From Chryseobacterium capnotolerans (lineage in GTDB: Bacteria; Bacteroidota; Bacteroidia; Flavobacteriales; Weeksellaceae): a stretch of DNA of 64,000 nucleotides. Under the pieces are notes generated by a model. It worked only from the letters and a program-made list of their open reading frames with translations, made no database searches and had not been told where the DNA came from. Made by a program: the position numbers and the translations under genes. The stretch lies in contig NZ_CP065589.1 of the NCBI RefSeq assembly GCF_021278965.1, forward strand, positions 3,911,001 to 3,975,000, given 5' to 3'. Positions 1-64,000 of the stretch are shown in pieces. The stretch's first letter is position 1; every line of letters begins with the position of its first letter.

Positions 1-768
1 TTGATAAGGCTTTCCAATGCTCAATTCAAAATTACCAATTCAAAGAGGGATATTCCTGCCTATGGTTTTGCGGTACAAATCAGGGATGAAAACAATAATC
101 TGCTTTCCAATTATCCCTTAGTGAATTTTCCGTTGTTCCCGGTTAATTCTGTTTCTACTTTTTTAAAACTGTTTACCGCTATTAATCAATCTTATAATAA
201 TAAATGGAGCAGCTTGTTTTCTTTGATAGCACAAATACTGAAAGTCATCCCATCTATTCTCACAGCTTCATTTATCAAAAATGCTTTAAAATTATTCAGC
301 AAGAGAAATGATTTCATTCTCTCTTTTGACTATCATTCTGTAGGTGCTTACCGTCTGGGAGATTATATGATGAAAATAAAAATAAGTCCCAGGTCCGTAA
401 ATAAAAATATGGATAAGAAGCAGAATGTTAAAAAAGCTTTAAGGAATTATCTTCAGAAGAATGATTTTACAGCAGATGTTTTAATTCAGCTTTGTTATGA
501 TTTGAAAGACCAACCTATCAACCGCCTGAATGTGGAATGGAAAAACTCTCCTTATATTAAAATCGGAGAAGTGAAAATAAATCAAGACGCTCTGTTGGAT
601 CCCCGTGATTGTAGTAATGAACTGCTTTCGTTTAATCCGTTTGAAAGTAAAATGATTTTTCAACCTGTCGGAAAGATCCAGAAATTACGCGATGGTGCTT
701 ATAAAGTATCTGTTCAGACCAGAAGAAAGATCAATACCCTTTTGCATGGGAAGAAAAGTGAATTGTAA
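1..768 (+). CDS. catalase-family heme protein, C-terminal part (cut by window start)
   Basis: The reading frame is open to base 1, so the start lies outside the window. The visible 255 residues resemble the C-terminal two thirds of the srpA-like catalase family: a segment around residue 20 (AYGFAVQIRD), a Tyr-containing stretch near residues 110-120 (SVGAYRLGDY) matching the proximal heme side, and the family ending with WKNSP, LSFNPF and the GKIQKLRDGAYK block. Homologues are usually about 330-350 residues, so roughly 90 residues are missing. These proteins bind heme and act on peroxides; the substrate here is unknown. It is the only plus-strand gene before 14 kb. Family call is by motif pattern only. 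Confidence 0.6.
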   Translation: MIRLSNAQFKITNSKRDIPAYGFAVQIRDENNNLLSNYPLVNFPLFPVNSVSTFLKLFTAINQSYNNKWSSLFSLIAQILKVIPSILTASFIKNALKLFSKRNDFILSFDYHSVGAYRLGDYMMKIKISPRSVNKNMDKKQNVKKALRNYLQKNDFTADVLIQLCYDLKDQPINRLNVEWKNSPYIKIGEVKINQDALLDPRDCSNELLSFNPFESKMIFQPVGKIQKLRDGAYKVSVQTRRKINTLLHGKKSEL

Positions 769-945
769 TTATTCAGAAAGGATATCAATACTTTTATCAT
801 ATTACTATTTAAACTGACAATTTTTTCATTAATAAAAAAGACTATTATACATTTTTATCATGTAGGATATACCTGAAATTAAGATGCTTTCTTTTGTTTT
901 AGACTTAGAATCTTCCAACTGTTTTTTGATATCCTCAGAAAAACA

Positions 946-1950
946 TCAATAAATATGTTGTCTATAGTAATGATAATAATTTGCAATTGAATTAAAAACC
1001 ACCACTGAGTTTCCATTGACTCCAAAAGTTCCATCATCATTTATATAATCAAAGCTTGATGGTAATATTTCACCATTAATTTTTAAAAGATTATACTTGT
1101 TATTTTTTTTAAATACTCCAATAATATTATTTTGATAAGCAGAACTTATACATTCTATCTTTGTTGAAATGGCTAAATGTAATTCATTATTTTTATAAGT
1201 GTAATAATTCCAAATATTGTTTTCATATACCATAATATATTCACCTAAAAATTTGGCCTTTTTATATTTTAGTTTAAGCAGTTCATTTCCATTTGAAAGG
1301 AATAAACCATAATTATTTTTTTTCTGAACAAGTATTAGGTTTATGTCATCATTTTCTTTGTATATCAATCTATTTTTTGAAATTATAGAATCCATATCAG
1401 TTTTAAAAACTGATTCATTAGTTTCGGCTTTAATTAAACGATATTTGTTAGAATCTGTTTTTTTAATAAAATAATCTGGAATAACAGGTTCTGCACATGT
1501 AGTATATCCTTGTTGTAAAAAGCCATTTTCTAAATTATAAATTGCTTTTTCTGAATCATTATTAGAAAATATTCCGTATTTCTCATAAGAAGATAATCGA
1601 ATGGTATTGGGATTGTTAGGAAAATAAATAAATTTTCCTGCTCTATCAATGAGCCCCCAACGATTATTATATTTTACAATGGCTGTTTTTCCTATAAAAG
1701 GATAAGCCACTTCATATCCCTCAGGAATTATCTTAGTTTTGGTTTTGCTATTATAAAAATAATCATTATTGCCTTTATTTTTAAGACTACTTACAAAGAT
1801 TGTATCATTAGTTGACATTTTAATGACTTCACTTAGTAGATCAAAATCTATTTTATCTTTAAACTTATCAAGAATATTTTGTGAATAACAAAATTCATGA
1901 AGGAATAATAAAATAACAAATGAATAGATTGTGCGTTTTTGTAATCCCAT
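946..1950 (-). CDS. secreted WG-repeat-like protein
   Basis: The 334-residue protein starts with a hydrophobic signal peptide (residues about 7-22) with a likely cleavage near CYSQ. It then shows the alternating pattern of WG repeats: NNRWGLIDRAGKFIYFP at about residue 95 and weaker copies such as KNNYGLFLSNGNELLKLKYK and NNKYNLLKINGEILPS. WG repeats build beta-rich solenoids and no enzymatic residues are seen. It follows the effector/immunity pair on the same strand 73 bp downstream and may be part of that locus, for example as an accessory or second immunity protein; this is inference. Codon use is AT-rich like its neighbours. Confidence 0.75.
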   Translation of the reverse strand: MGLQKRTIYSFVILLFLHEFCYSQNILDKFKDKIDFDLLSEVIKMSTNDTIFVSSLKNKGNNDYFYNSKTKTKIIPEGYEVAYPFIGKTAIVKYNNRWGLIDRAGKFIYFPNNPNTIRLSSYEKYGIFSNNDSEKAIYNLENGFLQQGYTTCAEPVIPDYFIKKTDSNKYRLIKAETNESVFKTDMDSIISKNRLIYKENDDINLILVQKKNNYGLFLSNGNELLKLKYKKAKFLGEYIMVYENNIWNYYTYKNNELHLAISTKIECISSAYQNNIIGVFKKNNKYNLLKINGEILPSSFDYINDDGTFGVNGNSVVVFNSIANYYHYYRQHIY

Positions 1951-2023
1951 ATTATTTTTTAATTTGGAAATTTAGTGAAACTGACTTTGTGTGAGCTTAT
2001 TCATTATTAAAAAAAAATAATGC

Positions 2024-2647
2024 TTAATTGTTGATATATTTATAAGTGCTTGTTCCTATAATCTTTCCGGTAATCCCATCTAATTTGATGATTTCAACCA
2101 AATCTGATTTCTTTAAATGCTCAATTTCCCATACTGGATCTCCATTTTCTAGATCTCTAAAAATTTTATTATGCCATCCCGTACTCTGCAAAATAGGACC
2201 TTTGTCTATTTTTATTCCTTTATTTTTACAAAAATTTAAAATATCCTCAAAAGTAAATTTGAATGGTATATCATAATCTGTTTCCTTGATAAGATTTCCC
2301 TTTTCATCAAATTCGTACCAGATACCTTTTTTAAATGCATCTCCATTGAATCCAATACCTTTTCTTTTTATATTTCCGTTGGAGTAAAAAGATTTTGAAA
2401 TCATATAATAAGAGTCTTTAAAAGTCTCTAAATAATATTTTCCTGAATTTGAAACTGTCATTTCAATATAATTTCCATTAGATAAAAATTCTCTTAATAT
2501 ATCAGAACTTTCTTTTATAGAACTATTAAATTTTATTGAGTCAAATTTTTCAAAGTTATTATCTACTTCTGGTATCATAACAGGTTTTTTTTGAGCATTA
2601 CAAGAAATATTAGCTAATAATATCAATAAAAAAAGATATTTAATCAT
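2024..2647 (-). CDS. lipoprotein with MORN-like repeat, likely immunity partner
   Basis: The 207-residue protein has a lipoprotein signal with Cys16 (LANISC), so it should be anchored in the envelope. Around residues 85-115 there is a repeat of the kind found in toxin-antitoxin or MORN-like families (SFYSNGNIKRKG, WYEFDEKGNLIKETDYD). Its start overlaps the stop of the preceding metzincin-like effector by 4 bp (ATGA), a strong sign of translational coupling. Coupling to a putative secreted protease and periplasm-facing anchoring make an immunity role plausible, but no known immunity family is recognised. Confidence 0.7.
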   Translation of the reverse strand: MIKYLFLLILLANISCNAQKKPVMIPEVDNNFEKFDSIKFNSSIKESSDILREFLSNGNYIEMTVSNSGKYYLETFKDSYYMISKSFYSNGNIKRKGIGFNGDAFKKGIWYEFDEKGNLIKETDYDIPFKFTFEDILNFCKNKGIKIDKGPILQSTGWHNKIFRDLENGDPVWEIEHLKKSDLVEIIKLDGITGKIIGTSTYKYINN

Positions 2648-4146
2648 AGATTCGTTATTTTAGAGTTTGTTTTTTGCCATTGCCATTTCCAGAGACTATA
2701 CCGAAGTTTTTCATTAATATGAGAATAATCCATAATATTTTCTGTCATTCCATAAATGTAGGTATATTCTGCATTAGAATCTGCAGCATTATTGGTAAAA
2801 CTATGAGGTATTCCTTTGGTATGCAAGAATTCATGTGCTGCGGTTTCATTGCTCTTTCCAGGAAATAGGATTACAAAATCATTGAGGGCATAGCCATTCA
2901 AACCTTTATACGCATTTGATTTGTCCATACAGCCTCCATTTTCTCCCAGATAAAAGGCGACAAAATATTTACTGTATTTGTATTCATTCTCTTTTTTATT
3001 CTTCAGGTCTTCTTTTAGTTTTCCGTTAAGGTAAAAAGCAAGATTCATATATCCTTTTACATGAGCCGAAGGAATATGCTTTTCATTGTCATAATATGCC
3101 AATATATTTCTACCTTCCACATATTTTCCGCCTGATTGTAAATTAGAATCAGAAGATAAATCCAGAGAATAGGTTTCTACCTCTATTTCAATCAATGCGT
3201 GCCGAAGATATTTTTCAAATAACTCTTTTTGCCCAGAAGCCATTCCTTTTCTTTCTCCTTTTGTGAGTATAATTTCAGGTGTTTTAATTTCTACTAATAG
3301 CGCCTTAGCCTTCTTCCTTTTCGAAGCATCATTCGCCCAGACCTTCAGTTTTCCAGCCAGCTGTTCTAATTCTTTTCCTTCTTCATTTTTAGAAACAGCA
3401 TATACTTCTATATCCTGATCCACAAAAAATTCTTCCAAGCATTCTATTGTAACATAATCTTTAAGATCATGTTTACCCTTGCTTTTGGTAGTGATTTCCA
3501 TCGGGTCTATCTTAAAATGGGGATTCTCTTTAAATATTAAAATCTGTGGTTCTTCGTCCACTTCCACAATAAGGCTTAACAACGCTTTGGTATTGCTAAA
3601 ACCAGAAGCTGTAAGATTTCCGGATTCATCTTTTATCTGGGAAGGATACAAAGAAAGCCAGGAACAGAAATAATCTTCTGCACTGCCATCTGCTTTTTTC
3701 TTCCAGGGAATACTATATACTCCATATTCATTCCTTAGCCTGGCAAATAGAGAGGACGAGGTTTTAAAATCTCCTTCATATTCATTAGGATCGGTTTCCA
3801 GCGTGGTAAAAGCTTTATCTTTTTTATCTTTACTTTTCTTATACTGTTCAGCGACTACCTCTTTATAATTTTTATCTCCAAAATTGGAAGTCTCCCCCAA
3901 CCGCATCCAATCGAAGCCATAATCTTCTCCTTTCCAATGATCTTTTGCCCTGAACTGCACCAGACATTTCGCGGGTAACTCTATTCCCGGTGCATATTTG
4001 GGAATTCCATAACTAACCCCATCTTTTACACCTGTTTCTGTAATTGAATTCCCTGCAGTAGTGATAATATTTTCATTGGAATACATGCTATGCCCTTCCT
4101 GGGAAATCTTGGTATAGGTCCCCTTTACAATTCTCGTTCTGCTCAT
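2644..4146 (-). CDS. putative contact-dependent effector with metzincin-type protease motif
   Basis: The 500-residue protein carries HExxHxxGxxH at residues 438-448 (HEFLHTKGIPH) followed by a Met-turn-like IMDYS at 471-475, the zinc site of metzincin proteases. The N-terminus (MSRTRIVKGTYTKISQEGHS) has no signal peptide; similar N-termini occur on polymorphic effectors of Bacteroidota that I associate with type VI-like delivery (inference). Residues 60-400 hold repeated beta-rich segments without recognised domains. A 4-bp overlap couples it to a lipoprotein, which fits toxin plus immunity. No secretion genes are in the window. Alternative: an intracellular processing protease. Confidence 0.7.
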   Translation of the reverse strand: MSRTRIVKGTYTKISQEGHSMYSNENIITTAGNSITETGVKDGVSYGIPKYAPGIELPAKCLVQFRAKDHWKGEDYGFDWMRLGETSNFGDKNYKEVVAEQYKKSKDKKDKAFTTLETDPNEYEGDFKTSSSLFARLRNEYGVYSIPWKKKADGSAEDYFCSWLSLYPSQIKDESGNLTASGFSNTKALLSLIVEVDEEPQILIFKENPHFKIDPMEITTKSKGKHDLKDYVTIECLEEFFVDQDIEVYAVSKNEEGKELEQLAGKLKVWANDASKRKKAKALLVEIKTPEIILTKGERKGMASGQKELFEKYLRHALIEIEVETYSLDLSSDSNLQSGGKYVEGRNILAYYDNEKHIPSAHVKGYMNLAFYLNGKLKEDLKNKKENEYKYSKYFVAFYLGENGGCMDKSNAYKGLNGYALNDFVILFPGKSNETAAHEFLHTKGIPHSFTNNAADSNAEYTYIYGMTENIMDYSHINEKLRYSLWKWQWQKTNSKITNL

Positions 4147-4374
4147 GGTATAGAAATTAAGTGTTATGATTTCTTTCTATAGTACCATAAGTAATGAGCT
4201 GCTTGAACAGCTTTGAATTTAAGATGCTTTTTTTCATAAGTGTGTTTTTAATTAATAACTCTCTAAATTTAGAAATATTATTTCACTCAGAAAATATTTT
4301 TTTTCCATAAACATCTGAAAGTGTTTCAGTTCTATAACTATTTATTTTTAGTTGTATCACGCTTATTAAATAAA

Positions 4375-4414
4375 AAAAGCCGCGAATACACTTATAATTT
4401 GTGCATTAGCGGCA
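4375..4414 (-). terminator. Rho-independent terminator of the DUF1348 gene
   Basis: On the minus strand a hairpin with arms GCCGC and GCGGC, extended by imperfect pairing, is followed by a run of seven T. It lies about 40 bp after the stop of the DUF1348 gene. The rest of 4147-4452 shows no gene. Confidence 0.7.
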
Positions 4415-4452
4415 AGGAAAATCTTTGAATCTTTACTCTTGGTTGTATTCTT

Positions 4453-4866
4453 TTATCTCAATTTACGTTCCTCTTCTTTTATAGCAAGGTCATTAATACT
4501 AGCATATCTTTTAGCCATTAATCCGTTCTCATCAAATTCCCAATTTTCATTTCCATAGGCTCTGAACCAGTTTCCTTCTTTGGTCTGGTATTCATATTCG
4601 AAACGAACGGCAATACGGTTGTCTGTGTGTGCCCAGTATTCTTTCTTAAGTTTATAATTGAGTTCTTTTTCCCATTTCTTCTGAAGAAATACAACAATTT
4701 CTTCTCTTCCGTTCACAAAAGTATCTCTGTTTCTCCATTCACTGTCTAAGGTATATGCTTTGGATACTTTTTCAGGATCCTTACTGTTCCAGGCATCTTC
4801 TGCCATCTGAATTTTTTGATTTGCCGTTTCAAGAGTGAAAGGCGGTAGCGGATGTTTCTGTTCCAT
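4453..4866 (-). CDS. DUF1348 family protein (NTF2/SnoaL-like fold)
   Basis: The 137-residue protein matches DUF1348 almost end to end: PPFTLETA near the start, [40 protein letters not shown] and the closing [18 protein letters not shown]. The family has the small NTF2-like fold and no settled reaction. It starts 3 bp after the TetR regulator's stop, so both probably share one transcript driven by the promoter at 5417-5447. This suggests that the TetR protein controls it. Confidence 0.85.
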
Positions 4867-4869
4867 TAT

Positions 4870-5397
4870 TTAAAAAATTAAATGGTTAACTATTTTTTTT
4901 GATTTCAATATCAGTTCATTCGATTTAAAAAGCTGGCTTTCTATAATGCTGCTTTCAAAAAGCATATAAATATGGTCGGAAAGAGCATCATCTTTGAGTA
5001 ATTCCAGGAAATAATTTCTAAGATCTGCTTTGTGAGCCTGAATTACATTCAGAATTTTAACATTATCCATCGGGATTTCTGATAAAATATTCAGGAAACT
5101 GCAACCTCTGAAATTTTCTTTCTCATTCATATAGATCAGGAAATCAAAAGCGTTGATGATTTTCGAATTCACATTTTCTGATTGGGCAGAAAAAACATGA
5201 AGCTCATTAAACCAATATTCATGTCTTACCTTAAGAAACTCTACACACAAGTCTTCTTTGGATTTAAAGTGAAGATAAAAGCTTGCTTTGGCTACTCCTG
5301 CATCAGAAATAATCTGGTTGATTCCCGTAGAATTATAGCCCTGCCTTGCAAACAGATCAAACGTTGTTTCTATAATTCTTTCTCTTGGGGATTTCAT
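4870..5397 (-). CDS. TetR/AcrR family transcriptional regulator
   Basis: I place the start at MKSPRERI (5397), not at an upstream in-frame ATG at 5508. A -7 box lies at 5417-5424, so the longer start would fall outside the transcript. The 175-residue protein opens with a TetR DNA-binding helix-turn-helix (IIETTFDLFARQGYNSTGINQI, then AKASFYLHFKSKEDL). The C-terminal ligand domain is family-typical and gives no ligand clue. An operator-like palindrome sits on its own promoter, so autorepression is likely. It is followed after 3 bp by a DUF1348 gene. Confidence 0.88.
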   Translation of the reverse strand: MKSPRERIIETTFDLFARQGYNSTGINQIISDAGVAKASFYLHFKSKEDLCVEFLKVRHEYWFNELHVFSAQSENVNSKIINAFDFLIYMNEKENFRGCSFLNILSEIPMDNVKILNVIQAHKADLRNYFLELLKDDALSDHIYMLFESSIIESQLFKSNELILKSKKIVNHLIF

Positions 5398-5416
5398 ATT
5401 GCTTTCTTTTATAGAA

Positions 5417-5453
5417 CAAATGTATGAAAAAAACAACATACAGACAAGTCTGT
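5417..5453 (-). promoter_or_regulatory. tetR promoter with TetR-type operator
   Basis: On the minus strand a -7 box TACATTTG (5417-5424) is preceded, after 20 bp, by TTG (5445-5447). The TTG lies inside the near-palindrome ACAGAC-nn-GTCTGT at 5440-5453, a classic TetR-family operator shape. Binding there would block the -33 element. Confidence 0.75.
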
Positions 5454-5616
5454 CTATTTTATTTGAATATAAATTCCTATATAAGAGTTGGAAAACGCAA
5501 AGGCGCAAATTTTTATAATGTAGAATATTATATTAAGATGCAAGGATTTTATCTACGATAAAATTTAATACCGTAAAAAATACCTCATTAAATCTTGTAT
5601 CTTATATTTTCTCAAC

Positions 5617-5657
5617 AAAAGAGCCCTCCAGAATTAAATTCCGGAGGGCTCTTTTTT
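5617..5657 (-). terminator. strong terminator after terC
   Basis: Arms GAGCCCTCC (from 5621) and GGAGGGCTC close a long stem with A and T runs on both sides. It can terminate in either direction and follows the terC stop by 16 bp on the minus strand. The remaining bases 5398-5616 contain only the tetR promoter and repeat-like AT-rich sequence. Confidence 0.85.
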
Positions 5658-5672
5658 TGTATTGTTTATATC

Positions 5673-6759
5673 TTATTTTTCTTCTAATTCTTCTTTCTTC
5701 TCTTCTTCTTTATCAGGGAAGATAACGGATAAAAGAACTGAAATAACCAATACTCCACCTACAATCCCTAATGAAATTGGAGAAGGAATATGAATCCATG
5801 GTGCAATAAGCATTTTAACTCCGATGAACGACAGGATAATCGCCAATCCATAAGGAAGTTTGCTGAACATGTGGATAAAGTTGGCTAATAGGAAATATAA
5901 TGATCTAAGACCTAAAATTGCAAAGATATTCGATGTATACAGGATAAACGGATCATTTGAAATCGCAAAGATCGCCGGAATGGAATCTACTGCAAAAAGA
6001 ACGTCCGTAAACTCAATAACTCCTACTACGACTAATAGTGGTGTTGCCATTTTGATCCCATTCTGAATGGTGAAGAACTTATCACCATCATAATTATCAG
6101 AAACTTTCCAGAAGCTCTTAATTAATCTTGCACCTGCAGTATTGCTGTAGTCTTCATCTTCATCATCTCCACCGTCGCCCCATGATTTGATCCCGGCATA
6201 CACCAAGAATAAACCGAACAAGGTCATTACCACATTAATTTTCACAGGTGTTCCAAAAATATCCATTTCAGGAAGATAGGTAAGGTTAATCAACCCTACT
6301 CCTGCAAAGATAAATATCGCTCTGAAGATTAGTGCTCCAATAATACCCCAGAAAAGAACTTTATGGTGAAGGAATTTCGGAACTTTAAAGAATCCGAAAA
6401 CCAGGATAAATACGAATAAGTTATCTACAGAAAGGGCTTTCTCAATCCAGTAAGCTGCCTGGTACTGTGTAAATTTCTCTACCGCCAGTGCATGACTCTC
6501 AGGGGTTCCGTCTGTATTGAAGACCCAATACACGACTCCTGAAAAGATCATAGACAGCGAGATCCATACGATAGACCAGATGGTAGCTTCCTTGGGAGGA
6601 AACTTCGTGGCTTTTTTTGTTGAAAACTCCTAAATCCAGGAGTAACATGATAACGACTGTTACCGCAAATCCCCACACCAAGCCAGGGTGCAGATCTAAA
6701 ATACTTTGATGTTCCACTTGAGTTATGTTATTATATGATAAAAGCAATAGATGTAACAA
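5673..6759 (-). CDS. terC: TerC/Alx family integral membrane protein (frameshifted)
   Basis: The N-terminal part (LDLHPGLVWGFAVTVVIMLLLDLGVF) is in one frame and the rest (from about KEATIWSIVWISLSMIFSGV) in another. Removing one G from the GGG at 6594-6596 joins them into about 361 residues, the usual size for this family. Multiple membrane helices carry the conserved acidic residues of TerC (VDNLFVF; EFTDVLFAVDSIPAIFAIS). Members act in manganese/metal homeostasis or tellurite resistance. It is the last gene of the ter operon. The shift is more likely a consensus error than decay, because both halves are otherwise intact. Confidence 0.85.
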
Positions 6760-6803
6760 AGTACAAATATTGCTATTTTATTTACATTTTGATGTATAAA
6801 CGA

Positions 6804-7412
6804 TTATAAATAATTCATCTGTACAGTTTGGATCGTCTGCTCCAGCTTTCTGTCAGCTGTAGGATCTCCAATCGCATTGAATTTCCATTCACCGTTTCTT
6901 CTGTAGAATACGCCCAATACCATAGCAACATGTCCTCTGAAAGAAGCATCGTTAGCTACATCATATTTAGCAAAAACCTCTTTTACATTGGTTGGAGTTC
7001 CCTCATAAATACGGATAGACGCAAAAGGAATAGTTCCAAAGTCCTGACCTTTGTAGCTGTTCAATACCATTGCCACGTGATCCACGTTAGGCTCAAGGTT
7101 ACTGAAATCTACAGTGATCACTTCGTTATCTAATCCATCATCCCCGTTGATATCACCTGTAAGATCATCTCCACTGTGTCTTACAGAACCGTTTCTTGAT
7201 TTCAGATTTCCGAAATACACTACTTCAGTAACATTTTTGTTTGAATCATATAAAATACAGCTTCCGTCTAAGTCTACTGCTTCTTTTTTAGTTCCGAAAA
7301 GTCCTTTTTTTTCAATTGCTCCCCAGTTGATTCCTACACAAGCTTGGGAAAGTTCAGCTCCGTTTTCTTTTTTAAGGTTGATTCTCTGACCTTTTTGTAA
7401 GTTGATCGCCAT
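6804..7412 (-). CDS. TerD family calcium-binding stress protein
   Basis: The 202-residue protein begins MAINLQKGQRINL and has the TerD pattern VDLDGSCILYD, SVRHSGDDLTGD and FYRRNGEWKFNAIGD. Acidic residues in these loops bind calcium in characterised TerD domains. It has extra residues compared with the second TerD of the operon (9615-10172), mainly around AIEKKGLFGTKKEA. It lies between the unknown gene 7479-8426 and terC on one strand, and probably acts in the cytosolic Ter complex at the membrane. Confidence 0.92.
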   Translation of the reverse strand: MAINLQKGQRINLKKENGAELSQACVGINWGAIEKKGLFGTKKEAVDLDGSCILYDSNKNVTEVVYFGNLKSRNGSVRHSGDDLTGDINGDDGLDNEVITVDFSNLEPNVDHVAMVLNSYKGQDFGTIPFASIRIYEGTPTNVKEVFAKYDVANDASFRGHVAMVLGVFYRRNGEWKFNAIGDPTADRKLEQTIQTVQMNYL

Positions 7413-7478
7413 CTTTTTATGTTTAGTTGTTATTTACATTTTTTGCGAAAATATAATTCGCTTGTTTCAAATTTCGTT

Positions 7479-8426
7479 TTATTGATTATTCAGATTCAAA
7501 TTAAGCATTGCCCGTAGAATATTTGTTTCTTCATCAAAAGCAAATATTTTGCTCATAATATCTATATTCTCGAGGTTTCTGATATAATCCTTCAAGACCG
7601 CTTCTACCTCTGGTGGTAAGTTGCGTTTTCTTTCATTCATTGTATTTTCCAGCTCTTCATTTTTATTCTTAAGCTGGTCAATAATGGTACTCTGATTGGA
7701 TTGATTTTCAGAAATATCAAGCTTATCCAGTTCCTTATCGAAAAGATAAAGCTTTTTATCATCTACACTGAAAATAAAATAATCATCAGTCTGAAAGATT
7801 TTGAAAAGCTCATATTCATGAGTCCCGATAGCATAGCCACAGACAAAACGGACTTTAAACCCCTGTATATTCAACCTTCCTAAGAGCTTTCTTTCAATAG
7901 AATAATCTTTGTATTGATAGGCAGGAAAAGATTCCGCCTTCAGTAGAGATTCATCTGCTTCCAGCCTATAAAATTCCTTCGCATATTTTTTATGAAAATA
8001 CAGTACATTATCCCAATTGGCTGTGAAAACATCTTCTGTAAGGTCTTTGTACAAAGCTTTCAGATGCTGAGAAAATATACCGCTGTACATTTTCCTGTCG
8101 GTCTGAAAACTGTCTACCTGTCTTTCTTCAAAACCTGAAATATATTTTTTATTGATGTCAATTTCATTAAGCACCGCCAGCATATCATTTTCCTTCTGCC
8201 TTTTGATCTTAGTCAAAAGTTCTATGAGGCTGTCGGTATACTGCAGGTGGAAAAGTTCCAGTTTATTGTAATCCAGGGCCGTATTTTCCTGGAACAGATT
8301 GTGGATAATATCGGTTTTGATGTAAATGGATATTATGTCAATATGTTCAAAAAAATTAGCCAGAAGTTTAAGCCTTGTTAACCTTCTTTTGCTCTGTGAC
8401 AATATGGTTGCTGCATCTTCCCCCAC
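7479..8426 (-). CDS. ter-operon protein of unknown function, helical
   Basis: I do not recognise this 315-residue protein. It is rich in charged helices with coiled-coil character near residues 85-110 and 245-270 (LKNKNEELENTMNERKRNL). There are no membrane segments or clear catalytic motifs. The start is GTG at 8424-8426; a TAG four codons upstream rules out a longer start. It lies 16 bp after telA and 66 bp before the shorter-spaced TerD gene, so it belongs to the operon. A structural role beside TelA is only a guess. Confidence 0.7.
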   Translation of the reverse strand: MGEDAATILSQSKRRLTRLKLLANFFEHIDIISIYIKTDIIHNLFQENTALDYNKLELFHLQYTDSLIELLTKIKRQKENDMLAVLNEIDINKKYISGFEERQVDSFQTDRKMYSGIFSQHLKALYKDLTEDVFTANWDNVLYFHKKYAKEFYRLEADESLLKAESFPAYQYKDYSIERKLLGRLNIQGFKVRFVCGYAIGTHEYELFKIFQTDDYFIFSVDDKKLYLFDKELDKLDISENQSNQSTIIDQLKNKNEELENTMNERKRNLPPEVEAVLKDYIRNLENIDIMSKIFAFDEETNILRAMLNLNLNNQ

Positions 8427-8442
8427 CGTAGTACCCTATAAA

Positions 8443-9612
8443 TTAACCTCTGACATTTGCTTTCAGTTCGTGCTCTAATGTCTGAAGATCCTGATCCAGT
8501 TTTCTTCTGTTATCAGCTCCTTGTTTCTGAATCTGTTTCACTTCATTTAATGTATTGATCAACATTGAAGTTGTTTCTCTCAACGTTTCTACAGAAACAA
8601 TAGTCTGTTCGTTAGCTCTCGCTACATTAATGGAGTTCTGACCTAGACGCTCAGCATTCTTTCTTAAGATTTCTTCAGTAGTAGAAGATACTTTCTGCTG
8701 GATTTCAATATTCTGCTGTTGTCTGTACATAGCAACGGCAAGTGAAAGTTGGTTTTTCCATACAGGAAGTGTCGTGGTAAGAATAGTCTGTGCTTTTTCT
8801 GCAATAGAAACGTTGTTATTCTGAACCAATCTGATCTGAGGAAGCGATTGCATCATAATTACACGCACCACTTTAAGATCAGCCATTCTTCTGTCTAATC
8901 TTGCAATAAAATCTCTTTTGTCTGCAATCTGATAATCCTGAAAGCTAGCAGGGTTGGCTTCCATTTGAGCCAATTCTACAGCAGCTCTTTCCATTCTTAT
9001 ATTTCCTGCAATTACAAGATCTTCAATCTGCTTAATAGAGTTCACATTGCTTTCAAAAATAGTCTGAAGAACTGCATTATCTTTGGTGGAAGTAATGATT
9101 CCTGCATTTACTTTATAAGAGATCTGTTCAATATTGTTGATGATCTTGTCATACTTTGTAAATAAATTTTCTACCTGAGTGATTACCTTCTTCATGAATG
9201 GCAATTTGCTCAGGAAGCTTTTTACTTTATTTCCGTTTAGCTCTTCTACGTCTACATAGTTCAGCTCTACCAAAAGATCATTGATAAGCCCCCCTACTTC
9301 TCCAGAGTTTGATCTCCTTACGTTTCCTAAGAAACTGTCACTCTGATTAGTTAACGTTTTCTGAAGCTCAGCTCCAAAATTCACAATGGATCCCGGATTA
9401 GCTTCATCAATAGAGTTTGCTAAAACTTCATATTTCTGACGTTCTTCTGACTGCAGCTGAGTCAGATTTACATTTCCCTCTCTATCCACAAGAACCGCTG
9501 GTGCTGCATTCTCAACAGGCTGTGCCGGTGGAACCATTGGAGCCGGTTCAAATGTTCTAAGAGGTTCAATTGATCCAAGTGGATCTATCGGTTGATTTTC
9601 TTGATTGTCCAT
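8443..9612 (-). CDS. telA: TelA/KlaA family toxic anion resistance protein
   Basis: The 389-residue protein has a Pro-rich N-terminus (residues 1-45), then the long helical TelA core, including the segment around LPVWKNQLSLAVAMYRQQQN and the C-terminal EEILRKNAERLGQNSINVARANEQ. The ending LETLRETTSML-like region and coiled coil are typical. The family is linked to tellurite and other membrane stress resistance, mechanism unsettled. It starts 2 bp after the TerD gene 9615-10172. Confidence 0.9.
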   Translation of the reverse strand: MDNQENQPIDPLGSIEPLRTFEPAPMVPPAQPVENAAPAVLVDREGNVNLTQLQSEERQKYEVLANSIDEANPGSIVNFGAELQKTLTNQSDSFLGNVRRSNSGEVGGLINDLLVELNYVDVEELNGNKVKSFLSKLPFMKKVITQVENLFTKYDKIINNIEQISYKVNAGIITSTKDNAVLQTIFESNVNSIKQIEDLVIAGNIRMERAAVELAQMEANPASFQDYQIADKRDFIARLDRRMADLKVVRVIMMQSLPQIRLVQNNNVSIAEKAQTILTTTLPVWKNQLSLAVAMYRQQQNIEIQQKVSSTTEEILRKNAERLGQNSINVARANEQTIVSVETLRETTSMLINTLNEVKQIQKQGADNRRKLDQDLQTLEHELKANVRG

Positions 9613-9614
9613 AA

Positions 9615-10172
9615 TTACTTCTGATAAATTGATACAAATTTCTCAAGGCCGTCTCTCTGTCCTGCTCCTACTGCCTCAAATTTCCATTCTCCGTTTCTGT
9701 TGTAGATTCTTCCGAATTCTACTGCAGTTTCAATTGAGAAATCTTCATCCAATTCGTATTTTAAGATTTCTTCATTCGTATCTGTATTGAAAATTCTGAT
9801 GAAAGAATTTCTAACCTGTCCAAAGTTCTGTCTTCTTGCGTCTGCATCGTGAATAGTTACGACTACTGTAATTTCCTTTACCGCATCATCAATCTTTGTA
9901 AGATCAATTTTGATCTGCTCATCATCACCAGATCCTTCTCCCGTAAGGTTATCTCCTGTGTGGATTACAGATTTATCCGGAGATTCAGTATTGTTATAAA
10001 AAATAAAGTGATTATCTGAAACTAACTTCTTGTCGTCTCCTAGTAAAAATAAAGAAGCGTCAAGGTCAAATCCTGTTCCTGTAGAAGTATTATTCACATC
10101 CCATCCTAAACCTACAGTGAATTTAGGTGCGTTGATATTTTCTCTTTGTCCTTTTTGTAAGTTAATAGCCAT
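9615..10172 (-). CDS. TerD family calcium-binding stress protein
   Basis: The 185-residue protein is a standard-length TerD: MAINLQKGQRENI, FDLDASLFLL, FIFYNNTESPDKSVIHTGDNLTG, EGSGDDEQIKIDL and IYNRNGEWKFEAVGAGQ. The acidic clusters are the calcium sites. It shares its first ten residues with the other TerD of this operon, which points to duplication. It is the third gene of the operon after the HAD and phosphoribosyltransferase-like genes. Confidence 0.93.
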   Translation of the reverse strand: MAINLQKGQRENINAPKFTVGLGWDVNNTSTGTGFDLDASLFLLGDDKKLVSDNHFIFYNNTESPDKSVIHTGDNLTGEGSGDDEQIKIDLTKIDDAVKEITVVVTIHDADARRQNFGQVRNSFIRIFNTDTNEEILKYELDEDFSIETAVEFGRIYNRNGEWKFEAVGAGQRDGLEKFVSIYQK

Positions 10173-10223
10173 AATATAATTCCGTTTGTGTTAAAGTATT
10201 GATGTTATTTTTATATTCTTTTA

Positions 10224-10985
10224 TTAAATGATAGTTGTTACTGATGGCAAGCTCCACCAGGAGATCCATCTGCTCCTTTTTACATTAGACGTAAGATAGT
10301 CAAAATTACTTGAATCCAGGCCTAAAATATATTTTACAATCCTTGTATTAAACTGAAAACTTGGTTTGTTCATTACTTCAGCAATATGTTTTACATTTTT
10401 CACTGCATAATAATTGAAGAAGTTCTCAATTTTAGGATCCAGATCAAAATTCATCAGTTCAGCGTAATACAGAAACATAAAGTCTGCTTCTACGTCATAT
10501 TCATCCAGAATTTTGTTCACCGTAAACTCATGACTTCCTGTAATTTTTATATCGTCTATAAAAATACAAAGTTTTCCTCTTAAAAAGTCTTTATCAATAT
10601 AATAAGTATCATTGGCAATCAGATTTTTACGATCTTCAAAGTTAAGATTCCCATAATCTGTGATATACGTATGATTTCTATTGATTTTAGATAAGATGCT
10701 TGATTTTTTTCCTTTTTGAAACAGATAAAAATCCAAATGCTTTTTAAAATAAAAACATAAGAAATTGGAAGCCGTAGGAATGGCCATATAAGGGCTTGGA
10801 AGTACTACAATTTCTTTATCTGTATTAAAAAGTTCCTCATTTTCGGAAATAAATCCTTCGAATAATTCTTTTGCAAATTTTTCAGCATACGACTTATCGC
10901 CATACTTGAAATAGCTGTATTCTGCCGGTGAGAAAGTGAACTCATCCGCTGAATGAATGTGGTGTAAGCTGTACCTTTTGTTCAT
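10224..10985 (-). CDS. phosphoribosyltransferase-like protein of the ter operon
   Basis: The 253-residue protein has a PRPP-loop-like strand CIFIDDIKITGSHE at about residues 142-155 (two Asp followed by T/S-G), preceded by VVLPSPYMAIPTASNF. PRTase-like genes accompany HAD phosphatases in biosynthetic ter operons, where they are predicted to make a nucleoside-like metabolite. It starts 8 bp after the HAD gene's stop. Orthology beyond the motif was not tested. Confidence 0.75.
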   Translation of the reverse strand: MNKRYSLHHIHSADEFTFSPAEYSYFKYGDKSYAEKFAKELFEGFISENEELFNTDKEIVVLPSPYMAIPTASNFLCFYFKKHLDFYLFQKGKKSSILSKINRNHTYITDYGNLNFEDRKNLIANDTYYIDKDFLRGKLCIFIDDIKITGSHEFTVNKILDEYDVEADFMFLYYAELMNFDLDPKIENFFNYYAVKNVKHIAEVMNKPSFQFNTRIVKYILGLDSSNFDYLTSNVKRSRWISWWSLPSVTTII

Positions 10986-10993
10986 GTTTATGG

Positions 10994-11661
10994 TTAGTGT
11001 TTAAGTAAATGTGCGCTGAACCCGAAGTCTGTAGCACCTTTATAATCAGCCACAGGATTATCACCAATATGTAAAATCTGGTGCAACGGAAGATCCTGAT
11101 TTTTAAGATTATTCTTCACTTCCTGAAAAATAAGCGGGTTCGGTTTTGAACAGTTGATTTCATCAGAATAAATATGAAAATCAATATACTGATCCAAATT
11201 TTCATGAATCAGAAACTTTCTCATTGTTTTTCCTTTGATAAATCCTGTATTACTCAGAATATTGATGGTTTTTCCCTGATTTTTAATTTCATCAAAAAAA
11301 TCATGAATATTTTCAAAAATAACAACAGGTTTATATTCTAAAAACAACTCTTCACTTTTCTCATAAAACTCATTAAACTTTTCTTTGTTTAAAAGCTTTA
11401 TATCTACATTCAATGCGCCCAGAATCATCAGATAAATCTCAAAAGTATCTATATTCCCCCTGTAACCTCGTTAATGGTATTGCAAAGATCATCGTAATAT
11501 TTTACAGTTCTTGCAACCACTTCTATTGGTGCATCCACATTAAAAAACGAGGAGAACAGCCCAACTCTTTTTGCTTTAAATTCAGGATGAGATTTGATTA
11601 AGGTGAGCCACAAGTCAAAGGAGAAATGACAGTGGTTATGAATGTCGATATCTGTTTTCAA
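10994..11661 (-). CDS. HAD superfamily hydrolase (frameshifted)
   Basis: The N-terminal piece (DLWLTLIKSHPEFKAKR; DxW variant of HAD motif I) and the C-terminal piece (INILSNTGF motif II; CSKPNPLIF with motif III Lys; HIGDNPVADYKGA motif IV) are in different frames. Adding one G to the G run at 11456-11460 (C on the plus strand) gives a continuous 222-residue HAD, reading TGGNIDTFEIYLMILG across the join. HAD phosphatases are usual in ter operons. It is the first gene of the operon. Homopolymer location favours sequencing error. Confidence 0.8.
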
Positions 11662-11833
11662 TATGTTTTAAGTTAAAAGTTTTATTTAGCTTCTTGAAAA
11701 AGATTTAAAATTTATTAATCATCAAAAAGTGTTTAATTCTCTATTCTTCCCAAAGATAAAATTTTTATCATAAACGTATTACCTTCTATCTCTGTTTTAA
11801 GATATTTTATGATTTAGAGGAATAAATAGTAAT

Positions 11834-11870
11834 AAATAAAGACTGTAAGGTTTTCTTCTTACAGTCCTTG
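11834..11870 (-). terminator. terminator downstream of the SulP gene
   Basis: Arms GACTGTAAG and CTTACAGTC around an 8-base loop, with a T-rich tail on the minus strand, lie about 130 bp after the SulP stop. Confidence 0.6.
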
Positions 11871-11879
11871 TTTGGTTAT

Positions 11880-12000
11880 GGGAATTTAATTGTTTTATGT
11901 TGGGAATAATGAATGGGAATTTGCTTCGCTTGTCAATCTTGACAGGATTTCAAAAATTCACAATTCACTTGCAAAGCAAAATTCACTATTGACTTTCCTA
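11880..12000. repeat. AT-rich intergenic repeat with internal inverted repeats
   Basis: This stretch contains GGGAATAATGAATGGGAA, then TCACAATTCACTTGC and CACTATTGAC, a style of palindromic spacer also seen near 39.1 kb. No gene is visible between 11662 and 12000. Confidence 0.4.
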
Positions 12001-13539
12001 TTATTTTTCCGGCATCACCTTATAGGTAGGATCTTCCTGAATATTCACTTCTACTACAGCTTCAGCATTTTTCAGCATTTTTCGGCAGTCTTCACTAAGG
12101 TGGCGAAGAAATAATGTCTTTCCTTGTTGTTTATATCGTTTTGATAGTTTATCTACAGCATCAATCGCGCTCATATCTACAATACGGCTTTCTTTAAAGT
12201 CTACTACCACTTCATCAGGATCGTTCATCGGATCAAATTTATCTGCAAAAGCTGTTGCTGAACCGAAAAACAAAGGGCCATATATTTCATAATGTTTAAC
12301 CCCGTTTTCATCAGTATGCTTTTTCGCACGGATTCTTTTGGCATTGTCCCAGGCAAAAACCAGGGCAGAAATAATCACTCCTACCAAAACTGCTAATGCA
12401 AGGTTATGAAGCACCACAGTAATTAAAGCAACCGTAACTCCTACAAATATATCGGACTTCGGCATTTTATTTACAATTCTGATAGAAACCCACTGAAAGG
12501 TACTGATAGCCACCATCATCATAACGCCTACCAAAGCTGCCATCGGAATTTTCTCAATGACAGGGGCCCCAAACAGGATAATCAATAAAATCATAATGGA
12601 AGCAATAATTCCTGATAATCGGGCTCTGGATCCTGCATTAAGATTCACCAAGGTCTGGGCAACCATTGCACAGCCCCCCATTCCACCAAAAAATCCATTA
12701 GTAATATTAGCTATTCCCTGTGCTACTGATTCTTTGTTGGCATTTCCTTTGGAATTGGTAATTTCATCCACCATCGATAAAGTAAGTAAAGACTCGATAA
12801 GACCTACTCCAGCCATAATCAATGCATAAGGAAAAATAATTTGCAGCGTTTCCATGGAAAACGGAATTTGGGGAATATGAAAGCTGGGAAGGTTTCCACT
12901 GATATGAGCAATATCTGCTACTGTTTTCGTTTGAATATTGAATCCCAATACTACAGCAAACACCACAATAATGGCAACCAATGATGCAGGAACAGCTTTC
13001 GTAAGTTTTGGAAAAAAGTAAACAACTGCAATGGTAAGCGCTGTTAATCCACCCATAATGTAAAGTGGTATTCCCTGAAGCCAGCTTACGGCTCCGTTCA
13101 CATCTGTAATTTTAAACTGTTCAATCTGAGCCATGAAAATGATAACCGCCAACCCATTAAGAAATCCATACATAACCGGTTGTGGAATAAGTCTGACAAA
13201 TTTCCCAAGTTTAAAAATCCCAACAAGCATTTGAAGAATTCCCGCTAAAGCAACTGTCGCAAAAAGATATTCTACACCATGAGATTTTATCAATGCAATC
13301 AGCACCACAATGGTAGCTCCGGCTCCTCCTGAAACCATTCCCGGACGGCCGCCTAAAACGGCTGTTACCAATCCCATCATGCAGGCTGCATATAACCCTG
13401 TAAGTGGAGAAAGCCCTGCCAGAATGGCAAATGAAAGCGATTCAGGAATCATGGTCATGGCCACGGTAAAGCCTGCCAGCAATTCATTTTTGTAATTTAT
13501 TTTTTTCGAAAAATCGAATAAGCTGATGGTATTTTTCAT
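12001..13539 (-). CDS. SulP family anion transporter with STAS domain
   Basis: The start is set at MKNTISLFD (13539), because a TAnnTTTG box lies at 13547-13554 and an upstream in-frame ATG at 13590 precedes that promoter. The 512-residue protein has about ten to twelve membrane helices starting with the SulP signature region (FTVAMTMIPESLSFAILAGL, SPLTGLYAA) and a C-terminal STAS domain (VVVDFKESRIVDMSAIDAV). Transport is probably of sulfate, bicarbonate or a related anion; the substrate cannot be read from sequence. It appears monocistronic. Confidence 0.92.
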   Translation of the reverse strand: MKNTISLFDFSKKINYKNELLAGFTVAMTMIPESLSFAILAGLSPLTGLYAACMMGLVTAVLGGRPGMVSGGAGATIVVLIALIKSHGVEYLFATVALAGILQMLVGIFKLGKFVRLIPQPVMYGFLNGLAVIIFMAQIEQFKITDVNGAVSWLQGIPLYIMGGLTALTIAVVYFFPKLTKAVPASLVAIIVVFAVVLGFNIQTKTVADIAHISGNLPSFHIPQIPFSMETLQIIFPYALIMAGVGLIESLLTLSMVDEITNSKGNANKESVAQGIANITNGFFGGMGGCAMVAQTLVNLNAGSRARLSGIIASIMILLIILFGAPVIEKIPMAALVGVMMMVAISTFQWVSIRIVNKMPKSDIFVGVTVALITVVLHNLALAVLVGVIISALVFAWDNAKRIRAKKHTDENGVKHYEIYGPLFFGSATAFADKFDPMNDPDEVVVDFKESRIVDMSAIDAVDKLSKRYKQQGKTLFLRHLSEDCRKMLKNAEAVVEVNIQEDPTYKVMPEK

Positions 13540-13546
13540 TGAACTG

Positions 13547-13577
13547 CAAAGGTATATACTTGATGAGTGGTATACAA
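13547..13577 (-). promoter_or_regulatory. promoter of the SulP gene
   Basis: Minus-strand TACCTTTG (13547-13554) with TTG (13575-13577) 20 bp upstream is a full Bacteroidota consensus promoter. It fixes the start codon at 13539 with a very short leader. Confidence 0.8.
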
Positions 13578-14159
13578 TTTTTCTTATCAACTTTTATGAA
13601 ATACAATTATTCTCAATTTATTTCACACATCTGTTCACATAATATGTTAATTTTAATTAAAATCTGCCCATAAAGAAACTTTTTTAGATTTCCATCCATC
13701 TTTACTTCTAATTTTTGTTTAAATTTGAAAGCAATTAAGCAGATTATTGGGTACTAAACAAGATATTCTAAACATAAAAAACTGGTTGTCAAAATACTTA
13801 CAACCTTTCAACACAAAAGCTTAAGGTAAATAGAATTGCATGAAACAACGTTAATAGGTTATATATTATTTACACAAATGGAAGAGAAAAGAAGTTTGAA
13901 AGAGAAGATGAGCCATAAAACCATTGGAAATAATGCATATACCTAAAGGTAGATAAACATATCCTTTTAATTTAAGCTGTCCTAAAACCATTTCCTAAAA
14001 CTTTATCATCTCATTACAGGTATTCAAAATTTTGAATAGCGCTCTGATTCTTCAGCTCAAAATCCGATGAATTACAGATTGTAATTCGGAGTAATATATA
14101 TTGCTTATTTCACGTTTTTGAATGTATAAGTTGTAATAAATAGATAATATTAAAGAAAA
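13578..14159. other. 582-bp stretch with no clear gene
   Basis: AT-rich divergent spacer between the SulP gene and the helix-turn-helix pair. It holds one tiny open frame (13878-13946) and an inverted repeat near 14022 (ATTCAAAATTTTGAAT). I see no RNA gene. Confidence 0.5.
13878..13946 (+). CDS. possible 22-residue peptide
   Basis: ATG to TAA gives MEEKRSLKEKMSHKTIGNNA plus two residues, charged and helical. It is not backed by a clear promoter or family and is listed only because the composition is protein-like. Confidence 0.2.
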   Translation: MEEKRSLKEKMSHKTIGNNAYT

Positions 14160-14585
14160 ATGTTATACAAAGAGATCCATATTGGAAAGTTTATTAAGGA
14201 GAGGGTTGATGAAAATGAAATAACTATGGAGAGGATATGTAAATTCCTGGGCAAAGATGAAGATGCCATAGAAGGAATGTACAACAGCAGATCAATAGAT
14301 GCAGATCTTCTTCTGAGATGGAGCAAATTACTGGAATATGATTTCTTCAGACTTTACAGTTCACACCTGATTTTATATGCTCCCCCGGCGGCAACCAATA
14401 AAAATCAACAGAAATCTGATAAAATTCCTTACTTCAGAAAAAACATTTATACTCAGGAAATTAAGGAATTCATTATGAAAAGAATTCTTTCGGGAGATAT
14501 GACCCAAAGTGAGGTCATTAAGGAATATTCCATTCCTAAGAGTACGCTTCACAGATGGCTTCAGAAAAGTGATATTAACGGATAA
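14160..14585 (+). CDS. helix-turn-helix protein, first of a pair
   Basis: The 141-residue protein has an N-terminal helical region (IGKFIKERVDENEITMERICKFL) that resembles a short repressor-like fold, and a C-terminal helix-turn-helix of transposase type (MTQSEVIKEYSIPKSTLHRWLQK). The same two-gene arrangement recurs in Chryseobacterium genomes, as I recall, often next to mobile DNA. There is no catalytic domain here. It is followed by a second HTH gene 11 bp downstream, probably one operon. Confidence 0.75.
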   Translation: MLYKEIHIGKFIKERVDENEITMERICKFLGKDEDAIEGMYNSRSIDADLLLRWSKLLEYDFFRLYSSHLILYAPPAATNKNQQKSDKIPYFRKNIYTQEIKEFIMKRILSGDMTQSEVIKEYSIPKSTLHRWLQKSDING

Positions 14586-14596
14586 ACGGATAAACA

Positions 14597-14947
14597 ATGC
14601 GTCCCAATTATAAAAAAATATATCAGGACATGCTTAAGATGGATTACCCGGATAAGCTAAAAGATCCTAAAATAAAGGAGCTTCTCGGAAAGCTGGACAC
14701 CAGCGAAGATGTATTGAAATTCAATGAAAAGCTTTTTAAACCTTCCAAAGAAGGCCAGAAAAATAATCAAAAGCTAAAGACTTATGACAAAAAAACGATG
14801 CTTAAACTTCTTGAATATCAAAAGAAGCATGGGCACTCTACCAGTTATATGTCTAAAAAATATAAGATCAGCAGAACCACTCTCTCCAAATGGAAACTGA
14901 TGTTTGAAGAAGAGCTGGAACAAGCCATGAAAAAAGCCGATAAATAA
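14597..14947 (+). CDS. helix-turn-helix protein, second of a pair
   Basis: The 116-residue protein begins MRPNYKKIYQDMLKMDYPDK and ends with a helix-turn-helix (MLKLLEYQKKHGHSTSYMSK, then YKISRTTLSKWKLMF). The domain is like the DNA-binding part of IS3-type OrfA, but no transposase catalytic gene follows. It directly precedes a strong terminator that also faces the Y RNA cluster from the other side. Role unknown; regulation of a mobile element is possible. Confidence 0.75.
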   Translation: MRPNYKKIYQDMLKMDYPDKLKDPKIKELLGKLDTSEDVLKFNEKLFKPSKEGQKNNQKLKTYDKKTMLKLLEYQKKHGHSTSYMSKKYKISRTTLSKWKLMFEEELEQAMKKADK

Positions 14948-14962
14948 CTTATCGGCTTTTTT
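14931..14962. terminator. bidirectional terminator
   Basis: A 13-bp perfect stem AAAAAGCCGATAA / TTATCGGCTTTTT separates the plus-strand HTH pair from the minus-strand Y RNA cluster and can end transcription from both sides. Confidence 0.88.
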
Positions 14963-14965
14963 GTA

Positions 14966-15091
14966 AAGGTAATAGTAAGGAAAAAGCGGGGCTTACGTGA
15001 GCCGGAGTCGAACCGGATAGCCTTGCCAGAGTTACCGGCTTCGCTATTCCTCCCTCAAATGGTACGATGAACTTTTTCCTAACGACACTTG
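14966..15091 (-). ncRNA. candidate Y RNA G
   Basis: The 5' end reads CAAGTGTCGTTAGGAAAAAG and the 3' part CTTTTTCCTTACTATTACC; GGAAAAAG/CTTTTTCC gives 8 bp, followed by the bulged head region with the shared GTGTCGT box. Inside is a T-arm-like hairpin CCGG-TTCGACT-CCGG. No canonical D-arm is seen. It ends just before the terminator at 14931-14962. It is the last of the Y RNA candidates in the direction of transcription. Confidence 0.65.
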
Positions 15092-15101
15092 TAATTTATA
15101 G

Positions 15102-15216
15102 AAAGGAAGCTTGAAGTGGGAAGAAAGGAACTTGTTAAAGTCTGAAAGAATATCTGCCTGACTTTATAGAAAATTACGATACAAAGATTATATCCTACTT
15201 CCCGCTTTTGGCTTCA
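15102..15216. repeat. REP-like inverted repeat, GGAAG family copy 1
   Basis: GGAAGCTTGAAGTGGGAAG at one end and CTTCCCGCTTTTGGCTTC at the other form a long imperfect stem. Related copies are near 27.77, 42.34, 54.28 and 58.48 kb. Confidence 0.55.
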
Positions 15217-15256
15217 GTTAATTTATTTTTTTAATATTGTATTTAAAATAATAAAA

Positions 15257-15388
15257 CAAGGCAACAGGCAAATAGTGATGTCGTGCTCTACCAGCTGAGC
15301 TACTTTTCCTGTGTCTTAGTGGAAAAGACGGGATTCGAACCCGTGTCCCCGTCGTAATGAGCGAAGTAACACTATTTTACGGCACTTG
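15257..15388 (-). ncRNA. candidate Y RNA F with circularly permuted tRNA module
   Basis: The ends pair (CAAG/CTTG, AAATAGTG/CACTATTT) around the shared GTGCCGTA box. The body reads T-arm (ACGGG-TTCGAAT-CCCGT, 15328-15344), acceptor 3' strand CTTTTCC, an 11-base linker, acceptor 5' strand GGAAAAG, then a canonical D-arm (TAGCTCAGCTGGTAGAGCA). This is tRNA order turned inside out: the acceptor is closed by a loop and the Y stem takes the place of the anticodon arm. It is the layout reported for the tRNA-like module of bacterial YrlA RNAs. A T-rich tail follows. Confidence 0.85.
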
Positions 15389-15401
15389 ATTGTTTTTAAA
15401 A

Positions 15402-15499
15402 AAAAGAGGCAAATTTTGAAAAGACATTTACAGATCACTTTCATGATCTTCTGGAGTCGAACCAAATAAACCGAAGTAAGCCTTTTCTACGGCACTCTT
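15402..15499 (-). ncRNA. candidate Y RNA E (short form)
   Basis: Starts AGAGTGCCGTAGAAAAGG and ends CTTTTCAAAATTTGCCTCT followed by eight T. The stem uses GAAAAG/CTTTTC and AGAG/CTCT with the shared GTGCCGTA box bulged between. Inside are a short T-loop-like hairpin (TGG-TTCGACT-CCA) and a hairpin AGATCA-TGAAAG-TGATCT where the acceptor would be; no D-arm. Confidence 0.72.
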
Positions 15500-15506
15500 T
15501 TATACA

Positions 15507-15650
15507 AATCAGGGTAATATTTCCAGAATCGTTCATGCATTTGCTCTACCTGCTGAGCTACTTCTCCTTTTCGAGGAAAAAGGCAGGATTCGAACCTGCG
15601 CCCCAATGTTTATTCAATCTCGAAGTATGATTCTAAGACGACACCTGATT
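15507..15650 (-). ncRNA. candidate Y RNA D with circularly permuted tRNA module
   Basis: ATCAGG/CCTGAT and AGAATC/GATTCT form the Y stem around a GTGTCGT box. The body has a T-arm (GCAGG-TTCGAAT-CCTGC), an acceptor closed by an 8-base loop (CTTTTTC/GGAGAAG), and a canonical D-arm (TAGCTCAGCAGGTAGAGCA). Order is again T-arm, acceptor, D-arm. Compared with copy F, the stem sequences differ but the pairing is kept. Confidence 0.83.
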
Positions 15651-15663
15651 TTTAGTTTTTTAC

Positions 15664-15709
15664 TTTTTCATTTGTATTAGTTTCAAGTATAATTCTTGAA
15701 AGACACTTG
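15664..15709 (-). ncRNA. possible degenerate minimal Y RNA
   Basis: Starts with the shared CAAGTGTC head and contains a hairpin TTTCAAG-AATTATA-CTTGAAA, but lacks the conserved 3' part. It could be a remnant or a very small Y RNA. Confidence 0.3.
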
Positions 15710-15716
15710 AAAAAAG

Positions 15717-15840
15717 CAAGGCAATCAGTTAAACAGACTCATATTAACAGCGTACTACTTTACACCACCTGCTTCCGCAGAACAGGACTTGCACCTGTAC
15801 CTCTGTTACCCCACGAAGTAATTCTGTTTTACGGCACTTG
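15717..15840 (-). ncRNA. candidate Y RNA C with tetraloop-closed acceptor
   Basis: CAAG/CTTG and AAACAGA/TCTGTTT build the Y stem around GTGCCGTA. Inside are a T-arm-like hairpin (ACAGG-TGCAAGT-CCTGT), a 5-bp acceptor-like stem closed by a GGAA tetraloop (TCTGC-GGAA-GCAGG), and a D-arm-like region (GTGTAAAGTAGTACGC). It begins 2 bp after the stop of a small gene, so gene and RNA are probably one transcript. A T6 run follows. Confidence 0.78.
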
Positions 15841-15842
15841 CT

Positions 15843-16065
15843 TTAATTTTTCCATTGGGTGTTTCTGTATTTCTTCCAGCATCGCTGAAACTTAGTGTAC
15901 TTTGCATTCACCACTTCAAAGCCGTGTGGAAAACAATATGAACAACCTAATTCATCTCCATATAAAATTCTGGAAATCCGTATTCCGGAAATTTTCTTCG
16001 GGAAATCAATCAACCCATATTCATTGATTCCGAAAATTTGTTTTAATCTTTTGATTTTTTTTCAT
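15843..16065 (-). CDS. small Cys-containing protein inside the Y RNA operon (frameshifted)
   Basis: A coherent frame translates to GINEYGLIDFPKK, ISGIRISRILYGDELGCSYC, FPHGFEVVNAKYTKFQRCW, KKYRNTQWKN. The only good start is an ATG at 16063-16065, from which it is out of frame by one base in the A run (16055-16062, T on the plus strand). With 7 instead of 8 A it gives 73 residues. A CSYC pair and basic C-terminus suggest nucleic acid binding, but no family is recognised. It lies between the second promoter element and Y RNA C. Confidence 0.55.
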
Positions 16066-16143
16066 GAGTATTGAGTATTAACCTCAATACACTGCTTCTT
16101 TAAGATCTGTTTTATAGTTATTCATGGTTATTAATTGATCCTA

Positions 16144-16180
16144 CAAATTTATATGCTTACTGCGCATTCTTTTTACGCAG
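16144..16180 (-). promoter_or_regulatory. TGCGTA-type promoter for the main Y RNA unit
   Basis: Minus strand: 20-bp element CTGCGTAAAAAGAATGCGCA (16161-16180), 9-bp gap, then TAAATTTG (16144-16151). Identical architecture to the elements at 16357, 19364 and 58423. It faces the small gene and Y RNAs C to G. Confidence 0.8.
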
Positions 16181-16196
16181 TTTATTTTTTTATAAA

Positions 16197-16272
16197 AACC
16201 AAGCAATGTATTGTAAGAGTAATTAGTTTCAATTGGAAGTTGACGATGAAACTCTTACGGACGGCATTGGTT
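16197..16272 (-). ncRNA. candidate Y RNA B
   Basis: AACCAA/TTGGTT and GTAAGAGT/ACTCTTAC pair with an ATGCCGTC box on the 5' side and ACATTGC on the 3' side. The end loop is a hairpin AGTTTCA...TGAAACT. There is no tRNA-like part. It lies 3 bp after Y RNA A, so both likely derive from one transcript ending in the T-rich run after GGTT. Confidence 0.7.
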
Positions 16273-16275
16273 ATT

Positions 16276-16345
16276 TTACCGGGTAATTTGGCGAAAGGCT
16301 CTGTCATTTTGGAATCGAAGTAGGCCTTTCTTACGACACCGGTAA
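16276..16345 (-). ncRNA. candidate minimal Y RNA A
   Basis: TTACCGG/CCGGTAA and GAAAGGC/GCCTTTC form the Y stem with the GTGTCGTAA box on the 5' side and CCAAATTAC on the 3' side. The loop contains CTACTTCG, a motif shared with the other copies. It starts about 12-18 bp downstream of a TGCGTA-type promoter, so it is the first product of that promoter. Confidence 0.75.
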
Positions 16346-16356
16346 TATTAATACTG

Positions 16357-16393
16357 CAAAATTATATGCTAAGTACGCATTCTTTTTACGCAG
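16357..16393 (-). promoter_or_regulatory. TGCGTA-type promoter for Y RNAs A and B
   Basis: Minus strand: CTGCGTAAAAAGAATGCGTA (16374-16393), 9-bp gap, TAATTTTG (16357-16364). It ends just before the stop of the upstream DUF6584 gene (16401). Confidence 0.82.
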
Positions 16394-16400
16394 TTTGTTT

Positions 16401-16934
16401 TTAGTAAGAAAATAATGTGTTTATCAGTTCTAAAAGTTTGAAAATACCTAAAATAGGAAGCGATATTAAAAACACAATCAATACCCCAATGAAAATTTTA
16501 TTTAGAAAACCTGTTGAGTCTTTCTCTTCTGAGTAATTTCCTTTTTCTCTGGTTTTAGGTTTAAAATCCGGAATATGCTTAGTTTTCTTTAGGCTGTCTT
16601 TTTCAAGTTCAGCAAAAACGTTCATGGCATATTCATTAAGCTGAGCTTTATTTCCTCTGAAAACAATATCTTTCAAAATAGCATTTCCGGAATTGCCTAA
16701 TGTTTTTCTGTAAAGTACAACGGCTTTTTCCATTTCCTTATTTTCAGGTTGAGACAAAATCCAGTACTTTCCGGCTTCATCTATAAAACCTGCTTCATAA
16801 TAAATCTGTCCTAATTTCTTTCTTAGAGAAAGATCATCCGGAAACTGATTGATTAAATTTCTTAATCTGTCACATGCTTTTTTTCTTTTTCCTTCTTTCA
16901 GGTCCTGTTCTATCTTATCAAACAGATTTCCCAT
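16401..16934 (-). CDS. DUF6584-like TPR protein with C-terminal membrane anchor
   Basis: The 177-residue protein opens with a TPR-like region (KIEQDLKEGKRKKACDRLRN, DDLSLRKKLGQIYYEAGFID) that matches DUF6584, and ends with one membrane helix (residues about 148-168, IFIGVLIVFLISLPILGIF). It should sit in the inner membrane with the TPR part in the cytosol. It follows a 225-codon gene by 11 bp on the same strand downstream of rsr. Function unknown. Confidence 0.75.
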   Translation of the reverse strand: MGNLFDKIEQDLKEGKRKKACDRLRNLINQFPDDLSLRKKLGQIYYEAGFIDEAGKYWILSQPENKEMEKAVVLYRKTLGNSGNAILKDIVFRGNKAQLNEYAMNVFAELEKDSLKKTKHIPDFKPKTREKGNYSEEKDSTGFLNKIFIGVLIVFLISLPILGIFKLLELINTLFSY

Positions 16935-16945
16935 TTTTTATATTT

Positions 16946-17622
16946 TTATTTAATACCGGACATGAATACTGAAATGGTTTCGGCATTATCTATATTCATC
17001 TTTTTCAAAATATTTAAAATTCTATTTTTAAAACGGATTTGATGCTGCATTACTTTTTCCAATTCATCTTTCAATTCTGTTTCTTCCACTTCAAATTTTA
17101 TTTTTACATTTTTTACCTCATTAATATTGACTTCTGTATAGTCTGAAAAACTAATGATTCCGTTTTTTCTTTTATACAAAACCCAAGGATGTCCGATCCA
17201 CATTTCTGCCCATCCGGAAGATCTGTTATCTATCACTTTCTCCCAGTTTTCTATATTTTCCATATCTCCGCAGCAGCTTGGCTGAATAAGCACCTCATCA
17301 TCTTTTTTAATACAATTCCCCCATCAAAAGAGAGCACAAATCCTCTTTCATCCGGATCATCAAATTCTACTTCAGTGAGTTTTGCAACCACAATAGTTTC
17401 CAGACTTTCATCATCAATGTTTTCTATATTGACAAGGTTGGAACCTTTCTGAATTTCATTAAAATTGAGGGTAAGGCGGGAAGCAGTCTCTGTAAATTTC
17501 AAAAAGTATTCTTCAGGATCAGGATAATCAGCAATTTCCGGCAGTTCAAAGTCTTCTTTGGAATATTTTAAAGGATTAATTTCAATGGTGTTAATAAGCT
17601 CTATCATAGTATGTCTCTTCAT
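16946..17622 (-). CDS. hypothetical protein (frameshifted)
   Basis: Two overlapping frames read as one protein if one A is added in the A run at 17303-17308 (T on the plus strand): GFVLSFDGGIVLKKD then DEVLIQPSCCGDMENIENWE. The joined product is about 225 residues. It has a PSCCGD motif, an NWE...W...IGHPW segment and a C-terminal helix, which recall SMI1/KNR4-associated or immunity-type proteins; I do not assign a family. It lies between rsr and the DUF6584 gene. Confidence 0.65.
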
Positions 17623-17639
17623 TTGCTAGCCCCGATTGC

Positions 17640-17710
17640 AGTGGCATTCTTTTTCTGAATTGGCCTCGGCCAGGCGAAAAAGATATAGCGGAAAGCGGGA
17701 ATAAGCTCCT
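17640..17710. repeat. hairpin-rich intergenic element
   Basis: TCTTTTTC...GAAAAAGA with inner TGGCC/GGCCA forms a stem flanked by CCCGATTGCAGTGG and GCGGAAAGCGGGA. This looks like a genome-dispersed Chryseobacterium repeat, but only one copy is in the window. Confidence 0.35.
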
Positions 17711-17784
17711 AAATATACTAATGATTTCTAAACTCCCATCGATAATCATAATGAACTTTGAATTTCAATAGAAAGCAGTGCCTT

Positions 17785-19302
17785 TTACAGCACTACTTTT
17801 TCAATGATTTCTATGGCCGATTTCTGATCTTCCAACGCATTCAAAACATCGAAAATCTTGTCTGACCAACCTGCAATAAGGTATACATCATTTCTTTTGA
17901 TATCAATAGGCTGTCTGCCGTAGCCTGCCAAATCAAAAATATAGAGTTTAGCATTTGGTGCTATCATCTTATATCTGTTCCAGCTATCTTCAAAAGAGTT
18001 TCCTCTTCCGCTGCTATCCCACATTTGGGTATCTGTGAACAACATCACTTTATCTACAGTTTCTTTTCTTTTGATAAGGTCTTCAATCACCAGATAACCA
18101 TTGGTAGAATACCCTACTTCACCTTCTCGTTTGTATAATGCATCTACATTTTGAAGAATACCCTGTTTAGGCATTGGAGTTCTCAACCATCGGTCACCGA
18201 ACATACCCGTAATTACATTCTGACATTGTGACTGCAGAATCATAGACATCAGCAAACCAATATCATACAACAGCACTTTACTTCTAGGAGAAACTGATTT
18301 CTGCATAGAACCTGAAACATCCGCCGCAATCACTACCGAAGTATTGAATCCGAAACCTTTGATGTTTTGAGCACTTGCTAAGACCGCTTCTTCCAAAGCA
18401 TTCCAAACTGAGGACAGATAAGGCAAATCTACATTTTTCAATTCTCTGTACGCAGCAAGAAAACGGAATGGCAATTGTTTTGAATTTTTTACCGCTCTCT
18501 CATCTGATAGATAGTTGCACACTTTACTCATTGCTTCAGGAGAAACTCCTGCTTCAAGGATATTTCTCAGGTTTCGCAAGGTGGCCATATACCCCAGTTT
18601 ATTACTAAAGATCAGTTCTTCCCATTTATTTTTGAAAGCTATTTTCTTTTCTGCTTCATCTGTAAATTTTGTCTGTCCCAATACTGAAAGCTCTACTTCC
18701 CATGTATAAGGAGTATCCAAAATATCATAGACAATCTTATTGAAAATAGTCTGCTGGTTTTCATCTTTCGCTTTTGGATGAACCAGGAACAGAGCATCTT
18801 TAAAGGTAACTTCTCCTTTTCTGTTGTATTTGGCGAACTGGTATTCATCAAATTTATTGAAGGACTTCACCAAACCTTTCTGAATCTGTTTTGATAATCT
18901 GTTCAGCTTTTTGGTTTCTGTTCTTTCATTGGCAAGCTGGTAATATGCCAATAGTTCAGTAATTTCATCAGCTCTTTGGATGACTCCGTCTACTGTTCTG
19001 CTCACCAGATCAGTACCAGAGGCCTCTTTTGCCAATTCTGTGGCCAAAACCAATGGAATGGAACGCATATGCATCTCCTTTCTTGCATATACAGCGAGCT
19101 TTGCTACAAATTCGGGATCGTTTTTCTGAATCAGAGACTGTATTCTCCCTAATCTGTCATTTCCTTTTTCATAAGTAATATTCGACAGTCCTGTTGTAAC
19201 CACAGCACTGTATAATTCTTCTGCAGGTGTCATCACATATGCTTTTGCACCTTCGTGGTTGGTTACCACTATTTTCTCTTTTTTTAGAAAGTTAAATTTC
19301 AT
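17785..19302 (-). CDS. rsr: Ro60 orthologue (TROVE plus vWA domain)
   Basis: The 505-residue protein has a TROVE HEAT-like ring at about residues 20-300 (KLAVYARKEMHMRSIPLVLA is typical) and a von Willebrand A domain at 320-500 with the metal site DVSGS at 328-332 and LFTDTQMW. In other bacteria Rsr binds Y RNAs and misfolded RNAs and works with exoribonucleases such as PNPase. Length is family-typical. It has its own TGCGTA-type promoter at 19364-19400, and at least seven candidate Y RNAs follow on the same strand 1.4-2.8 kb downstream. Confidence 0.93.
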   Translation of the reverse strand: MKFNFLKKEKIVVTNHEGAKAYVMTPAEELYSAVVTTGLSNITYEKGNDRLGRIQSLIQKNDPEFVAKLAVYARKEMHMRSIPLVLATELAKEASGTDLVSRTVDGVIQRADEITELLAYYQLANERTETKKLNRLSKQIQKGLVKSFNKFDEYQFAKYNRKGEVTFKDALFLVHPKAKDENQQTIFNKIVYDILDTPYTWEVELSVLGQTKFTDEAEKKIAFKNKWEELIFSNKLGYMATLRNLRNILEAGVSPEAMSKVCNYLSDERAVKNSKQLPFRFLAAYRELKNVDLPYLSSVWNALEEAVLASAQNIKGFGFNTSVVIAADVSGSMQKSVSPRSKVLLYDIGLLMSMILQSQCQNVITGMFGDRWLRTPMPKQGILQNVDALYKREGEVGYSTNGYLVIEDLIKRKETVDKVMLFTDTQMWDSSGRGNSFEDSWNRYKMIAPNAKLYIFDLAGYGRQPIDIKRNDVYLIAGWSDKIFDVLNALEDQKSAIEIIEKVVL

Positions 19303-19363
19303 GAGTTACTGTTTTAATGTTAAACATTAGGAAGAGTGAGTGCTTCCTCTCTGATTTCTGATG

Positions 19364-19400
19364 CAAAATAAGGACCCTATTGCGTAATCTTTTTGCGTAG
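19364..19400 (-). promoter_or_regulatory. TGCGTA-type promoter of rsr
   Basis: Minus strand: CTACGCAAAAAGATTACGCA (19381-19400), 9-bp gap, TTATTTTG (19364-19371). Half-sites are TACGCA here, the complement of TGCGTA. Expected leader about 55 bases. Confidence 0.8.
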
Positions 19401-19754
19401 ATTATTTTTTTGAAAAAATTTGTTTTTTTTATTTTCAATAGATTGATATAATATGACTTAAAACTCTCGCAGATTTTGCTGATAACGCAGATTTTTTGGT
19501 GCTTTTATTTATGTTTTGGCTAAAGCCAATTGAATTTTGATTTATTGGGCTGGTGGGCTTCCTTCGGCTACGCTCAGGATTATAGTCCGCCTTAATTGAT
19601 GTTGATATCCGCATGGATAATTATTGTTTAACGACAAAACTTTTTACTTTTATCTTTTACCTTTTTACTTCTCCCTTAATCCTCCATATTTTCCTTCTAT
19701 CATTCATTTCTATGAAAGAAATCGGTATTATCAGGCTTTTAGACGAATCTTATC
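19401..19754. other. non-coding divergent spacer with a dispersed repeat
   Basis: CTCGCAGATTTTGCTGATAA followed by CGCAGATTTTTT (19467-19500) recurs at 60031-60063. A GC-richer piece near 19551-19592 (GGCTTCCTTCGGCTACGCTC) looks repeat-like. No gene is seen. Confidence 0.45.
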
Positions 19755-19762
19755 TAGATTTG
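19755..19762 (+). promoter_or_regulatory. -7 box of the VOC gene
   Basis: TAGATTTG matches TAnnTTTG and lies 20 bp before the chosen ATG at 19783; it rules out the longer in-frame start at 19624. Confidence 0.6.
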
Positions 19763-19782
19763 TCTGTATTAAAATTAAAGCT

Positions 19783-20235
19783 ATGATTAAAGGATTATAT
19801 GAAACGCATGTTCAGGTAAGTGATTTGGAAAGTGGTATTCAGTTTTATACTGAAGTGCTGGGGTTAAGATTGGCACATAGAGATGAAACAAGGCCAATAG
19901 CGTTTCTATGGGTAGGAGAAGAAAAAGAGTTTATGCTGGGATTGTGGGAACAGAAAGAGAATCTGCAAACAAGACATTTTGCTTTTACAAGTACAAAAGA
20001 AGACATCCTGAATTATTCTGTGAAATTTTTGGAGGACAAGAATTTAAAGCCTTACAATTTTCTGAAAAACGGAACCATAGAGCCCATGGTATTTGCATGG
20101 ATGCCAGCATTAGCCATTTATTTTAACGATCCGGATGGCAATCAATTAGAATTTATTTCTATTCTTGAAGGAGACAGCAAGCCTGAATTAGGTGTTCTGT
20201 CATACGAAGAATGGATGAATCGAATACAGGGTTGA
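19783..20235 (+). CDS. VOC (glyoxalase/bleomycin resistance fold) protein
   Basis: The 150-residue protein starts MIKGLYETHVQVSDLESGIQ and shows two betaalphabetabetabeta modules of the VOC fold: FYTEVLGLRLAHRDE in the first, AIYFNDPDGNQLEFISIL in the second, with His9 and the final Glu as metal-ligand candidates. Substrate is unknown. It is the only plus-strand gene between 15 and 27 kb and ends at a terminator shared with the SWIM gene. A similar but not closely related VOC gene is at 52008. Confidence 0.88.
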   Translation: MIKGLYETHVQVSDLESGIQFYTEVLGLRLAHRDETRPIAFLWVGEEKEFMLGLWEQKENLQTRHFAFTSTKEDILNYSVKFLEDKNLKPYNFLKNGTIEPMVFAWMPALAIYFNDPDGNQLEFISILEGDSKPELGVLSYEEWMNRIQG

Positions 20236-20245
20236 TTATTGATAA

Positions 20246-20287
20246 AGCCACGAACGCATGGATAAATTAATTTGGGCATTCGTGGCA
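20246..20287. terminator. terminator between convergent VOC and SWIM genes
   Basis: GCCACGAACGC and GCATTCGTGGC pair across a 20-base AT-rich loop. A related GC(C/T)GCGAATGCAC type sequence is at 4.4 and 51.8 kb, so the hairpin belongs to a dispersed family. Confidence 0.6.
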
Positions 20288-20298
20288 AAATATATCTG

Positions 20299-21645
20299 TT
20301 ATTGGCTATTGACAAGTTTCTTCACAGCCAGAACATGTTTACAAGGTCCTCTTTCCCCTTGATACTTACTGAACCATTCACAGGTGCAGCGTTCTTTACC
20401 TTCTTCAAGAATGACGGTATGATGTACTCCAGTACCTTCTACCCTGGCTTCCGTTCTCACTTTACTATTGTTTAAAATCTCTACTTTTCCGTCTTCAATA
20501 AGTTTTTCTGCATTTTTCATACGAGGATTCAAGCCTAAAATACGGCTCAGTTTAAAAGGCAGTCTGCGATAGAAAAATTCATTTTCATCGAGATCATAGC
20601 CCAGTAATCCCATTGCGGCTAGTCTTCCGGTCAGGTTATCTGCTCTACTCAAACTAAGATTTTCTTCCAAAGCTAAAATGGTTGCATTGAATGACTGATT
20701 GGCATAAGCATATTTATCCAAAGCATCGATCCATTCATCTGAAACCTCAGTAGTCAGACTATTCAGCACAGCTCCTTCTCCTGAAAACCCTCGCCAGCTT
20801 TCTCTTGATAAGGAAAAACTGAATCTTATATTCCCCATATAAAGCTGCCAGGTGGTAGACTGCATATTCGGGTGTGGGAAAACCTGCATAGAATCAATAT
20901 ACGGAAGCAGAGGTTCCAACAAACGAAGTCTGTGAAGCCCTCCGATACAAACGGCATCAGCAGATTTTACCGGAGAAAACATAGGTTTATTTCCTCTTAC
21001 AATAAGGTAGTAATCCGATTTCACTACCCCTTTCGGCATTCCTCTGAACAGCTGCTGGGTCTGTATTTTATTAAAAGTATGCTGTTTTTCTGATTCCGAA
21101 AGATAGATCTGAACGGTTCCGAGACCTTTGATCCATTTTACAGGCAATGGAACTTTTCTTTCCACCACTTTTTTTTCTTCTTTATAGAGTCCGACTTCTT
21201 TTTCCCCTACAGAAAGCATAATTCTTTCATTGGGACGAATACTTCCCAAAGCGGTTATCATAGGCTGATTAAAGTCTACGTTGGTGGTCCCGTTTTCTAA
21301 AAACTCACCATCCAATCCATCAGGAAGAACATCTACACGGGCATATACACCTGCGCAGTGCGAAAAACCTTCGAAACGAAGCCTCCCATTTCCAGCTGTC
21401 ACGATCGGATCTTTCAACAGTGCCATCTGAAACGGTGACAAGCTGAAACTTGATTTTACGATATTGGAAAGGGCAATCAGACAACGGGCCAATATAAAAG
21501 GCTGACCTACATTTCCCCAGAAAAAACAGGGGATATCGGTCTTTTTCTGTATCTCACTGTATTGAGCAAGAAACAGCTCCTCAAGAGCATCTTTCTTTAC
21601 GAAGGAGGAGGATCTTGAGTAATTATAGGTAAGCATATCTTCCAT
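20299..21645 (-). CDS. SWIM zinc finger protein
   Basis: The 448-residue protein ends in a SWIM motif: Cys420-x-Cys422, then Cys435-x-His437 (CTCEWFSKYQGERGPCKHV). SWIM fingers bind zinc and often nucleic acid or partner proteins. The rest has no recognised catalytic motif. It starts 4 bp after the second DUF6493-like gene and is the last gene of that three-gene operon. SWIM proteins often travel with MoxR/vWA chaperone systems, one of which lies at 42-50 kb. Confidence 0.88.
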   Translation of the reverse strand: MEDMLTYNYSRSSSFVKKDALEELFLAQYSEIQKKTDIPCFFWGNVGQPFILARCLIALSNIVKSSFSLSPFQMALLKDPIVTAGNGRLRFEGFSHCAGVYARVDVLPDGLDGEFLENGTTNVDFNQPMITALGSIRPNERIMLSVGEKEVGLYKEEKKVVERKVPLPVKWIKGLGTVQIYLSESEKQHTFNKIQTQQLFRGMPKGVVKSDYYLIVRGNKPMFSPVKSADAVCIGGLHRLRLLEPLLPYIDSMQVFPHPNMQSTTWQLYMGNIRFSFSLSRESWRGFSGEGAVLNSLTTEVSDEWIDALDKYAYANQSFNATILALEENLSLSRADNLTGRLAAMGLLGYDLDENEFFYRRLPFKLSRILGLNPRMKNAEKLIEDGKVEILNNSKVRTEARVEGTGVHHTVILEEGKERCTCEWFSKYQGERGPCKHVLAVKKLVNSQ

Positions 21646-21649
21646 AGTT

Positions 21650-24345
21650 TTATTTTTTTAGAAGATGATTGCAGATTTTCTTCAGGCTCGAGTTTTCTTT
21701 CCAGTCGTTGAGTTTTTCAATTACTTTTTTATCGGCTTCCGACTGGTTTAAAGCCAATACTTCATGATATACTTCCAACAGCTTCTTCAGATTGGTAATA
21801 GGTTTATCCATCTGAAGCAGAATGCTGGAGATTAATTCTTCGAGTGCAATATTATGATTTTTACTTACATTTAGCATCTGATGTTGGATAAGATCTGTAA
21901 ATCTTTTCACAGGGGCCCACTCCAGCCTTTCATGGATACCGATCACTTTTCCTAATTGTGCATTATCCATCATCTTATGAGAAACATGTTCTAACCAAAT
22001 TTCTGCAGCAGTTCCACGAATTGTTTTATCTCCATCCAGGAAAATAGTTCCCAGAAACAGACAGCCCATTTCGTCCAAAGGTTTTTTGACCTGGTAAAGG
22101 GCCTGTGCAGTATTCAACACCAGATTTCTTTCGTAAACTTCGGCAATACCGGAGTAGAAAAGACAACTTTTAATCACTTTGGCCAAGGCATTCCCCAAGG
22201 TATTCGGAAAGCACCACATCATCCCAATGGTTTCGGAAAGCTCTCTTGGTTCAGCAATAAAATATTCCAGAAGCAATTGATTTTCTCTTTTTTCAAAATG
22301 ATATTTGGGGATCACGATGTTCAGCTCAGCCGGATAATATGAATTTTTCTTACTGTCAATGGTTTTCCATTGGTACATTCCAGAAAAAATTCTACTGGAA
22401 TCGTATTATATCCAAAACTGCTAAACTCTTTGAAGGTAGTTTCCGGAGAGCGTGTAAAACCGGCAGTCATCCACCATGCGGGATGTTCAAATTTTCCTTT
22501 TGGCTCAGTATTTTTGCCAAAGAAGAAAAGCAGCAGATCCTTGTACTCTCCTTTTAATCGTTGCTCAGCCAGCTGTAATGCCTCTGCTGTATTATCCAGA
22601 GCACATCTCTGTAATGCCAGCTGCATATCCAGGTGATGAGGTTCAATATTTTTATTCTGATATATTTCCAGTTTCTCTACCAAAGTAACCGGAGAAATCC
22701 AACAAGGAGCATGGGTAATGGCAAACAATAAAGGGACACTATCTCCTGCTTTTATCTTTTCATAAATATATATCGCAAGTTCTTTAAAGGCTTTCATAAC
22801 CGGGCTTCCTGCTCCTACTTCCGTTATTGCTCCCAGTTTTTTTTGATAGTTTGAATAAGTCTCTCTTGCAGCTTCCTCACTGCTTGTTTTCTCATATATT
22901 TTATCCAGGTTTTTAAGCTGAATAGGATATTTTTCTAATAAATTCAGTCCATAATTAATGATAACATTACATAGCAGGACGTTCAGATAGGGAACTTCCC
23001 ATTTGGCAATAGTTTTACAGGCTTTCAGGAAAACCGGTTCTATCAATTTCACAGATTCTTCATTAACATCATTGGCAAAACGGGCAAATCCGCATAAAGC
23101 AACGTCACAATGATGACTATAAGGGTCTTCTATGGCCAGAGGAAGGAAGAACATCAAATCTTCAAAGCTTTCGAGTACCGTAACTTTATTTTCTTCGGTA
23201 GTCAGGAATACTTTTTCAGAAACTATTGCTTCCAATTCCTGCGGTTTTTCTTCTATATAAGTTTCTAAAAGAGTCCGTACATTCGTCAGTATATTGTCTG
23301 AATAATGGGAAAGGGATTCCTTTATCATTTCAGATGGCGGAATATATTTCAGAATGATTTTAGCTGCCTTCGACTGTATTCCATCATCTTTACTTACAAA
23401 AGCAGAAGTTAATGCAAGTCCTAAGATTTCCGGGTTAATTTTTTTATGCTGAAAAATCTTTTCCGTTAAAGTAAGGCTTCCCATCACTACAGTTTTAACT
23501 TCCAAACTTAGCAGATTGGGAAGGTAATGAGCAAATTCATCGCTTTTGAAAGCAGAATTTCCTACTATTTTCTTTAAATGGATAAGAATTGTATTGACGG
23601 CTTTTGACTGTACAGATGCCAGCCCAGCCATTAGTTCATCCTGAAGATCTATCAATTCATCTTCTGTTGGTTTTAAAGCGGTAAAAGCATCCATAAACCA
23701 GCCTGTCACGTTCTTGTTAAAGTTTCTATTGGATGCCAGCAGACATTCTTTTAAAAATCTTTTTCTTTCAATTTTTTGCTCTGTGACAAGCTTTTGTACT
23801 AACGGAAACCATTCTTTCTGGAATGGCAGTGATTTGGATGGATATTCACACAGATACCAAAAGTGAGTGTTCAGTGTTTCAGGATACAGATCCAGATCCG
23901 TAGGATAATTACTCAGATGGTGTCCCAATAATTCCGGTTTTGGCTGGATATAACCCTTTTCAGTCCATCCTAAAATATTCTGATAATTAAAAGCAGTAAA
24001 TTCAGCATCTATAGAATCATTAATAAAATCGGAGAACCAGTCCGGACATCCCCATTCCAGTATCTTTTCCGTCTGTTCTATATTACGGAAAAGACTCCAG
24101 TAATTTTTACCAAAACTCTTTTGATCCATACAGATAAATGATGCAATATCAATAATAGAATGCTGATTCACAGAACCTGCTGTATGATAAGAATTTTTGG
24201 TCATGATGATCTTGTTGATCTCACGATCCATTTTTTTTATTGTAGGCACTAATGCCTGCTTTTCTTCGGCTGTAAGCTGCTGCAAAAAAGGGACAATCTC
24301 ATGTATTTTTTCCTCATTAAGGATGTCATAAAGTCTTTCTTTCAT
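21650..24345 (-). CDS. DUF6493-like repeat protein 2 (frameshifted)
   Basis: Two overlapping frames join if one T is added to the T6 run at 22384-22389 (A on the plus strand), reading IPVEFFSGMYQWKTIDSKKN. The joined protein is about 898 residues, helical and HEAT-like (for example ALTSAFVSKDDGIQSKAAKI, and WAPVKRFTDLIQHQM near the end). It is a paralogue of the upstream gene: both hold the WAPVKRFTD block and an ISPVTLVEKLEIYQ or INTLVDKLKVYQ block. No catalytic residues are seen. Its start overlaps the upstream gene by 20 bp. Confidence 0.75.
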
Positions 24346-26861
24346 GTGTTTTAATTTGATGTATAATTTTTTTCAGGTTATTTTCGTTTTCCCATTCTTT
24401 AAGAACTTCAGCAACGCTTTCGTCTACTTGGGTTCTGTTTTGATTCAGCAGTTCATAATAAAGCTCTAACAGCTTTTTTAAATTAAAAACCGGTTTTTCA
24501 ACTGCTGATAGAATGGAGATCAACAGTTTTTCAAAGGCTTGGTTATGACTGGAACTCAAATTGATAAATCCGGATAATCCATCGGTAAACCTTTTTACGG
24601 GAGCCCATTCGAAATTCACCTTTTTACCTATGATAATTCCCAGCTCCTGAAAATTAAAATCTTCTGAAACAGCCTTGTTTACTAGGGCTTCAAAAGCCAT
24701 ACCAGAAAAGGTTTTATCTTTATGAAACAATCCTGCAGACAGTACTAAATAATGTACAGTCTGAAAAGGAAGATTGAGTTTCATCCAGGCATCCAGAAAT
24801 TCTATATTTCCTTTTATGTCATACTGATAGGCAGAACAAGACAAATCACCATTGTATTTTCTTGCGGCCAAAGACCCGGAAAAATATGGTGCTGCATATA
24901 AACTACGAATCAGATCATCCTGATACATTGCATGATAAGAATTGAAAAGATGAGTCAGGAATGAGGCGTTTTCCGGCAATTCCTTGTTATTATAAATAGT
25001 TATTAATGACTCAGGAACTTCTTCTGTATTATTCCATTTATAGATTTTTTTATACCCCAGCTTCCAATTGAAGCCACCATCAATAAATTCTTGTTTATAC
25101 CGTTCTGAAAAATAATTTTGCTCAAAAACCGGTTTAAGAAGGTCAAAATAGTCTTCATTAAGTTGTTCTTTAGCGTATAATTCTCCTTTTTTCAGATTTT
25201 CTTTTTCCACCCGAAGCAGGGCAATCTCAAGATCAAAAGGAATAGGCTTTTCCTTTTGCTGCTGATACACTTTCAATTTATCTACAAGAGTATTAATGGT
25301 AATCCAACAAGGAGTATACTCCGGAACAGAAAGTAACGGAAGTTTTTTGTTCTCTTTTAAAAATTCAAATATACCTAACAAAAGCTGCTGATAGGCTTTG
25401 AAAATAAAAGGGGTTCTTTTTTCACTCCAGTTTTCGAGTGTTGGAAATCCTAAATAAGCACCTGAGAATATTTTTAATGTATTCTTTTGTTTCAGCAGTC
25501 CGTAATTAATCACAAAAGTTGCCAGCAAATGCTGAAATCCTACCGTTTCTTTTCTTTTGAATGCTGCATTAAATGTAGGTTCAAGCTGAATAAAATGTTC
25601 GTCTTCAAAAGTATCATTAAATCTTATCAAAGCCTCCAAAAACAGATCAATATGGTAGGTTTCATTATTATTAAAAATCTGAGAAGCCAGGAAAATAAAG
25701 TCATCTATGGATTCTACGGAAGGTATAGGTTGTGAAATATGCCATGCAGCCGCTTCATAATTTTGTTCATCTTTATTTTCGTTGGTTTCATTTTCTATAA
25801 GAAATTTAACCAATAAATTCTGAGCATCAGAAAGAAGAGAAGCCTTATAAAATATCAGCTCTGTCCTGATTTTTTCTGATTTCGGATCTCCGTATTTAAC
25901 AATGATCTTTGCTCCTTTGGTTTGAAGGGTTTTATCTTTGTTTAAAAAGACAGGCATGAGAAACAGACATACTGCTTCATGATATTTTTGATGATCTTTT
26001 GCTATTTTTTTCCAGAGCCTGAAGCAAACCATTGATAATATTCTTCGTTGGCAGGGTCATTAAAGATGCTGCAGCCTGTAAAAAATCTTCTGTTTTAAAA
26101 TCTTTTTCTGCAATTACCGGATTGATAATCTTTAATATTCCCGGAAACAATGAATGCTGCGTGGAATGAAAGATCATAAACAATTCATCCTGTAATTCCA
26201 GAATTTCTTTATGAGTAGGTTCCAAATAGGCAAAAAGCTCAAGAAACCAGGTATTATGTTCTTTTGAAAAATTGAAATTGATTGCGGCAAGACTTGCTTT
26301 AAGTACTCTCGAACGGTCTATTTTCTTTTCCTGCACGAGATTTTTCAATATATCTTTCCAACTTTTTCCGCGATAAACAGATGTAACACTGCATTCATGT
26401 TCAAATAAAAACCAAATATGGGATTCCAGTGTTACCGGATAGGCAAACAATGTTTCTTCTGTTCTGGATGATGAGGATAGCAATGATGCCCAGATTTCAT
26501 CCTGAATGGTAAGATAATTTTTCTGTTCCCATTCCAGGACTTTCAGATAATCAAATCCATCAAGAAATAAATAGCTTTCTCCAATCCAATCAGGAACATA
26601 GGTTTCAAAGAGTTCATCGACTAGTTCTACCGGTATGGAATAAAATCCCGGTCTCAACTTTTCATATTCGTCCTTTGTTGTACTACACGCCAAAGCTGCT
26701 AACACAGATATTGTATTGTGCCCCCATTCTTTATTGATATGTTTTTTTAAAATGGAAACAACATCTTTTTTATCTTTTGGTGTAAGCTTCTTAAGAAAAA
26801 GTATAATTTCCTTGATTTTATAGTTTAAATATATTGCTTTAAACTCTTCATTAATAAGCAT
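24326..26861 (-). CDS. DUF6493-like repeat protein 1 (frameshifted)
   Basis: Frames 26861-25977 and 26032-24326 fuse when one A is removed from the A7 run at 26005-26011 (T on the plus strand), giving LLQALEKIAKDHQKYHEAVC. The joined product is about 844 residues of alpha-helical repeats, paralogous to the next gene. It starts the DUF6493-DUF6493-SWIM operon. I infer a scaffold role in an RNA or protein quality-control system from the context only. Confidence 0.75.
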
Positions 26862-27263
26862 AAATCCATTCTTGATCGCTAAAATAAAAAAAATTGACAG
26901 ATAGGCTGGTTAATTATCCCTAAAAAGTGAATTTTTTAACAAATTTTAAGTTAATAAAGTACTTCTACCACTTACTTTAGTTCAATATTGAGATGTCCCA
27001 ATTTTAAAGTAAATGAAATAAAAAACCCAAAATCCAGTTGTAATTAATACTTTTTTAACCTGAATTTGGAAAAAAACTGGAAATTGAAAATAATTAGATG
27101 AAAACTATTATCAATTGTTAAATCACAATATAATCATAATTTATTGATATTCAATAATATTAAACTCTATACATTTCAAAAAATTCCCTACTCTTATTTT
27201 TATATTCTAATCTGATTAAAAACGAATACTCCTCATAGCAAACATTTTATTTTCTAAAAACAG
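26862..27263. other. AT-rich divergent spacer without gene
   Basis: No open frame or RNA structure stands out between the DUF6493 operon and the MarR promoter. Confidence 0.5.
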
Positions 27264-27291
27264 TTGTAATTCATTAAAATTTATATATTTG
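27264..27291 (+). promoter_or_regulatory. promoter of the MarR operon
   Basis: TTG at 27264-27266, 17-bp spacer, TATATTTG at 27284-27291. The MarR start follows 36 bp later. Confidence 0.65.
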
Positions 27292-27327
27292 CACAATGCA
27301 ATTACTTGATAACTCAAATACTTTTCA

Positions 27328-27752
27328 ATGATAAGCCCTGAATTATTACTCTTAATGAACATCAACAAACTTCAATCTATTATGGTAAGAAAGTTTGATT
27401 CTCTGAGTGCCCATGGATTGGGTTTTAATGATTTTGTAATTCTTTATATCCTCAGCCAGTCATCTGAAAGTAAAATGCGCAGAATTGACCTGGCTGAAAA
27501 AGTAGGGGTTACCGCTTCCGGTATTACCCGTTTACTAAATCCTCTGGAAAAGATAGGATGGGTAGCCAGAGAAACCAATGAAAGAGATGCCAGAGTAAGC
27601 TATGTTGTTATTACAGCGAATGGAAAAAAAATATTTGAAGAAGCCCAGGTAACTGCTGAACATACAGCAAAGAACATCCTTTCCTTAAAAAGAATAAAGC
27701 ACTACAAACGGCAACCGAGCTTTTATTTGAGTTGGGTGGAAATATTAAATAA
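27328..27752 (+). CDS. MarR family transcriptional regulator (C-terminus frameshifted)
   Basis: The winged helix (DLAEKVGVTASGITRLLNPLEKIGWVARE, ERDARVSYVVITANGKKIFEEA) is intact. The given frame ends in an atypical tail; adding one A to the A5 run near 27688 restores a normal MarR C-terminus (SLKKNKALQTATELLFELGG) that stops at 27752. Joined length is about 142 residues. It probably controls the two genes downstream (GIY-YIG-like, alpha/beta hydrolase) and itself. Confidence 0.83.
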
Positions 27753-27761
27753 ATAAGCCGG

Positions 27762-27815
27762 AAGCTGGGGGTTATTTTTAGTTTTATAATTTCTCCTCAT
27801 TCCCGACTTCAGGCC
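27762..27815. repeat. short GGAAG-family inverted repeat, copy 2
   Basis: GCCGGAAGCTGGGGG... and ...CCCGACTTCAGGCC form the ends of a short REP-like stem between MarR and the next gene. Confidence 0.4.
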
Positions 27816-27837
27816 TCTACCAATACATAAGATCTTT

Positions 27838-28182
27838 ATGAAAAATGATATCAAACAGCAGCTTCGCGAAAAAGCAAAAAACCATACCATCACAATGGGT
27901 GTACTTTCTGTGAAAAATAACAGGAATGGAAAGCAATATGTAAAAGGAGCATTGAACCTGGAAGCACTGGTAAATAAACTGAAATTTTTATTACTAGGCA
28001 ATATGTTTAACAATATCCAGCTACAGCAGGACTGGAACGAATACGGAAGTGAATGTTTCAGCTTTGAATTTATCGCCATTATTCCCGTTCAGGAAAATAA
28101 ATATATTAATTACCGTCAGGAAATTGTAAAGGCAGAACGCGCTGCAGTAACAAAGATTGATGGTGAAATGTATACCTCATGA
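27838..28182 (+). CDS. GIY-YIG-like small protein
   Basis: The 114-residue protein has a GIY-YIG-like opening (MGVLSVKNNRNGKQYVKGAL) where GIY is replaced by GVL and YIG by YVKG, then WNEYGSECFSFEFIAII, typical of the second half of such domains. Loss of the Tyr residues suggests it may not be an active nuclease. Its stop overlaps the next start by 4 bp, so they are translationally coupled. Confidence 0.7.
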   Translation: MKNDIKQQLREKAKNHTITMGVLSVKNNRNGKQYVKGALNLEALVNKLKFLLLGNMFNNIQLQQDWNEYGSECFSFEFIAIIPVQENKYINYRQEIVKAERAAVTKIDGEMYTS

Positions 28183-29078
28183 ATCATATTACTAAAATAA
28201 ACGGTGTTGATCTATGCTATGAAATTTTAGGAGCAGAGCATCAACAGACCATTGTTCTCATTTCAGGATTGGGAAGTCAAATGATCCGCTGGGATGATCC
28301 TTTTTGTCAATTATTGGTTCAACAGGGCCTCAGAGTGATCCGGTTTGATAACAGGGATTCGGGAGAATCTGTTTTTCATTCTGAAAAGAAGCTGAATTTC
28401 AATGGAAATCATCAGGAGTTTTTTTCTACTGTTAAAATGGAAGATGTTCCTTACTCTTTAATGGACATGGCAAAAGATGTGATTGGTTTACTCGATTATT
28501 TACAGATTGATCAAGCTCATTTTGCCGGCAGATCTATGGGTGGAATTATCGTACAATTATTGGGTTCATACTTTCCGAAAAGGGTTTTATCATTAACAAT
28601 CATAATGTCTACTTCCCTAAATCCTGCATTACCGCCTTCAGATCCGGAAGTGATGGCCATGATGATGAAACCTCCGATAGATCCAGCCTCCGACAAGGAA
28701 AGCTATCTCAAGGAAAAATTACTTTTTGCAAAAAGAATTTCAGGAGATTTATATGAACTGGAGGAAAGTTTAGAAATTAAAATGATTGAAGAAGAACTGA
28801 ACCGTTCAAAAACAAAATATGGAACGATAAGACAACTGTTGGCAATTTCTTCCTATCAATATACTCTGGATGTTTTAAAAAGAATAACCGTTCCTACTTT
28901 AGTTATCCATGGGACTCAGGACCCTATTTTTCGCTCTGATTGTGGAAAAGATATTGCAGATTCTATTCCTAATGCGAAATTTTTGTTGATGGAAGGAATG
29001 GGACATTCTATTCCCAAGGAATTATATTATCTTATCTGTAATCAAATTACAGCATTGATCTCAGAAGTTAGGGCATAG
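28179..29078 (+). CDS. alpha/beta hydrolase
   Basis: The 299-residue protein has the nucleophile elbow GRSMG with Ser119, acid Asp248 (HGTQDPIF) and His276 (GMGHSIP), plus the oxyanion region VLISGLGSQMIRWD. This is a complete catalytic triad of the alpha/beta-hydrolase fold; substrate unknown (ester, lactone or similar). It is the third gene of the MarR operon and ends 13 bp before the convergent helicase gene. Confidence 0.88.
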   Translation: MNHITKINGVDLCYEILGAEHQQTIVLISGLGSQMIRWDDPFCQLLVQQGLRVIRFDNRDSGESVFHSEKKLNFNGNHQEFFSTVKMEDVPYSLMDMAKDVIGLLDYLQIDQAHFAGRSMGGIIVQLLGSYFPKRVLSLTIIMSTSLNPALPPSDPEVMAMMMKPPIDPASDKESYLKEKLLFAKRISGDLYELEESLEIKMIEEELNRSKTKYGTIRQLLAISSYQYTLDVLKRITVPTLVIHGTQDPIFRSDCGKDIADSIPNAKFLLMEGMGHSIPKELYYLICNQITALISEVRA

Positions 29079-29091
29079 CTTTTAAGCAGTA

Positions 29092-31073
29092 TTATTGTTT
29101 AAAAGTTCTTTCGACTTCCGTTAACCCCATCTTTGCAAGATGCCTGTATACGGTTGCCAGAGTGAGATTTCTTTTTTCAGCAATTTCAAAAGGAGGCATT
29201 CCTTCATCAAATAATTGAAAAGTAATAAGATGGGTCGGTTTTTTAACTACTGTTATGGATGTATCTATTTCAGTTTTCTGATTAAATAAAGGAATATCCA
29301 GCAGGTGGCAGGATTTCAATCGTTCAATATACTCTCCAAGGTCGTACAGCAATGTTTTCGTTTCTTCGTTGAATTTTTTTAAACCTTTGATTCCTATTGT
29401 TTCCGAATAAAGGCTTTTCAAAGGTAATAAGAACTTCTCAGCGACATTTTTGAAGAAAAAGTTGACAGCACCCTGACATTTTTCTTCAATCTCACTCCAC
29501 TGAATATCACCGTTTATAAAATCGGTTAATTTCAGATGGATAACTTTTTAAATTTTTCAGTTACTTTAAAAAGATGTTCACTTTCTCTTTCAAAATCATT
29601 TAACAAGGTATTGATTTTCTTTGAATCTGGTATTTTTGTACCCATAATCACCTGTTTCCAATTCATTACCGCTTCTTTTAGCCAGGCTGCGTCTACTGTC
29701 ATCTGAACTTTATGTAATGTATAATCATATTTTTCATGTTCGATGATCTGTACTAAATGATCATTAGCATTGGTAGATATCTGAAAATCTTCGATTCTAT
29801 GGTCTTTGAGTATGGCATTCTTCGAAATTTCAGATTTCAGGATGATTCCATTCAGGGTACGGCATCGGCTTAATGCAACATAGACCTGTCCGCTGGCAAA
29901 GGATCTTCCGGCATCTATGATTACCCTATCAAATGTTAGTCCCTGACTTTTATGAATGGTAACAGCCCAGGCCAACCGTATGGGATATTGCTCAAAGCTT
30001 CCCAGTACTTCTGTTTTAATGTTTTTATCAGCATCCAGGGTATATCTTTTCTGTTCCCAGACTTCAGTGGTTACAATAATCTCTTTTTTGCTTTCATCAA
30101 GGATTACTTTGATAGTTTCTTCATCGAGATAGGAAATTTCTGCCAGCTTACCGTTATAAAAGTTTTTTTCCGGCGAAGAATCATTTCTTATAAACATAAT
30201 CTGAGCACCCACTTTCAGCTCCAGAGTTTCTTCCATCGGATATTGGGTTTCTTTAAAATCACCAATCACTGAAGCTTTATAAAACAGCGATTCGCTCTCC
30301 AGCTCTCTCAGTTTTTTCTGATTAATATGATCTGCAATACGGTTATGAGAACATAAATGAATATAGGTTTCAGCTTCAGGCTCAAAATCAGGATTGTATC
30401 TGGAATTCAGCTTTTCAAAATCCAGTTCATGAAAGTCTGCATGCCTTACAGCATCCAATATTTCCAGGAATTCTTTGTCCTGCTGGCGGTAGACCGTCAT
30501 TAATTCCACTGTTATTAACCGTATATTCTGCAAAGCTTTGGCTGAAAAGAAAAACGGGGTTTCGTAGAATTTTGAGAGAATCCGTTCAGAATCACTTCTT
30601 ACAACGGGCGGCAATTGATATAAATCCCCTACTAATAATAACTGAACTCCTCCAAAAGGCATTGGGTTCCGTCTTACTCTTCTTAATGAATGATCCATTA
30701 TATCTAATAAATCTGCTCTGAGCATAGACACTTCATCAATGACAATCAATTCTATTTCCCGAAAAAGATCCAGTTTTTCTTTTCTGTACTTAAAATGTGG
30801 AAACAGTTCGTTGATATTCATCGCAAGATTAGGATCAACAGGTTCTGTAGTAGGAACAAAGGTTCGGGAAGGAATAGCAAACAGCGAATGGATGGTTACC
30901 CCGCCGGCATTAATCGCTGCAATCCCTGTGGGAGCAACAATAATATGCTTTTTGTGTGTTTTCTTTACAAAATCATTCAGAAAGGTAGTTTTTCCTGTTC
31001 CTGCTTTTCCTGTCAGGAAAACACTTCTGTTGGTATGTTCCAGTAGCTCGACAAGTTCCTCCAAGGGATACAA
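29092..31073 (-). CDS. Pif1/RecD-like helicase with C-terminal HTH domain (frameshifted)
   Basis: Walker A GKAGTGKT (22-29), Walker B DEVSM (113-117), GVQLLLVGDLYQLPPV, and the C-terminal UvrD-like motif AVTIHKSQGLTFDRVIIDAG and YVALSRCRTLNG place it in SF1B (Pif1/RecD2). The main frame stops at 29532, but adding one A to the A5 run at 29545-29549 continues through KFKKVIHLKLTDF to a RecQ-type helix-turn-helix (FEIAEKRNLTLATVYRHLAK) ending at 29092, about 660 residues. The helicase-HTH fusion is normal for Bacteroidota. It would unwind DNA 5' to 3'. Confidence 0.85.
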
Positions 31074-31113
31074 TTTTTATCAAAGATAACTGATAAAAAT
31101 AAAAGCAGCTCAT

Positions 31114-31146
31114 AAAAAGAGACTGATCGCTATGGAACAGTCTCTT
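31114..31146 (-). terminator. terminator of the RNA-repair-like operon
   Basis: AAGAGACTG and CAGTCTCTT close a 12-base loop with T4 on the minus strand, 30 bp after the stop of the last exonuclease gene. Confidence 0.8.
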
Positions 31147-31175
31147 AGTATCAATGATATTTTCTGTATTGCATT

Positions 31176-31727
31176 TTAATTATGCTGCAGACACCAATGC
31201 AAGATCTTGGCTATATTTCGTGCATCATCTACACCTCTGTGATGAGTACCATCTAGTTTAAATCCAAGTTCATTCAGCGCTCTTTGCATTCCTACGCTTT
31301 TTCTTATGGTAGGGTGAGTTTGCCCGAATAATGTTTTGACATTGATATGATCATCACTTAACGGATAATCCAGATAAAATCTTCTGGCCTGGTTCTGGAG
31401 CATATTCAGATCATAGTTTCCATAGCTTGCCCAGGTTAAATCTTCTGAATCATATTCTGCTCTCAGAATATCGAATGCATCATCCAGCATGATTCCCTCG
31501 GTATCCAGCATATTTTGGGTAAGCGTAGTAAGTTCCGTACAGAACGGGCTTACTTTTGAATATTGAGGTTTTATTAAAATCCCTTCATTTTGTGAGATCT
31601 TACCGGTTTTTGTGTTCATAATACAAACTCCGATTTCGATGATCTCACTTTCCTGACCTCTCGGCGGGTATTTTTCCCAACATGTGGCTTCAAGGTCTAT
31701 AATGAGTATATTTTCTGTTGTTTTCAT
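31176..31727 (-). CDS. DEDDh 3'-5' exonuclease, ERI-1-like, copy 1
   Basis: The 183-residue protein has Exo I DLEATCW with Asp11 and Glu13, a central WASYGNYDLNM with Asp, and Exo III HHRGVDDARN with His163 and Asp167. These are the metal and general-base residues of DEDDh enzymes, closest to the ERI-1/KapD group that trims RNA 3' ends. It is last in the operon and paralogous to the genes at 31797 and 37200. Confidence 0.9.
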   Translation of the reverse strand: MKTTENILIIDLEATCWEKYPPRGQESEIIEIGVCIMNTKTGKISQNEGILIKPQYSKVSPFCTELTTLTQNMLDTEGIMLDDAFDILRAEYDSEDLTWASYGNYDLNMLQNQARRFYLDYPLSDDHINVKTLFGQTHPTIRKSVGMQRALNELGFKLDGTHHRGVDDARNIAKILHWCLQHN

Positions 31728-31796
31728 TGTTTTTTATTTAAGGTTAAAAGATGGAAGCGATGTATTATTTTAAGTTTGTTGCTTCCATCCAGATGA

Positions 31797-32342
31797 TTAC
31801 TCCAAAATCTTATTAAGAATTTTGGCTGTATTATAAGCATCGTCTGCTCCGCTGTGATGATTTCCGTCGAAATTCATTTTCAGATGATCCAGGGCTCTTT
31901 TCAGTCCAATAGATTTATACAGTCTGAAATGTCTTTTGAATTCATACATCACATTAAGGTATTGTCCTGAAAAAGGATTTTCTATCCCGAGCCAATCGCA
32001 CTGTTCGATGATCTGTTCTCTATCGAAGTTTCCATATCCGGCCCAGGTGAGAGCTTCAGGATTGTACTCACCCCTGATTTTCTCACAGGCTTCTTCGAAA
32101 TAGATTCCTTTTTCTTCTATTAATTGCGGAGTAATTCCAGTTAGCTTTGTGCAGAATCTATTGATTTCTGATCTTTCAGGAATGACATAAATGCTTTGTT
32201 TTTGAGAAATAGTATTGGATATAAGATTCAACTTACAAATTCCCATTTCTATAATATCAACTTTCTGTCCGATTGGAATCCTGTCGTTATCCCAACAGGT
32301 TGCTTCCAAATCGACAATTATGATTTCATTGGTTGTTTTCAT
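31797..32342 (-). CDS. DEDDh 3'-5' exonuclease, ERI-1-like, copy 2
   Basis: The 181-residue protein has DLEATCW (Asp11, Glu13), WAGYGNFDRE and HHSGADDAYNTAK (His163, Asp167), so all catalytic residues are present. It is closer to copy 3 (37200) in the ending NHSGADDAYNTAKIL than to copy 1. It lies 70 bp upstream of copy 1 in the same operon, which points to duplication within the cluster. Confidence 0.9.
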   Translation of the reverse strand: MKTTNEIIIVDLEATCWDNDRIPIGQKVDIIEMGICKLNLISNTISQKQSIYVIPERSEINRFCTKLTGITPQLIEEKGIYFEEACEKIRGEYNPEALTWAGYGNFDREQIIEQCDWLGIENPFSGQYLNVMYEFKRHFRLYKSIGLKRALDHLKMNFDGNHHSGADDAYNTAKILNKILE

Positions 32343-32481
32343 GGTTGTGTAAAATGTGTTAATGGGAACAGGATAAAGTCAATAAATAAAGTCATAAAGA
32401 ACCTGGATACCATAAATATGGCATCATTTAGCTATTGATCTATTTTCAGTTTAAATTCTTTCTCCCAGACTCTCCTGTCTA

Positions 32482-33045
32482 TTACTCCCGAGGGGCAAAT
32501 GGTGGTGTCCATTTTTTCTTTTTCATGATTTCCTTGACTTCTTCGTAGGATATTGGATAAAAATCGTGGCAATCTACTCCTACGTCGAAACTCAATGCCA
32601 TTTCATCATCCGGCAAGGTTCCGTGTGAATGTCCGTATAACTGCCAGACTCCACGATGTGAGCCATTCCAGGTACGCATGGCGTAATGGAAGAGAATAAT
32701 TTTCTGTTTTCCGTTGCTATTATCAGGTTCATCAATTTTCAATTCATGATAATCTCTGATGGAGGCGAATCGTTTAGGATACGTTAAAGCAGCCCCCTCG
32801 TGATTCCCCTTGATCAAATGGATATTTCCGTTCAGCTGATCTAAGATTTCCTTTGTAAAGTCTGGCTTTCCAAGACTGAAATCTCCTAAATGGTAGACGG
32901 TATCTCCCGGATTGATTCTTTCATTCCATCTTTTGATCAGTTCCTGATTCATATGTTCCATAGACTCAAAGGGTCTTTCGGAAAATTTTATAATATTTTC
33001 GTGACCAAAGTGATGGTCGGCTGTGAAAAATATATTGGGTTTCAT
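32482..33045 (-). CDS. calcineurin-like metallophosphoesterase
   Basis: The 187-residue protein shows all MPE motifs: FFTADHHFGHENI, YHLGDFSLG, LIKGNHE, LFHYAMRTW and LYGHSHGTL. It matches small stand-alone phosphoesterases that hydrolyse phosphodiesters or phosphomonoesters, sometimes 2',3'-cyclic ends. Within a set of RNA ligases and a cyclic-phosphate receiver protein, a role in RNA end processing is a fair inference. Confidence 0.88.
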   Translation of the reverse strand: MKPNIFFTADHHFGHENIIKFSERPFESMEHMNQELIKRWNERINPGDTVYHLGDFSLGKPDFTKEILDQLNGNIHLIKGNHEGAALTYPKRFASIRDYHELKIDEPDNSNGKQKIILFHYAMRTWNGSHRGVWQLYGHSHGTLPDDEMALSFDVGVDCHDFYPISYEEVKEIMKKKKWTPPFAPRE

Positions 33046-33057
33046 TGTTTTATTTTT

Positions 33058-33145
33058 TTGTTACCACCCCGTCAAATCTACGATTTGACACCCCTCCGGA
33101 GGAGGGGAATATCACGTCTTCAACTGAAATTATTGTGAAGGGTGG
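33058..33145. repeat. CCACCCC-type intergenic repeat, copy A
   Basis: ACCACCCCGTCAAA, CACCCCTCCGGAGGAGGGGA and CACGTCTTCAACTGA appear in the same order as in the copy at 34112-34200. Confidence 0.55.
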
Positions 33146-33158
33146 AATCTTAATTTTT

Positions 33159-34100
33159 TTAATTTTGAAATGCTTGATAAAAAGCAGTTTCAATTTCTTG
33201 TTGATCGTTTTCAGTATATCTTCTTGAAAAATGGATAGGAACGGCTTCTTTCACCTTACATTCCTTCATAATCTTTCCAGATGCAGAGGCAAAGCTGTGG
33301 TAATTGATCTTCGCAAATTCCTGATCCGAATCTTTATAAAATGTTTCAATATAGACTTTATCTGCATCATTGAAGACTTCTTTTATCTTTTTATAATTGT
33401 CTTCATCAGCAGCATGATCCATAATTACTCCTAATTTGTAACCTTCATTTCTGGTTAACAAATGAAACAAATCTGATGCTTTATACAAAGTTCCTTCTAT
33501 TTCGATTTCTTTATCCGAGTCATTATTTTCAAAGGCCACTTTCAGTTCACTGATCCATTTTCCTTTCTTAAAATCAGAAGCATTTTCATGAAAAGTAATA
33601 GAATCTCTTTCCTTAAACAGGTAAGCAATAGAATCTGTTTTGTGGTCCAGAATTGCAAAATCTACATTTACATATTCATCTTCAAAAAGGAAATCCTGAG
33701 TCTTTACAAATTCAAGGTTCCAATAAGGAGGACGAAGGGTATAAACATTGATTTCTTCTTTAGAAACAATTTCACGGATCTCATACTCAATAGCATCTTC
33801 TGCTATTAAATTCCAGGTATAGGATTTTAATCTTGCTTCAATTTGCTGATGAATATTTTTTGGTCCACAGATCACAACTTTTTCTCCGCTTCCAATCTGA
33901 TGTCTGAAAATTCCGTCAAAATTGGAAAAATGATCGATATGCGTATGGCTGATCAATATCGCTGATATCGCCTGTGCTTCCTTTACCGTTAATAAACTTG
34001 CTTCTCCACAATCACACAAATAGTGCTTTGCTGAGTTGGGAACTTTTATTAATATACTGATGTCTTCTTTTAAAAGACTTTTTATTTCTGCCTGTAACAT
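33159..34100 (-). CDS. RNase Z-like MBL-fold protein
   Basis: The 313-residue MBL-fold protein has the zinc motif HTHIDH (52-57), CDCGEAS, a later GVIMDHA histidine and the C-terminal PIHFSRRY, which resembles the HFSxRY box of RNase Z. True RNase Z cuts tRNA precursors after the discriminator base. It seems a diverged paralogue rather than the housekeeping enzyme, because the exosite arm is not obvious. Next to a tRNA array and RNA ligases, a tRNA 3' processing role is plausible. Confidence 0.78.
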   Translation of the reverse strand: MLQAEIKSLLKEDISILIKVPNSAKHYLCDCGEASLLTVKEAQAISAILISHTHIDHFSNFDGIFRHQIGSGEKVVICGPKNIHQQIEARLKSYTWNLIAEDAIEYEIREIVSKEEINVYTLRPPYWNLEFVKTQDFLFEDEYVNVDFAILDHKTDSIAYLFKERDSITFHENASDFKKGKWISELKVAFENNDSDKEIEIEGTLYKASDLFHLLTRNEGYKLGVIMDHAADEDNYKKIKEVFNDADKVYIETFYKDSDQEFAKINYHSFASASGKIMKECKVKEAVPIHFSRRYTENDQQEIETAFYQAFQN

Positions 34101-34111
34101 TGTTTTTCTTT

Positions 34112-34200
34112 TTTAAACCACCCCATCAAAAATTTTTAATTTTTGCCACCCCTTCATTGGAGGGGAATTTTCACGTCTTCAACTGAGATACTTGTAAAAA
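34112..34200. repeat. CCACCCC-type intergenic repeat, copy B
   Basis: ACCACCCCATCAAA, CCACCCCTTCATTGGAGGGG and CACGTCTTCAACTGA repeat the order of copy A. Both copies sit on either side of the RNase Z-like gene. Confidence 0.55.
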
Positions 34201-34299
34201 TACCTGTTTCTATCCATTTCTCAGGTATATTTGAATGCTTTCAATCTATGTGCATAATGACATGCTTGGCTTTTTAAGTTGTGGTTGCATTTATATATA

Positions 34300-34335
34300 T
34301 AAAAGTTCCGGTAAAATAAATTACCGAAACTTCAT
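34300..34335 (-). terminator. terminator after the small RNA ligase gene
   Basis: Arms GTTTCGGTAA and TTACCGGAAC with a T run on the minus strand, 7 bp after the ligase stop. It may separate an upstream from a downstream half of the cluster. Confidence 0.75.
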
Positions 34336-34341
34336 CTTTAT

Positions 34342-34932
34342 TTAAACAATAAGTTCTTTTATCGCTTTTCTATGTATACCAAAATCAGATTTCCTGATCT
34401 TACACATACGATTATCCGCTGTATGATGGAAAACAATACCTTCCATATTATTCTCAGGATTGCTCAGAAAGTTTTTGATACATTCAAAATCCAGACTTTC
34501 TAAACTAAGAATATTATTTCCGTGCTTTACTAATAAATGACCTTTAATATTTTCAGGGTTCCCCTGTACTTTCTCCCCAATAAGTTCGTAAGTACCTTCT
34601 TCCACCTTGCCCGATTCGGCCAACGCATTAAAACCTTCCCAGAAGTACTGATCATCTTTTTTCTCCATGCTACACTCAACCCAATGCGGATGATGGCCTG
34701 TAGTAAGATCTGCTTCCTGACATGGAATTGCACCTTCAGGAGCTGTTTTACCTTTTTTGGCATCGTATCTTTTGTATAATTTACCATTGATCACCGCACA
34801 TGCAGAACCATCAAACTTTTGCGTAGCAATAGCTTTTCCATCAAAAACCCAATTGTTTTCAGGATTAATTTCGTTAATAACTCTTCCTAAATTATTTATA
34901 TCTTTTTTGAATAATGTACTTATCTTTTTCAT
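34342..34932 (-). CDS. RNA ligase, short DUF5565-type
   Basis: With the start at MKKISTLF (34932; an alternative ATG is at 34953), the protein has 196 residues. Motif I TQKFDG puts the AMP-accepting lysine at 39. Then come LYKRYDAKKG, an ELIGEKVQGNP motif III-like block, EGIVFHH (motif IV) and MCKIRKSDFG (motif V). This is a minimal nucleotidyltransferase core like the RNA ligases predicted in bacterial repair systems. It follows the Rnl2 gene by 51 bp. Substrate is probably nicked structured RNA. Confidence 0.85.
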   Translation of the reverse strand: MKKISTLFKKDINNLGRVINEINPENNWVFDGKAIATQKFDGSACAVINGKLYKRYDAKKGKTAPEGAIPCQEADLTTGHHPHWVECSMEKKDDQYFWEGFNALAESGKVEEGTYELIGEKVQGNPENIKGHLLVKHGNNILSLESLDFECIKNFLSNPENNMEGIVFHHTADNRMCKIRKSDFGIHRKAIKELIV

Positions 34933-34983
34933 TTTTAATTGCTTTAATGGCAAAAGCTCTTATTCATTGGCATCAATCCCAAA

Positions 34984-35997
34984 CTATACTTTTGCTGAAT
35001 TTAATTCTTCTTTCACAATATCAATCACTAAAGAATTCAACTTTTTGTTGATCCTTTTCTGTTCTTCTTTTTCAATGGTTGTAAAAACTGCCGGAAAATC
35101 TTTTTCAAAATCTTCTAAAATGTCCTGCGCAAAAAGACCAATCACTTTTCCTATCATTTTAGGTTCGAATTCGCCGATTTTGCTCACCACATTATTCAAA
35201 CGGTTCACTGTTGCGTATCTCTGGATTTCGTTCCAGATATTTTGAGCAGTTTCACTGAAATCAAGCTTTTTTTGAACAATTTTATCTTGTTTTTTGACCA
35301 TTTTAGACTTTTCGATCCACTTTTCATTTTTATTTTTAAGAATGACTCTGGCTCCGTTTCCAAAATATCTGGTTTTTAGAGTTTTGATAATGGTTCCTTC
35401 ACACATGTTATTCATTTCCGGTAATCCTAACCAGGTTGGGATTTTAGAATTGAAAACATTCGGGAACATCAAAGCTTCTTCTAAAGTTCCTTCAAATAAG
35501 GTTTTAGCATAGAAAAATCCGGTCTCCTCAAAAATTGAGTTGGCAATATCCGTATCCAAATAAGTAACCCCATTCAAGTTAATATCGAATGCATAAAAAT
35601 CGTTGTAAGGTGCATATTCAATTCCTGCCTGCACTTTTATTGCGTCTTTTACGGGTTCTACTTCTTTATGTTTGTAACCGCCGCCGAACAATTCACCGTA
35701 GATGACTACAGTTTCAATATCCGGATATATTGTCTTCACTTTTTGAAACAAATTAATTACATTTTTTCTGTATTGTTCCAAAATTTTGTGTGCATTATAA
35801 AATTTCTCCTCTTTCTCAATGAAAGCTGTTCTTTTGGCGATTTTAATTTCCTTTCCGTCGGTAAAGAAAGAGAAATTAGCTCCATGAACTTTTTCCTGCA
35901 CGATGAAAACCTCATCTCCAAAGCCCTGCATCTTGATCTGATCGATCATTCGGCTCTGGTAAGCATTTTCTATAGAGTTATATGTTTTGAAAATCAT
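34984..35997 (-). CDS. T4 Rnl2-type RNA ligase
   Basis: At 337 residues it has the size of T4 RNA ligase 2 and matches it end to end: motif I QEKVHGAN with Lys36, AKRTAF, VIYGELFGGGY (III/IIIa), CEGTIIKT (IV), RVILKNKNEKW (V) and the C-terminal domain NRLNNVVSKIGEF...GLFAQDILED. Rnl2 enzymes seal 3'-OH/5'-PO4 nicks in double-stranded or folded RNA using ATP. It lies between the cyclic-phosphate receiver gene and a second ligase. Confidence in activity is high because every motif is kept. Confidence 0.95.
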   Translation of the reverse strand: MIFKTYNSIENAYQSRMIDQIKMQGFGDEVFIVQEKVHGANFSFFTDGKEIKIAKRTAFIEKEEKFYNAHKILEQYRKNVINLFQKVKTIYPDIETVVIYGELFGGGYKHKEVEPVKDAIKVQAGIEYAPYNDFYAFDINLNGVTYLDTDIANSIFEETGFFYAKTLFEGTLEEALMFPNVFNSKIPTWLGLPEMNNMCEGTIIKTLKTRYFGNGARVILKNKNEKWIEKSKMVKKQDKIVQKKLDFSETAQNIWNEIQRYATVNRLNNVVSKIGEFEPKMIGKVIGLFAQDILEDFEKDFPAVFTTIEKEEQKRINKKLNSLVIDIVKEELNSAKV

Positions 35998-36029
35998 TTT
36001 TTTAGTTTTTTAAAGTTTTTTAAAAGCCT

Positions 36030-36371
36030 TTATATATTCTCCTTTCCTACGGGATTCATGGAATGGCTATAGAATTTTGGTAAGTCTAAATAATTATCCA
36101 TACAGTACTCTACCAACCATTTTGCACAGTCATAACCTGTTTTTTCCACAAACTCACCGGCATCCTGTTTTAGATAATGCTCATCTGCAAGATCATGATC
36201 AAAAGAAATCATTTCCGGAAGGCCTTTCTCTAGAATTCTATTGACAAACTGATCGTAATTCCGAACAATATGCCAGTCTCTCCTGAGAAAAATATCCTGT
36301 TTGGTATAACGATATGCCTCAATCGGATATCGAATATCATCCAGAAACAATAGTCTTTTGGTCATTTCCAT
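36030..36371 (-). CDS. cyclic-phosphate-processing receiver (cREC) domain protein
   Basis: The 113-residue protein has LFLDDIRYP (Asp11, Asp12), an HIVRNYDQFVNRIL stretch, PEMISFDHDLAD (57-63), GYDCAKWLVEYC and YSHSMNPVGKENI. This is the receiver-like family predicted to process 2',3'-cyclic phosphate ends in RNA repair operons. The protein stops at ENI; relatives continue a few residues, and an in-frame stretch LLKNFKK follows the stop, so a base change or indel there is possible. It sits directly upstream of Rnl2, which needs 3'-OH ends. Confidence 0.88.
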   Translation of the reverse strand: MEMTKRLLFLDDIRYPIEAYRYTKQDIFLRRDWHIVRNYDQFVNRILEKGLPEMISFDHDLADEHYLKQDAGEFVEKTGYDCAKWLVEYCMDNYLDLPKFYSHSMNPVGKENI

Positions 36372-36395
36372 CGTATTATTTTTTTTGAACTTTAC

Positions 36396-37181
36396 CTAGT
36401 CCTCATGAATCCAATCTACAACGGTCTTTAAAAAATGTAATCTCACTTCTTCGAACCTTGTAATATTAGGTATATGATTAATTTCCAATAAATGTTTATG
36501 ACCGTTTTTCTGAACGATATAGTCATTCGCGATCACATCCATTCCTATCTTTTCTTTTAACATCAGGGTATCTTGTAAAAGTTCTGCATCCATTTCCATG
36601 AATTGGGCATCATCCGGATGGATGGATTTTAGCCATGTATCTCCTTCAAGCTTTATCTGCCAGGATTTTTCACCAATGTTTAAAATTCTTACAGCATCGC
36701 CTTCAAAATAAGGTTCCAGCACACTATTTTCTGTACTTTCCCAACTTCCTGTAAATTTATGTTTGTTCTCTCCACAATGCCAATTTCCCCATTTTGCCAC
36801 TAACTCGGTATCTGTATTCACATAAGCTCCTGCTGAGATAAATCCTCTTTGGGAATTAAATTTTGAATACTTCATCGCCTTAGCAAGGCAAGGAATTTTC
36901 AATCTACATTCGAGCATTCCGTAAGCGTTTGGGAAACATGGGCCGTTCCAAATTGTCAATCCGGCGATAAGATCGAGATCATCTTCAAAAATCCCGTGAT
37001 ACACGACCTTATCTACCGGAAGCATTCCTACTCCCTGGGCCTTTTCAACATATAAGGTTCCGTCCACAACTTTTATCATTGGAATGGATTGGTGCCAGAT
37101 CATAAGGCCATCATAATGTTGTCGTATATATTCGTATTCCTGTTCGTGTAAGCCGATAACGGCTATTCTATTGTGAGTCAT
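36396..37181 (-). CDS. ATP-grasp-like protein (R2K type, family uncertain)
   Basis: The 261-residue protein has an ATP-grasp-like C-terminal half: SVLEPYFEGDAVRILNIG, SWQIKLEG and the metal-binding end DVIANDYIVQKNGHKHLLEINHIPN (Asp and ExN). The N-terminal part (KVVYHGIFEDDLDLIAGLT) is typical of a pre-ATP-grasp strand set. ATP-grasp enzymes join a carboxylate to an amine or thiol. R2K-clade members occur in RNA repair and tRNA-linked gene sets, as I recall; substrate unknown. Confidence 0.75.
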   Translation of the reverse strand: MTHNRIAVIGLHEQEYEYIRQHYDGLMIWHQSIPMIKVVDGTLYVEKAQGVGMLPVDKVVYHGIFEDDLDLIAGLTIWNGPCFPNAYGMLECRLKIPCLAKAMKYSKFNSQRGFISAGAYVNTDTELVAKWGNWHCGENKHKFTGSWESTENSVLEPYFEGDAVRILNIGEKSWQIKLEGDTWLKSIHPDDAQFMEMDAELLQDTLMLKEKIGMDVIANDYIVQKNGHKHLLEINHIPNITRFEEVRLHFLKTVVDWIHED

Positions 37182-37199
37182 GTTTCTAGTTTTTTTGTG

Positions 37200-37745
37200 T
37201 TATTTTCTTAACACGTGATATAATAGTTTGGCGGTATTATAAGCATCGTCTGCTCCGCTGTGGTTATTTCCTTCAAATTCAAGATTTCTTGCTTCGAGTT
37301 CTTTTAAAAGACCTCTTGGCTTTTCTCCTTTCATCAGGGTTATCAATATTTTCAGATCAATATAAGTTGTATTAAAGGGAGATCTTATTCCCATTTCTTT
37401 ACATTGACTTTCCATAATTTCCTTATCAAATCCTCCGTATCCTGAATAAATTCTGACCAGCGAATTATATCTGTTCCTGATTCTTGAACAGGCTTCCTGA
37501 AAAGAGAGTCCTTCTTTTTCCAGTTTTTCAGCTGTAATTCCGGTCAGTTGTGTACAGTATTCACTGACTTCGGATTTGTAAGGTTTTACGAAATAACTTC
37601 TTTTATCTTCGATGCTTCCATCTGACATATTCAGCTTGCAGATTCCGATTTCAATAATTTCTCTTTCCTGATTTTCAGGAATCTTGTCATCTTCCCAGCA
37701 AGTCGCTTCTATGTCTATCACTGTAATTTTATCATACAAAAGCAT
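37200..37745 (-). CDS. DEDDh 3'-5' exonuclease, ERI-1-like, copy 3
   Basis: The 181-residue protein has DIEATCW (Asp11, Glu13), YSGYGGFDKE and NHSGADDAYNTAK (His162, Asp166). It is a third paralogue in 6.6 kb, which suggests distinct RNA substrates or dosage. It lies 11 bp before the ATP-grasp protein 37757-38533 in gene order and 18 bp from the next gene. Confidence 0.9.
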   Translation of the reverse strand: MLLYDKITVIDIEATCWEDDKIPENQEREIIEIGICKLNMSDGSIEDKRSYFVKPYKSEVSEYCTQLTGITAEKLEKEGLSFQEACSRIRNRYNSLVRIYSGYGGFDKEIMESQCKEMGIRSPFNTTYIDLKILITLMKGEKPRGLLKELEARNLEFEGNNHSGADDAYNTAKLLYHVLRK

Positions 37746-37756
37746 TTCTTTATTTT

Positions 37757-38533
37757 TTAATTTGAAAAGTAGATATTCAATGCTTTAATCACACTTTTCA
37801 CATTGGTATTGGGATAAAATCCGGAACTGTTGATACAATTAATTTCAACGACTTTCCAACCTTTATCCGTTAAACAGATATCCATTACAAAGGCTTCTTC
37901 AAGATTAAACAACTGAATCATCTTTTTTGCAAAATCCAATCCGTCCTGTGAAACATTTTCTTCGAAAGGAGCATTATCATTAAATCTGTAGTAGCCACTA
38001 TCCACAATTTGCCCACCAACGATCCAAAGCCTTGCTTCTTTTATGGTTCGCTTTGCTTCTGAGACCTGAATTAAAGAATCTGCTGTAATTCTGTTGGCTT
38101 GATTTTCTAATCTTTCAAAAATGAAGTCTTTCCATTCTGATTCTATAAAAACCTTTCCTGTGAAAATTTTTGCTTCATTGTATGGTTTGATAAATTTCTC
38201 TTCACCTTTTTCCCATTGTAATGCTTCAGAAATTTTATGAACAGAAACCTTATGATTCAACAGGTTTTCACCATAATATTGAGAGTATACCTCATACAAA
38301 TGATTCCCACCATAAAAAGAACCGGGAAACCAGTCTGAATTTTGTTTTGCCAGTCTTGCAATCGTCACCGAACCATAGACAAAAACATCTTTTCTATCTG
38401 TTTCAAAGTCTATTTTATCTGCTGTTGGAGGAATATTAATGACATCATAGTCAATATTCAATTCTTCCAGTGCCTCAAAAATTTTGTAATGATCCGGATC
38501 TAAATACACATTAGACTGAATTAAAAAATACAT
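37757..38533 (-). CDS. ATP-grasp protein, R2K clade family 3-like
   Basis: The 258-residue protein (MYFLIQSNVYLDPDHYKIFE) matches the former DUF4343: VFVYGSVTIARLAKQ near residue 70, KFIKPYNEAKIFTGKVF with the ATP-binding Lys, EARLWIVGGQIVDSGYYR, and the metal end FVMDICLTDKGWKVVEINCINSSGFY. All ATP-grasp landmarks are present. Its peptide- or RNA-linked substrate is unknown. It is second in the operon after the YkuK-like gene. Confidence 0.85.
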   Translation of the reverse strand: MYFLIQSNVYLDPDHYKIFEALEELNIDYDVINIPPTADKIDFETDRKDVFVYGSVTIARLAKQNSDWFPGSFYGGNHLYEVYSQYYGENLLNHKVSVHKISEALQWEKGEEKFIKPYNEAKIFTGKVFIESEWKDFIFERLENQANRITADSLIQVSEAKRTIKEARLWIVGGQIVDSGYYRFNDNAPFEENVSQDGLDFAKKMIQLFNLEEAFVMDICLTDKGWKVVEINCINSSGFYPNTNVKSVIKALNIYFSN

Positions 38534-38567
38534 GGTTATTGGTTTTAATCTTTAATTTTTTATCTTG

Positions 38568-39056
38568 TTATACCATCATATCTGCACAATTGGAACTTGC
38601 GAAGGCAAAAGGTTTTGCTTTAAATACATATCCCATTCCCAGAATATATCCCATCGCATCTTTTAATGCTACATTAGATTTAAAATCAGGATCGGTATTA
38701 ATGTCTGCGTGTACCTCCATTTCTACTCCATAAGTGTCCAATACAGAACAGATTGCATAAGCGATTTCAACGGATTTGTTGACTTCATTCAGCATTCGTT
38801 CTTTGATACTGATGCTCTGTATTTCTCTTTCTTTTCTGATAAAGGTAAACGCTCCTTTTCCTTCACGAATAAATACTACTGCTGTAGCATAATTAATAGC
38901 TTCTCCATATACGTGAGAGTCTGATCCCACACATACTTTCAGACGATGTCCGTTTGCCTGTTCGCGAATAATGGCTTTTTCTACCAGCTGTGTGATAGAG
39001 TCTTGGAACATTTTTCCATTCATATTCTGCCATGTTTGTTGTTGTTGCGTTTCCAT
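38568..39056 (-). CDS. YkuK-like ribonuclease H-fold protein
   Basis: The 162-residue protein has the YkuK/DUF458 features: KVCVGSDSHVYG with catalytic-type Asp, YATAVVFIREGKGAFTF, and EVHADINTDPDFKSN with further acidic residues. It is the first protein gene of the RNA-repair-like operon, starting 100 bp after tRNA-Trp of the tRNA array on the same strand. No TAnnTTTG promoter is visible in the gap, so the array may be its leader. Confidence 0.87.
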   Translation of the reverse strand: METQQQQTWQNMNGKMFQDSITQLVEKAIIREQANGHRLKVCVGSDSHVYGEAINYATAVVFIREGKGAFTFIRKEREIQSISIKERMLNEVNKSVEIAYAICSVLDTYGVEMEVHADINTDPDFKSNVALKDAMGYILGMGYVFKAKPFAFASSNCADMMV

Positions 39057-39155
39057 TTTTTCTACATACTTTAATTTATAATTGATAAATGATTGTTGAT
39101 AATTAATTACTGAATGGTCAATTTTAAAAATTCATTATTGACTATTCATTTTTTG

Positions 39156-39226
39156 CACTCCGAACCGGACTCGAACCAGTACTATCAGTTTTGGAGACTG
39201 AGATGCTGCCATTACACTATCAGAGT
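39156..39226 (-). tRNA. tRNA-Trp (CCA)
   Basis: Acceptor ACTCTGA/TCGGAGT, anticodon arm TCAGT-CTCCAAA-ACTGA, T-arm ACTGG-TTCGAGT-CCGGT. Three-bp D-stem. No CCA encoded. Last tRNA of the array before the YkuK-like gene. Confidence 0.9.
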
Positions 39227-39234
39227 AAAAGTTG

Positions 39235-39306
39235 TTAATTCATTAGGACTCGAACCTAAACTCCAAGAATCAAAATCTTGTGTGCTGCCCATTACACTAT
39301 GAATCA
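39235..39306 (-). tRNA. tRNA-Gln (UUG)
   Basis: Acceptor TGATTCA/TGAATTA, anticodon arm CAAGA-TTTTGAT-TCTTG, T-arm TTAGG-TTCGAGT-CCTAA. It is 8 bp from tRNA-Trp. Confidence 0.9.
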
Positions 39307-39310
39307 GATT

Positions 39311-39400
39311 AATTCATGAGTAATAAGTAATTGGTAATGAGTAATGTTTAAAAACAGTCAAGTATCAAAGATGATTCATTATATTACTTATCATTCATGT
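39311..39400. repeat. tRNA-spacer palindrome P1
   Basis: GAGTAATAAGTAATTGGTAATGAG on one side and ATTACTTATCATTCATG on the other form an imperfect inverted repeat, first of five related spacers. Confidence 0.5.
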
Positions 39401-39405
39401 TTTTG

Positions 39406-39478
39406 CGGAACAGACAGGAATTGAACCTGTACCTTTAGTTTTTCAGACTAACGTGCACACCGAGTACACCACTCTTCC
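39406..39478 (-). tRNA. tRNA-Phe (GAA)
   Basis: Acceptor GGAAGAG/CTGTTCC with one G-G mismatch, anticodon arm TTAGT-CTGAAAA-ACTAA, T-arm ACAGG-TTCAATT-CCTGT. Confidence 0.88.
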
Positions 39479-39480
39479 CT

Positions 39481-39565
39481 ATTTTATGAGCAATGAGTAA
39501 TTAGTGATGAGTAATAATAAACTACTTTCCTATCATTCAGTACTTATTGCTCATTGCTCATAATT
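39481..39565. repeat. tRNA-spacer palindrome P2
   Basis: ATGAGTAATTAGTGATGAG faces ACTTATTGCTCATTGCTCAT. Same family as P1, P3, P4 and P5. Confidence 0.6.
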
Positions 39566-39619
39566 AAAAGGTTGTCTATTTTTATTGACTAAAGATCTTC
39601 TGCTCTTGACAACCTTTTT
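39566..39619. ncRNA. conserved-loop hairpin H1 in the tRNA array
   Basis: Perfect 11-bp stem AAAAGGTTGTC/GACAACCTTTT. Loop ends in AAAGATCTTCTGCTCTT (plus strand). One of five hairpins with varying stems and a kept loop. Confidence 0.6.
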
Positions 39620-39722
39620 TTCTTTTCTTCATTTTGTGTGAATGGCAACTGGCCAATTCTTTTAATCTGAACTTTCATGGTATTAAAATCAATTTAATAT
39701 TGACCAGTTATTCACATCCAGT

Positions 39723-39792
39723 ACTCTATAAGGGAATCGAACCCTTATTTTCTGCTCGAAAGGCAGGCGTCCTTACCGTTAGACGAATAGAG
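39723..39792 (-). tRNA. tRNA-Glu (UUC)
   Basis: Acceptor CTCTATT/TATAGAG (one T-T mismatch), anticodon arm CTGC-CTTTCGA-GCAG, T-arm AAGGG-TTCGATT-CCCTT. Confidence 0.88.
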
Positions 39793-39799
39793 CGTTTTT

Positions 39800-39884
39800 T
39801 ATAAATAATGAGTAATTAGTGATGAGTAATAATAAAATGACTCTTCTATCATTGATTACTTATTGCTCATTATTCCTCATTAAA
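39800..39884. repeat. tRNA-spacer palindrome P3
   Basis: ATGAGTAATTAGTGATGAGT faces GATTACTTATTGCTCATT. Confidence 0.6.
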
Positions 39885-39950
39885 AAGAATAAGCTTGTCT
39901 TTAAATTTGCTTAACAAAAAGAACTTCTACGCTTGACAAGCCTTTCTTTC
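39885..39950. ncRNA. conserved-loop hairpin H2 in the tRNA array
   Basis: Stem GCTTGTC/GACAAGC (893-899 and 935-941 of this kb). Loop ends AAAGAACTTCTACGCTT. Confidence 0.6.
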
Positions 39951-39993
39951 GAAAATTATATTGAGCATTTTTATATTTTCTTTTTTTGACCAA

Positions 39994-40060
39994 CTGACTA
40001 GGAATCGAACCTAAACAACAAGAGTACATTTCCTGCATGCTGCCATTACATTATCAGCGG
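39994..40060 (-). tRNA. tRNA-like, apparent Thr (UGU) with A33
   Basis: Acceptor CCGCTGA/TCAGTTG (one C-T mismatch), D-arm like those of Gln and Trp here, anticodon arm CAGGA-AATGTAC-TCTTG, T-arm TTAGG-TTCGATT-CCTAG. Position 33 is A instead of the near-universal U, and the acceptor is weak, so decoding function is doubtful. Confidence 0.65.
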
Positions 40061-40067
40061 TTTTTGG

Positions 40068-40151
40068 TGGAAGTAGTAGGATTCGAACCTACTCAGCAAT
40101 TAAGCAACAGATTTACAGTCTGCCCCGACTCTCCAACTTCGGCGTACTTCC
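40068..40151 (-). tRNA. tRNA-Tyr (GUA)
   Basis: Class II tRNA: acceptor GGAAGTA/TACTTCC, anticodon arm CAGA-CTGTAAA-TCTG, long variable arm, T-arm GTAGG-TTCGAAT-CCTAC. Confidence 0.93.
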
Positions 40152-40153
40152 CT

Positions 40154-40232
40154 ATTCATAAGTAATGAGTAATTAGTGATGAGTAATGATGAAAACTATT
40201 TTTCAATCACTGATTACTTATTGCTCATTCTT
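40154..40232. repeat. tRNA-spacer palindrome P4
   Basis: AATGAGTAATTAGTGATGAG faces CACTGATTACTTATTGCTCA. Confidence 0.6.
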
Positions 40233-40237
40233 TATTA

Positions 40238-40312
40238 AAAAAGAAAAGCCTGTCTGTATTTTGTGTTTTGGCTTAAAGATCTTCTGCGCTCGACAGACGT
40301 TTTCTTTTCTTA
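40238..40312. ncRNA. conserved-loop hairpin H3 in the tRNA array
   Basis: Outer pairing AAAGAAAA/TTTTCTTT with inner TGTC/GACA; loop ends TTAAAGATCTTCTGCGCTC. Stem is less regular than in H1 and H5. Confidence 0.5.
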
Positions 40313-40402
40313 ATAAAGGATATTTTTTCAGCTATAATTGATGAATGATCATTGATAGATTTGATCATCTACTGTTACATTCCAATTTTCAGCTTACTTT
40401 TG

Positions 40403-40484
40403 AGATGGTTATGGGATTCAAACCCACTCAGCTTACGCAACGGTTTTGCAGACCGCCCCGACTCTTCCACTTCGGCGAACCATC
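40403..40484 (-). tRNA. tRNA-Cys (GCA) on a class II, Tyr-like body
   Basis: Acceptor GATGGTT/AACCATC, anticodon arm CGGT-CTGCAAA-ACCG, T-arm GTGGG-TTTGAAT-CCCAT. The D-arm (GCCGAAGTGGAAGAGTCGGG) and variable arm (TTGCGTAAGCTGA) mirror tRNA-Tyr of this array. Normal tRNA-Cys is class I, so this one is a chimera or identity-switched copy. Confidence 0.82.
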
Positions 40485-40528
40485 ATATTTTAATAGGAGT
40501 AATCTTTTACTGCCTATTTAAAAAAAAC

Positions 40529-40576
40529 AAAGTCTGTCTATATTTTTTGTTTGAACTTCTACGCTTGGCAGACTTT
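40529..40576. ncRNA. conserved-loop hairpin H4 in the tRNA array
   Basis: Ten-bp stem AAAGTCTGTC/GGCAGACTTT including one G-U pair; loop ends GAACTTCTACGCTT. Confidence 0.58.
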
Positions 40577-40640
40577 ATTTTTTACCTAAAATTGTATTCA
40601 TCATATTGTTTAGTTACTACCTGTTAATGATTGAGAAAGA

Positions 40641-40701
40641 AAAAGTTTGTCTGTACTTTTTGTGTTTTGGTGTAAAGATCTTCTGCTCTTGACAAACTTT
40701 T
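40641..40701. ncRNA. conserved-loop hairpin H5 in the tRNA array
   Basis: Perfect 11-bp stem AAAAGTTTGTC/GACAAACTTTT; loop ends AAAGATCTTCTGCTCTT, identical to H1 in that part although the stems differ. Confidence 0.6.
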
Positions 40702-40735
40702 ATTTTCTCCTGAAACAATTAACATTTAGTTACTG

Positions 40736-40807
40736 CGATTCCGGAAAGATTCGAACTTTCAACTTCTGGTTTAACAGACCAGCGCTCTACCATTGAGCTA
40801 CAAAATC
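40736..40807 (-). tRNA. tRNA-Asn (GUU)
   Basis: Acceptor GATTTTG/CGGAATC, D-arm TAGCTCAATGGTAGAGC, anticodon arm CTGGT-CTGTTAA-ACCAG, T-arm GAAAG-TTCGAAT-CTTTC. Confidence 0.93.
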
Positions 40808-40812
40808 TTTTG

Positions 40813-40885
40813 TACGGGAAGAGGGATTCGAACCCTCAGCGCCTTGATCCTAAATCAAGTGTGTCTACCGTTCCACCATTCCCGC
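40813..40885 (-). tRNA. tRNA-Leu (UAG) lacking the long variable arm
   Basis: Acceptor GCGGGAA/TTCCCGT and discriminator A as in normal tRNA-Leu; anticodon arm CTTGA-TTTAGGA-TCAAG; T-arm GAGGG-TTCGAAT-CCCTC. Only about five bases (GCGCT) lie between anticodon arm and T-arm, so the class II arm has been lost. Confidence 0.85.
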
Positions 40886-40895
40886 GGCGGCTTGA

Positions 40896-40980
40896 TGAAT
40901 AATGAGTAATTAGTGATGAGTAATGATGAAAGCTATGTTTCAATCTATTATTATTTATTACTCATTGCTCATTACTAATA
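40896..40980. repeat. tRNA-spacer palindrome P5
   Basis: ATGAGTAATTAGTGATGAGT faces ATTTATTACTCATTGCTCAT. Confidence 0.6.
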
Positions 40981-40986
40981 TTCCTG

Positions 40987-41058
40987 TCTGGAAAGCAAGA
41001 TTCGAACTTGCGACCTCCCGCGTCCAAGACGGGTAAACAACCACCGTTATCTTTCCAG
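40987..41058 (-). tRNA. tRNA-Pro (UGG)
   Basis: Acceptor CTGGAAA/TTTCCAG, anticodon arm CCCGT-CTTGGAC-GCGGG, T-arm GCAAG-TTCGAAT-CTTGC. Confidence 0.9.
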
Positions 41059-41125
41059 TTTTGCAGATTCATTTCAAATTCATTTCCGAGAGACAACCGG
41101 AGCAGAGACTTTTGATGAATCTTTG

Positions 41126-41196
41126 CGGTCTATGCGAGAATCGAACTCGCGGTGCCCAAGAGACAGTCGGGCAGGTTACCATTACCTCAATAGACC
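41126..41196 (-). tRNA. tRNA-Asp (GUC)
   Basis: Acceptor GGTCTAT/ATAGACC, anticodon arm CCCGA-CTGTCTC-TTGGG, T-arm GCGAG-TTCGATT-CTCGC. Confidence 0.9.
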
Positions 41197-41203
41197 TTTT
41201 TTG

Positions 41204-41277
41204 TGATTCCGAGAGGATTCGAACCTCTAACCCTGGGTTTAGAAAACCCATGCTCTATCCAGTTGAGCTACGGAACC
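41204..41277 (-). tRNA. tRNA-Arg (UCU)
   Basis: Acceptor GGTTCCG/CGGAATC, D-arm TAGCTCAACTGGATAGAGC, anticodon arm TGGGT-TTTCTAA-ACCCA, T-arm AGAGG-TTCGAAT-CCTCT. Confidence 0.93.
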
Positions 41278-41284
41278 GTTTAAG

Positions 41285-41358
41285 TAATCCCAGAAAGATT
41301 TGAACTTTCAACTCCCGGTTTAAAAGACCGGTGCTCTAACCACTTGAGCTATGAGATT
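41285..41358 (-). tRNA. tRNA-Lys (UUU)
   Basis: Acceptor AATCTCA/TGGGATT, D-arm TAGCTCAAGTGGTTAGAGC, anticodon arm CCGGT-CTTTTAA-ACCGG, T-arm GAAAG-TTCAAAT-CTTTC. Confidence 0.93.
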
Positions 41359-41422
41359 GTTTTAGTTTTTTAATGATTCGCGCTTTGTTTATCAATTTTA
41401 GTTTCACAATTCACTTTCATTG

Positions 41423-41496
41423 TAATCTCAGAAGGATTCGAACCTTCAACCTTCGACGTATCAGGTCGATGCTCTAACCATTTGAGCCATGAGATT
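41423..41496 (-). tRNA. tRNA-Ile (GAU)
   Basis: Acceptor AATCTCA/TGAGATT, nearly the same as tRNA-Lys next to it; anticodon arm TCGAC-CTGATAC-GTCGA, T-arm GAAGG-TTCGAAT-CCTTC. Confidence 0.92.
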
Positions 41497-41505
41497 TTAT
41501 ATTTT

Positions 41506-41578
41506 GGGTATCTCCGGGGATCGAACCCTGTTCTCCGGTTCCACAGACCGGCGCTTTACCAAATAAGCTAAAGAAACC
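41506..41578 (-). tRNA. tRNA-His (GUG)
   Basis: Acceptor GGTTTCT/AGATACC (one mismatch), discriminator C as expected for His, anticodon arm CCGGT-CTGTGGA-ACCGG, T-arm with TTCGATC loop. First tRNA of the array in transcription order. Confidence 0.9.
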
Positions 41579-41580
41579 AT

Positions 41581-41610
41581 AAAAAAAGCGCCTCTTTTGG
41601 AGAGGCGCTT
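41581..41610 (-). terminator. terminator of the 41-residue gene
   Basis: Perfect stem GCGCCTCT/AGAGGCGC with a four-to-six base loop and seven T on the minus strand, ending 2 bp before tRNA-His. Confidence 0.88.
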
Positions 41611-41634
41611 CATATTTTTTTACGTAAAAGATCA

Positions 41635-41760
41635 TTAGCTGACCCACGTATATAAGCACCTTTTATTCACAATTCCACTTTCAAGAATACATACAACACC
41701 TGTCGGCTCTTGTCCAAACAGTCTTGAATATTGATTGTATATGTTATGAAATTGTTTCAT
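41635..41760 (-). CDS. small protein, 41 residues
   Basis: ATG to TAA encodes MKQFHNIYNQYSRLFGQEPT followed by GVVCILESGIVNKRCLYTWVS. Mixed composition, two Cys, one aromatic-rich end. A dedicated terminator 24 bp downstream makes it look like a real monocistronic unit. A TTACTTTG near -7 box occurs about 80 bp upstream. It could be a leader peptide of the tRNA array or an independent small protein. Confidence 0.5.
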   Translation of the reverse strand: MKQFHNIYNQYSRLFGQEPTGVVCILESGIVNKRCLYTWVS

Positions 41761-42082
41761 TTTATTTTTGTTTTGCTTTTAAATTATTTTTGATTGAATC
41801 CTGAAAACCTGTTGCTTTCAATTTTCGGTTGCAAAGTAAATATGAATTTTTGGAACCTGCAAATAAATTTTCAAATTAAACCATTGATAATCAGATGATT
41901 ATATTTAATTATTAGAGTAAGCGATTTCTGTCCGCAATATTTTGCAGATATCTTAATTACCTAAATGACTGTCTCTCATTGGGTTGTCTATCACTCTATT
42001 TTATTGTATTAAAGTTGCATTGTTTATTAAAAATTTTTCATGTTTATGGTTATTTTTTTTCATTCTAAATAATTTCTGACCT

Positions 42083-42117
42083 AAAAAACAAAAAACGTCT
42101 CGATTTTTCGAGACGTT
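42083..42117 (-). terminator. terminator of the 42-residue gene
   Basis: Stem AAACGTCTCGA/TCGAGACGTTT around TTTT, followed by a T-rich tract on the minus strand, 32 bp after the small gene's stop. Confidence 0.85.
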
Positions 42118-42148
42118 TCTGTTGTATTTTGATTAATTTTTTACAAGT

Positions 42149-42277
42149 TTATAGTAAATAATTTCCAAAGTCAGCACATTTCGCCTCATTCCATATCACC
42201 TCATCATATCCCAACAATCCTTTGTTAGAAGGACTTTCGAATAGTTCTGCATTGATATGTGCTCTTTGTATTGTCAT
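42149..42277 (-). CDS. small protein, 42 residues
   Basis: ATG to TAA encodes MTIQRAHINAELFESPSNKG then LLGYDEVIWNEAKCADFGNYLL. A TAnnTTTG box (42290-42297) lies 12 bp before the ATG and a terminator follows, so the unit promoter-gene-terminator is complete. No family is recognised. It is independent of the bpX operon that ends upstream at 42471. Confidence 0.6.
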   Translation of the reverse strand: MTIQRAHINAELFESPSNKGLLGYDEVIWNEAKCADFGNYLL

Positions 42278-42289
42278 AATTTTCTGGTG

Positions 42290-42297
42290 CAAAGATA
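42290..42297 (-). promoter_or_regulatory. -7 box of the 42-residue gene
   Basis: Minus strand TATCTTTG matches TAnnTTTG; leader would be under 10 bases. Confidence 0.6.
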
Positions 42298-42335
42298 TGA
42301 AAAATTGCTTTTGATTATGGAAAAATGGACTTGTT

Positions 42336-42465
42336 GTGAGGATTGGAAGCTGGAAGAGGGAGGCTGGAAGTAATGAAGGAGATCATTATTAAAACTTATT
42401 TTTTAAGACCTTTTACCTATTCAAAAGACAATATTTACTTCCATCTTCCATCCTCTAGCTTCCCT
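42336..42465. repeat. REP-like inverted repeat, GGAAG family copy 3
   Basis: GGAAGCTGGAAGAGGGAGGC at one end and CTTCCATCTTCCATCCTC plus GCTTCCCTC at the other. Confidence 0.6.
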
Positions 42466-42470
42466 CGCTA

Positions 42471-43496
42471 TTAATGATTAAACATCTTATTTCTTCCTGT
42501 CTTAAATCTTGAAATATCTTTCAGGATTACCTCATCATTGGGATTAAAATATTTTAGCTCATTCACAATTTCAGAGCGGGTTTCTACTTTTTCTGCAATG
42601 ATTTCATACGCGATCTTTCTCACCACTGGTTGTAATTTCGGATCTTTTTTAAATTCGTATTTCATGGCTTCCAGATAGGTCAGCTTTTTATAAGCCGGTG
42701 TTTTCTCATACATCGTCTGTATTTCTGATTCCAGCTTTTTACCGTCGAATATATTAGTAAAGTAATTATTCAGACAGTTGAAGGCATCTTTATCTTCTTC
42801 CCAGCCTTTTAATAATACTTTTTGAGCTTCCTCCGGCTTTTCCATTTTCTTCCGGTAGACCAATGAGGCTTTTACCATCTGATTATTGGTGGTATAGTCG
42901 TCTGCTACCATCTGATAGTAAATATGGGCATTTTTAAGATCATTGATTTCCTTGTAAAGGTCTCCTACTTTTTCTTTCTGCTCCATTTCTTTGTACAGAT
43001 CAATAGCTTTTTTATATTGCTTGGCTTTTTCGTAGCAATTGGCAGCATCGGATTTATTTTTTAATTTTTTAAGATACACGGCTGCGGCTTCGTTATAGAA
43101 ACCACCCTCTTCCAATATTTTTGCCCCTCTGTAATAATCCTGCAACAGGTTCATATAGACTTTTGCTGCTTTTTTATAGTCTTTTTCTTCTATATATTTT
43201 TGAGCTAAATCTTCATATTTGCTTCTTATCCTGTCAAATAGCGAGTTTTCAAGATAAAAATTTCCTCCTTTGGCTCCTCCTTTTCCTGAATTCTGTATAT
43301 TTTGTTCTTTATCTTTTAGAAAAGCAATCACCATAAGAATGATGAACGCAACAATTAGAAAAATCACAAGAGTTCCGACAACATCCCAGAAACTTTCATG
43401 GAATAGCTGTGCTACAATTCCAATCACTTTAAACATGGCCAGCAATACGAAGGCAGCCATGAATTTGTCTATAAATTTCTGTTTATTCATCATCAT
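42471..43496 (-). CDS. membrane-anchored TPR protein of the bpX system
   Basis: Two N-terminal membrane helices (residues about 11-30 and 37-60) precede a TPR array from about residue 85 (KYEDLAQKYIEEKDYKKAAK, DYYRGAKILEEGGFYNEAAA, AANCYEKAKQYKKAIDLYKE). It ends the bpX operon and overlaps the preceding gene by 14 bp. It probably anchors the MoxR-vWA complex to the inner membrane or recruits clients. Confidence 0.8.
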   Translation of the reverse strand: MMMNKQKFIDKFMAAFVLLAMFKVIGIVAQLFHESFWDVVGTLVIFLIVAFIILMVIAFLKDKEQNIQNSGKGGAKGGNFYLENSLFDRIRSKYEDLAQKYIEEKDYKKAAKVYMNLLQDYYRGAKILEEGGFYNEAAAVYLKKLKNKSDAANCYEKAKQYKKAIDLYKEMEQKEKVGDLYKEINDLKNAHIYYQMVADDYTTNNQMVKASLVYRKKMEKPEEAQKVLLKGWEEDKDAFNCLNNYFTNIFDGKKLESEIQTMYEKTPAYKKLTYLEAMKYEFKKDPKLQPVVRKIAYEIIAEKVETRSEIVNELKYFNPNDEVILKDISRFKTGRNKMFNH

Positions 43497-44526
43497 CGGA
43501 TTTTAAAATGGTTTTATCATCCCTGAACAAACGGTAAAGCAGTAACATCACCCCAATAGCCAATACCCATACAAACCAGTTGTATCCAAACATTTTTACC
43601 AAAGGATAAAACAGATATACTAACATTCCTACCAGAATCACAATTAAAAGGAATTTTATCCAGCCCGGGACATTATCTCCGCCCAGATTCAATGATTTAT
43701 TTTTAAATAGGAAGGAGTATAATCCAACCGCTGCAATCATTAGAATTACCATATAAATAATATCTGAAACAGGAGTATCTTTATTTAACGAATTACTCCC
43801 AGATTCCGCGCCTTTTACTTTTGAATCTTTGATGGATGACGGGGGTGACATATCAGCTATATCTATGGTTCCGTATAGCTTTCCTAAAGAATCCTGCATC
43901 AGAACCTGTTTTTTCTTTAAAAGATATTTGACAACATCTCCATTTACCGGTTTTCCTTTGGTATATTGTTTTAAGGAATCTGAGATTTTACGTTTCAGGA
44001 CTTCACTTCTTTCTTTAATCTGCTTAGTGATTTTTTTAGTATAAATAATTTTAAGAGAATCTCTGCTCTGCTGCTCTTTACTGCTAAGCTTTTGAATATC
44101 TTGACCAATGGCGCTTACATCCCTTCCTCCTTTCTTTTTATATTCTTCTTTTTCTTTTTTTGTCTTGCTCTCCTGCATTCCTGCATTCAGGAGTTCATTG
44201 GACAGACCTTTTCTTTGATCAAAATATAGAGAATCTATCTTTTGGTCTATTTCGGAAACGCCAGAATGAAACGCGATCATATCTGAAGGAGCTTTTACAG
44301 CATCTGTTACAATCTTCCCTGAAGACATTACATTTTCCTCTTCTCCTGCTGTACTATCCTTATTTGATGGTAAAGCTATTTTTAGTACAATAGCGATTAC
44401 TATAACAGCCCAAAATATTCTGCGAAAATTCCTGGTTCCTGCACTTTCCTGTTTCGCACCGGAACTTCCCAACAGCCCGTCTAACCAGGTAAATTTGCTA
44501 AATCCATCGCCCCTGGATGTTCCCAT
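43483..44526 (-). CDS. membrane protein of the bpX system
   Basis: The 347-residue protein has a membrane helix near 33-50 and three more near 258-276, 291-310 and 313-333, separated by a long charged coiled-coil-like region (SKTKKEKEEYKKKGGRD, KKITKQIKERSEVLKRKISD). No known domain. It lies between a bpX gene and the TPR gene, with overlap downstream. Confidence 0.7.
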   Translation of the reverse strand: MGTSRGDGFSKFTWLDGLLGSSGAKQESAGTRNFRRIFWAVIVIAIVLKIALPSNKDSTAGEEENVMSSGKIVTDAVKAPSDMIAFHSGVSEIDQKIDSLYFDQRKGLSNELLNAGMQESKTKKEKEEYKKKGGRDVSAIGQDIQKLSSKEQQSRDSLKIIYTKKITKQIKERSEVLKRKISDSLKQYTKGKPVNGDVVKYLLKKKQVLMQDSLGKLYGTIDIADMSPPSSIKDSKVKGAESGSNSLNKDTPVSDIIYMVILMIAAVGLYSFLFKNKSLNLGGDNVPGWIKFLLIVILVGMLVYLFYPLVKMFGYNWFVWVLAIGVMLLLYRLFRDDKTILKSDDDE

Positions 44527-44582
44527 AATGTCTAAGGGTATTCCAAGTTCTATAGCTCTTTCAGGATATTTTTCAATGTATT

Positions 44583-45182
44583 TTAAATATTTTTCAATTT
44601 CTTTTTATTTCCGGCCATGACTTTCTTCAAATCAAATGGCAGGTTATTCATCCATTCTTCTTCGGTTTGAGGTTTCTGTAATGCCTCGAGCATTTTTTCA
44701 TCATCTATCTCAACCGTATAGCTTTCTATGATTTGTGGAATTTTAACTCCGTTCAAAGGTTTTCTTATCGTTTCTTCTATCTTTCCAGATTCCTGAATCA
44801 ATTCGACCCAATCGATTTGCTCTGACAGCTTTACCAATCCAAATTCAGGATGCATAATGAGAAAAGTTGAATCTACCGCTTCCCAATCTTCATGATTAAC
44901 CTTTGGATAAAACGTAGTATTTTCCGGAATAAAAAGTTTATGATCTACCCATTGAAAATAGGCATTCTTTCCGATTTCCTGTGGAACATGATCTTGAAAT
45001 ACTAAGAAACACCCATAGATGACGTTGGGAGTATTTGCTGGAATGGCATAAGCTTTTGTACGATCCAGGTCAATTTCCAGAGTTTCCATTTCCTGAAGCC
45101 ATACAAGAGGTGAAGAACCTTTTATTAAAAGTCCATTTTTAGGATATATATTTTTCGGAAAAGGTTTTATTCTAAGCTCCAT
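44583..45182 (-). CDS. bpX-type component of the MoxR-vWA ternary system
   Basis: The 199-residue protein has the block LIKGSSPLVWLQEMETLEID and NTPNVIYGCFLVF, which I associate with one of the later bpX domains (bpX5/bpX6 group; number uncertain). It lies 8 bp downstream of the fused vWA-propeller gene. Its role in the complex is unknown. Confidence 0.65.
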   Translation of the reverse strand: MELRIKPFPKNIYPKNGLLIKGSSPLVWLQEMETLEIDLDRTKAYAIPANTPNVIYGCFLVFQDHVPQEIGKNAYFQWVDHKLFIPENTTFYPKVNHEDWEAVDSTFLIMHPEFGLVKLSEQIDWVELIQESGKIEETIRKPLNGVKIPQIIESYTVEIDDEKMLEALQKPQTEEEWMNNLPFDLKKVMAGNKKKLKNI

Positions 45183-45190
45183 AATCTTAT

Positions 45191-47559
45191 CTATAACATC
45201 ACCTGCTCTATAAACGGTTTCAAATACTGATGATACATTTCCTCCATCGTTCTTACCTTCAATAAGGTCTGTTCCGGAAGATAATATTCTGATCCGCCAA
45301 ATTCTGTCTGAGTAGCCAGTGCCAGAAATCCATAGCTTGTCGTCGGAATATAAAACTCTTCTATCCCTTTGTTACTGCTTCTGAATATAAGCATTCCCCG
45401 GGAATCTGCAATGACCTCGCTTCCATCAGGAAAGGTATATTTATTTTTATTCTGTTCTGCAAAAATCGGGATATCGTATTTGTTTTTGTAAAGATTGAGG
45501 GTATTTTCATATACGCTGCTTATTTCATATCCTGAAAAAACAAAATTATGATGTGCATTAATCCCGATTTTATTAAAATTACCGATAATTTTTAATCCGC
45601 TTCTATTCAGTTTGGCTACTTCTGTCTCTACTTTTGCAATGTTTTTGTCTATATCTTTGTATTGATGATCAAAAGGTTCTACTGAAGTATTTCCTTCTAT
45701 ATTTATTTTATACAATTGAGGGTTCGAGGCCTGATGAAGATAAAAACTTTGGTCAAAATAAATCAGTTTATAATCATCCGGAATATTTAGTCCGGTAACA
45801 TTGATCTCAGAATATTCTTTTGTATTCACATTCAGTTTAGACACTAATTTTCTGGAAGGCTGATATTGGCATAATATAAAATGCTGCTGCTTATTTTTTG
45901 CCAGCGCAAACTGTCCTGTTGGTTTTACAGAAATTCCTTCAGCCATCACTTCACAACCATGATAAGTTTTATAGTAATCATAAGAATGTCTGTCATAATA
46001 ATTATCAGAAAGATAAGTTTTCAATAATTGTTTTTTTGAACTCAGGATAAAAAATTCACCTTCGTACAGAAACTGAGCCATCTTATTCGCAGGAGTTGGG
46101 AGCAGGATCGGGTAATTTAATGGAAGATCGGTTTTCTTTCCATTCGAATTATTCTCAGTCTTTTTCTGCTGGGGGGATTGGCCCATAGCTCATGAAGAGG
46201 AAGCATTATTTTCTGGATATGCTTTCGTGCCCCTTTATGATGTTTATAAAAATTAATTTCCCCATATGAAGTAGTAGCGACTAAAAATTTAAGTCTGTCC
46301 CTATTCTGGTGAATAACTCGCTGCATTTTTTCGTCTTCAAGGTTCTCTTGATGAGTGATGAAAAAGACTTCAATATCTTTTTGAGGATATTCTTCATTTA
46401 AAAACTTTTCCAACGCTCCTGAAACTTCCAGTACCGGACTTACCTGATTAAGGTTTTCAATTACTGTTTCAACTTTATGTAAGGAAATAGGAATCGCAGC
46501 CTGTCCAAGCACCATTACTTTACATTCTGAATGGGCTTTCGGATGCTTGATGATGGCAATGGCTGATGAAAAGGCCAATACTTTTGGGATTCCCCAGTTT
46601 CTAAGGGAAGTATCAATCAGGATAATTCTTTCAAAAATATTTTCTTCAGGCGGTATTTCTCTTTGGATGTATAAAGCTTCATTATTCGCCACACGATTGA
46701 TGAAAACTTCGTCTTCGTTGGCAAACTCTGATAAAAGCATTCTATGAAAATCTCCTTTATTGGTCATATCAGAAACACCTCCAATAGGCTGTTCCCCTGG
46801 AGAAAGATGACGCATCGGAATTTTAAGTCCGCTCCATATTCTTTTAATAAGGCTCCCTATCTGGAAAGTCTTGGATTCTTCCACCAGTTCTCGGATAAAG
46901 TCTTTATCTGTATCTGCATTAGCTTCTTCCTCTACCACCTCATCATCTAATTCCGGCTCTTCAATCGAACCTTTCATGGCGTCAATGATGGATTGTACGG
47001 TTGGAAATTTTTCGTTGAGATCTATTGCCGTCAGATCTTTGTTCAAAACAGATGGACCAGCATGTTGCTTTTCTGCACTAAAGCTCAATTCCTGAGGTCT
47101 TTTAGAATAAACCCTCAAATAAGCTTCCGCGTTTAAAGAAGATAGTCTGTTATGACTATCTTTAAACAAAGTCTGCAGCAATATAATTTTGTTCTGCTTC
47201 TGTTTATAAACTTTCGGAAGGGCTCTTATCTTTTCCAGAAATTCAATTTCTCTTTCTGCATTGAAATCAAAGTTTCCGACACTGTAAAAATCTGCAGTAT
47301 ATCTTAAAGGGCCTGCAAAGTCTGTATAGCCATCCTGCATGGCATATAAAACCATCAGCAAAGCTCCAAACGGAGGCCATCCCTGCGGCTGAAGCTCTTT
47401 CAGAACCTCAATGATATAAGGTCTATATGCGATAGCACCCACTCCGGGTATGGAGAGGAGATTATTCTCATGATATCCGGAATCTCCGGGCACATCTTCA
47501 TCAGTTTTCCATTCCCAGAAATAATTTTCGTAAGATTGGAAATAGGCCTTTAATTCCAT
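45191..47559 (-). CDS. vWA plus beta-propeller-like protein (frameshifted)
   Basis: Frames 47559-46117 and 46186-45191 join if the C6 run near 46174-46179 (G on the plus strand) gains one base, giving ELWANPP then QQKKTENNSNGKK. The joined protein is about 790 residues. The first part has GDSGYHENNLLSIPGVGAIA and a vWA-like core (IILIDTSLRNWG); the second has repeated FILSSKKQ/FALAKNKQQHFILC blades typical of bpX propellers. It starts 10 bp inside the end of the preceding gene. In the ternary system the vWA protein is the partner of the MoxR ATPase. Confidence 0.75.
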
Positions 47560-48293
47560 TCTCTTGATTTTTCAGTAAGACGGAATGAACTTACAGATAA
47601 TGGTCTGAAATCTGTTTCTTTGATTAAAAGATAATTTCCATTTTCATCCCATAAAAGCCATCCATCTGACTCTTTATTATATTTTTTTTGTAAGACTGTG
47701 CTTAGGTTTCTAAATTCAAAATCAAAACCGGAAGGCAAAAGATGTCTGTCTTTTGTCCAATATGTTTTCCCCGGCAGACTTAATAATGGGGTTCCTAAAA
47801 AAAGAGCTTTATCTCCCATCACAATCCATTTTATTTTTTCCAGTCTGAACTTTGGTAAGGCCATAATACTTTCTTTGATATCTCCAATTTTGCTTACCAA
47901 AGCAATAACCGAATGTTCTTCTCCACTCTCCTTTAACTTAACCGGGACTTTTTCACTGATGCCGAAATAGTTTTGGTTAGAAGTCGGAAAGGTGAGCCTT
48001 AAAGCTTTATCAATAGACGTCCAAAGCAATGCTGTTCTCATTTTTTTGCTGGGAACCAATGCTTCTTTTTTGAATAAAAGCCCATCACGCAATTCGTACA
48101 GTAAAAAGTTAGGCAACTGATGCAGCTCTGAACTCAATATCTGTTCATCGGTAAAACCTTTGAGCCATATTGTTTCATCATCTGTTGCGATCAGAACATT
48201 CTTCCAATCCCGGATAGAGCCTAGATAGTCCTGATCCGCACGTGGAAGTTCTGCCCAGAATTCTATTATAGGGTCTGAAGAATTTTCTGCCAT
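47550..48293 (-). CDS. bpX-type component of the MoxR-vWA ternary system
   Basis: The 247-residue protein contains WKNVLIATDDETIWLKGFTD near the start and FRLTEKSREW at the end. The position between MoxR and the vWA gene, overlapping both (28 and 10 bp), and the pattern of a tryptophan-rich first module fit a bpX2-like domain; the exact family is uncertain. Confidence 0.65.
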   Translation of the reverse strand: MAENSSDPIIEFWAELPRADQDYLGSIRDWKNVLIATDDETIWLKGFTDEQILSSELHQLPNFLLYELRDGLLFKKEALVPSKKMRTALLWTSIDKALRLTFPTSNQNYFGISEKVPVKLKESGEEHSVIALVSKIGDIKESIMALPKFRLEKIKWIVMGDKALFLGTPLLSLPGKTYWTKDRHLLPSGFDFEFRNLSTVLQKKYNKESDGWLLWDENGNYLLIKETDFRPLSVSSFRLTEKSREWN

Positions 48294-49399
48294 AAGCTTT
48301 CAATTTCCTGCTGAATATATTGCTTTTGTTCAGGATTTCTGATCCAGTCACAGCGTGTCTGTAAATATCTCAGTTTATCTTTGATCACATTTTGCTCTTC
48401 AAAGCTTAGATGCCCTTCGTTCCATTTATCTACAAGGATTTTTACATCTTTCATCACCTCTTCCGGATTTGGTGTTTTATTATGCATCGCCTGTGGATGG
48501 GAGTTCGGATGGTCGTCTCTCTCAATCGTTCTGTTAACTATGCCTTCCAGAATTTCAATCTGCTCTTCTGTATCCCAGATATGTTTTAAAACCCAAAGAT
48601 CTGAAAGCACCGCTTCATTTCTCCCGCAAATTAAAGCACTTGCAGCGATGAGGTTCTGAAGTTTCACGGCTCTACGGTCCGAAATAGCAATTCCTGTATT
48701 TCTAAGGCTCATAATCGTATTTAGATAAACTTCATAGATCGGTTTTAAATCTATTGTCCTACACAGGTTCTGTAATTCTCTGATCTCATTGGCATGAATT
48801 TCCGGCACCTCTGTTTCTTCTTCATTTTCAAGCTTTCTTCCTGCTAAAAGCACCTGCTGCAGGAGTTCCGGATTGACATAATCTACATTGATTCTTACCA
48901 GAAAACGGTCAAATAAAGCGTTCAATGCTTCATCTTCCGGAAGAACGTTACTTGCTCCTACAAACATCAAAGCAGGTAAATGTTTTGTTTCTTTTCCTCT
49001 TTTGAAGATCTTTTCATTAAGCGCCATCAAAAGGGAGTTCAGAATAGCGGAATTGGCATTGAAGATCTCATCAAGGAAAACCATGGAGGCTTCAGGCATC
49101 ATTCCTTCGGTATTGGTCAGAAGTTCTCCTTCTTTTAATTTTCTAATATCAAAAGGACCAAATATCTCGTTGGGCTCTGTAAAACGGGTCAGGAGATATT
49201 CAAAGTTCTTTCCATCCTTTACAGTTTTTGCCAATGTCCTTACAATGGCTGATTTTGCAGTCCCCGGAGGCCCATACAAAAAGGCATTTTCTCTTGCCAA
49301 AAGACAGATCCCCAGCAGGTCTACTACATCATTTTTCCCTACAAAAGTATCTTTTACGTAGTTTAGAACTGTATTCAGTTTATTAATATTCTGCGTCAT
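48266..49399 (-). CDS. MoxR family AAA+ ATPase
   Basis: The 377-residue protein has Walker A GPPGTAKS (43-50), Walker B MVFLDEIF (106-113), a FTEPNEIFGPF loop, sensor GASN and Arg-finger region NALFDRFLVRI, followed by a RavA-like C-terminal lid. MoxR proteins remodel vWA-domain partners. It overlaps the upstream gene by 4 bp (ATGA) and the downstream one by 28 bp. Confidence 0.95.
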   Translation of the reverse strand: MTQNINKLNTVLNYVKDTFVGKNDVVDLLGICLLARENAFLYGPPGTAKSAIVRTLAKTVKDGKNFEYLLTRFTEPNEIFGPFDIRKLKEGELLTNTEGMMPEASMVFLDEIFNANSAILNSLLMALNEKIFKRGKETKHLPALMFVGASNVLPEDEALNALFDRFLVRINVDYVNPELLQQVLLAGRKLENEEETEVPEIHANEIRELQNLCRTIDLKPIYEVYLNTIMSLRNTGIAISDRRAVKLQNLIAASALICGRNEAVLSDLWVLKHIWDTEEQIEILEGIVNRTIERDDHPNSHPQAMHNKTPNPEEVMKDVKILVDKWNEGHLSFEEQNVIKDKLRYLQTRCDWIRNPEQKQYIQQEIESLWQKILQTL

Positions 49400-50046
49400 T
49401 GATTTTCTTCAGTTATTATTTTTAATTCTTTCCAGAACGCCTCTTTATGCATTCCAAATTCTGCCATAAGCAATGTATTGATGAATGGAATTTCCGCCAG
49501 TTTATAATCTCTTTTTTCAACAATTCTTTCCAGATACAATTTCCGGTAGGTTTTGTCTTTCAACTCTTCTTCCCAATTCACTCCTTTCAGATCAAGTTCA
49601 TATCCGACTCCTGAGTAATGAAATTCTGTCAGGATATCTTCAAGCAATTTGATGAGTGGATCTTCAGGATCAACTGAATTCAGGGCAATCATCACTTCAG
49701 GTAAAAATCTTAATGATAAATCTGCTGATAGAATAGAAGAAATATTTCTCATCCCTTTAAATTTTGGAATCAGGTTTTCAAGATTGTTGACTGTATTTTC
49801 TCTTATCAAATATAGTTGAGCACTATGATACAGGACTTTTGCTGCCCAAACTGCTGTGATTTTATCACAGGATAGCTGATCGGAAAGAAATTCCAATCTT
49901 TCTTTTTCGAATTCTGCTTCAAAATACATTTCCGCTTCCTCCTCTTCTTTGGGAGAAATGGTCTGAATATTCGAAAAGAGGGTAATACATTCGCTTTTAC
50001 GCAGTAAAAAGATTGTATCTAGAAATGGTGATTTGGATTCCATCAT
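49396..50046 (-). CDS. bpX-associated helical protein, first gene of the operon
   Basis: The 216-residue protein is helical, with WAAKVLYHSAQLYLIREN near residue 67 and ISSILSADLSLRFLPEVM. It may be the bpX4-type component, judging from position and the W..KVLYHSAQLYLIR pattern, but this is uncertain. A start two codons later (50043) is possible. A TATTTTTG -7 box lies at 50051-50058. Confidence 0.65.
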   Translation of the reverse strand: MMESKSPFLDTIFLLRKSECITLFSNIQTISPKEEEEAEMYFEAEFEKERLEFLSDQLSCDKITAVWAAKVLYHSAQLYLIRENTVNNLENLIPKFKGMRNISSILSADLSLRFLPEVMIALNSVDPEDPLIKLLEDILTEFHYSGVGYELDLKGVNWEEELKDKTYRKLYLERIVEKRDYKLAEIPFINTLLMAEFGMHKEAFWKELKIITEENQ

Positions 50047-50050
50047 CTAA

Positions 50051-50058
50051 CAAAAATA
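50051..50058 (-). promoter_or_regulatory. -7 box of the bpX operon
   Basis: Minus strand TATTTTTG fits TAnnTTTG directly before the first gene; no TTG at -33 is seen. The rest of 50059-50320 shows no gene. Confidence 0.45.
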
Positions 50059-50320
50059 AAACTATTTTGTAGAGAATAAAATTTTTAGAAAAAGGATTGA
50101 TATTAAATTATGCCGCTGCTGGAAAAATACGGCTTTTAAGGCTTCGAGTGATAGTTTCTTTATTTTGAAAGAATGGTATGTTGGAAAATGCTAAGGCGCT
50201 AAGATGGTTTAATATCATGCTGTTTTAAGGTGCAAGATTCTGTGTTAATCTGCAAATAATATTTATATTTTTTTGTAAATTTGTTTTTTAAGTCGGCCTA
50301 GAGCTAGACTCTGTAGCGTG

Positions 50321-51355
50321 CTATACTATCTCAGTTTTCACGCTATTTTTTGATTTATATTTACCGTCATAAACGGTTTCATTTTTAAAAAGAATATAGA
50401 TCAATTCTAATATTTTTCTTTGGATTGCTACTAAAGCCTTCATTTTTATTCCATGTTTTGAAGTGAGTCTTATATAAACTTCTTTGAAGTTATCATCCCA
50501 CTTCACAATTGTTAAAGCCGGCAAAAACAAACATTTCCTTAACATTCTATTTCCTTTTTTTGATATCCGTGATTTACCTTTTACCGACGTTCCAGATTGT
50601 TTTTCTCTAACATCTAACCCTGCATAACTTGATAATTGAGACTTGTTTCTAATCAGTTCAAAGCCATTGGTCTCTCCCAAAACAGTAACCGCAGTTAAAA
50701 CACCAACTCCCGGTATTGTTGTAAGTCGTTCTATCAATTGTTTTATCACAGGATTAGTATTGATAATAGTATCGATATCTTTCTTTATTGCTTTTTCTTG
50801 AGCATTGAGCAAATTCATACGAGCTTGCATTCTTTCTATACTTTTTAAATGAGGAGAAGCTTGAATAGTTTCTGCATGAAGCTGATTTTTTATCACATTC
50901 CGCTCCTGAACAATTTGATCGCGCTCTCTGGTAAGCTGTTGCAGCTCATTATAAGTCTGATCAGGTTTTTTCCAATGATTTAATTTTCTTTCAAGACCGA
51001 ACTGAGTAATAGCCTGAGAACAACTTTTATCAGTTATCGTTTTTATATCAAGAGTTCTTAGGTAGCTACTTATTTTATTGGGCAAAACGATATAGACCTT
51101 TTTATTATTCTCAGCAAGATAATAAGCGAACTTCTGATGATAAACCCCTGTGGCTTCCATAACATAGTGAATTTCCTGATCTTCAACACTTTGTTTTTCA
51201 ATCCAATTAATCAATAATGGGATTCCAACATCTGTGTTTTTAAATACCTTATAAGCTAGAAATTTTATAGTTTGATCTTCATATAGACAACCTAAAGTAA
51301 CTACTAATTCTTTTTGAGACACATCTATACCGGCTACTTGTTTTAATACTTTCAT
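50321..51355 (-). mobile_element. IS110-family insertion sequence, transposase gene
   Basis: The 344-residue transposase has the DEDD RuvC-like core of IS110 (AGIDVSQKELVV with Asp, EATGVYHQKFAYYL with Glu, DKSCSQAI) and the C-terminal Tnp_20 region (LTTIPGVGVLTAVTVLGE, QLSSYAGLDVREKQSGTS, RKCLFLPA) with the catalytic Ser context. It is intact. IS110 elements lack terminal inverted repeats, so the ends could not be placed. The upstream non-coding side (51356 to about 51560) is where an IS110 bridge RNA would be expected. Confidence 0.92.
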
Positions 51356-52007
51356 CTTTTATTACTTTTTAAGTGAGATATCTTCCTTCGTCTTTTCTCC
51401 TGATTGGATATTCTGGATATTAAATGAGGTTTTTAATTCCTTACATTCTGCTCTGACTCTAAAAGATAAAAAAGAATGAGGTCGTTTCTTGCGCCGAATA
51501 TGTTTCTTTGAACTATTGGATTTTTATTCAACTCTCATTCTTATTCACTTTATGGCTAAGATAATATTTGAGATAAAGCAAATTATAACTTATACAAACA
51601 TAGGAGGATTTTATCTGCGATAAAATTTTATGCGGTTGATGTATTTCCGATAATTATTTAATTGCACAGATTTCGCAGATGTCTGTGATGAGATAATGTA
51701 AGATCTTATCCCTATGAATGGTGGTGAAAAAGGAATACTATTAAAGCGTAAAACCTCTATTCTTTCTTTATTTGAATGTGCAGTTTTTTTTAATTCATAA
51801 AGTATATAATGGCTGCGAATGCACGGATTTTATCATTTTATTTGTGTATTCGTGGCTAGAAAAATCAGAGTAACTTTTGCTGAAAATCTTCGATTTTCTT
51901 GCGCCTTAAAAGCATATTATTTAAAAGCTTTACGCCCTTGCGTTTTCCAACAATAGAAATATTCCTGAAAAGACGTTGCTTCTTCGCTCTCTCCTCGCAA
52001 TGATTGG
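51356..52007. other. non-coding region upstream of the IS110 transposase
   Basis: Includes GAATGAGGTC and ACTCTCATTC/CTCATTCTT inverted pieces (51474-51545), the possible bridge RNA zone, then dispersed repeats: a GATTTTATCTGCGATAAAAT palindrome (51609-51628; similar at 5548), and GCGCCTT...GCGTTTTCCAACA (51901-51951), the complement of GTTGGAAAACGCAAAGGCGC near 5488. No gene seen. Confidence 0.45.
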
Positions 52008-52397
52008 TTAAGCTACTATTTCAATGATATTATTTTCAGGATCCAGGATGACACTTTCGTAATATCCGTCACCGGTTGTCCTTGGTTCTCCGGCAATGGT
52101 ATAGCCATCGTTTCTTAAAACTTCTGTAAGCTCATTTACTTTTTCTTTACTTCCTGCAGAGAATGCAAAATGGATGATTCCAAACTGTTGGGATTCGTAA
52201 AAGTTTTCGCTTTCCTTAATATCTGCTCTGGTCATGATCTCTAGACGGCATCCGTTATCAAAACTAAGAAAGTAAGATTCAAAATTTTTAACAGGATTCA
52301 CATATTTTTCATTGGAAGTTGCTCCGAAATATTTCTGATAAAATGTTCTGGTTTTTTCAAGATCTTTTACCCAAACAGCAATATGTTCTATTTTCAT
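52008..52397 (-). CDS. VOC family protein
   Basis: The 129-residue protein is a standard VOC pair: MKIEHIAVWVKDLEKTRTFY, FGATSNEKYVNP, SYFLSFDNGCRLEIM in the first module, and GIIHFAFSAGSKEKV, VILDPENNIIEIV in the second. His5, Glu54 region, His74 and the final Glu are the metal-site candidates. Substrate unknown. It is a single gene with its promoter in an AT-rich upstream region. Confidence 0.9.
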   Translation of the reverse strand: MKIEHIAVWVKDLEKTRTFYQKYFGATSNEKYVNPVKNFESYFLSFDNGCRLEIMTRADIKESENFYESQQFGIIHFAFSAGSKEKVNELTEVLRNDGYTIAGEPRTTGDGYYESVILDPENNIIEIVA

Positions 52398-52644
52398 TTT
52401 TTTAATTTTAAGAATATTAATACTGCAAAATTAATTGTCAGAATTATGGTATATCCGCTCCCTGTTACTCTATCCTTGTTCTGTATTTACCTATTCTTTT
52501 TAGCCCTAAAGAAATAAAATTTCAAAAACTCACCTTCAAAGTCAATAAACAAAGTACTTATTGACAACAAATTATACATTATTCCCTGATAAATCAGCTT
52601 TATGATTTCACTTTCCACAATGACAAGGTCAATATAAAAGTTAT

Positions 52645-52652
52645 TATATTTG
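52645..52652 (+). promoter_or_regulatory. -7 box of deoD
   Basis: TATATTTG fits TAnnTTTG, 19 bp before the ATG at 52672. Confidence 0.6.
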
Positions 52653-52671
52653 TGCCATTCAAAATAACATT

Positions 52672-53382
52672 ATGAGTATTCACATCAGTGCTAAAAAAGG
52701 AGAAATTGCTAAAGTAGTATTGCAGCCGGGGGATCCGCTTCGTGCACAGTATATTGCTGAAAATTATTTAGAAAATGCAAAACTGGTAAGCAAAACCAGA
52801 GGTATCTTTTATTATACAGGTCTTTATAAAGGGAAAGAGATCACTGTAGGGGCTAGTGGAATGGGATTCCCTAGTATCGGGATCTATTCTTTTGAGTTAT
52901 TTACAGAATATGAAGTAGATACAATCATAAGAATCGGTACATGTGGAGCTTACAATACAGATCTTAAGCTTTTTGATATTTTAAATATTGAAAATGCTGC
53001 CAGCGAAAGTACCTATGCTAAATATGCATGGGGAATTGAAAGTGATATTCTTCCTCACCAGGGAAATATCTTCAATACGATCAATGAAACGTCTAAAGAA
53101 TTATCTATAGACGCTAAAGCGATCAATATCCACAGTAGTGATATTTTCTACAGAAAAGATCCTAACACGCCTGAGATTGCTACAAGATACAACTGCCCTG
53201 CAGTAGAAATGGAAGCTTTCGGATTGTTTGCCAATGCTCAGCATTTAGGTAAAAATGCAGCTACGATCTTAACTGTAACTGATATTATCCCAACTCACGA
53301 GAAAATCTCTGCCGATGAGAGAGAAACTGCTTTGAAACCAATGATGGAACTTGCTTTAGAGTCTGCAATCAAGAGTTTATAA
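52672..53382 (+). CDS. deoD: purine-nucleoside phosphorylase DeoD
   Basis: The 236-residue protein matches hexameric PNP: HISAKKGEIAKVVLQPGDPL, ASGMGFPSIGIYSFEL, IRIGTCGA, NCPAVEMEAFGLF with the Glu-Met-Glu ribose contact, and TVTDII with the catalytic Asp. It cleaves purine ribo- and deoxyribonucleosides with phosphate to base and (deoxy)ribose 1-phosphate, for purine salvage. It converges on tatD through a shared terminator. Confidence 0.95.
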   Translation: MSIHISAKKGEIAKVVLQPGDPLRAQYIAENYLENAKLVSKTRGIFYYTGLYKGKEITVGASGMGFPSIGIYSFELFTEYEVDTIIRIGTCGAYNTDLKLFDILNIENAASESTYAKYAWGIESDILPHQGNIFNTINETSKELSIDAKAINIHSSDIFYRKDPNTPEIATRYNCPAVEMEAFGLFANAQHLGKNAATILTVTDIIPTHEKISADERETALKPMMELALESAIKSL

Positions 53383-53427
53383 GAAAAGGTAGAAAGGCAA
53401 ATTTGCTGATTACCGTTTCAACCGCAT

Positions 53428-53465
53428 AAAAAAGAGCTTTACTGTATCAGTAGAGCTCTTTTTTA
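53428..53465. terminator. terminator between convergent deoD and tatD
   Basis: AAAGAGCTTTACTG and CAGTAGAGCTCTTT pair with one mismatch around TAT, flanked by A and T runs. Confidence 0.85.
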
Positions 53466-54248
53466 TAGTCTGAAAAAATTTCTAGTGGTTTCTGTTGTTT
53501 CGTCTGCTACTTCAGAAATGCTGATCTTCTTCAAGTGGCCAATCGTCTGTGCTACATAAGGAAGAAATGAGGGTTCATTTCGCCTGTTCTGCATCCTCGG
53601 CATATTCTTCGGAAGCATGAAAGGGGCGTCTGTTTCTATCATCATTCTGTCCAGCGGGACATATCGAATCACTTCTTCTAAATGTTTAAATCTTTTTTCA
53701 TCGCTGATGGCTCCGGTAAATCCCAGATAGAATCCTTTGTCCAGATATATTTTAGCTTCATTCAGTGTTCCGGTAAAACAGTGTACAACAGCTTCCGGCA
53801 GCTGAGAAAGATAATCATCTGTGATTTCATTAAACCTTTTAAAAGCTGATCTTTCATGGAGAAAAAGAGGTTTATTCACTTCTATTGCCAGTTCCAATTG
53901 AGCTTTATAGCATTTTTCCTGTATAGGTCTTGGTGAAAAGTCACGATCGAAATCCAATCCGCACTCTCCTACTGAAATCACATGATCCTGTTTCAAAAGC
54001 TTTCTCAGTTCATTAATGCTTTCATGATTAAAAGACTTTGCATCGTGAGGATGAATTCCTGCTGTTGAAAATAAAATATCAGGATAATCTTCTGCAATTG
54101 CTGCGGATTCTTTACTTCCGCGGACGCTTGTTCCGGTGAGGATCATATAGTCTACTCCATTATCCAGAGCTCTATTAATGACTTCTTCTTGTTCGTTGTA
54201 GAACTGTTTATTGGTCAGATTGATGCCAATATCAATGTATGTATTCAT
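53463..54248 (-). CDS. tatD: TatD family metal-dependent nuclease
   Basis: The 261-residue protein has the TatD-proper opening YIDIGINLTNKQF, the metal motifs ILTGTSVRGS, STAGIHPHDAKSF, VGECGLDFDRDFSPRP, LHERSAF, VHCFTGT and METDAPFMLP. E. coli TatD is a 3'-5' exonuclease on DNA and RNA. It is the last gene of the 58.4-53.5 kb minus-strand run, with a tRNA-like element and a REP-like repeat between it and the preceding gene, so co-transcription is uncertain. Confidence 0.92.
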   Translation of the reverse strand: MNTYIDIGINLTNKQFYNEQEEVINRALDNGVDYMILTGTSVRGSKESAAIAEDYPDILFSTAGIHPHDAKSFNHESINELRKLLKQDHVISVGECGLDFDRDFSPRPIQEKCYKAQLELAIEVNKPLFLHERSAFKRFNEITDDYLSQLPEAVVHCFTGTLNEAKIYLDKGFYLGFTGAISDEKRFKHLEEVIRYVPLDRMMIETDAPFMLPKNMPRMQNRRNEPSFLPYVAQTIGHLKKISISEVADETTETTRNFFRL

Positions 54249-54276
54249 TTGTTTTAAATTTTTGTGTTATTTAGTC

Positions 54277-54410
54277 AGGCTGGAAGATGGGAGTTGGAAG
54301 ATGGAGGTTATGAAGGTCATAGAGAATTGATATTACATTTTTTATCATTACTTTTATTCATAATACCCCTAAAAGTAAATTCCAACTTCATTCTTCCATA
54401 ATTTTTAGTT
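54277..54410. repeat. REP-like inverted repeat, GGAAG family copy 4
   Basis: CTGGAAGATGGGAGTTGGAA followed by GGAGGTTATGAAGGTCAT at one end and TTCCAACTTCATTCTTCC at the other; very similar to the copy at 58482. Confidence 0.6.
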
Positions 54411-54418
54411 TTGAAAAA

Positions 54419-54492
54419 CAGAAACAAACCGGGATCGAACCGGCAACTCAGCCTGTGCTTGGCGTGTTTTTCCAATTAAACTACTGTTTCTG
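54419..54492 (-). ncRNA. tRNA-like element 3
   Basis: Acceptor-like stem of 9 bp (ACAGAAACA/TGTTTCTGT), D-arm GTTT...AAAC, T-arm GCCGG-TTCGATC-CCGGT. The anticodon arm is weak (GCC-AAGCACA-GGC, only three pairs) with A at position 33. Read as a tRNA it would carry GCA, but it is not a normal tRNA-Cys. It lies between the repeat-protein gene and tatD. Confidence 0.6.
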
Positions 54493-54502
54493 TATATATT
54501 CT

Positions 54503-56425
54503 TTATGATTCAGCCTCCAAAAGGTTGAAATATTCTGAAGCGGTTAAAGGTCTTATATTACCTTTTGGAAGTACTTGTGATTTCAGTTCACAAATTAACA
54601 AATCTCCCTGTCTTTTCAGACATTTTATATGAGGAATAATATTTTCATGAACCCTAAATGTAGAAGCGATGGCAGTCAGTGCATTATCTTTATACTGAGA
54701 TTCTATCCATAACCAGTGTTCTTCTGCTGTAGATGGGCACCAACATTTTACAGCATAAGAATGCCGTTCTCTTCCCCAAAGTGAGAGCCTGAACTTTTCA
54801 TTTTCTACTTCATACACTTCGTAATGATTAGTTCTCCGCACCGGTATCTTATTTCCGTTCTTATCATATTCAAAATAGTTGATCAAAATCTCCTCCTGAT
54901 TAATCTTTTTTGCTTCCAACTTTTCCATTAATGTTCCCACTCCCAGATAGCTGAAACAGAAAAGTCTGAACTCTCTGTCATAGTGGGTAAAAAATTCTTC
55001 ATATCGGATAGCTCCTGTTTCATCCCATATTTTCTCGATATTCTTTAGGATCTTCATAAAGTTGGGTGAACTGTAATTAATCCATTCTCTTTCATATTCG
55101 CGGGTAAGAAAATTTTGAAAACTTTTATGTCTCAATTTTAATATGGAAACCAGTTTTTTCAACGGAGAAAGAGAATGTTGATATATATTGGGTGATCTGA
55201 GTCGTGAAATATTGCATTTATTCTTTGTAACATATAGATTTTCCTTCACCTTAAAATAAATCTGGTCAGCAAGATCCTCTAAACCATCGTGCTCATTATA
55301 CATATAATGCCCAATCTTTTTTAAAGAAGGTAGTTTTGAACTCTTCTGTTTGTCCTCCATTAAATACCCGATATATTCCAAAGATTTGAAGTTGAAGCTT
55401 GTATTACTGCTGACAACACCTTCAATTCTCTTCAGATAGTCGAACTCACAATATTTGTTCATCATCAGATTTCCCACTTCCTCAATATTTTTCGCAAGGA
55501 TCTGATGGGTATAGAAACTTTTCTTCACGATCTTCAATTCAGTCAGATAACAGGTTTCAAAACCATAATTCTGAAGATCTCCGGAAACCTCTCTCAGAAA
55601 CGGAAACTCCGCTCCTGCATGCTGTCTGATAAAAACGCTTCCCGATTTTTCCAATACAGGAAATTTCACATAAGAATTATTTTTGATTTCAATATTTCCT
55701 ACTATTTCGTTAAGCTCAGGAAGGCACAATTTAGTTTTATCTATGATCAAATTCCCCACAATTTTTTTCAGCCTTGCAAAATCAGGCTCAAAATCCGGTT
55801 CTTTCTTTTTCCGGGCTTCAATTTTAAGTTGACCACGAATAAATTCAAGATTAGGAAAAGAAACATTGCTACCCAAAACATTAATCTTTCCACGGATTTC
55901 CTGATGCAGAAAAGTAATATCATCAGCAAAAACATCTACATTGAATACTCCGTCTTTCGGTAGAAAATCAACCTGATATTGGTGATTGATAACAATGACT
56001 CTTTTTATATCATTCAGCTTTTTACCCGCGGCATATACATCTGCATTTTTCAACTCAATACTTCCATCAATTTTTATTGAGTTTTTGAACACAAAATTGA
56101 GGATACATTTAAAGTCTCCCTTTACTTTTTCAAGTTTATCCAAAACTGCAGGACCGTGCATAGCAAAACTTCCGCCTATTGTCTTAAGCTTTGGAAGAAT
56201 ACAGTTTCCTGCATCTATAGAAAGATTCCCGCTGATGTTCACCAGATCAGGGAAGCTACAGCCTTCACCACGTAATAGCAGATTTCCTTCTATTTCAGTA
56301 AAACCAAACGTCATATTTTTTGCATAGATCTCTATGGATGCATATTCACCCGGAAGTATATTATCCAAGTCTTCTTCAGAGAATATCTTATATCTTTTTG
56401 TGGTATCAGTCGTATGCATTTTCAC
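54503..56425 (-). CDS. large leucine-rich-like beta-solenoid protein
   Basis: The 640-residue protein has about 15 repeats of roughly 20 residues such as CSFPDLVNISGNLSIDAGNC, ILPKLKTIGGSFAMHGPAVL, KFPVLEKSGSVFIRQHAGAE, resembling a right-handed solenoid. The C-terminal 200 residues (WINYSSPNFMKILKNIEKIW, VKCWCPSTAEEHWLWI) may be a separate domain, perhaps DUF6745-like. No signal peptide. It overlaps the preceding gene by 20 bp. Function unknown; in this operon a binding scaffold is likely. Confidence 0.7.
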   Translation of the reverse strand: MKMHTTDTTKRYKIFSEEDLDNILPGEYASIEIYAKNMTFGFTEIEGNLLLRGEGCSFPDLVNISGNLSIDAGNCILPKLKTIGGSFAMHGPAVLDKLEKVKGDFKCILNFVFKNSIKIDGSIELKNADVYAAGKKLNDIKRVIVINHQYQVDFLPKDGVFNVDVFADDITFLHQEIRGKINVLGSNVSFPNLEFIRGQLKIEARKKKEPDFEPDFARLKKIVGNLIIDKTKLCLPELNEIVGNIEIKNNSYVKFPVLEKSGSVFIRQHAGAEFPFLREVSGDLQNYGFETCYLTELKIVKKSFYTHQILAKNIEEVGNLMMNKYCEFDYLKRIEGVVSSNTSFNFKSLEYIGYLMEDKQKSSKLPSLKKIGHYMYNEHDGLEDLADQIYFKVKENLYVTKNKCNISRLRSPNIYQHSLSPLKKLVSILKLRHKSFQNFLTREYEREWINYSSPNFMKILKNIEKIWDETGAIRYEEFFTHYDREFRLFCFSYLGVGTLMEKLEAKKINQEEILINYFEYDKNGNKIPVRRTNHYEVYEVENEKFRLSLWGRERHSYAVKCWCPSTAEEHWLWIESQYKDNALTAIASTFRVHENIIPHIKCLKRQGDLLICELKSQVLPKGNIRPLTASEYFNLLEAES

Positions 56426-56852
56426 TAATTTGAGTTATTGGATTATATTCCTGCTGGATATACTTTACAAAATATGGACTTTCTACACGTAAGACTTTAT
56501 GTTCATCATGGATAATGAAGGCATCTTCCTTAATAAAAAATGTTTCAGTACTGTCTTCACTGTCAACCACTCTATAGCTTGAAGCTTTCATCATATGCTG
56601 ATTGCTCGTTTTTTCAAGACAATATTCTTGGTAATTCTGAGTGTATTCACTGAAATCTTTAATTTTTTTTATTTTCTCATCTATCCTTCTTTCTACAAAC
56701 GTTATTGCAGAGCTAATCTCAGCATTAGGAACTATATCCCTTTCTTCTTTCTCTTGTACTTTGACCAGTTTTTGAACTGCACCCCGTTGTATCGGAACAG
56801 GTATCTGGATTTCATCGATAATATTGAAAAAAATTAATAATCGTTTGAACAT
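56406..56852 (-). CDS. hypothetical protein, 148 residues
   Basis: The start is placed at MFKRLLIFFNII (56852) because a longer in-frame start at 56903 would lie inside tRNA-like element 1. The protein has an Arg/Lys/Glu-rich helical middle (VQKLVKVQEKEERDIV, RRIDEKIKKIKDFS) and a beta-rich end. It overlaps the solenoid gene by 20 bp, so the two are coupled. No family recognised. Confidence 0.6.
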   Translation of the reverse strand: MFKRLLIFFNIIDEIQIPVPIQRGAVQKLVKVQEKEERDIVPNAEISSAITFVERRIDEKIKKIKDFSEYTQNYQEYCLEKTSNQHMMKASSYRVVDSEDSTETFFIKEDAFIIHDEHKVLRVESPYFVKYIQQEYNPITQISENAYD

Positions 56853-56868
56853 GGTATTATTTTTTAAA

Positions 56869-56946
56869 AGTAAAAGAAAACCGGGATCGAACCGATAATG
56901 CACTCTGTAGGAATGAGTTTTTCCAGATTAAACTATTTCTTTTACT
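56869..56946 (-). ncRNA. tRNA-like element 1 with 11-bp acceptor
   Basis: AGTAAAAGAAA/TTTCTTTTACT gives an 11-bp perfect acceptor-like stem, four more than a tRNA. D-arm GTTT...AAAC, anticodon-like hairpin CATT-CCTACAG-AGTG, T-arm ATCGG-TTCGATC-CCGGT. Not a normal tRNA; isotype cannot be assigned. Confidence 0.62.
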
Positions 56947-56957
56947 ATATTAGGTTG

Positions 56958-57029
56958 TGAGATAAGCAGGACTCGAACCTGCAACTCATTTTAGCATAAT
57001 GTGTTTTTCCATTTTAATACTATTATCTC
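56958..57029 (-). ncRNA. tRNA-like element 2, GCU-like anticodon
   Basis: Acceptor GAGATAA/TTATCTC, D-arm-like TATTAAAATGGAAAAACA, 4-bp anticodon stem CATT-ATGCTAA-AATG, T-arm GCAGG-TTCGAGT-CCTGC. The anticodon would be GCU (Ser), but it lacks the long variable arm of tRNA-Ser. It begins 10 bp after the SDR stop. Confidence 0.62.
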
Positions 57030-57038
57030 CATTTGAAT

Positions 57039-58403
57039 TTACCAGGTATGAATTTTATAGTTTTTTAATAAAACTCCGCTGAAGTAATTCCCTTTTATTC
57101 CTTCTCCGATTGGATGCAGAATTCTTGCCGCTCCATCTACAGAATCCAATGGCGGGATATACCCCTGTTCAAATTGCTTCTTTCTTAAACTTTCCTTGGC
57201 TCCCGTAGAAATCCAACCTACATCTACGGCACTCATATAGATCTGATCATTTTCAAATTCTCTTGCTGAGGTAAGTGTCATCATATTGAGCGCTGCCTTC
57301 GTCATGTTGGTATGTGGATGAAACACCGTTTTATTTTCATAGCTGAATATCCCTTCCGAAGAAGTCACATTGATGATAAATTTTTCTTTAAAAACTGAAT
57401 TTTTCATCAGAGGCTTCAATTCCTTAATCAGAAAATAGGGTGCTATATGATTAATGAGATTTACCTCTACCAGTTCATACATTGATACCTCTTCCAGCGT
57501 AGAATTCCAGCTCGTCTTCTCTCTGTTATCTACAGGCTGTCCGAAACGGGTAAGCTCAACCTGAGTTGTTTCATTCTGGGCATATTCCAGTTTTGCCGTT
57601 TCATTTGAAATTTCTGTACGATTTGGTATCAGATGCTGAAGGTCTGTAAAATCAATCAGTTTTTCCTTTTCACGTTTGATGATCGAAAAATAGTATTCAT
57701 CAGGATATTTAATCGTCTGAGCAGCATTATTGATCAGGATATCGAGCGTATCAAAATTTAATTTATAGAAATTTATAAAATCCTGAATAGCCTGAAGATT
57801 TCTCAGATCCAGCCCATATATCCAAAGTCTGTCTTTCCAGTTTTCATAGTCTGTTTCCTGCTGTATAAGCTCCATAGCAAGTGCCGGGAAACGGGTTGTC
57901 AAAACCAAATTAGCTCCGCTTCTCAATAATTTCAATGCAGTGGCAAAACCTACTTTTACTCTTCCTCCTGTCAGGATCACATTTCGTCCTGTAAGGTCTA
58001 CCTTTTCAAAACGTTTTTCATAGTTTTCTCCGGCACAAACCGGACATAATCTTGAATAGAAAGAATGAGCATACTGATAACTTTGATTACAGCAGTAGCA
58101 GTTTTTGGGAATTTGAAGTTTAGTGAGCTTCATCTCATCTTTTTCATCGTCATAAAAAGCAGAAACTCCAGCCAATGCTTTCTGCATCAACACAGAACCA
58201 GAATTTATAGTGAGATCATGAGATTTCATCTCAGAATAATGCCCACTACGGCTCTGCTTCCTGGCATTCTTATGTATTTTCGTTATCAGTCCTGAAAATA
58301 TTTCATTATCAGGATTCTGAAAAGGATCATCTTTCAAAGCAAAAAGTACCTTGAGGCATATTTCCCATTCTTCCGTTGAAAATCTTTGTTCTGATAAATT
58401 CAT
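57039..58403 (-). CDS. SDR oxidoreductase with N-terminal zinc ribbon
   Basis: The 454-residue protein has a zinc-ribbon-like pair CYCC (102-105) and CPVC (120-123) before an SDR domain: cofactor loop TGGRVKVG (145-152), LDLR, ILINNAAQ and a TSSEG...K-type active-site region. SDRs oxidise or reduce alcohols/ketones with NAD(P). The ribbon plus a roughly 140-residue N-terminal extension is unusual for SDRs. Its promoter is a TGCGTA-type element shared with rsr and the Y RNAs, so it belongs to the same regulon. Confidence 0.85.
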   Translation of the reverse strand: MNLSEQRFSTEEWEICLKVLFALKDDPFQNPDNEIFSGLITKIHKNARKQSRSGHYSEMKSHDLTINSGSVLMQKALAGVSAFYDDEKDEMKLTKLQIPKNCYCCNQSYQYAHSFYSRLCPVCAGENYEKRFEKVDLTGRNVILTGGRVKVGFATALKLLRSGANLVLTTRFPALAMELIQQETDYENWKDRLWIYGLDLRNLQAIQDFINFYKLNFDTLDILINNAAQTIKYPDEYYFSIIKREKEKLIDFTDLQHLIPNRTEISNETAKLEYAQNETTQVELTRFGQPVDNREKTSWNSTLEEVSMYELVEVNLINHIAPYFLIKELKPLMKNSVFKEKFIINVTSSEGIFSYENKTVFHPHTNMTKAALNMMTLTSAREFENDQIYMSAVDVGWISTGAKESLRKKQFEQGYIPPLDSVDGAARILHPIGEGIKGNYFSGVLLKNYKIHTW

Positions 58404-58422
58404 TGTTTCAGTTTTATGTGGA

Positions 58423-58459
58423 CAAAATTATGATAATGGTACGCAATCTTTTTACGCAG
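58423..58459 (-). promoter_or_regulatory. TGCGTA-type promoter of the SDR operon
   Basis: Minus strand: CTGCGTAAAAAGATTGCGTA (58440-58459), 9-bp gap, TAATTTTG (58423-58430). Leader about 12-15 bases. Same layout as at 16144, 16357 and 19364. Confidence 0.85.
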
Positions 58460-58481
58460 TAGAAAAATATTAGCTAAATAG

Positions 58482-58633
58482 GTTGGAAGATGGGAGCTGG
58501 AATAAGGAAGTTATAAAGGTCATAAAGATCAATTCTATTCCTTTTTTACATCCTTAAAATCTATAAAAAGATGATTAGAAATTTCACGGCAAAGAGTAAC
58601 TCCCAGCCTCATTCTTCCCGCTTCCAGACTTTT
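58482..58633. repeat. REP-like inverted repeat, GGAAG family copy 5
   Basis: TTGGAAGATGGGAGCTGGAA...GTTATAAAGGTCATAAAGAT at one end; CTCCCAGCCTCATTCTTCCC and GCTTCCAGAC at the other. Confidence 0.6.
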
Positions 58634-59290
58634 CTACTCATTGATAAATTTTTCCAGAAACCCTATCAGCTTTGTTCCACTGTGGCTCCAGCGAATTCCG
58701 TGCCCCTCTTTTTCCCGGACTTCAAACACCAATTCGTGTTTATAATGAAAGAAGACATTCCACCAGGTTTTATTTTCAAGGATGTACCGAATTTTCTGCA
58801 TCACTTTTTCCTGTTTCTGCTTATTATTTCCTTTTACTTCGCCCCAAAAATCATCATCATTCATTCTTCCGGTATGTTTTTCCCAGGCACGTTGGGCAAT
58901 GGTAATTTCTTCGTTAAAGGACTTCTGGCAAGCTTCAATCAAAACAGAAGTTAGGGGCGGGACTGCTGTTTCATCACGAATACTTGCTGAGGTTAGCCTT
59001 TGCCCTAAAACAATCAGCCAGTCTTCAAATGATATTTTTTCCAAATACTTTGCTTTAACCTCATCAGTGTCATTACAGGTAAAGATCTTGACAAACTGAT
59101 TAAAGACTTTTTCCCTGTCAATACTTATTTCTTCATTAAAATAAGGCAGATTCCAGTCCAATATTTTATCCTGAAATTTTTGAATGTTTTCATCCAACAT
59201 TTTTAAATGCTCTTCTACCAGAATAGGCTTATACTTTTCCTTCCATTCATCTGAAATGAAAGGAATATAGTGTTCAAACTTATTGATCAT
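58634..59290 (-). CDS. hypothetical protein, 218 residues
   Basis: Charged helical protein with no recognised domain. Features include ISFEDWLIVLGQRLTSASIR near the middle and a C-terminal HELVFEVREKEGHGIRWSHSG. It overlaps the upstream DUF434-like gene by 11 bp, so the two are co-translated, and lies just upstream of the SDR promoter. Confidence 0.65.
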   Translation of the reverse strand: MINKFEHYIPFISDEWKEKYKPILVEEHLKMLDENIQKFQDKILDWNLPYFNEEISIDREKVFNQFVKIFTCNDTDEVKAKYLEKISFEDWLIVLGQRLTSASIRDETAVPPLTSVLIEACQKSFNEEITIAQRAWEKHTGRMNDDDFWGEVKGNNKQKQEKVMQKIRYILENKTWWNVFFHYKHELVFEVREKEGHGIRWSHSGTKLIGFLEKFINE

Positions 59291-60005
59291 AACATTGTAT
59301 CAAATTAACAGATAAGTTTTCTTCCTTGATCAGATAGCCGATGAGGTTAAACCATTCTTTGCAATGATCCAAAATCCAGGCATCTGAAGAAATAATTGTT
59401 GCTGCGCTTTCTGCCAGAAACTTATCGGGGCTAAACTCAAGTTCGGCCTCCCAGTTAAGTTGATTTTCCACCGCAGCATCAAGAACCATCTGCTTAATTC
59501 TTCCGCTGTTGGAAACCGGCTGGTCAAAAATCCAAACCAATTTCTGAACCTGGCTTTTCTGAAAAAACATCCCCACAAGTTCTATGGCTCTCTGGGTCTG
59601 GTTGACCCTCTTATACGTTCCATGAACACCGGAGAGATCTCGAAAACAACCATCAACCCCTTCAAAAATATAGGCTTCTGACAATAAACTTTCCAACAGA
59701 ATCAATACATTGAAGCCATCAAGGTAAACGGTTTTCTCTTTCAGATCTGATATTTTCTGCTGTTTCTGCTTTCTGTCATAAATTTGTTCTTCAGATGCTG
59801 ATGCACCACGCAAGACTTGTATCTGTCGTGTTTTCAATCTATATCTGTTTCCAACAAGATCAGACGCCGCTTTTTCGGCATATCCTCTTGTGAGTAAATA
59901 CTGCATATCCTGAACAGCCAATTTCAGCTTGCTGATCTGTTTTTCTGAACCGAACAGCATATCATCGCCTGTATTTTTTCCGCGGTTTCTGTTATTCATA
60001 CTCAA
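59280..60005 (-). CDS. DUF434/DUF5616-like protein (PIN-like)
   Basis: The 241-residue protein has a DUF434-type N-terminus (KLKLAVQDMQYLLTRGYAEKAA) and then YLDGFNVLILLESLL, VDGCFRDLSGVHGTYKR, LVWIFDQPVSNSGRI and TIISSDAWILDHC. The spacing of acidic residues (Asp in DGFN, FDQP, SSDAWILD) is PIN-nuclease-like, so an RNA-cleaving role is possible but unproven. First gene of a two-gene unit. Confidence 0.72.
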   Translation of the reverse strand: MSMNNRNRGKNTGDDMLFGSEKQISKLKLAVQDMQYLLTRGYAEKAASDLVGNRYRLKTRQIQVLRGASASEEQIYDRKQKQQKISDLKEKTVYLDGFNVLILLESLLSEAYIFEGVDGCFRDLSGVHGTYKRVNQTQRAIELVGMFFQKSQVQKLVWIFDQPVSNSGRIKQMVLDAAVENQLNWEAELEFSPDKFLAESAATIISSDAWILDHCKEWFNLIGYLIKEENLSVNLIQCYDQ

Positions 60006-60386
60006 AAATAGAGTTTTTAAAGATAAAGTTCTCGCAGATTTTGCTGATTACGCAGATTTTTCGCAATCGCCTACTCAATGTGAAAACTATAGACACAAAT
60101 ATCAATAATGCTTTTCAGAAATGTCATAATCTCATATTGTACAAAGAATATATTCTCTAATATATAAAGGAGAAGACTTAAAAAATAATTAAACACAAAA
60201 GGCACAAAAGATTTAAACACTTAAGAGATTTTAAGTTAAAAGCTTTGAGTACAAAAAGTACACAAAAGTTTTTGAAAATCTTTGATTTTCATATCCTCAA
60301 TCATCTGCGAAATCTGTGTTCTCTGCGAGATAATAGTTTTTTTCATAAGGCAGTTTATTGTACTTTTAAGGAAAATACGCCAAGTC
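60006..60386. other. 381-bp spacer with dispersed repeats, no clear gene
   Basis: TCTCGCAGATTTTGCTGATT followed by ACGCAGATTTTTCGC (60031-60067) repeats the motif at 19.47 kb. The rest, including ATCATCTGCGAAATCTGTGTT, is repeat-like. Confidence 0.45.
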
Positions 60387-61241
60387 ATGAAAATAAAGAA
60401 TCCGTTTTTATTTGTTTTAGTATGTTTCTCTTTTTGCCTTTTAAGCTGTGAAAATAAAACGAAAGAAAAGATGATTAACCTTGCAGGTCTTGGTAAAAAC
60501 CATGAAACCCTGAAAAATGTTGATAACTTTGATAAAAATACTAAAACGATTCACGTACTTGTTGCCTTATGTGATAATAAATACCAAGGAATTGTTCCGG
60601 TTCCGGAAAAAATAGGAAACGGACAAGATCCTGATCAGAACTTATATTGGGGAGCAGCTTATGGAATCCGTACTTTTTTTAAAAAGAGTAAGGAGTGGAA
60701 ACTTTTAAAGGCTGAAAAAAAGGATTCAATAAGGATGGAAAGGCTTATTTTTCAGCACACCTCAAAGAAAGATTATTACCTGGTTGCTGATGCTTATGAC
60801 GGGCAATATATCAAAAATTGCACAAAGGACTTTTTCTATAGCAGTTCAGGGCAGATGAAGGATGTACTTTCTATTAATAATACCAAGATTGGGTTATACG
60901 GCAATTCCAAACTCATTTCTTATATAGGACATGACGGATTAATGGATTTTCAATTATCAGAATCTTTTAAAAATACAGATGGGCAGACTAGAGACTGCAT
61001 CATTTTAGCCTGTTACAGTAAAAAGTTTTTCTCACCTTTATTACAGGAAACGAAAGCTAATCCTTTGGTTTGGTCCAGCCATCTGATGGCTCCTGAAGCC
61101 TATATTCTGCATGATGCTTTAACAGGCTATCTCAACAATGAATCAGGTGAAGAAATCAGAAGCAAAGCAGCACTGGCCTATTCAAAATATCAGAAATGCA
61201 GTGTAAAAGCGGCTAGAAATCTTTTGGTGACAGGCTGGTAA
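60387..61241 (+). CDS. lipoprotein of unknown function
   Basis: Start chosen at MKIKNPFLFVLVCF (60387), since the signal peptide with lipobox Cys21 (FCLLSC) must be at the N-terminus; an upstream in-frame ATG at 60282 would bury it. The 284-residue protein has HVLVALCDNKYQGIVPVPEK near residue 55 and YGNSKLISYIGHDGLMDF, which suggest an exported binding or peptidase-like fold. No family assigned. Outer-membrane or periplasmic. Confidence 0.75.
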   Translation: MKIKNPFLFVLVCFSFCLLSCENKTKEKMINLAGLGKNHETLKNVDNFDKNTKTIHVLVALCDNKYQGIVPVPEKIGNGQDPDQNLYWGAAYGIRTFFKKSKEWKLLKAEKKDSIRMERLIFQHTSKKDYYLVADAYDGQYIKNCTKDFFYSSSGQMKDVLSINNTKIGLYGNSKLISYIGHDGLMDFQLSESFKNTDGQTRDCIILACYSKKFFSPLLQETKANPLVWSSHLMAPEAYILHDALTGYLNNESGEEIRSKAALAYSKYQKCSVKAARNLLVTGW

Positions 61242-61330
61242 TATCATATTATTCAAACCAATAGAGAATTGGTTATATTTTTTACAACAAAAGAGATATT
61301 TTATACAACAGTTTTGATAGGGATTAGAAA

Positions 61331-61338
61331 TAAGTTTG
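61331..61338 (+). promoter_or_regulatory. -7 box of the DUF4822 gene
   Basis: TAAGTTTG fits TAnnTTTG and covers a TTG that could be mistaken for a start codon, so translation begins at 61360. Confidence 0.65.
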
Positions 61339-61359
61339 CAAAGACTTAAAAATACCCTT

Positions 61360-62217
61360 ATGAATACACTGAAAAAACTATGTTATTTATCTGCAGCGAT
61401 ACTTTCCTCTGCTTCTTTCGTTTCATGTTCAAGCGATGATAACGAAATTATTATCGAACAACAGACTCCCTCACAAGTTCTGGCTTCTACTCCATGGGAA
61501 ACTACAGGGGCTAAAGATAAAAATGGGGCTAATGTAGCCTTAACAGATGCCAGCGTGGCTGGATATGTAGGATTTGCTTATTTTAAAGCAGACGGAAATT
61601 TTGCTATTTACAACTTAACTGATGTATTAAGATCAAGAGGAACATGGTCTGTAGATGCTCAGGGAAAAACAAGAAGCATTACTTCTTTAAATCCGGATGC
61701 ATCAATCATCTTCAAGCGTGATGTTGAAATTCTTGTTTTAAACAGAAATGAATTCACATACAGAATCCGTCCTAATGCAACAGATCCATCAGTTTATTAT
61801 GATATTATCCATACAAAAACGACTCATGCTGAACCAAAAAACGGACAGCTTACATTAGCCTCTACTCCATGGAAAACTACTGATGCTAAAGACAACAGCG
61901 GATCTACTGTAGCATTAACGGATGCAAGCGTGGCTGGCTATGTAGGATATTCTTATTTTAAAGCTAATGGAACGTTTAAAATCTTCGGATTAAATGATGT
62001 CTTAAGATCTCAGGGAACATGGACTATTTCACCTGATGGAAAGACAAGAACACTTGTTGCCTTAGATGCTAATGGGAATGTACTTTTCACCCGTACTGTA
62101 AATATTCTTGTACTGAACGAAACTACATTTACCTACAGAATCACCCCAGATGCAGCTAATCCGGCTGTATTTTACGATATCATTCATACAAAGGATTCTC
62201 ACAAGGAACCACAGTAG
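61360..62217 (+). CDS. lipoprotein with two DUF4822 domains
   Basis: Start at MNTLKKLCYLS (61360) gives a lipoprotein signal with Cys23. Two tandem domains of about 120 residues follow, each starting LASTPWxTTxAKD and holding LTDASVAGYVG, YFKANG or FKADG, GTWSVDAQGKTR or GTWTISPDGKTR, and ending YDIIHTK. They are close copies, so an internal duplication. The family is secreted and of unknown function. Confidence 0.88.
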   Translation: MNTLKKLCYLSAAILSSASFVSCSSDDNEIIIEQQTPSQVLASTPWETTGAKDKNGANVALTDASVAGYVGFAYFKADGNFAIYNLTDVLRSRGTWSVDAQGKTRSITSLNPDASIIFKRDVEILVLNRNEFTYRIRPNATDPSVYYDIIHTKTTHAEPKNGQLTLASTPWKTTDAKDNSGSTVALTDASVAGYVGYSYFKANGTFKIFGLNDVLRSQGTWTISPDGKTRTLVALDANGNVLFTRTVNILVLNETTFTYRITPDAANPAVFYDIIHTKDSHKEPQ

Positions 62218-62242
62218 TGATTATTTTTTTTGATAATAAGGA

Positions 62243-62270
62243 AAACCTGCTCAGTGATGGGCAGGTTTTA
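62243..62270 (+). terminator. terminator after the DUF4822 gene
   Basis: AAAACCTGC and GCAGGTTTT close a 10-base loop, followed by TTAATTG. Confidence 0.75.
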
Positions 62271-62331
62271 ATTGTATTAGTGACATTCTCATTCTGGTTA
62301 AAATATTTGAAAATCATAAAGAAATTCTTTA

Positions 62332-63378
62332 TTACCAGAACTCTTCCCACCATTTTTTCCAGGTTACATTTCCCAATTGGTCCAGGTCTACTTTTTCTCC
62401 TATAATAGGTAAAGTAATTGGCTGATTATTTTCTTCCGCATTTTTAGCAGCAAGCTCTACCGGCTCAAACCATGCATGCTGAGAAAGCTTGAATTTTGAA
62501 TGATGAACAGGGATAAAATTTTTAGCTTTTAATTCCTTTACTTCTCCAATAAGCTGATCCGGTAATGTATGAATGTAGGGCCATTTTTCGTTGTACTGCC
62601 CACATTCCATAACAGCCAGGTCAAACGGGCCATATTTATTTCCAATTTCGGTAAAATGATTTCCATAACCGCTATCGCCGCCTAAAAACAGATTCTTGGT
62701 TGGAGTCTTTAATACAAATGAGGTCCAAAGGGATATATTTCTATTTAATAATCTGCCGGAGAAATGTCTTGCCGGAGTGAGGGTAATTCGGAAACCATCT
62801 GCAATATCTATACTTTCCCACCAGTTTTTCTCAATAATCTTTTCCGATTCCCAGCCCCAATATTCAAAATGCTGCCCAGTTCCTAGTCCACAAATTACCT
62901 TTTCCACTTTATTTTTTAAAGCCTGTACCGTTTTATAATCCAAATGATCCCAATGATCGTGGGAAATCAATAGAAAATCTATATCCGGCATATGTTCCGG
63001 CTTATAATAATCTGCTCCTTGAAATGCTTTTATAGATCCGGGCATTGGTGAAGCATTTCCACTAAAAACAGGATCTATCAAGAATTTTTTGCCATCAACC
63101 TGTATAAAATAAGAGCTGTGCCCGAACCATACCAAAACATTTTCTTTTGGAGAAAGGTTTTTAAGATCTGTAACCACAAACGGAAGTGCAGATTTGGGTG
63201 AAGTATTTTCTACCTTACACAAACTGTTCAGAAGGGCTTTGGTCATACTTTCTCCTTCTAATAAAGCTGGTGTGATAAGTATATTCTGAAATCTTCCATT
63301 GGCATAATTGGGAAGTGTGCTGAAGTATTCCTTTCTTTTTTCATCAGGAAACTGCCCGAGTTGTTTTACTAAATTCAT
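62332..63378 (-). CDS. MBL-fold hydrolase, NAPE-PLD/UlaG-like
   Basis: The 348-residue protein has VWFGHSSYFIQVDGKKFLID, the zinc motif SHDHWDHLD, LTPARHFSGR, LGGDSGYG and IPVHHSKF, which are the metal ligands of the NAPE-PLD-like MBL branch. Such enzymes hydrolyse phosphodiesters or lactones; substrate unknown. It follows the antiporter gene by 12 bp on the minus strand. Confidence 0.88.
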   Translation of the reverse strand: MNLVKQLGQFPDEKRKEYFSTLPNYANGRFQNILITPALLEGESMTKALLNSLCKVENTSPKSALPFVVTDLKNLSPKENVLVWFGHSSYFIQVDGKKFLIDPVFSGNASPMPGSIKAFQGADYYKPEHMPDIDFLLISHDHWDHLDYKTVQALKNKVEKVICGLGTGQHFEYWGWESEKIIEKNWWESIDIADGFRITLTPARHFSGRLLNRNISLWTSFVLKTPTKNLFLGGDSGYGNHFTEIGNKYGPFDLAVMECGQYNEKWPYIHTLPDQLIGEVKELKAKNFIPVHHSKFKLSQHAWFEPVELAAKNAEENNQPITLPIIGEKVDLDQLGNVTWKKWWEEFW

Positions 63379-63390
63379 TTCCTTATTTTT

Positions 63391-64000
63391 TTACATTCTC
63401 AGCCTTTCTTCTTCAAGATCCAGCCTTGTTAAATAATGTCTTATATATTCCTCGTCTATATTCGGATTTCGTCTGTTTTCTTCCCGCAGCCAGATGCGCT
63501 GCTGTTCGAGAGTTTCAAAATAAATCTCTTTGGCATCATCTGATAATTTATGGGTAGAACCTTCTTTATCTTCCTGTTCCCAACGATCCATCAATTTATT
63601 GAAATATTCATTTTCATTTCTTCGCTCTTTATAGTTTTCATCAAGATATCTGAAAGCCACCTTGCGCATTTCTTTTCTCAAATAATGCTCGGATTCTTCC
63701 TCAGACAAATATCCTCCTCCGGTATCTGATAAATTAAGTTTTTTAATCAATGCCGGTAAGGTAAGCCCTTGAATGATAAGGGTAGCCAAAATCACAATAA
63801 AGGTAATGAACAGAATAAGATCACGATGGGGAAAAGGTTGTCCGTTATCCATCACAACAGGAATGGATAAAGCAGCTGCCAGAGAAACTACTCCACGCAT
63901 ACCCGTCCAGCTCATCAATATTGGAGCTTTCATCCCAGGATCTCTATCTGCTACATTAATGAAGTTACGCATAATTAAGGTTACAAAAACAGCTCCAAAA
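63391..64000 (-). CDS. CPA1-type Na+/H+ antiporter, C-terminal part (cut by window end)
   Basis: The frame is open to the window end; the last 200-odd residues are visible. LMSWTGMRGVVSLAAALSIP matches the conserved helix of CPA1 exchangers (NhaP/YjcE type), then one or two more membrane helices and a charged cytosolic tail (ESEHYLRKEMRKVAFRYLDE). Exports Na+ in exchange for H+ across the inner membrane. Confidence 0.88.
   Translation of the reverse strand, partial: FGAVFVTLIMRNFINVADRDPGMKAPILMSWTGMRGVVSLAAALSIPVVMDNGQPFPHRDLILFITFIVILATLIIQGLTLPALIKKLNLSDTGGGYLSEEESEHYLRKEMRKVAFRYLDENYKERRNENEYFNKLMDRWEQEDKEGSTHKLSDDAKEIYFETLEQQRIWLREENRRNPNIDEEYIRHYLTRLDLEEERLRM

Follow-up and report, generated by a model that had tools for sequence, protein, structure and literature searches.

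Bacterial Y RNAs, their tRNA mimicry and their linkage to rtcB are already known. The YrlA type (Rfam RF02553), whose structure is available as 6CU1 (passages of PMC8394870 and PMC11472068), adjoins rsr and combines a basal stem with a circularly permuted tRNA-like domain. According to passages of PMC7790460 and PMC9879122, the Salmonella rsr-yrlBA-rtcBA genes form an RNA-repair operon under control of RtcR and sigma54, and the latter source gives the signal for RtcR as an oligoribonucleotide ending in a 2',3'-cyclic phosphate. Rsr of Deinococcus is joined to PNPase by a Y RNA tether (passages of PMC7790460 and PMC8394870). The locus described here shares with these systems a Ro protein with adjacent Y-like RNAs. 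It lies in a window of 64 kb, the whole stretch of DNA that was analysed, and consists of an rsr gene and an array of seven RNAs (A-G, 14966-16345) on the minus strand:

17785..19302, minus strand: rsr, encoding a TROVE and Ro60 vWA protein of 505 aa
16276..16345, minus strand: putative Y RNA A, 70 nt; short stem-loop, core G-U with A-C; homologous DNA in 36 of 80 loci, 25 at a coverage of at least 85%
16197..16272, minus strand: putative Y RNA B, 76 nt; short stem-loop with CATCG; homologous DNA in 54 of 80 loci, 47 at a coverage of at least 85%
15713..15844, minus strand: putative Y RNA C, 132 nt; T arm and other hairpins; homologous DNA in 52 of 80 loci, 38 at a coverage of at least 85%
15506..15651, minus strand: putative Y RNA D, 146 nt; circularly permuted tRNA-like domain (T arm, acceptor-like helix, D arm); homologous DNA in 66 of 80 loci, 59 at a coverage of at least 85%
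15402..15501, minus strand: putative Y RNA E, 100 nt; T arm and a hairpin; homologous DNA in 60 of 80 loci, 38 at a coverage of at least 85%
15257..15388, minus strand: putative Y RNA F, 132 nt; circularly permuted tRNA-like domain; homologous DNA in 77 of 80 loci, 67 at a coverage of at least 85%
14966..15091, minus strand: putative Y RNA G, 126 nt; T arm within a conserved multi-hairpin head, weak outer stem; homologous DNA in 67 of 80 loci, 43 at a coverage of at least 85%

The homologue counts were obtained by BLAST against 80 fetched related rsr loci and the coverage figures refer to best matches.

We consider it likely that the seven RNAs are the Y RNAs of the Rsr ring, that they carry exchangeable heads, and that the array is switched by a WYL regulator in an RNA-damage response. 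The Y RNA reading, which is the best one for the array RNAs and is supported at the level of sequence, follows from the neighbouring TROVE/vWA gene, the covarying basal stem, the YrlA-like permuted domain in D and F and the co-occurrence with rsr. Confidence in the whole explanation is tempered by a shifted core in D and G and by a promoter that is looser outside near relatives. Rsr would grip the shared clamp of each RNA, and each head would serve as an exchangeable adaptor that chooses the partner of the ring (PNPase, tRNA-handling enzymes or RNA substrates). The WYL regulator would bind an operator common to rsr, the array, rtcB and an RlaP gene, so that an RNA-damage signal would switch on the array alongside RNA-repair genes.

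As compared to YrlA, there are 2-12 RNAs per locus with several head types, and the Rfam scores are below threshold. As in Salmonella, the Ro protein, the Y RNAs and the RtcB ligase appear linked under one regulator, but seven RNAs are present instead of two, and rtcB lies far from rsr. Whereas the Salmonella operon belongs to RtcR and sigma54, the candidate here is a WYL-type regulator, which has an operator of its own; a search for RtcR (PF06956) gave no match in the host genome, with the E. coli control being detected. By analogy, we read the array as the equivalent, under WYL control, of the operon that RtcR governs in Salmonella. Large multi-head Y RNA arrays and WYL control of rsr were not found in the literature searched, a scope that leaves the central Y RNA papers outside. 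New here is the shared operator TRCGYA-N7-TRCGYA before rsr and the array. A sequence-only reading of this DNA had already pointed to the array; it missed the tRNA mimicry, the shared operator and the link to RNA-repair genes.

That reading had placed the RNAs 1.4-2.8 kb downstream of a TROVE gene, which is correct, the open reading frame in question encoding a Ro60 homologue. The protein scores 109.6 bits against TROVE (PF05731, cut-off 23) and matches the TROVE chains 9l5y/9kop in the PDB with E 4.8e-27. It combines the TROVE domain with a vWA domain, as expected of Rsr, the score for vWA_Ro60 (PF25045) being 24.2 bits, just under the cut-off of 27.7; against the NCBIfam Rsr equivalog it reaches only 24.4 of 900. 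The closest named rsr loci are from Chryseobacterium, and the host genome measures 5.36 Mb.

Re-inspection of the sequence bore out the boxes, the coordinates and the strand that had been claimed for A-G. Several array RNAs have repeated 5' boxes in common, and the proposed presence of CTTCG in most of them holds for five of the seven (A, C, D, E and F), with CATCG in B and G. A scan of both strands of the window for the box pair, requiring at least 4 pairs in the outer stem and at least 5 in the inner one, recovered A-F and nothing else. The outer stem of G has 3 pairs and was missed by this strict scan; the assignment of G draws on its homologues. The spacer between F and G contains a hairpin of ~110 nt (15105-15215, minus strand) that is not Y-like and is possibly a small mobile repeat.

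The clamp shared by the RNAs consists of an outer stem, an unpaired U and a core of two pairs, G[C/U] with [G/A]C; an asymmetric internal loop, in which CGU(A) faces about N5-UU, separates this core from the inner helix. The stem boxes had been likened to the Ro60-binding helix of Y RNAs. The single bulged pyrimidine and the bulge on the opposite strand do agree with the vertebrate helix as described in passages of PMC4726728, but sequence and lengths differ and the bulged base is U instead of C, which leaves a resemblance only. Outer stem and inner helix were obtained with RNAalifold in all seven homologue sets, each composed of the window copy and a diverse subset of 11 to 27 homologues; the rows are best matches by sequence, not by structure, and some paralogues are mixed in (the D and F sets have one L108 RNA in common, and two F rows look D-type). 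The basal stem joining the 5' and 3' ends is conserved in the seven sets and weakest in G, whose outer stem is almost invariant among homologues.

Changes on both sides of a pair were found in all seven sets: 5/16 pairs in A and in B, 14/34 in C, 14/29 in D, 7/22 in E, 18/31 in F and 14/28 in G. This agrees with the earlier claim that the stems differ while pairing is kept, and where absence of covariation had been named as the adverse outcome, the homologue alignments gave covarying stems instead. In A, B, C, E and F a core pair switches between C-G and U-A (10 versus 9 in B, 6 versus 6 in C). For D and G, RNAalifold favours a core moved by one position, in which GUG pairs with UAC and the unpaired U is absent; the clamp as drawn is therefore less certain for these two. 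Shuffle and slid-partner controls support the stems of F, B and G. The F set has 80 cells with both-sided changes versus 18.6 in shuffles, and 98.8% of its cells are paired versus at most 51.9% with slid partners; in B the number of further pair types was not above shuffles (414/500). Single-sequence folding energies of D, F and G are unremarkable (z -1.58, -0.69 and -1.05), so that covariation and conservation carry the case.

A relaxed scan, with an outer stem of at least 3 pairs, downstream of the 80 related rsr genes gave 389 sense and 6 antisense matches, against 3.7 in dinucleotide shuffles. With the 5' and 3' boxes swapped there were still 59 matches, a number partly explained by one swapped combination that forms a G-U wobble. 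Decayed tRNA genes or mobile repeats with stems formed by chance would account for the tRNA-looking T and D arms and for the 5' boxes repeated in several RNAs. Such an origin is ruled out by covariation, strand bias and co-occurrence with rsr, and we give it next to no probability: both-sided changes appear in all seven sets, with controls for three, matches stand at 389 versus 6 between the strands, the RNAs are conserved across families, and they occur together with rsr. Combining box and scan matches, the arrays contain 2-12 RNAs with a median of 7 in 78 related loci, L067 and L071 having too little downstream DNA. The seven RNAs, which had been called remarkable, are thus not exceptional in this group.

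The earlier reading had suggested a covariance-model search in related genomes, and models built from the F and G homologue sets do find other array RNAs. The F-set model (R1), built from F homologues of which some are D-type, matched D, E, C, B and A in the window at E 4.5e-21 to 6.8e-5 and G at only 0.019, all on the correct strand. It also matches part of a tRNA cluster, with a best E of 1.3e-5 that is better than that of A. The G-set model found E, F, A, B and C at E 3.6e-4 to 0.1 and gave no match to D in the window.

R1 and rsr occur together in the genus as well as in the phylum. Among 148 genus genomes, TROVE is present in 105, a strong R1 match in 104 and both in 102, which means strong matches in 102/105 rsr-positive versus 2/43 rsr-negative genomes, at a cut (best E at most 1e-15) picked after the table had been inspected. 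The cut excludes 13 genomes with a best E between 5e-8 and 1e-6, whose matches we take, by analogy with the window, for tRNA-gene artefacts. The three genomes with TROVE and no strong model match (G017, G034 and G062) have one weak TROVE match each, and the two with the reverse pattern (G038 and G123) are 87% and 73% complete.

In 395 genomes of the phylum the model (E at most 1e-9) matched 21 and TROVE 28, with 20 genomes having both; hence 20/28 TROVE genomes have model matches versus 1/367 others. Eight TROVE genomes lack a match at 1e-9. Five of these were fetched: four have matches at looser cut-offs, one of them solely upstream of rsr, and the remaining one has a single weak match, upstream of rsr. 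Altogether 20 of the 28 phylum TROVE loci were fetched, and the model gives 72 matches in them at E up to 0.1. Every one of these lies on the same strand as rsr; 69 follow the gene and 3 precede it. The number per locus is 3-5 in 17/20, the others (L166, L183 and L184) having 1, 1 and 2. The three upstream matches belong to L183 and L184; in the latter, a distant genome, the Y-like matches (3164-3402, minus strand) lie upstream and not downstream of rsr. The clamp scan gave 45 sense and 3 antisense matches in the 20 phylum loci, with 3.0 in shuffles, and found nothing in L170 and L178-L180, although model matches are present there.

The heads attached to the clamp fall into several types. D and F possess a T arm, an acceptor-like helix and a D arm, ordered as in the permuted domain of YrlA, and judged from this arrangement they are circularly permuted tRNA mimics of the YrlA type. 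Their scores with RF02553 are 33.3 bits (F) and 31.9 bits (D), below the gathering threshold of 69. In C, E and G there is a T arm only, and the plain stem-loops A and B yielded neither a T arm nor a D arm. Matches to other Rfam families in the array (tRNA, tmRNA, VrrA, AS-pc01 and others) were all below their own thresholds. Among the 389 sense matches of the relaxed scan, 86 heads have permuted T and D arms, 142 have T only, 3 have D only and 158 have neither. About seven distinct heads on one clamp provide a handle on why one Ro ring keeps several Y RNAs.

The operator precedes rsr once and the array twice. A fourth copy and a probable terminator are also found in the window:

19364..19399, minus strand: promoter-like site of rsr; operator 19381-19399, N9, TTATTTTG
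16357..16392, minus strand: promoter-like site P1 of the array; operator 16374-16392, N9, TAATTTTG
16144..16179, minus strand: promoter-like site P2, between B and C; operator 16161-16179, N9, TAAATTTG
58423..58458, minus strand: fourth operator promoter, upstream of an SDR gene (57039-58403)
14930..14956, minus strand: probable terminator after G, an inverted repeat followed by T6, recognized by eye and missed by the terminator scan

With two operator promoters and a likely terminator, the array is probably made as long transcripts, which would then be cut into the individual RNAs. The four exact operators in the window compare with 0.04 expected, and the 5.36 Mb genome has 9 exact sites with 1 for the backwards control; the motif was drawn by eye from three sites (two of the array and that of rsr), and the other six genomic sites are independent. 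All nine are followed by N9 and T[A/T]nnTTTG, which we take to be the Bacteroidota -7 element. No match to TTTG-N17-21 or TTG-N17-22 before TAnnTTTG was found on the minus strand at 14.9-19.6 kb, and sigma-70 promoters in the array gave no signal (6 versus 4.7 in shuffles).

Upstream of rsr the exact operator is conserved in 77/80 related loci, the other three having one mismatch, and it lies before or within the array in 73/78, with the exact N9-T[A/T]nnTTTG spacing in 61/78 arrays. The 80 loci contain 207 counted operator sites; 158 with this spacing lie on the rsr strand and one on the opposite strand, and 27 have a different spacing in the range 7-11. In the phylum just 2/13 operators upstream of rsr have the exact spacing and box, and the N9-T[A/T]nnTTTG form of the promoter is therefore a feature of near relatives.

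The remaining genomic operators stand before rtcB, before an RlaP gene and before three genes of no assigned function. These three, L003:664-1434, L004:109-1185 and L005:569-1444 (minus strand), lie behind exact operator promoters; two of them have no Pfam match and one encodes a DUF5677 protein. A gene run behind an exact operator (L120:13061-16308, plus strand) encodes two RlaP proteins and an ATP-grasp R2K protein.

The operator is most likely bound by the WYL-WCX regulator encoded beside rtcB, as judged from position and co-occurrence. In the host genome a divergent hopJ-WYL pair adjoins rtcB, which is 0.7 Mb away from rsr; no exact operator is found near a second rtcB gene, located at 5.18 Mb. 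The WYL protein is present in 59/59 genus genomes, its gene persists also in genomes without rsr, and on its rtcB side the operator is exact in 26/30 loci, has one mismatch in 3 and is absent in 1. In the phylum a WYL homologue (E at most 1e-20) was found in 14/20 genomes, in 10 of these 14 divergent from rsr within 2 kb. The exact operator is located upstream of rsr in 13/14 phylum genomes with WYL and 0/6 without (Fisher 1.8e-4, a value that overstates independence since the 14 genomes are related). In the fourteenth genome with WYL (G347) the operator follows rsr and precedes the array, and the fetched stretches of the six genomes without a WYL match contain no exact operator.

Since the host genome encodes five WYL proteins, the operator could belong to a regulator other than this WYL protein. 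We think this rather improbable, given that in several families the operator lies beside the WYL gene or between WYL and rsr, and that it is absent upstream of rsr in 6/6 genomes without WYL. In other families WYL and rsr often point away from each other on either side of the operator, and rtcB is often located behind the array (Pfam RtcB in 11/20 phylum loci, the only 11 in which open reading frames were tested there). From these arrangements, WYL / operator / rsr - Y array - rtcB looks like the ancestral order. With the WYL-WCX protein as its probable ligand, the operator points to a candidate sensor and a defined RNA-damage gene set in a group without RtcR in the examined genome, and it ties Ro biology to other tRNA mimics.

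Two such groups of mimics were found. Behind rtcB (L120:8220-8332, plus strand) lies a tRNA-like RNA in which ~60 nt replace the anticodon arm; D and T arms are present in 8/13 loci, the own genome and one without rsr included. It is followed by short hairpins (L120:8335-8510), with the motif GTTCCTAT found in 10/13 loci. In the window, tRNA-like genes are located at 56870-57029, directly behind the SDR gene, and at 54419-54491 (both minus strand). The operator and 2-8 T arms behind the gene are present in 16/20 fetched SDR loci, own included, which have at least 78% identity; in the other 4 (52-54% identity) the operator is absent. The SDR-linked genes have odd anticodons and a Ser(gct) without a long variable arm, and on these grounds they are taken for tRNA mimics. 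A YrlA match at 56882-57013 was rejected as a Y RNA: it spans two adjacent tRNA-like genes and the clamp scan was empty, though R1 gave E 2.1e-4.

These RNAs bear on a different role for the array, in which the Y RNAs are mainly decoys whose tRNA-like heads absorb tRNA-cleaving nucleases or protect tRNAs, with Rsr merely stabilising them. A competitive-inhibitor role has been suggested for YrlA (passages of PMC7790460), and tRNA mimics recur behind the same operator, both as the rtcB-linked RNA (8/13 loci) and as the 2-8 genes behind SDR. But A and B have no tRNA-like part and C, E and G merely a T arm, the permuted mimics are devoid of the anticodon arm that anticodon nucleases attack, and in Salmonella YrlA is uncleaved according to passages of the same source. 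We therefore hold a mainly decoy function to be unlikely and prefer the reading as Rsr adaptors with exchangeable heads. As a wider and tentative possibility, Bacteroidota may have a WYL-sensor RNA-damage regulon whose output would largely consist of tRNA-mimicking RNAs (the Y adaptors, the rtcB-linked RNA and the SDR-linked mimics), acting together as adaptors, decoys and templates in the response to tRNA cleavage.

Two further features of the window lie close to these genes. Upstream of the SDR gene, 59280-60005 (minus strand) encodes a DUF434-DUF5616 protein. Between rsr and the downstream genes, on the opposite strand, an Rfam Flavo-1 RNA is found at 17624-17706 (plus strand) with 59.8 bits, above the threshold of 42.
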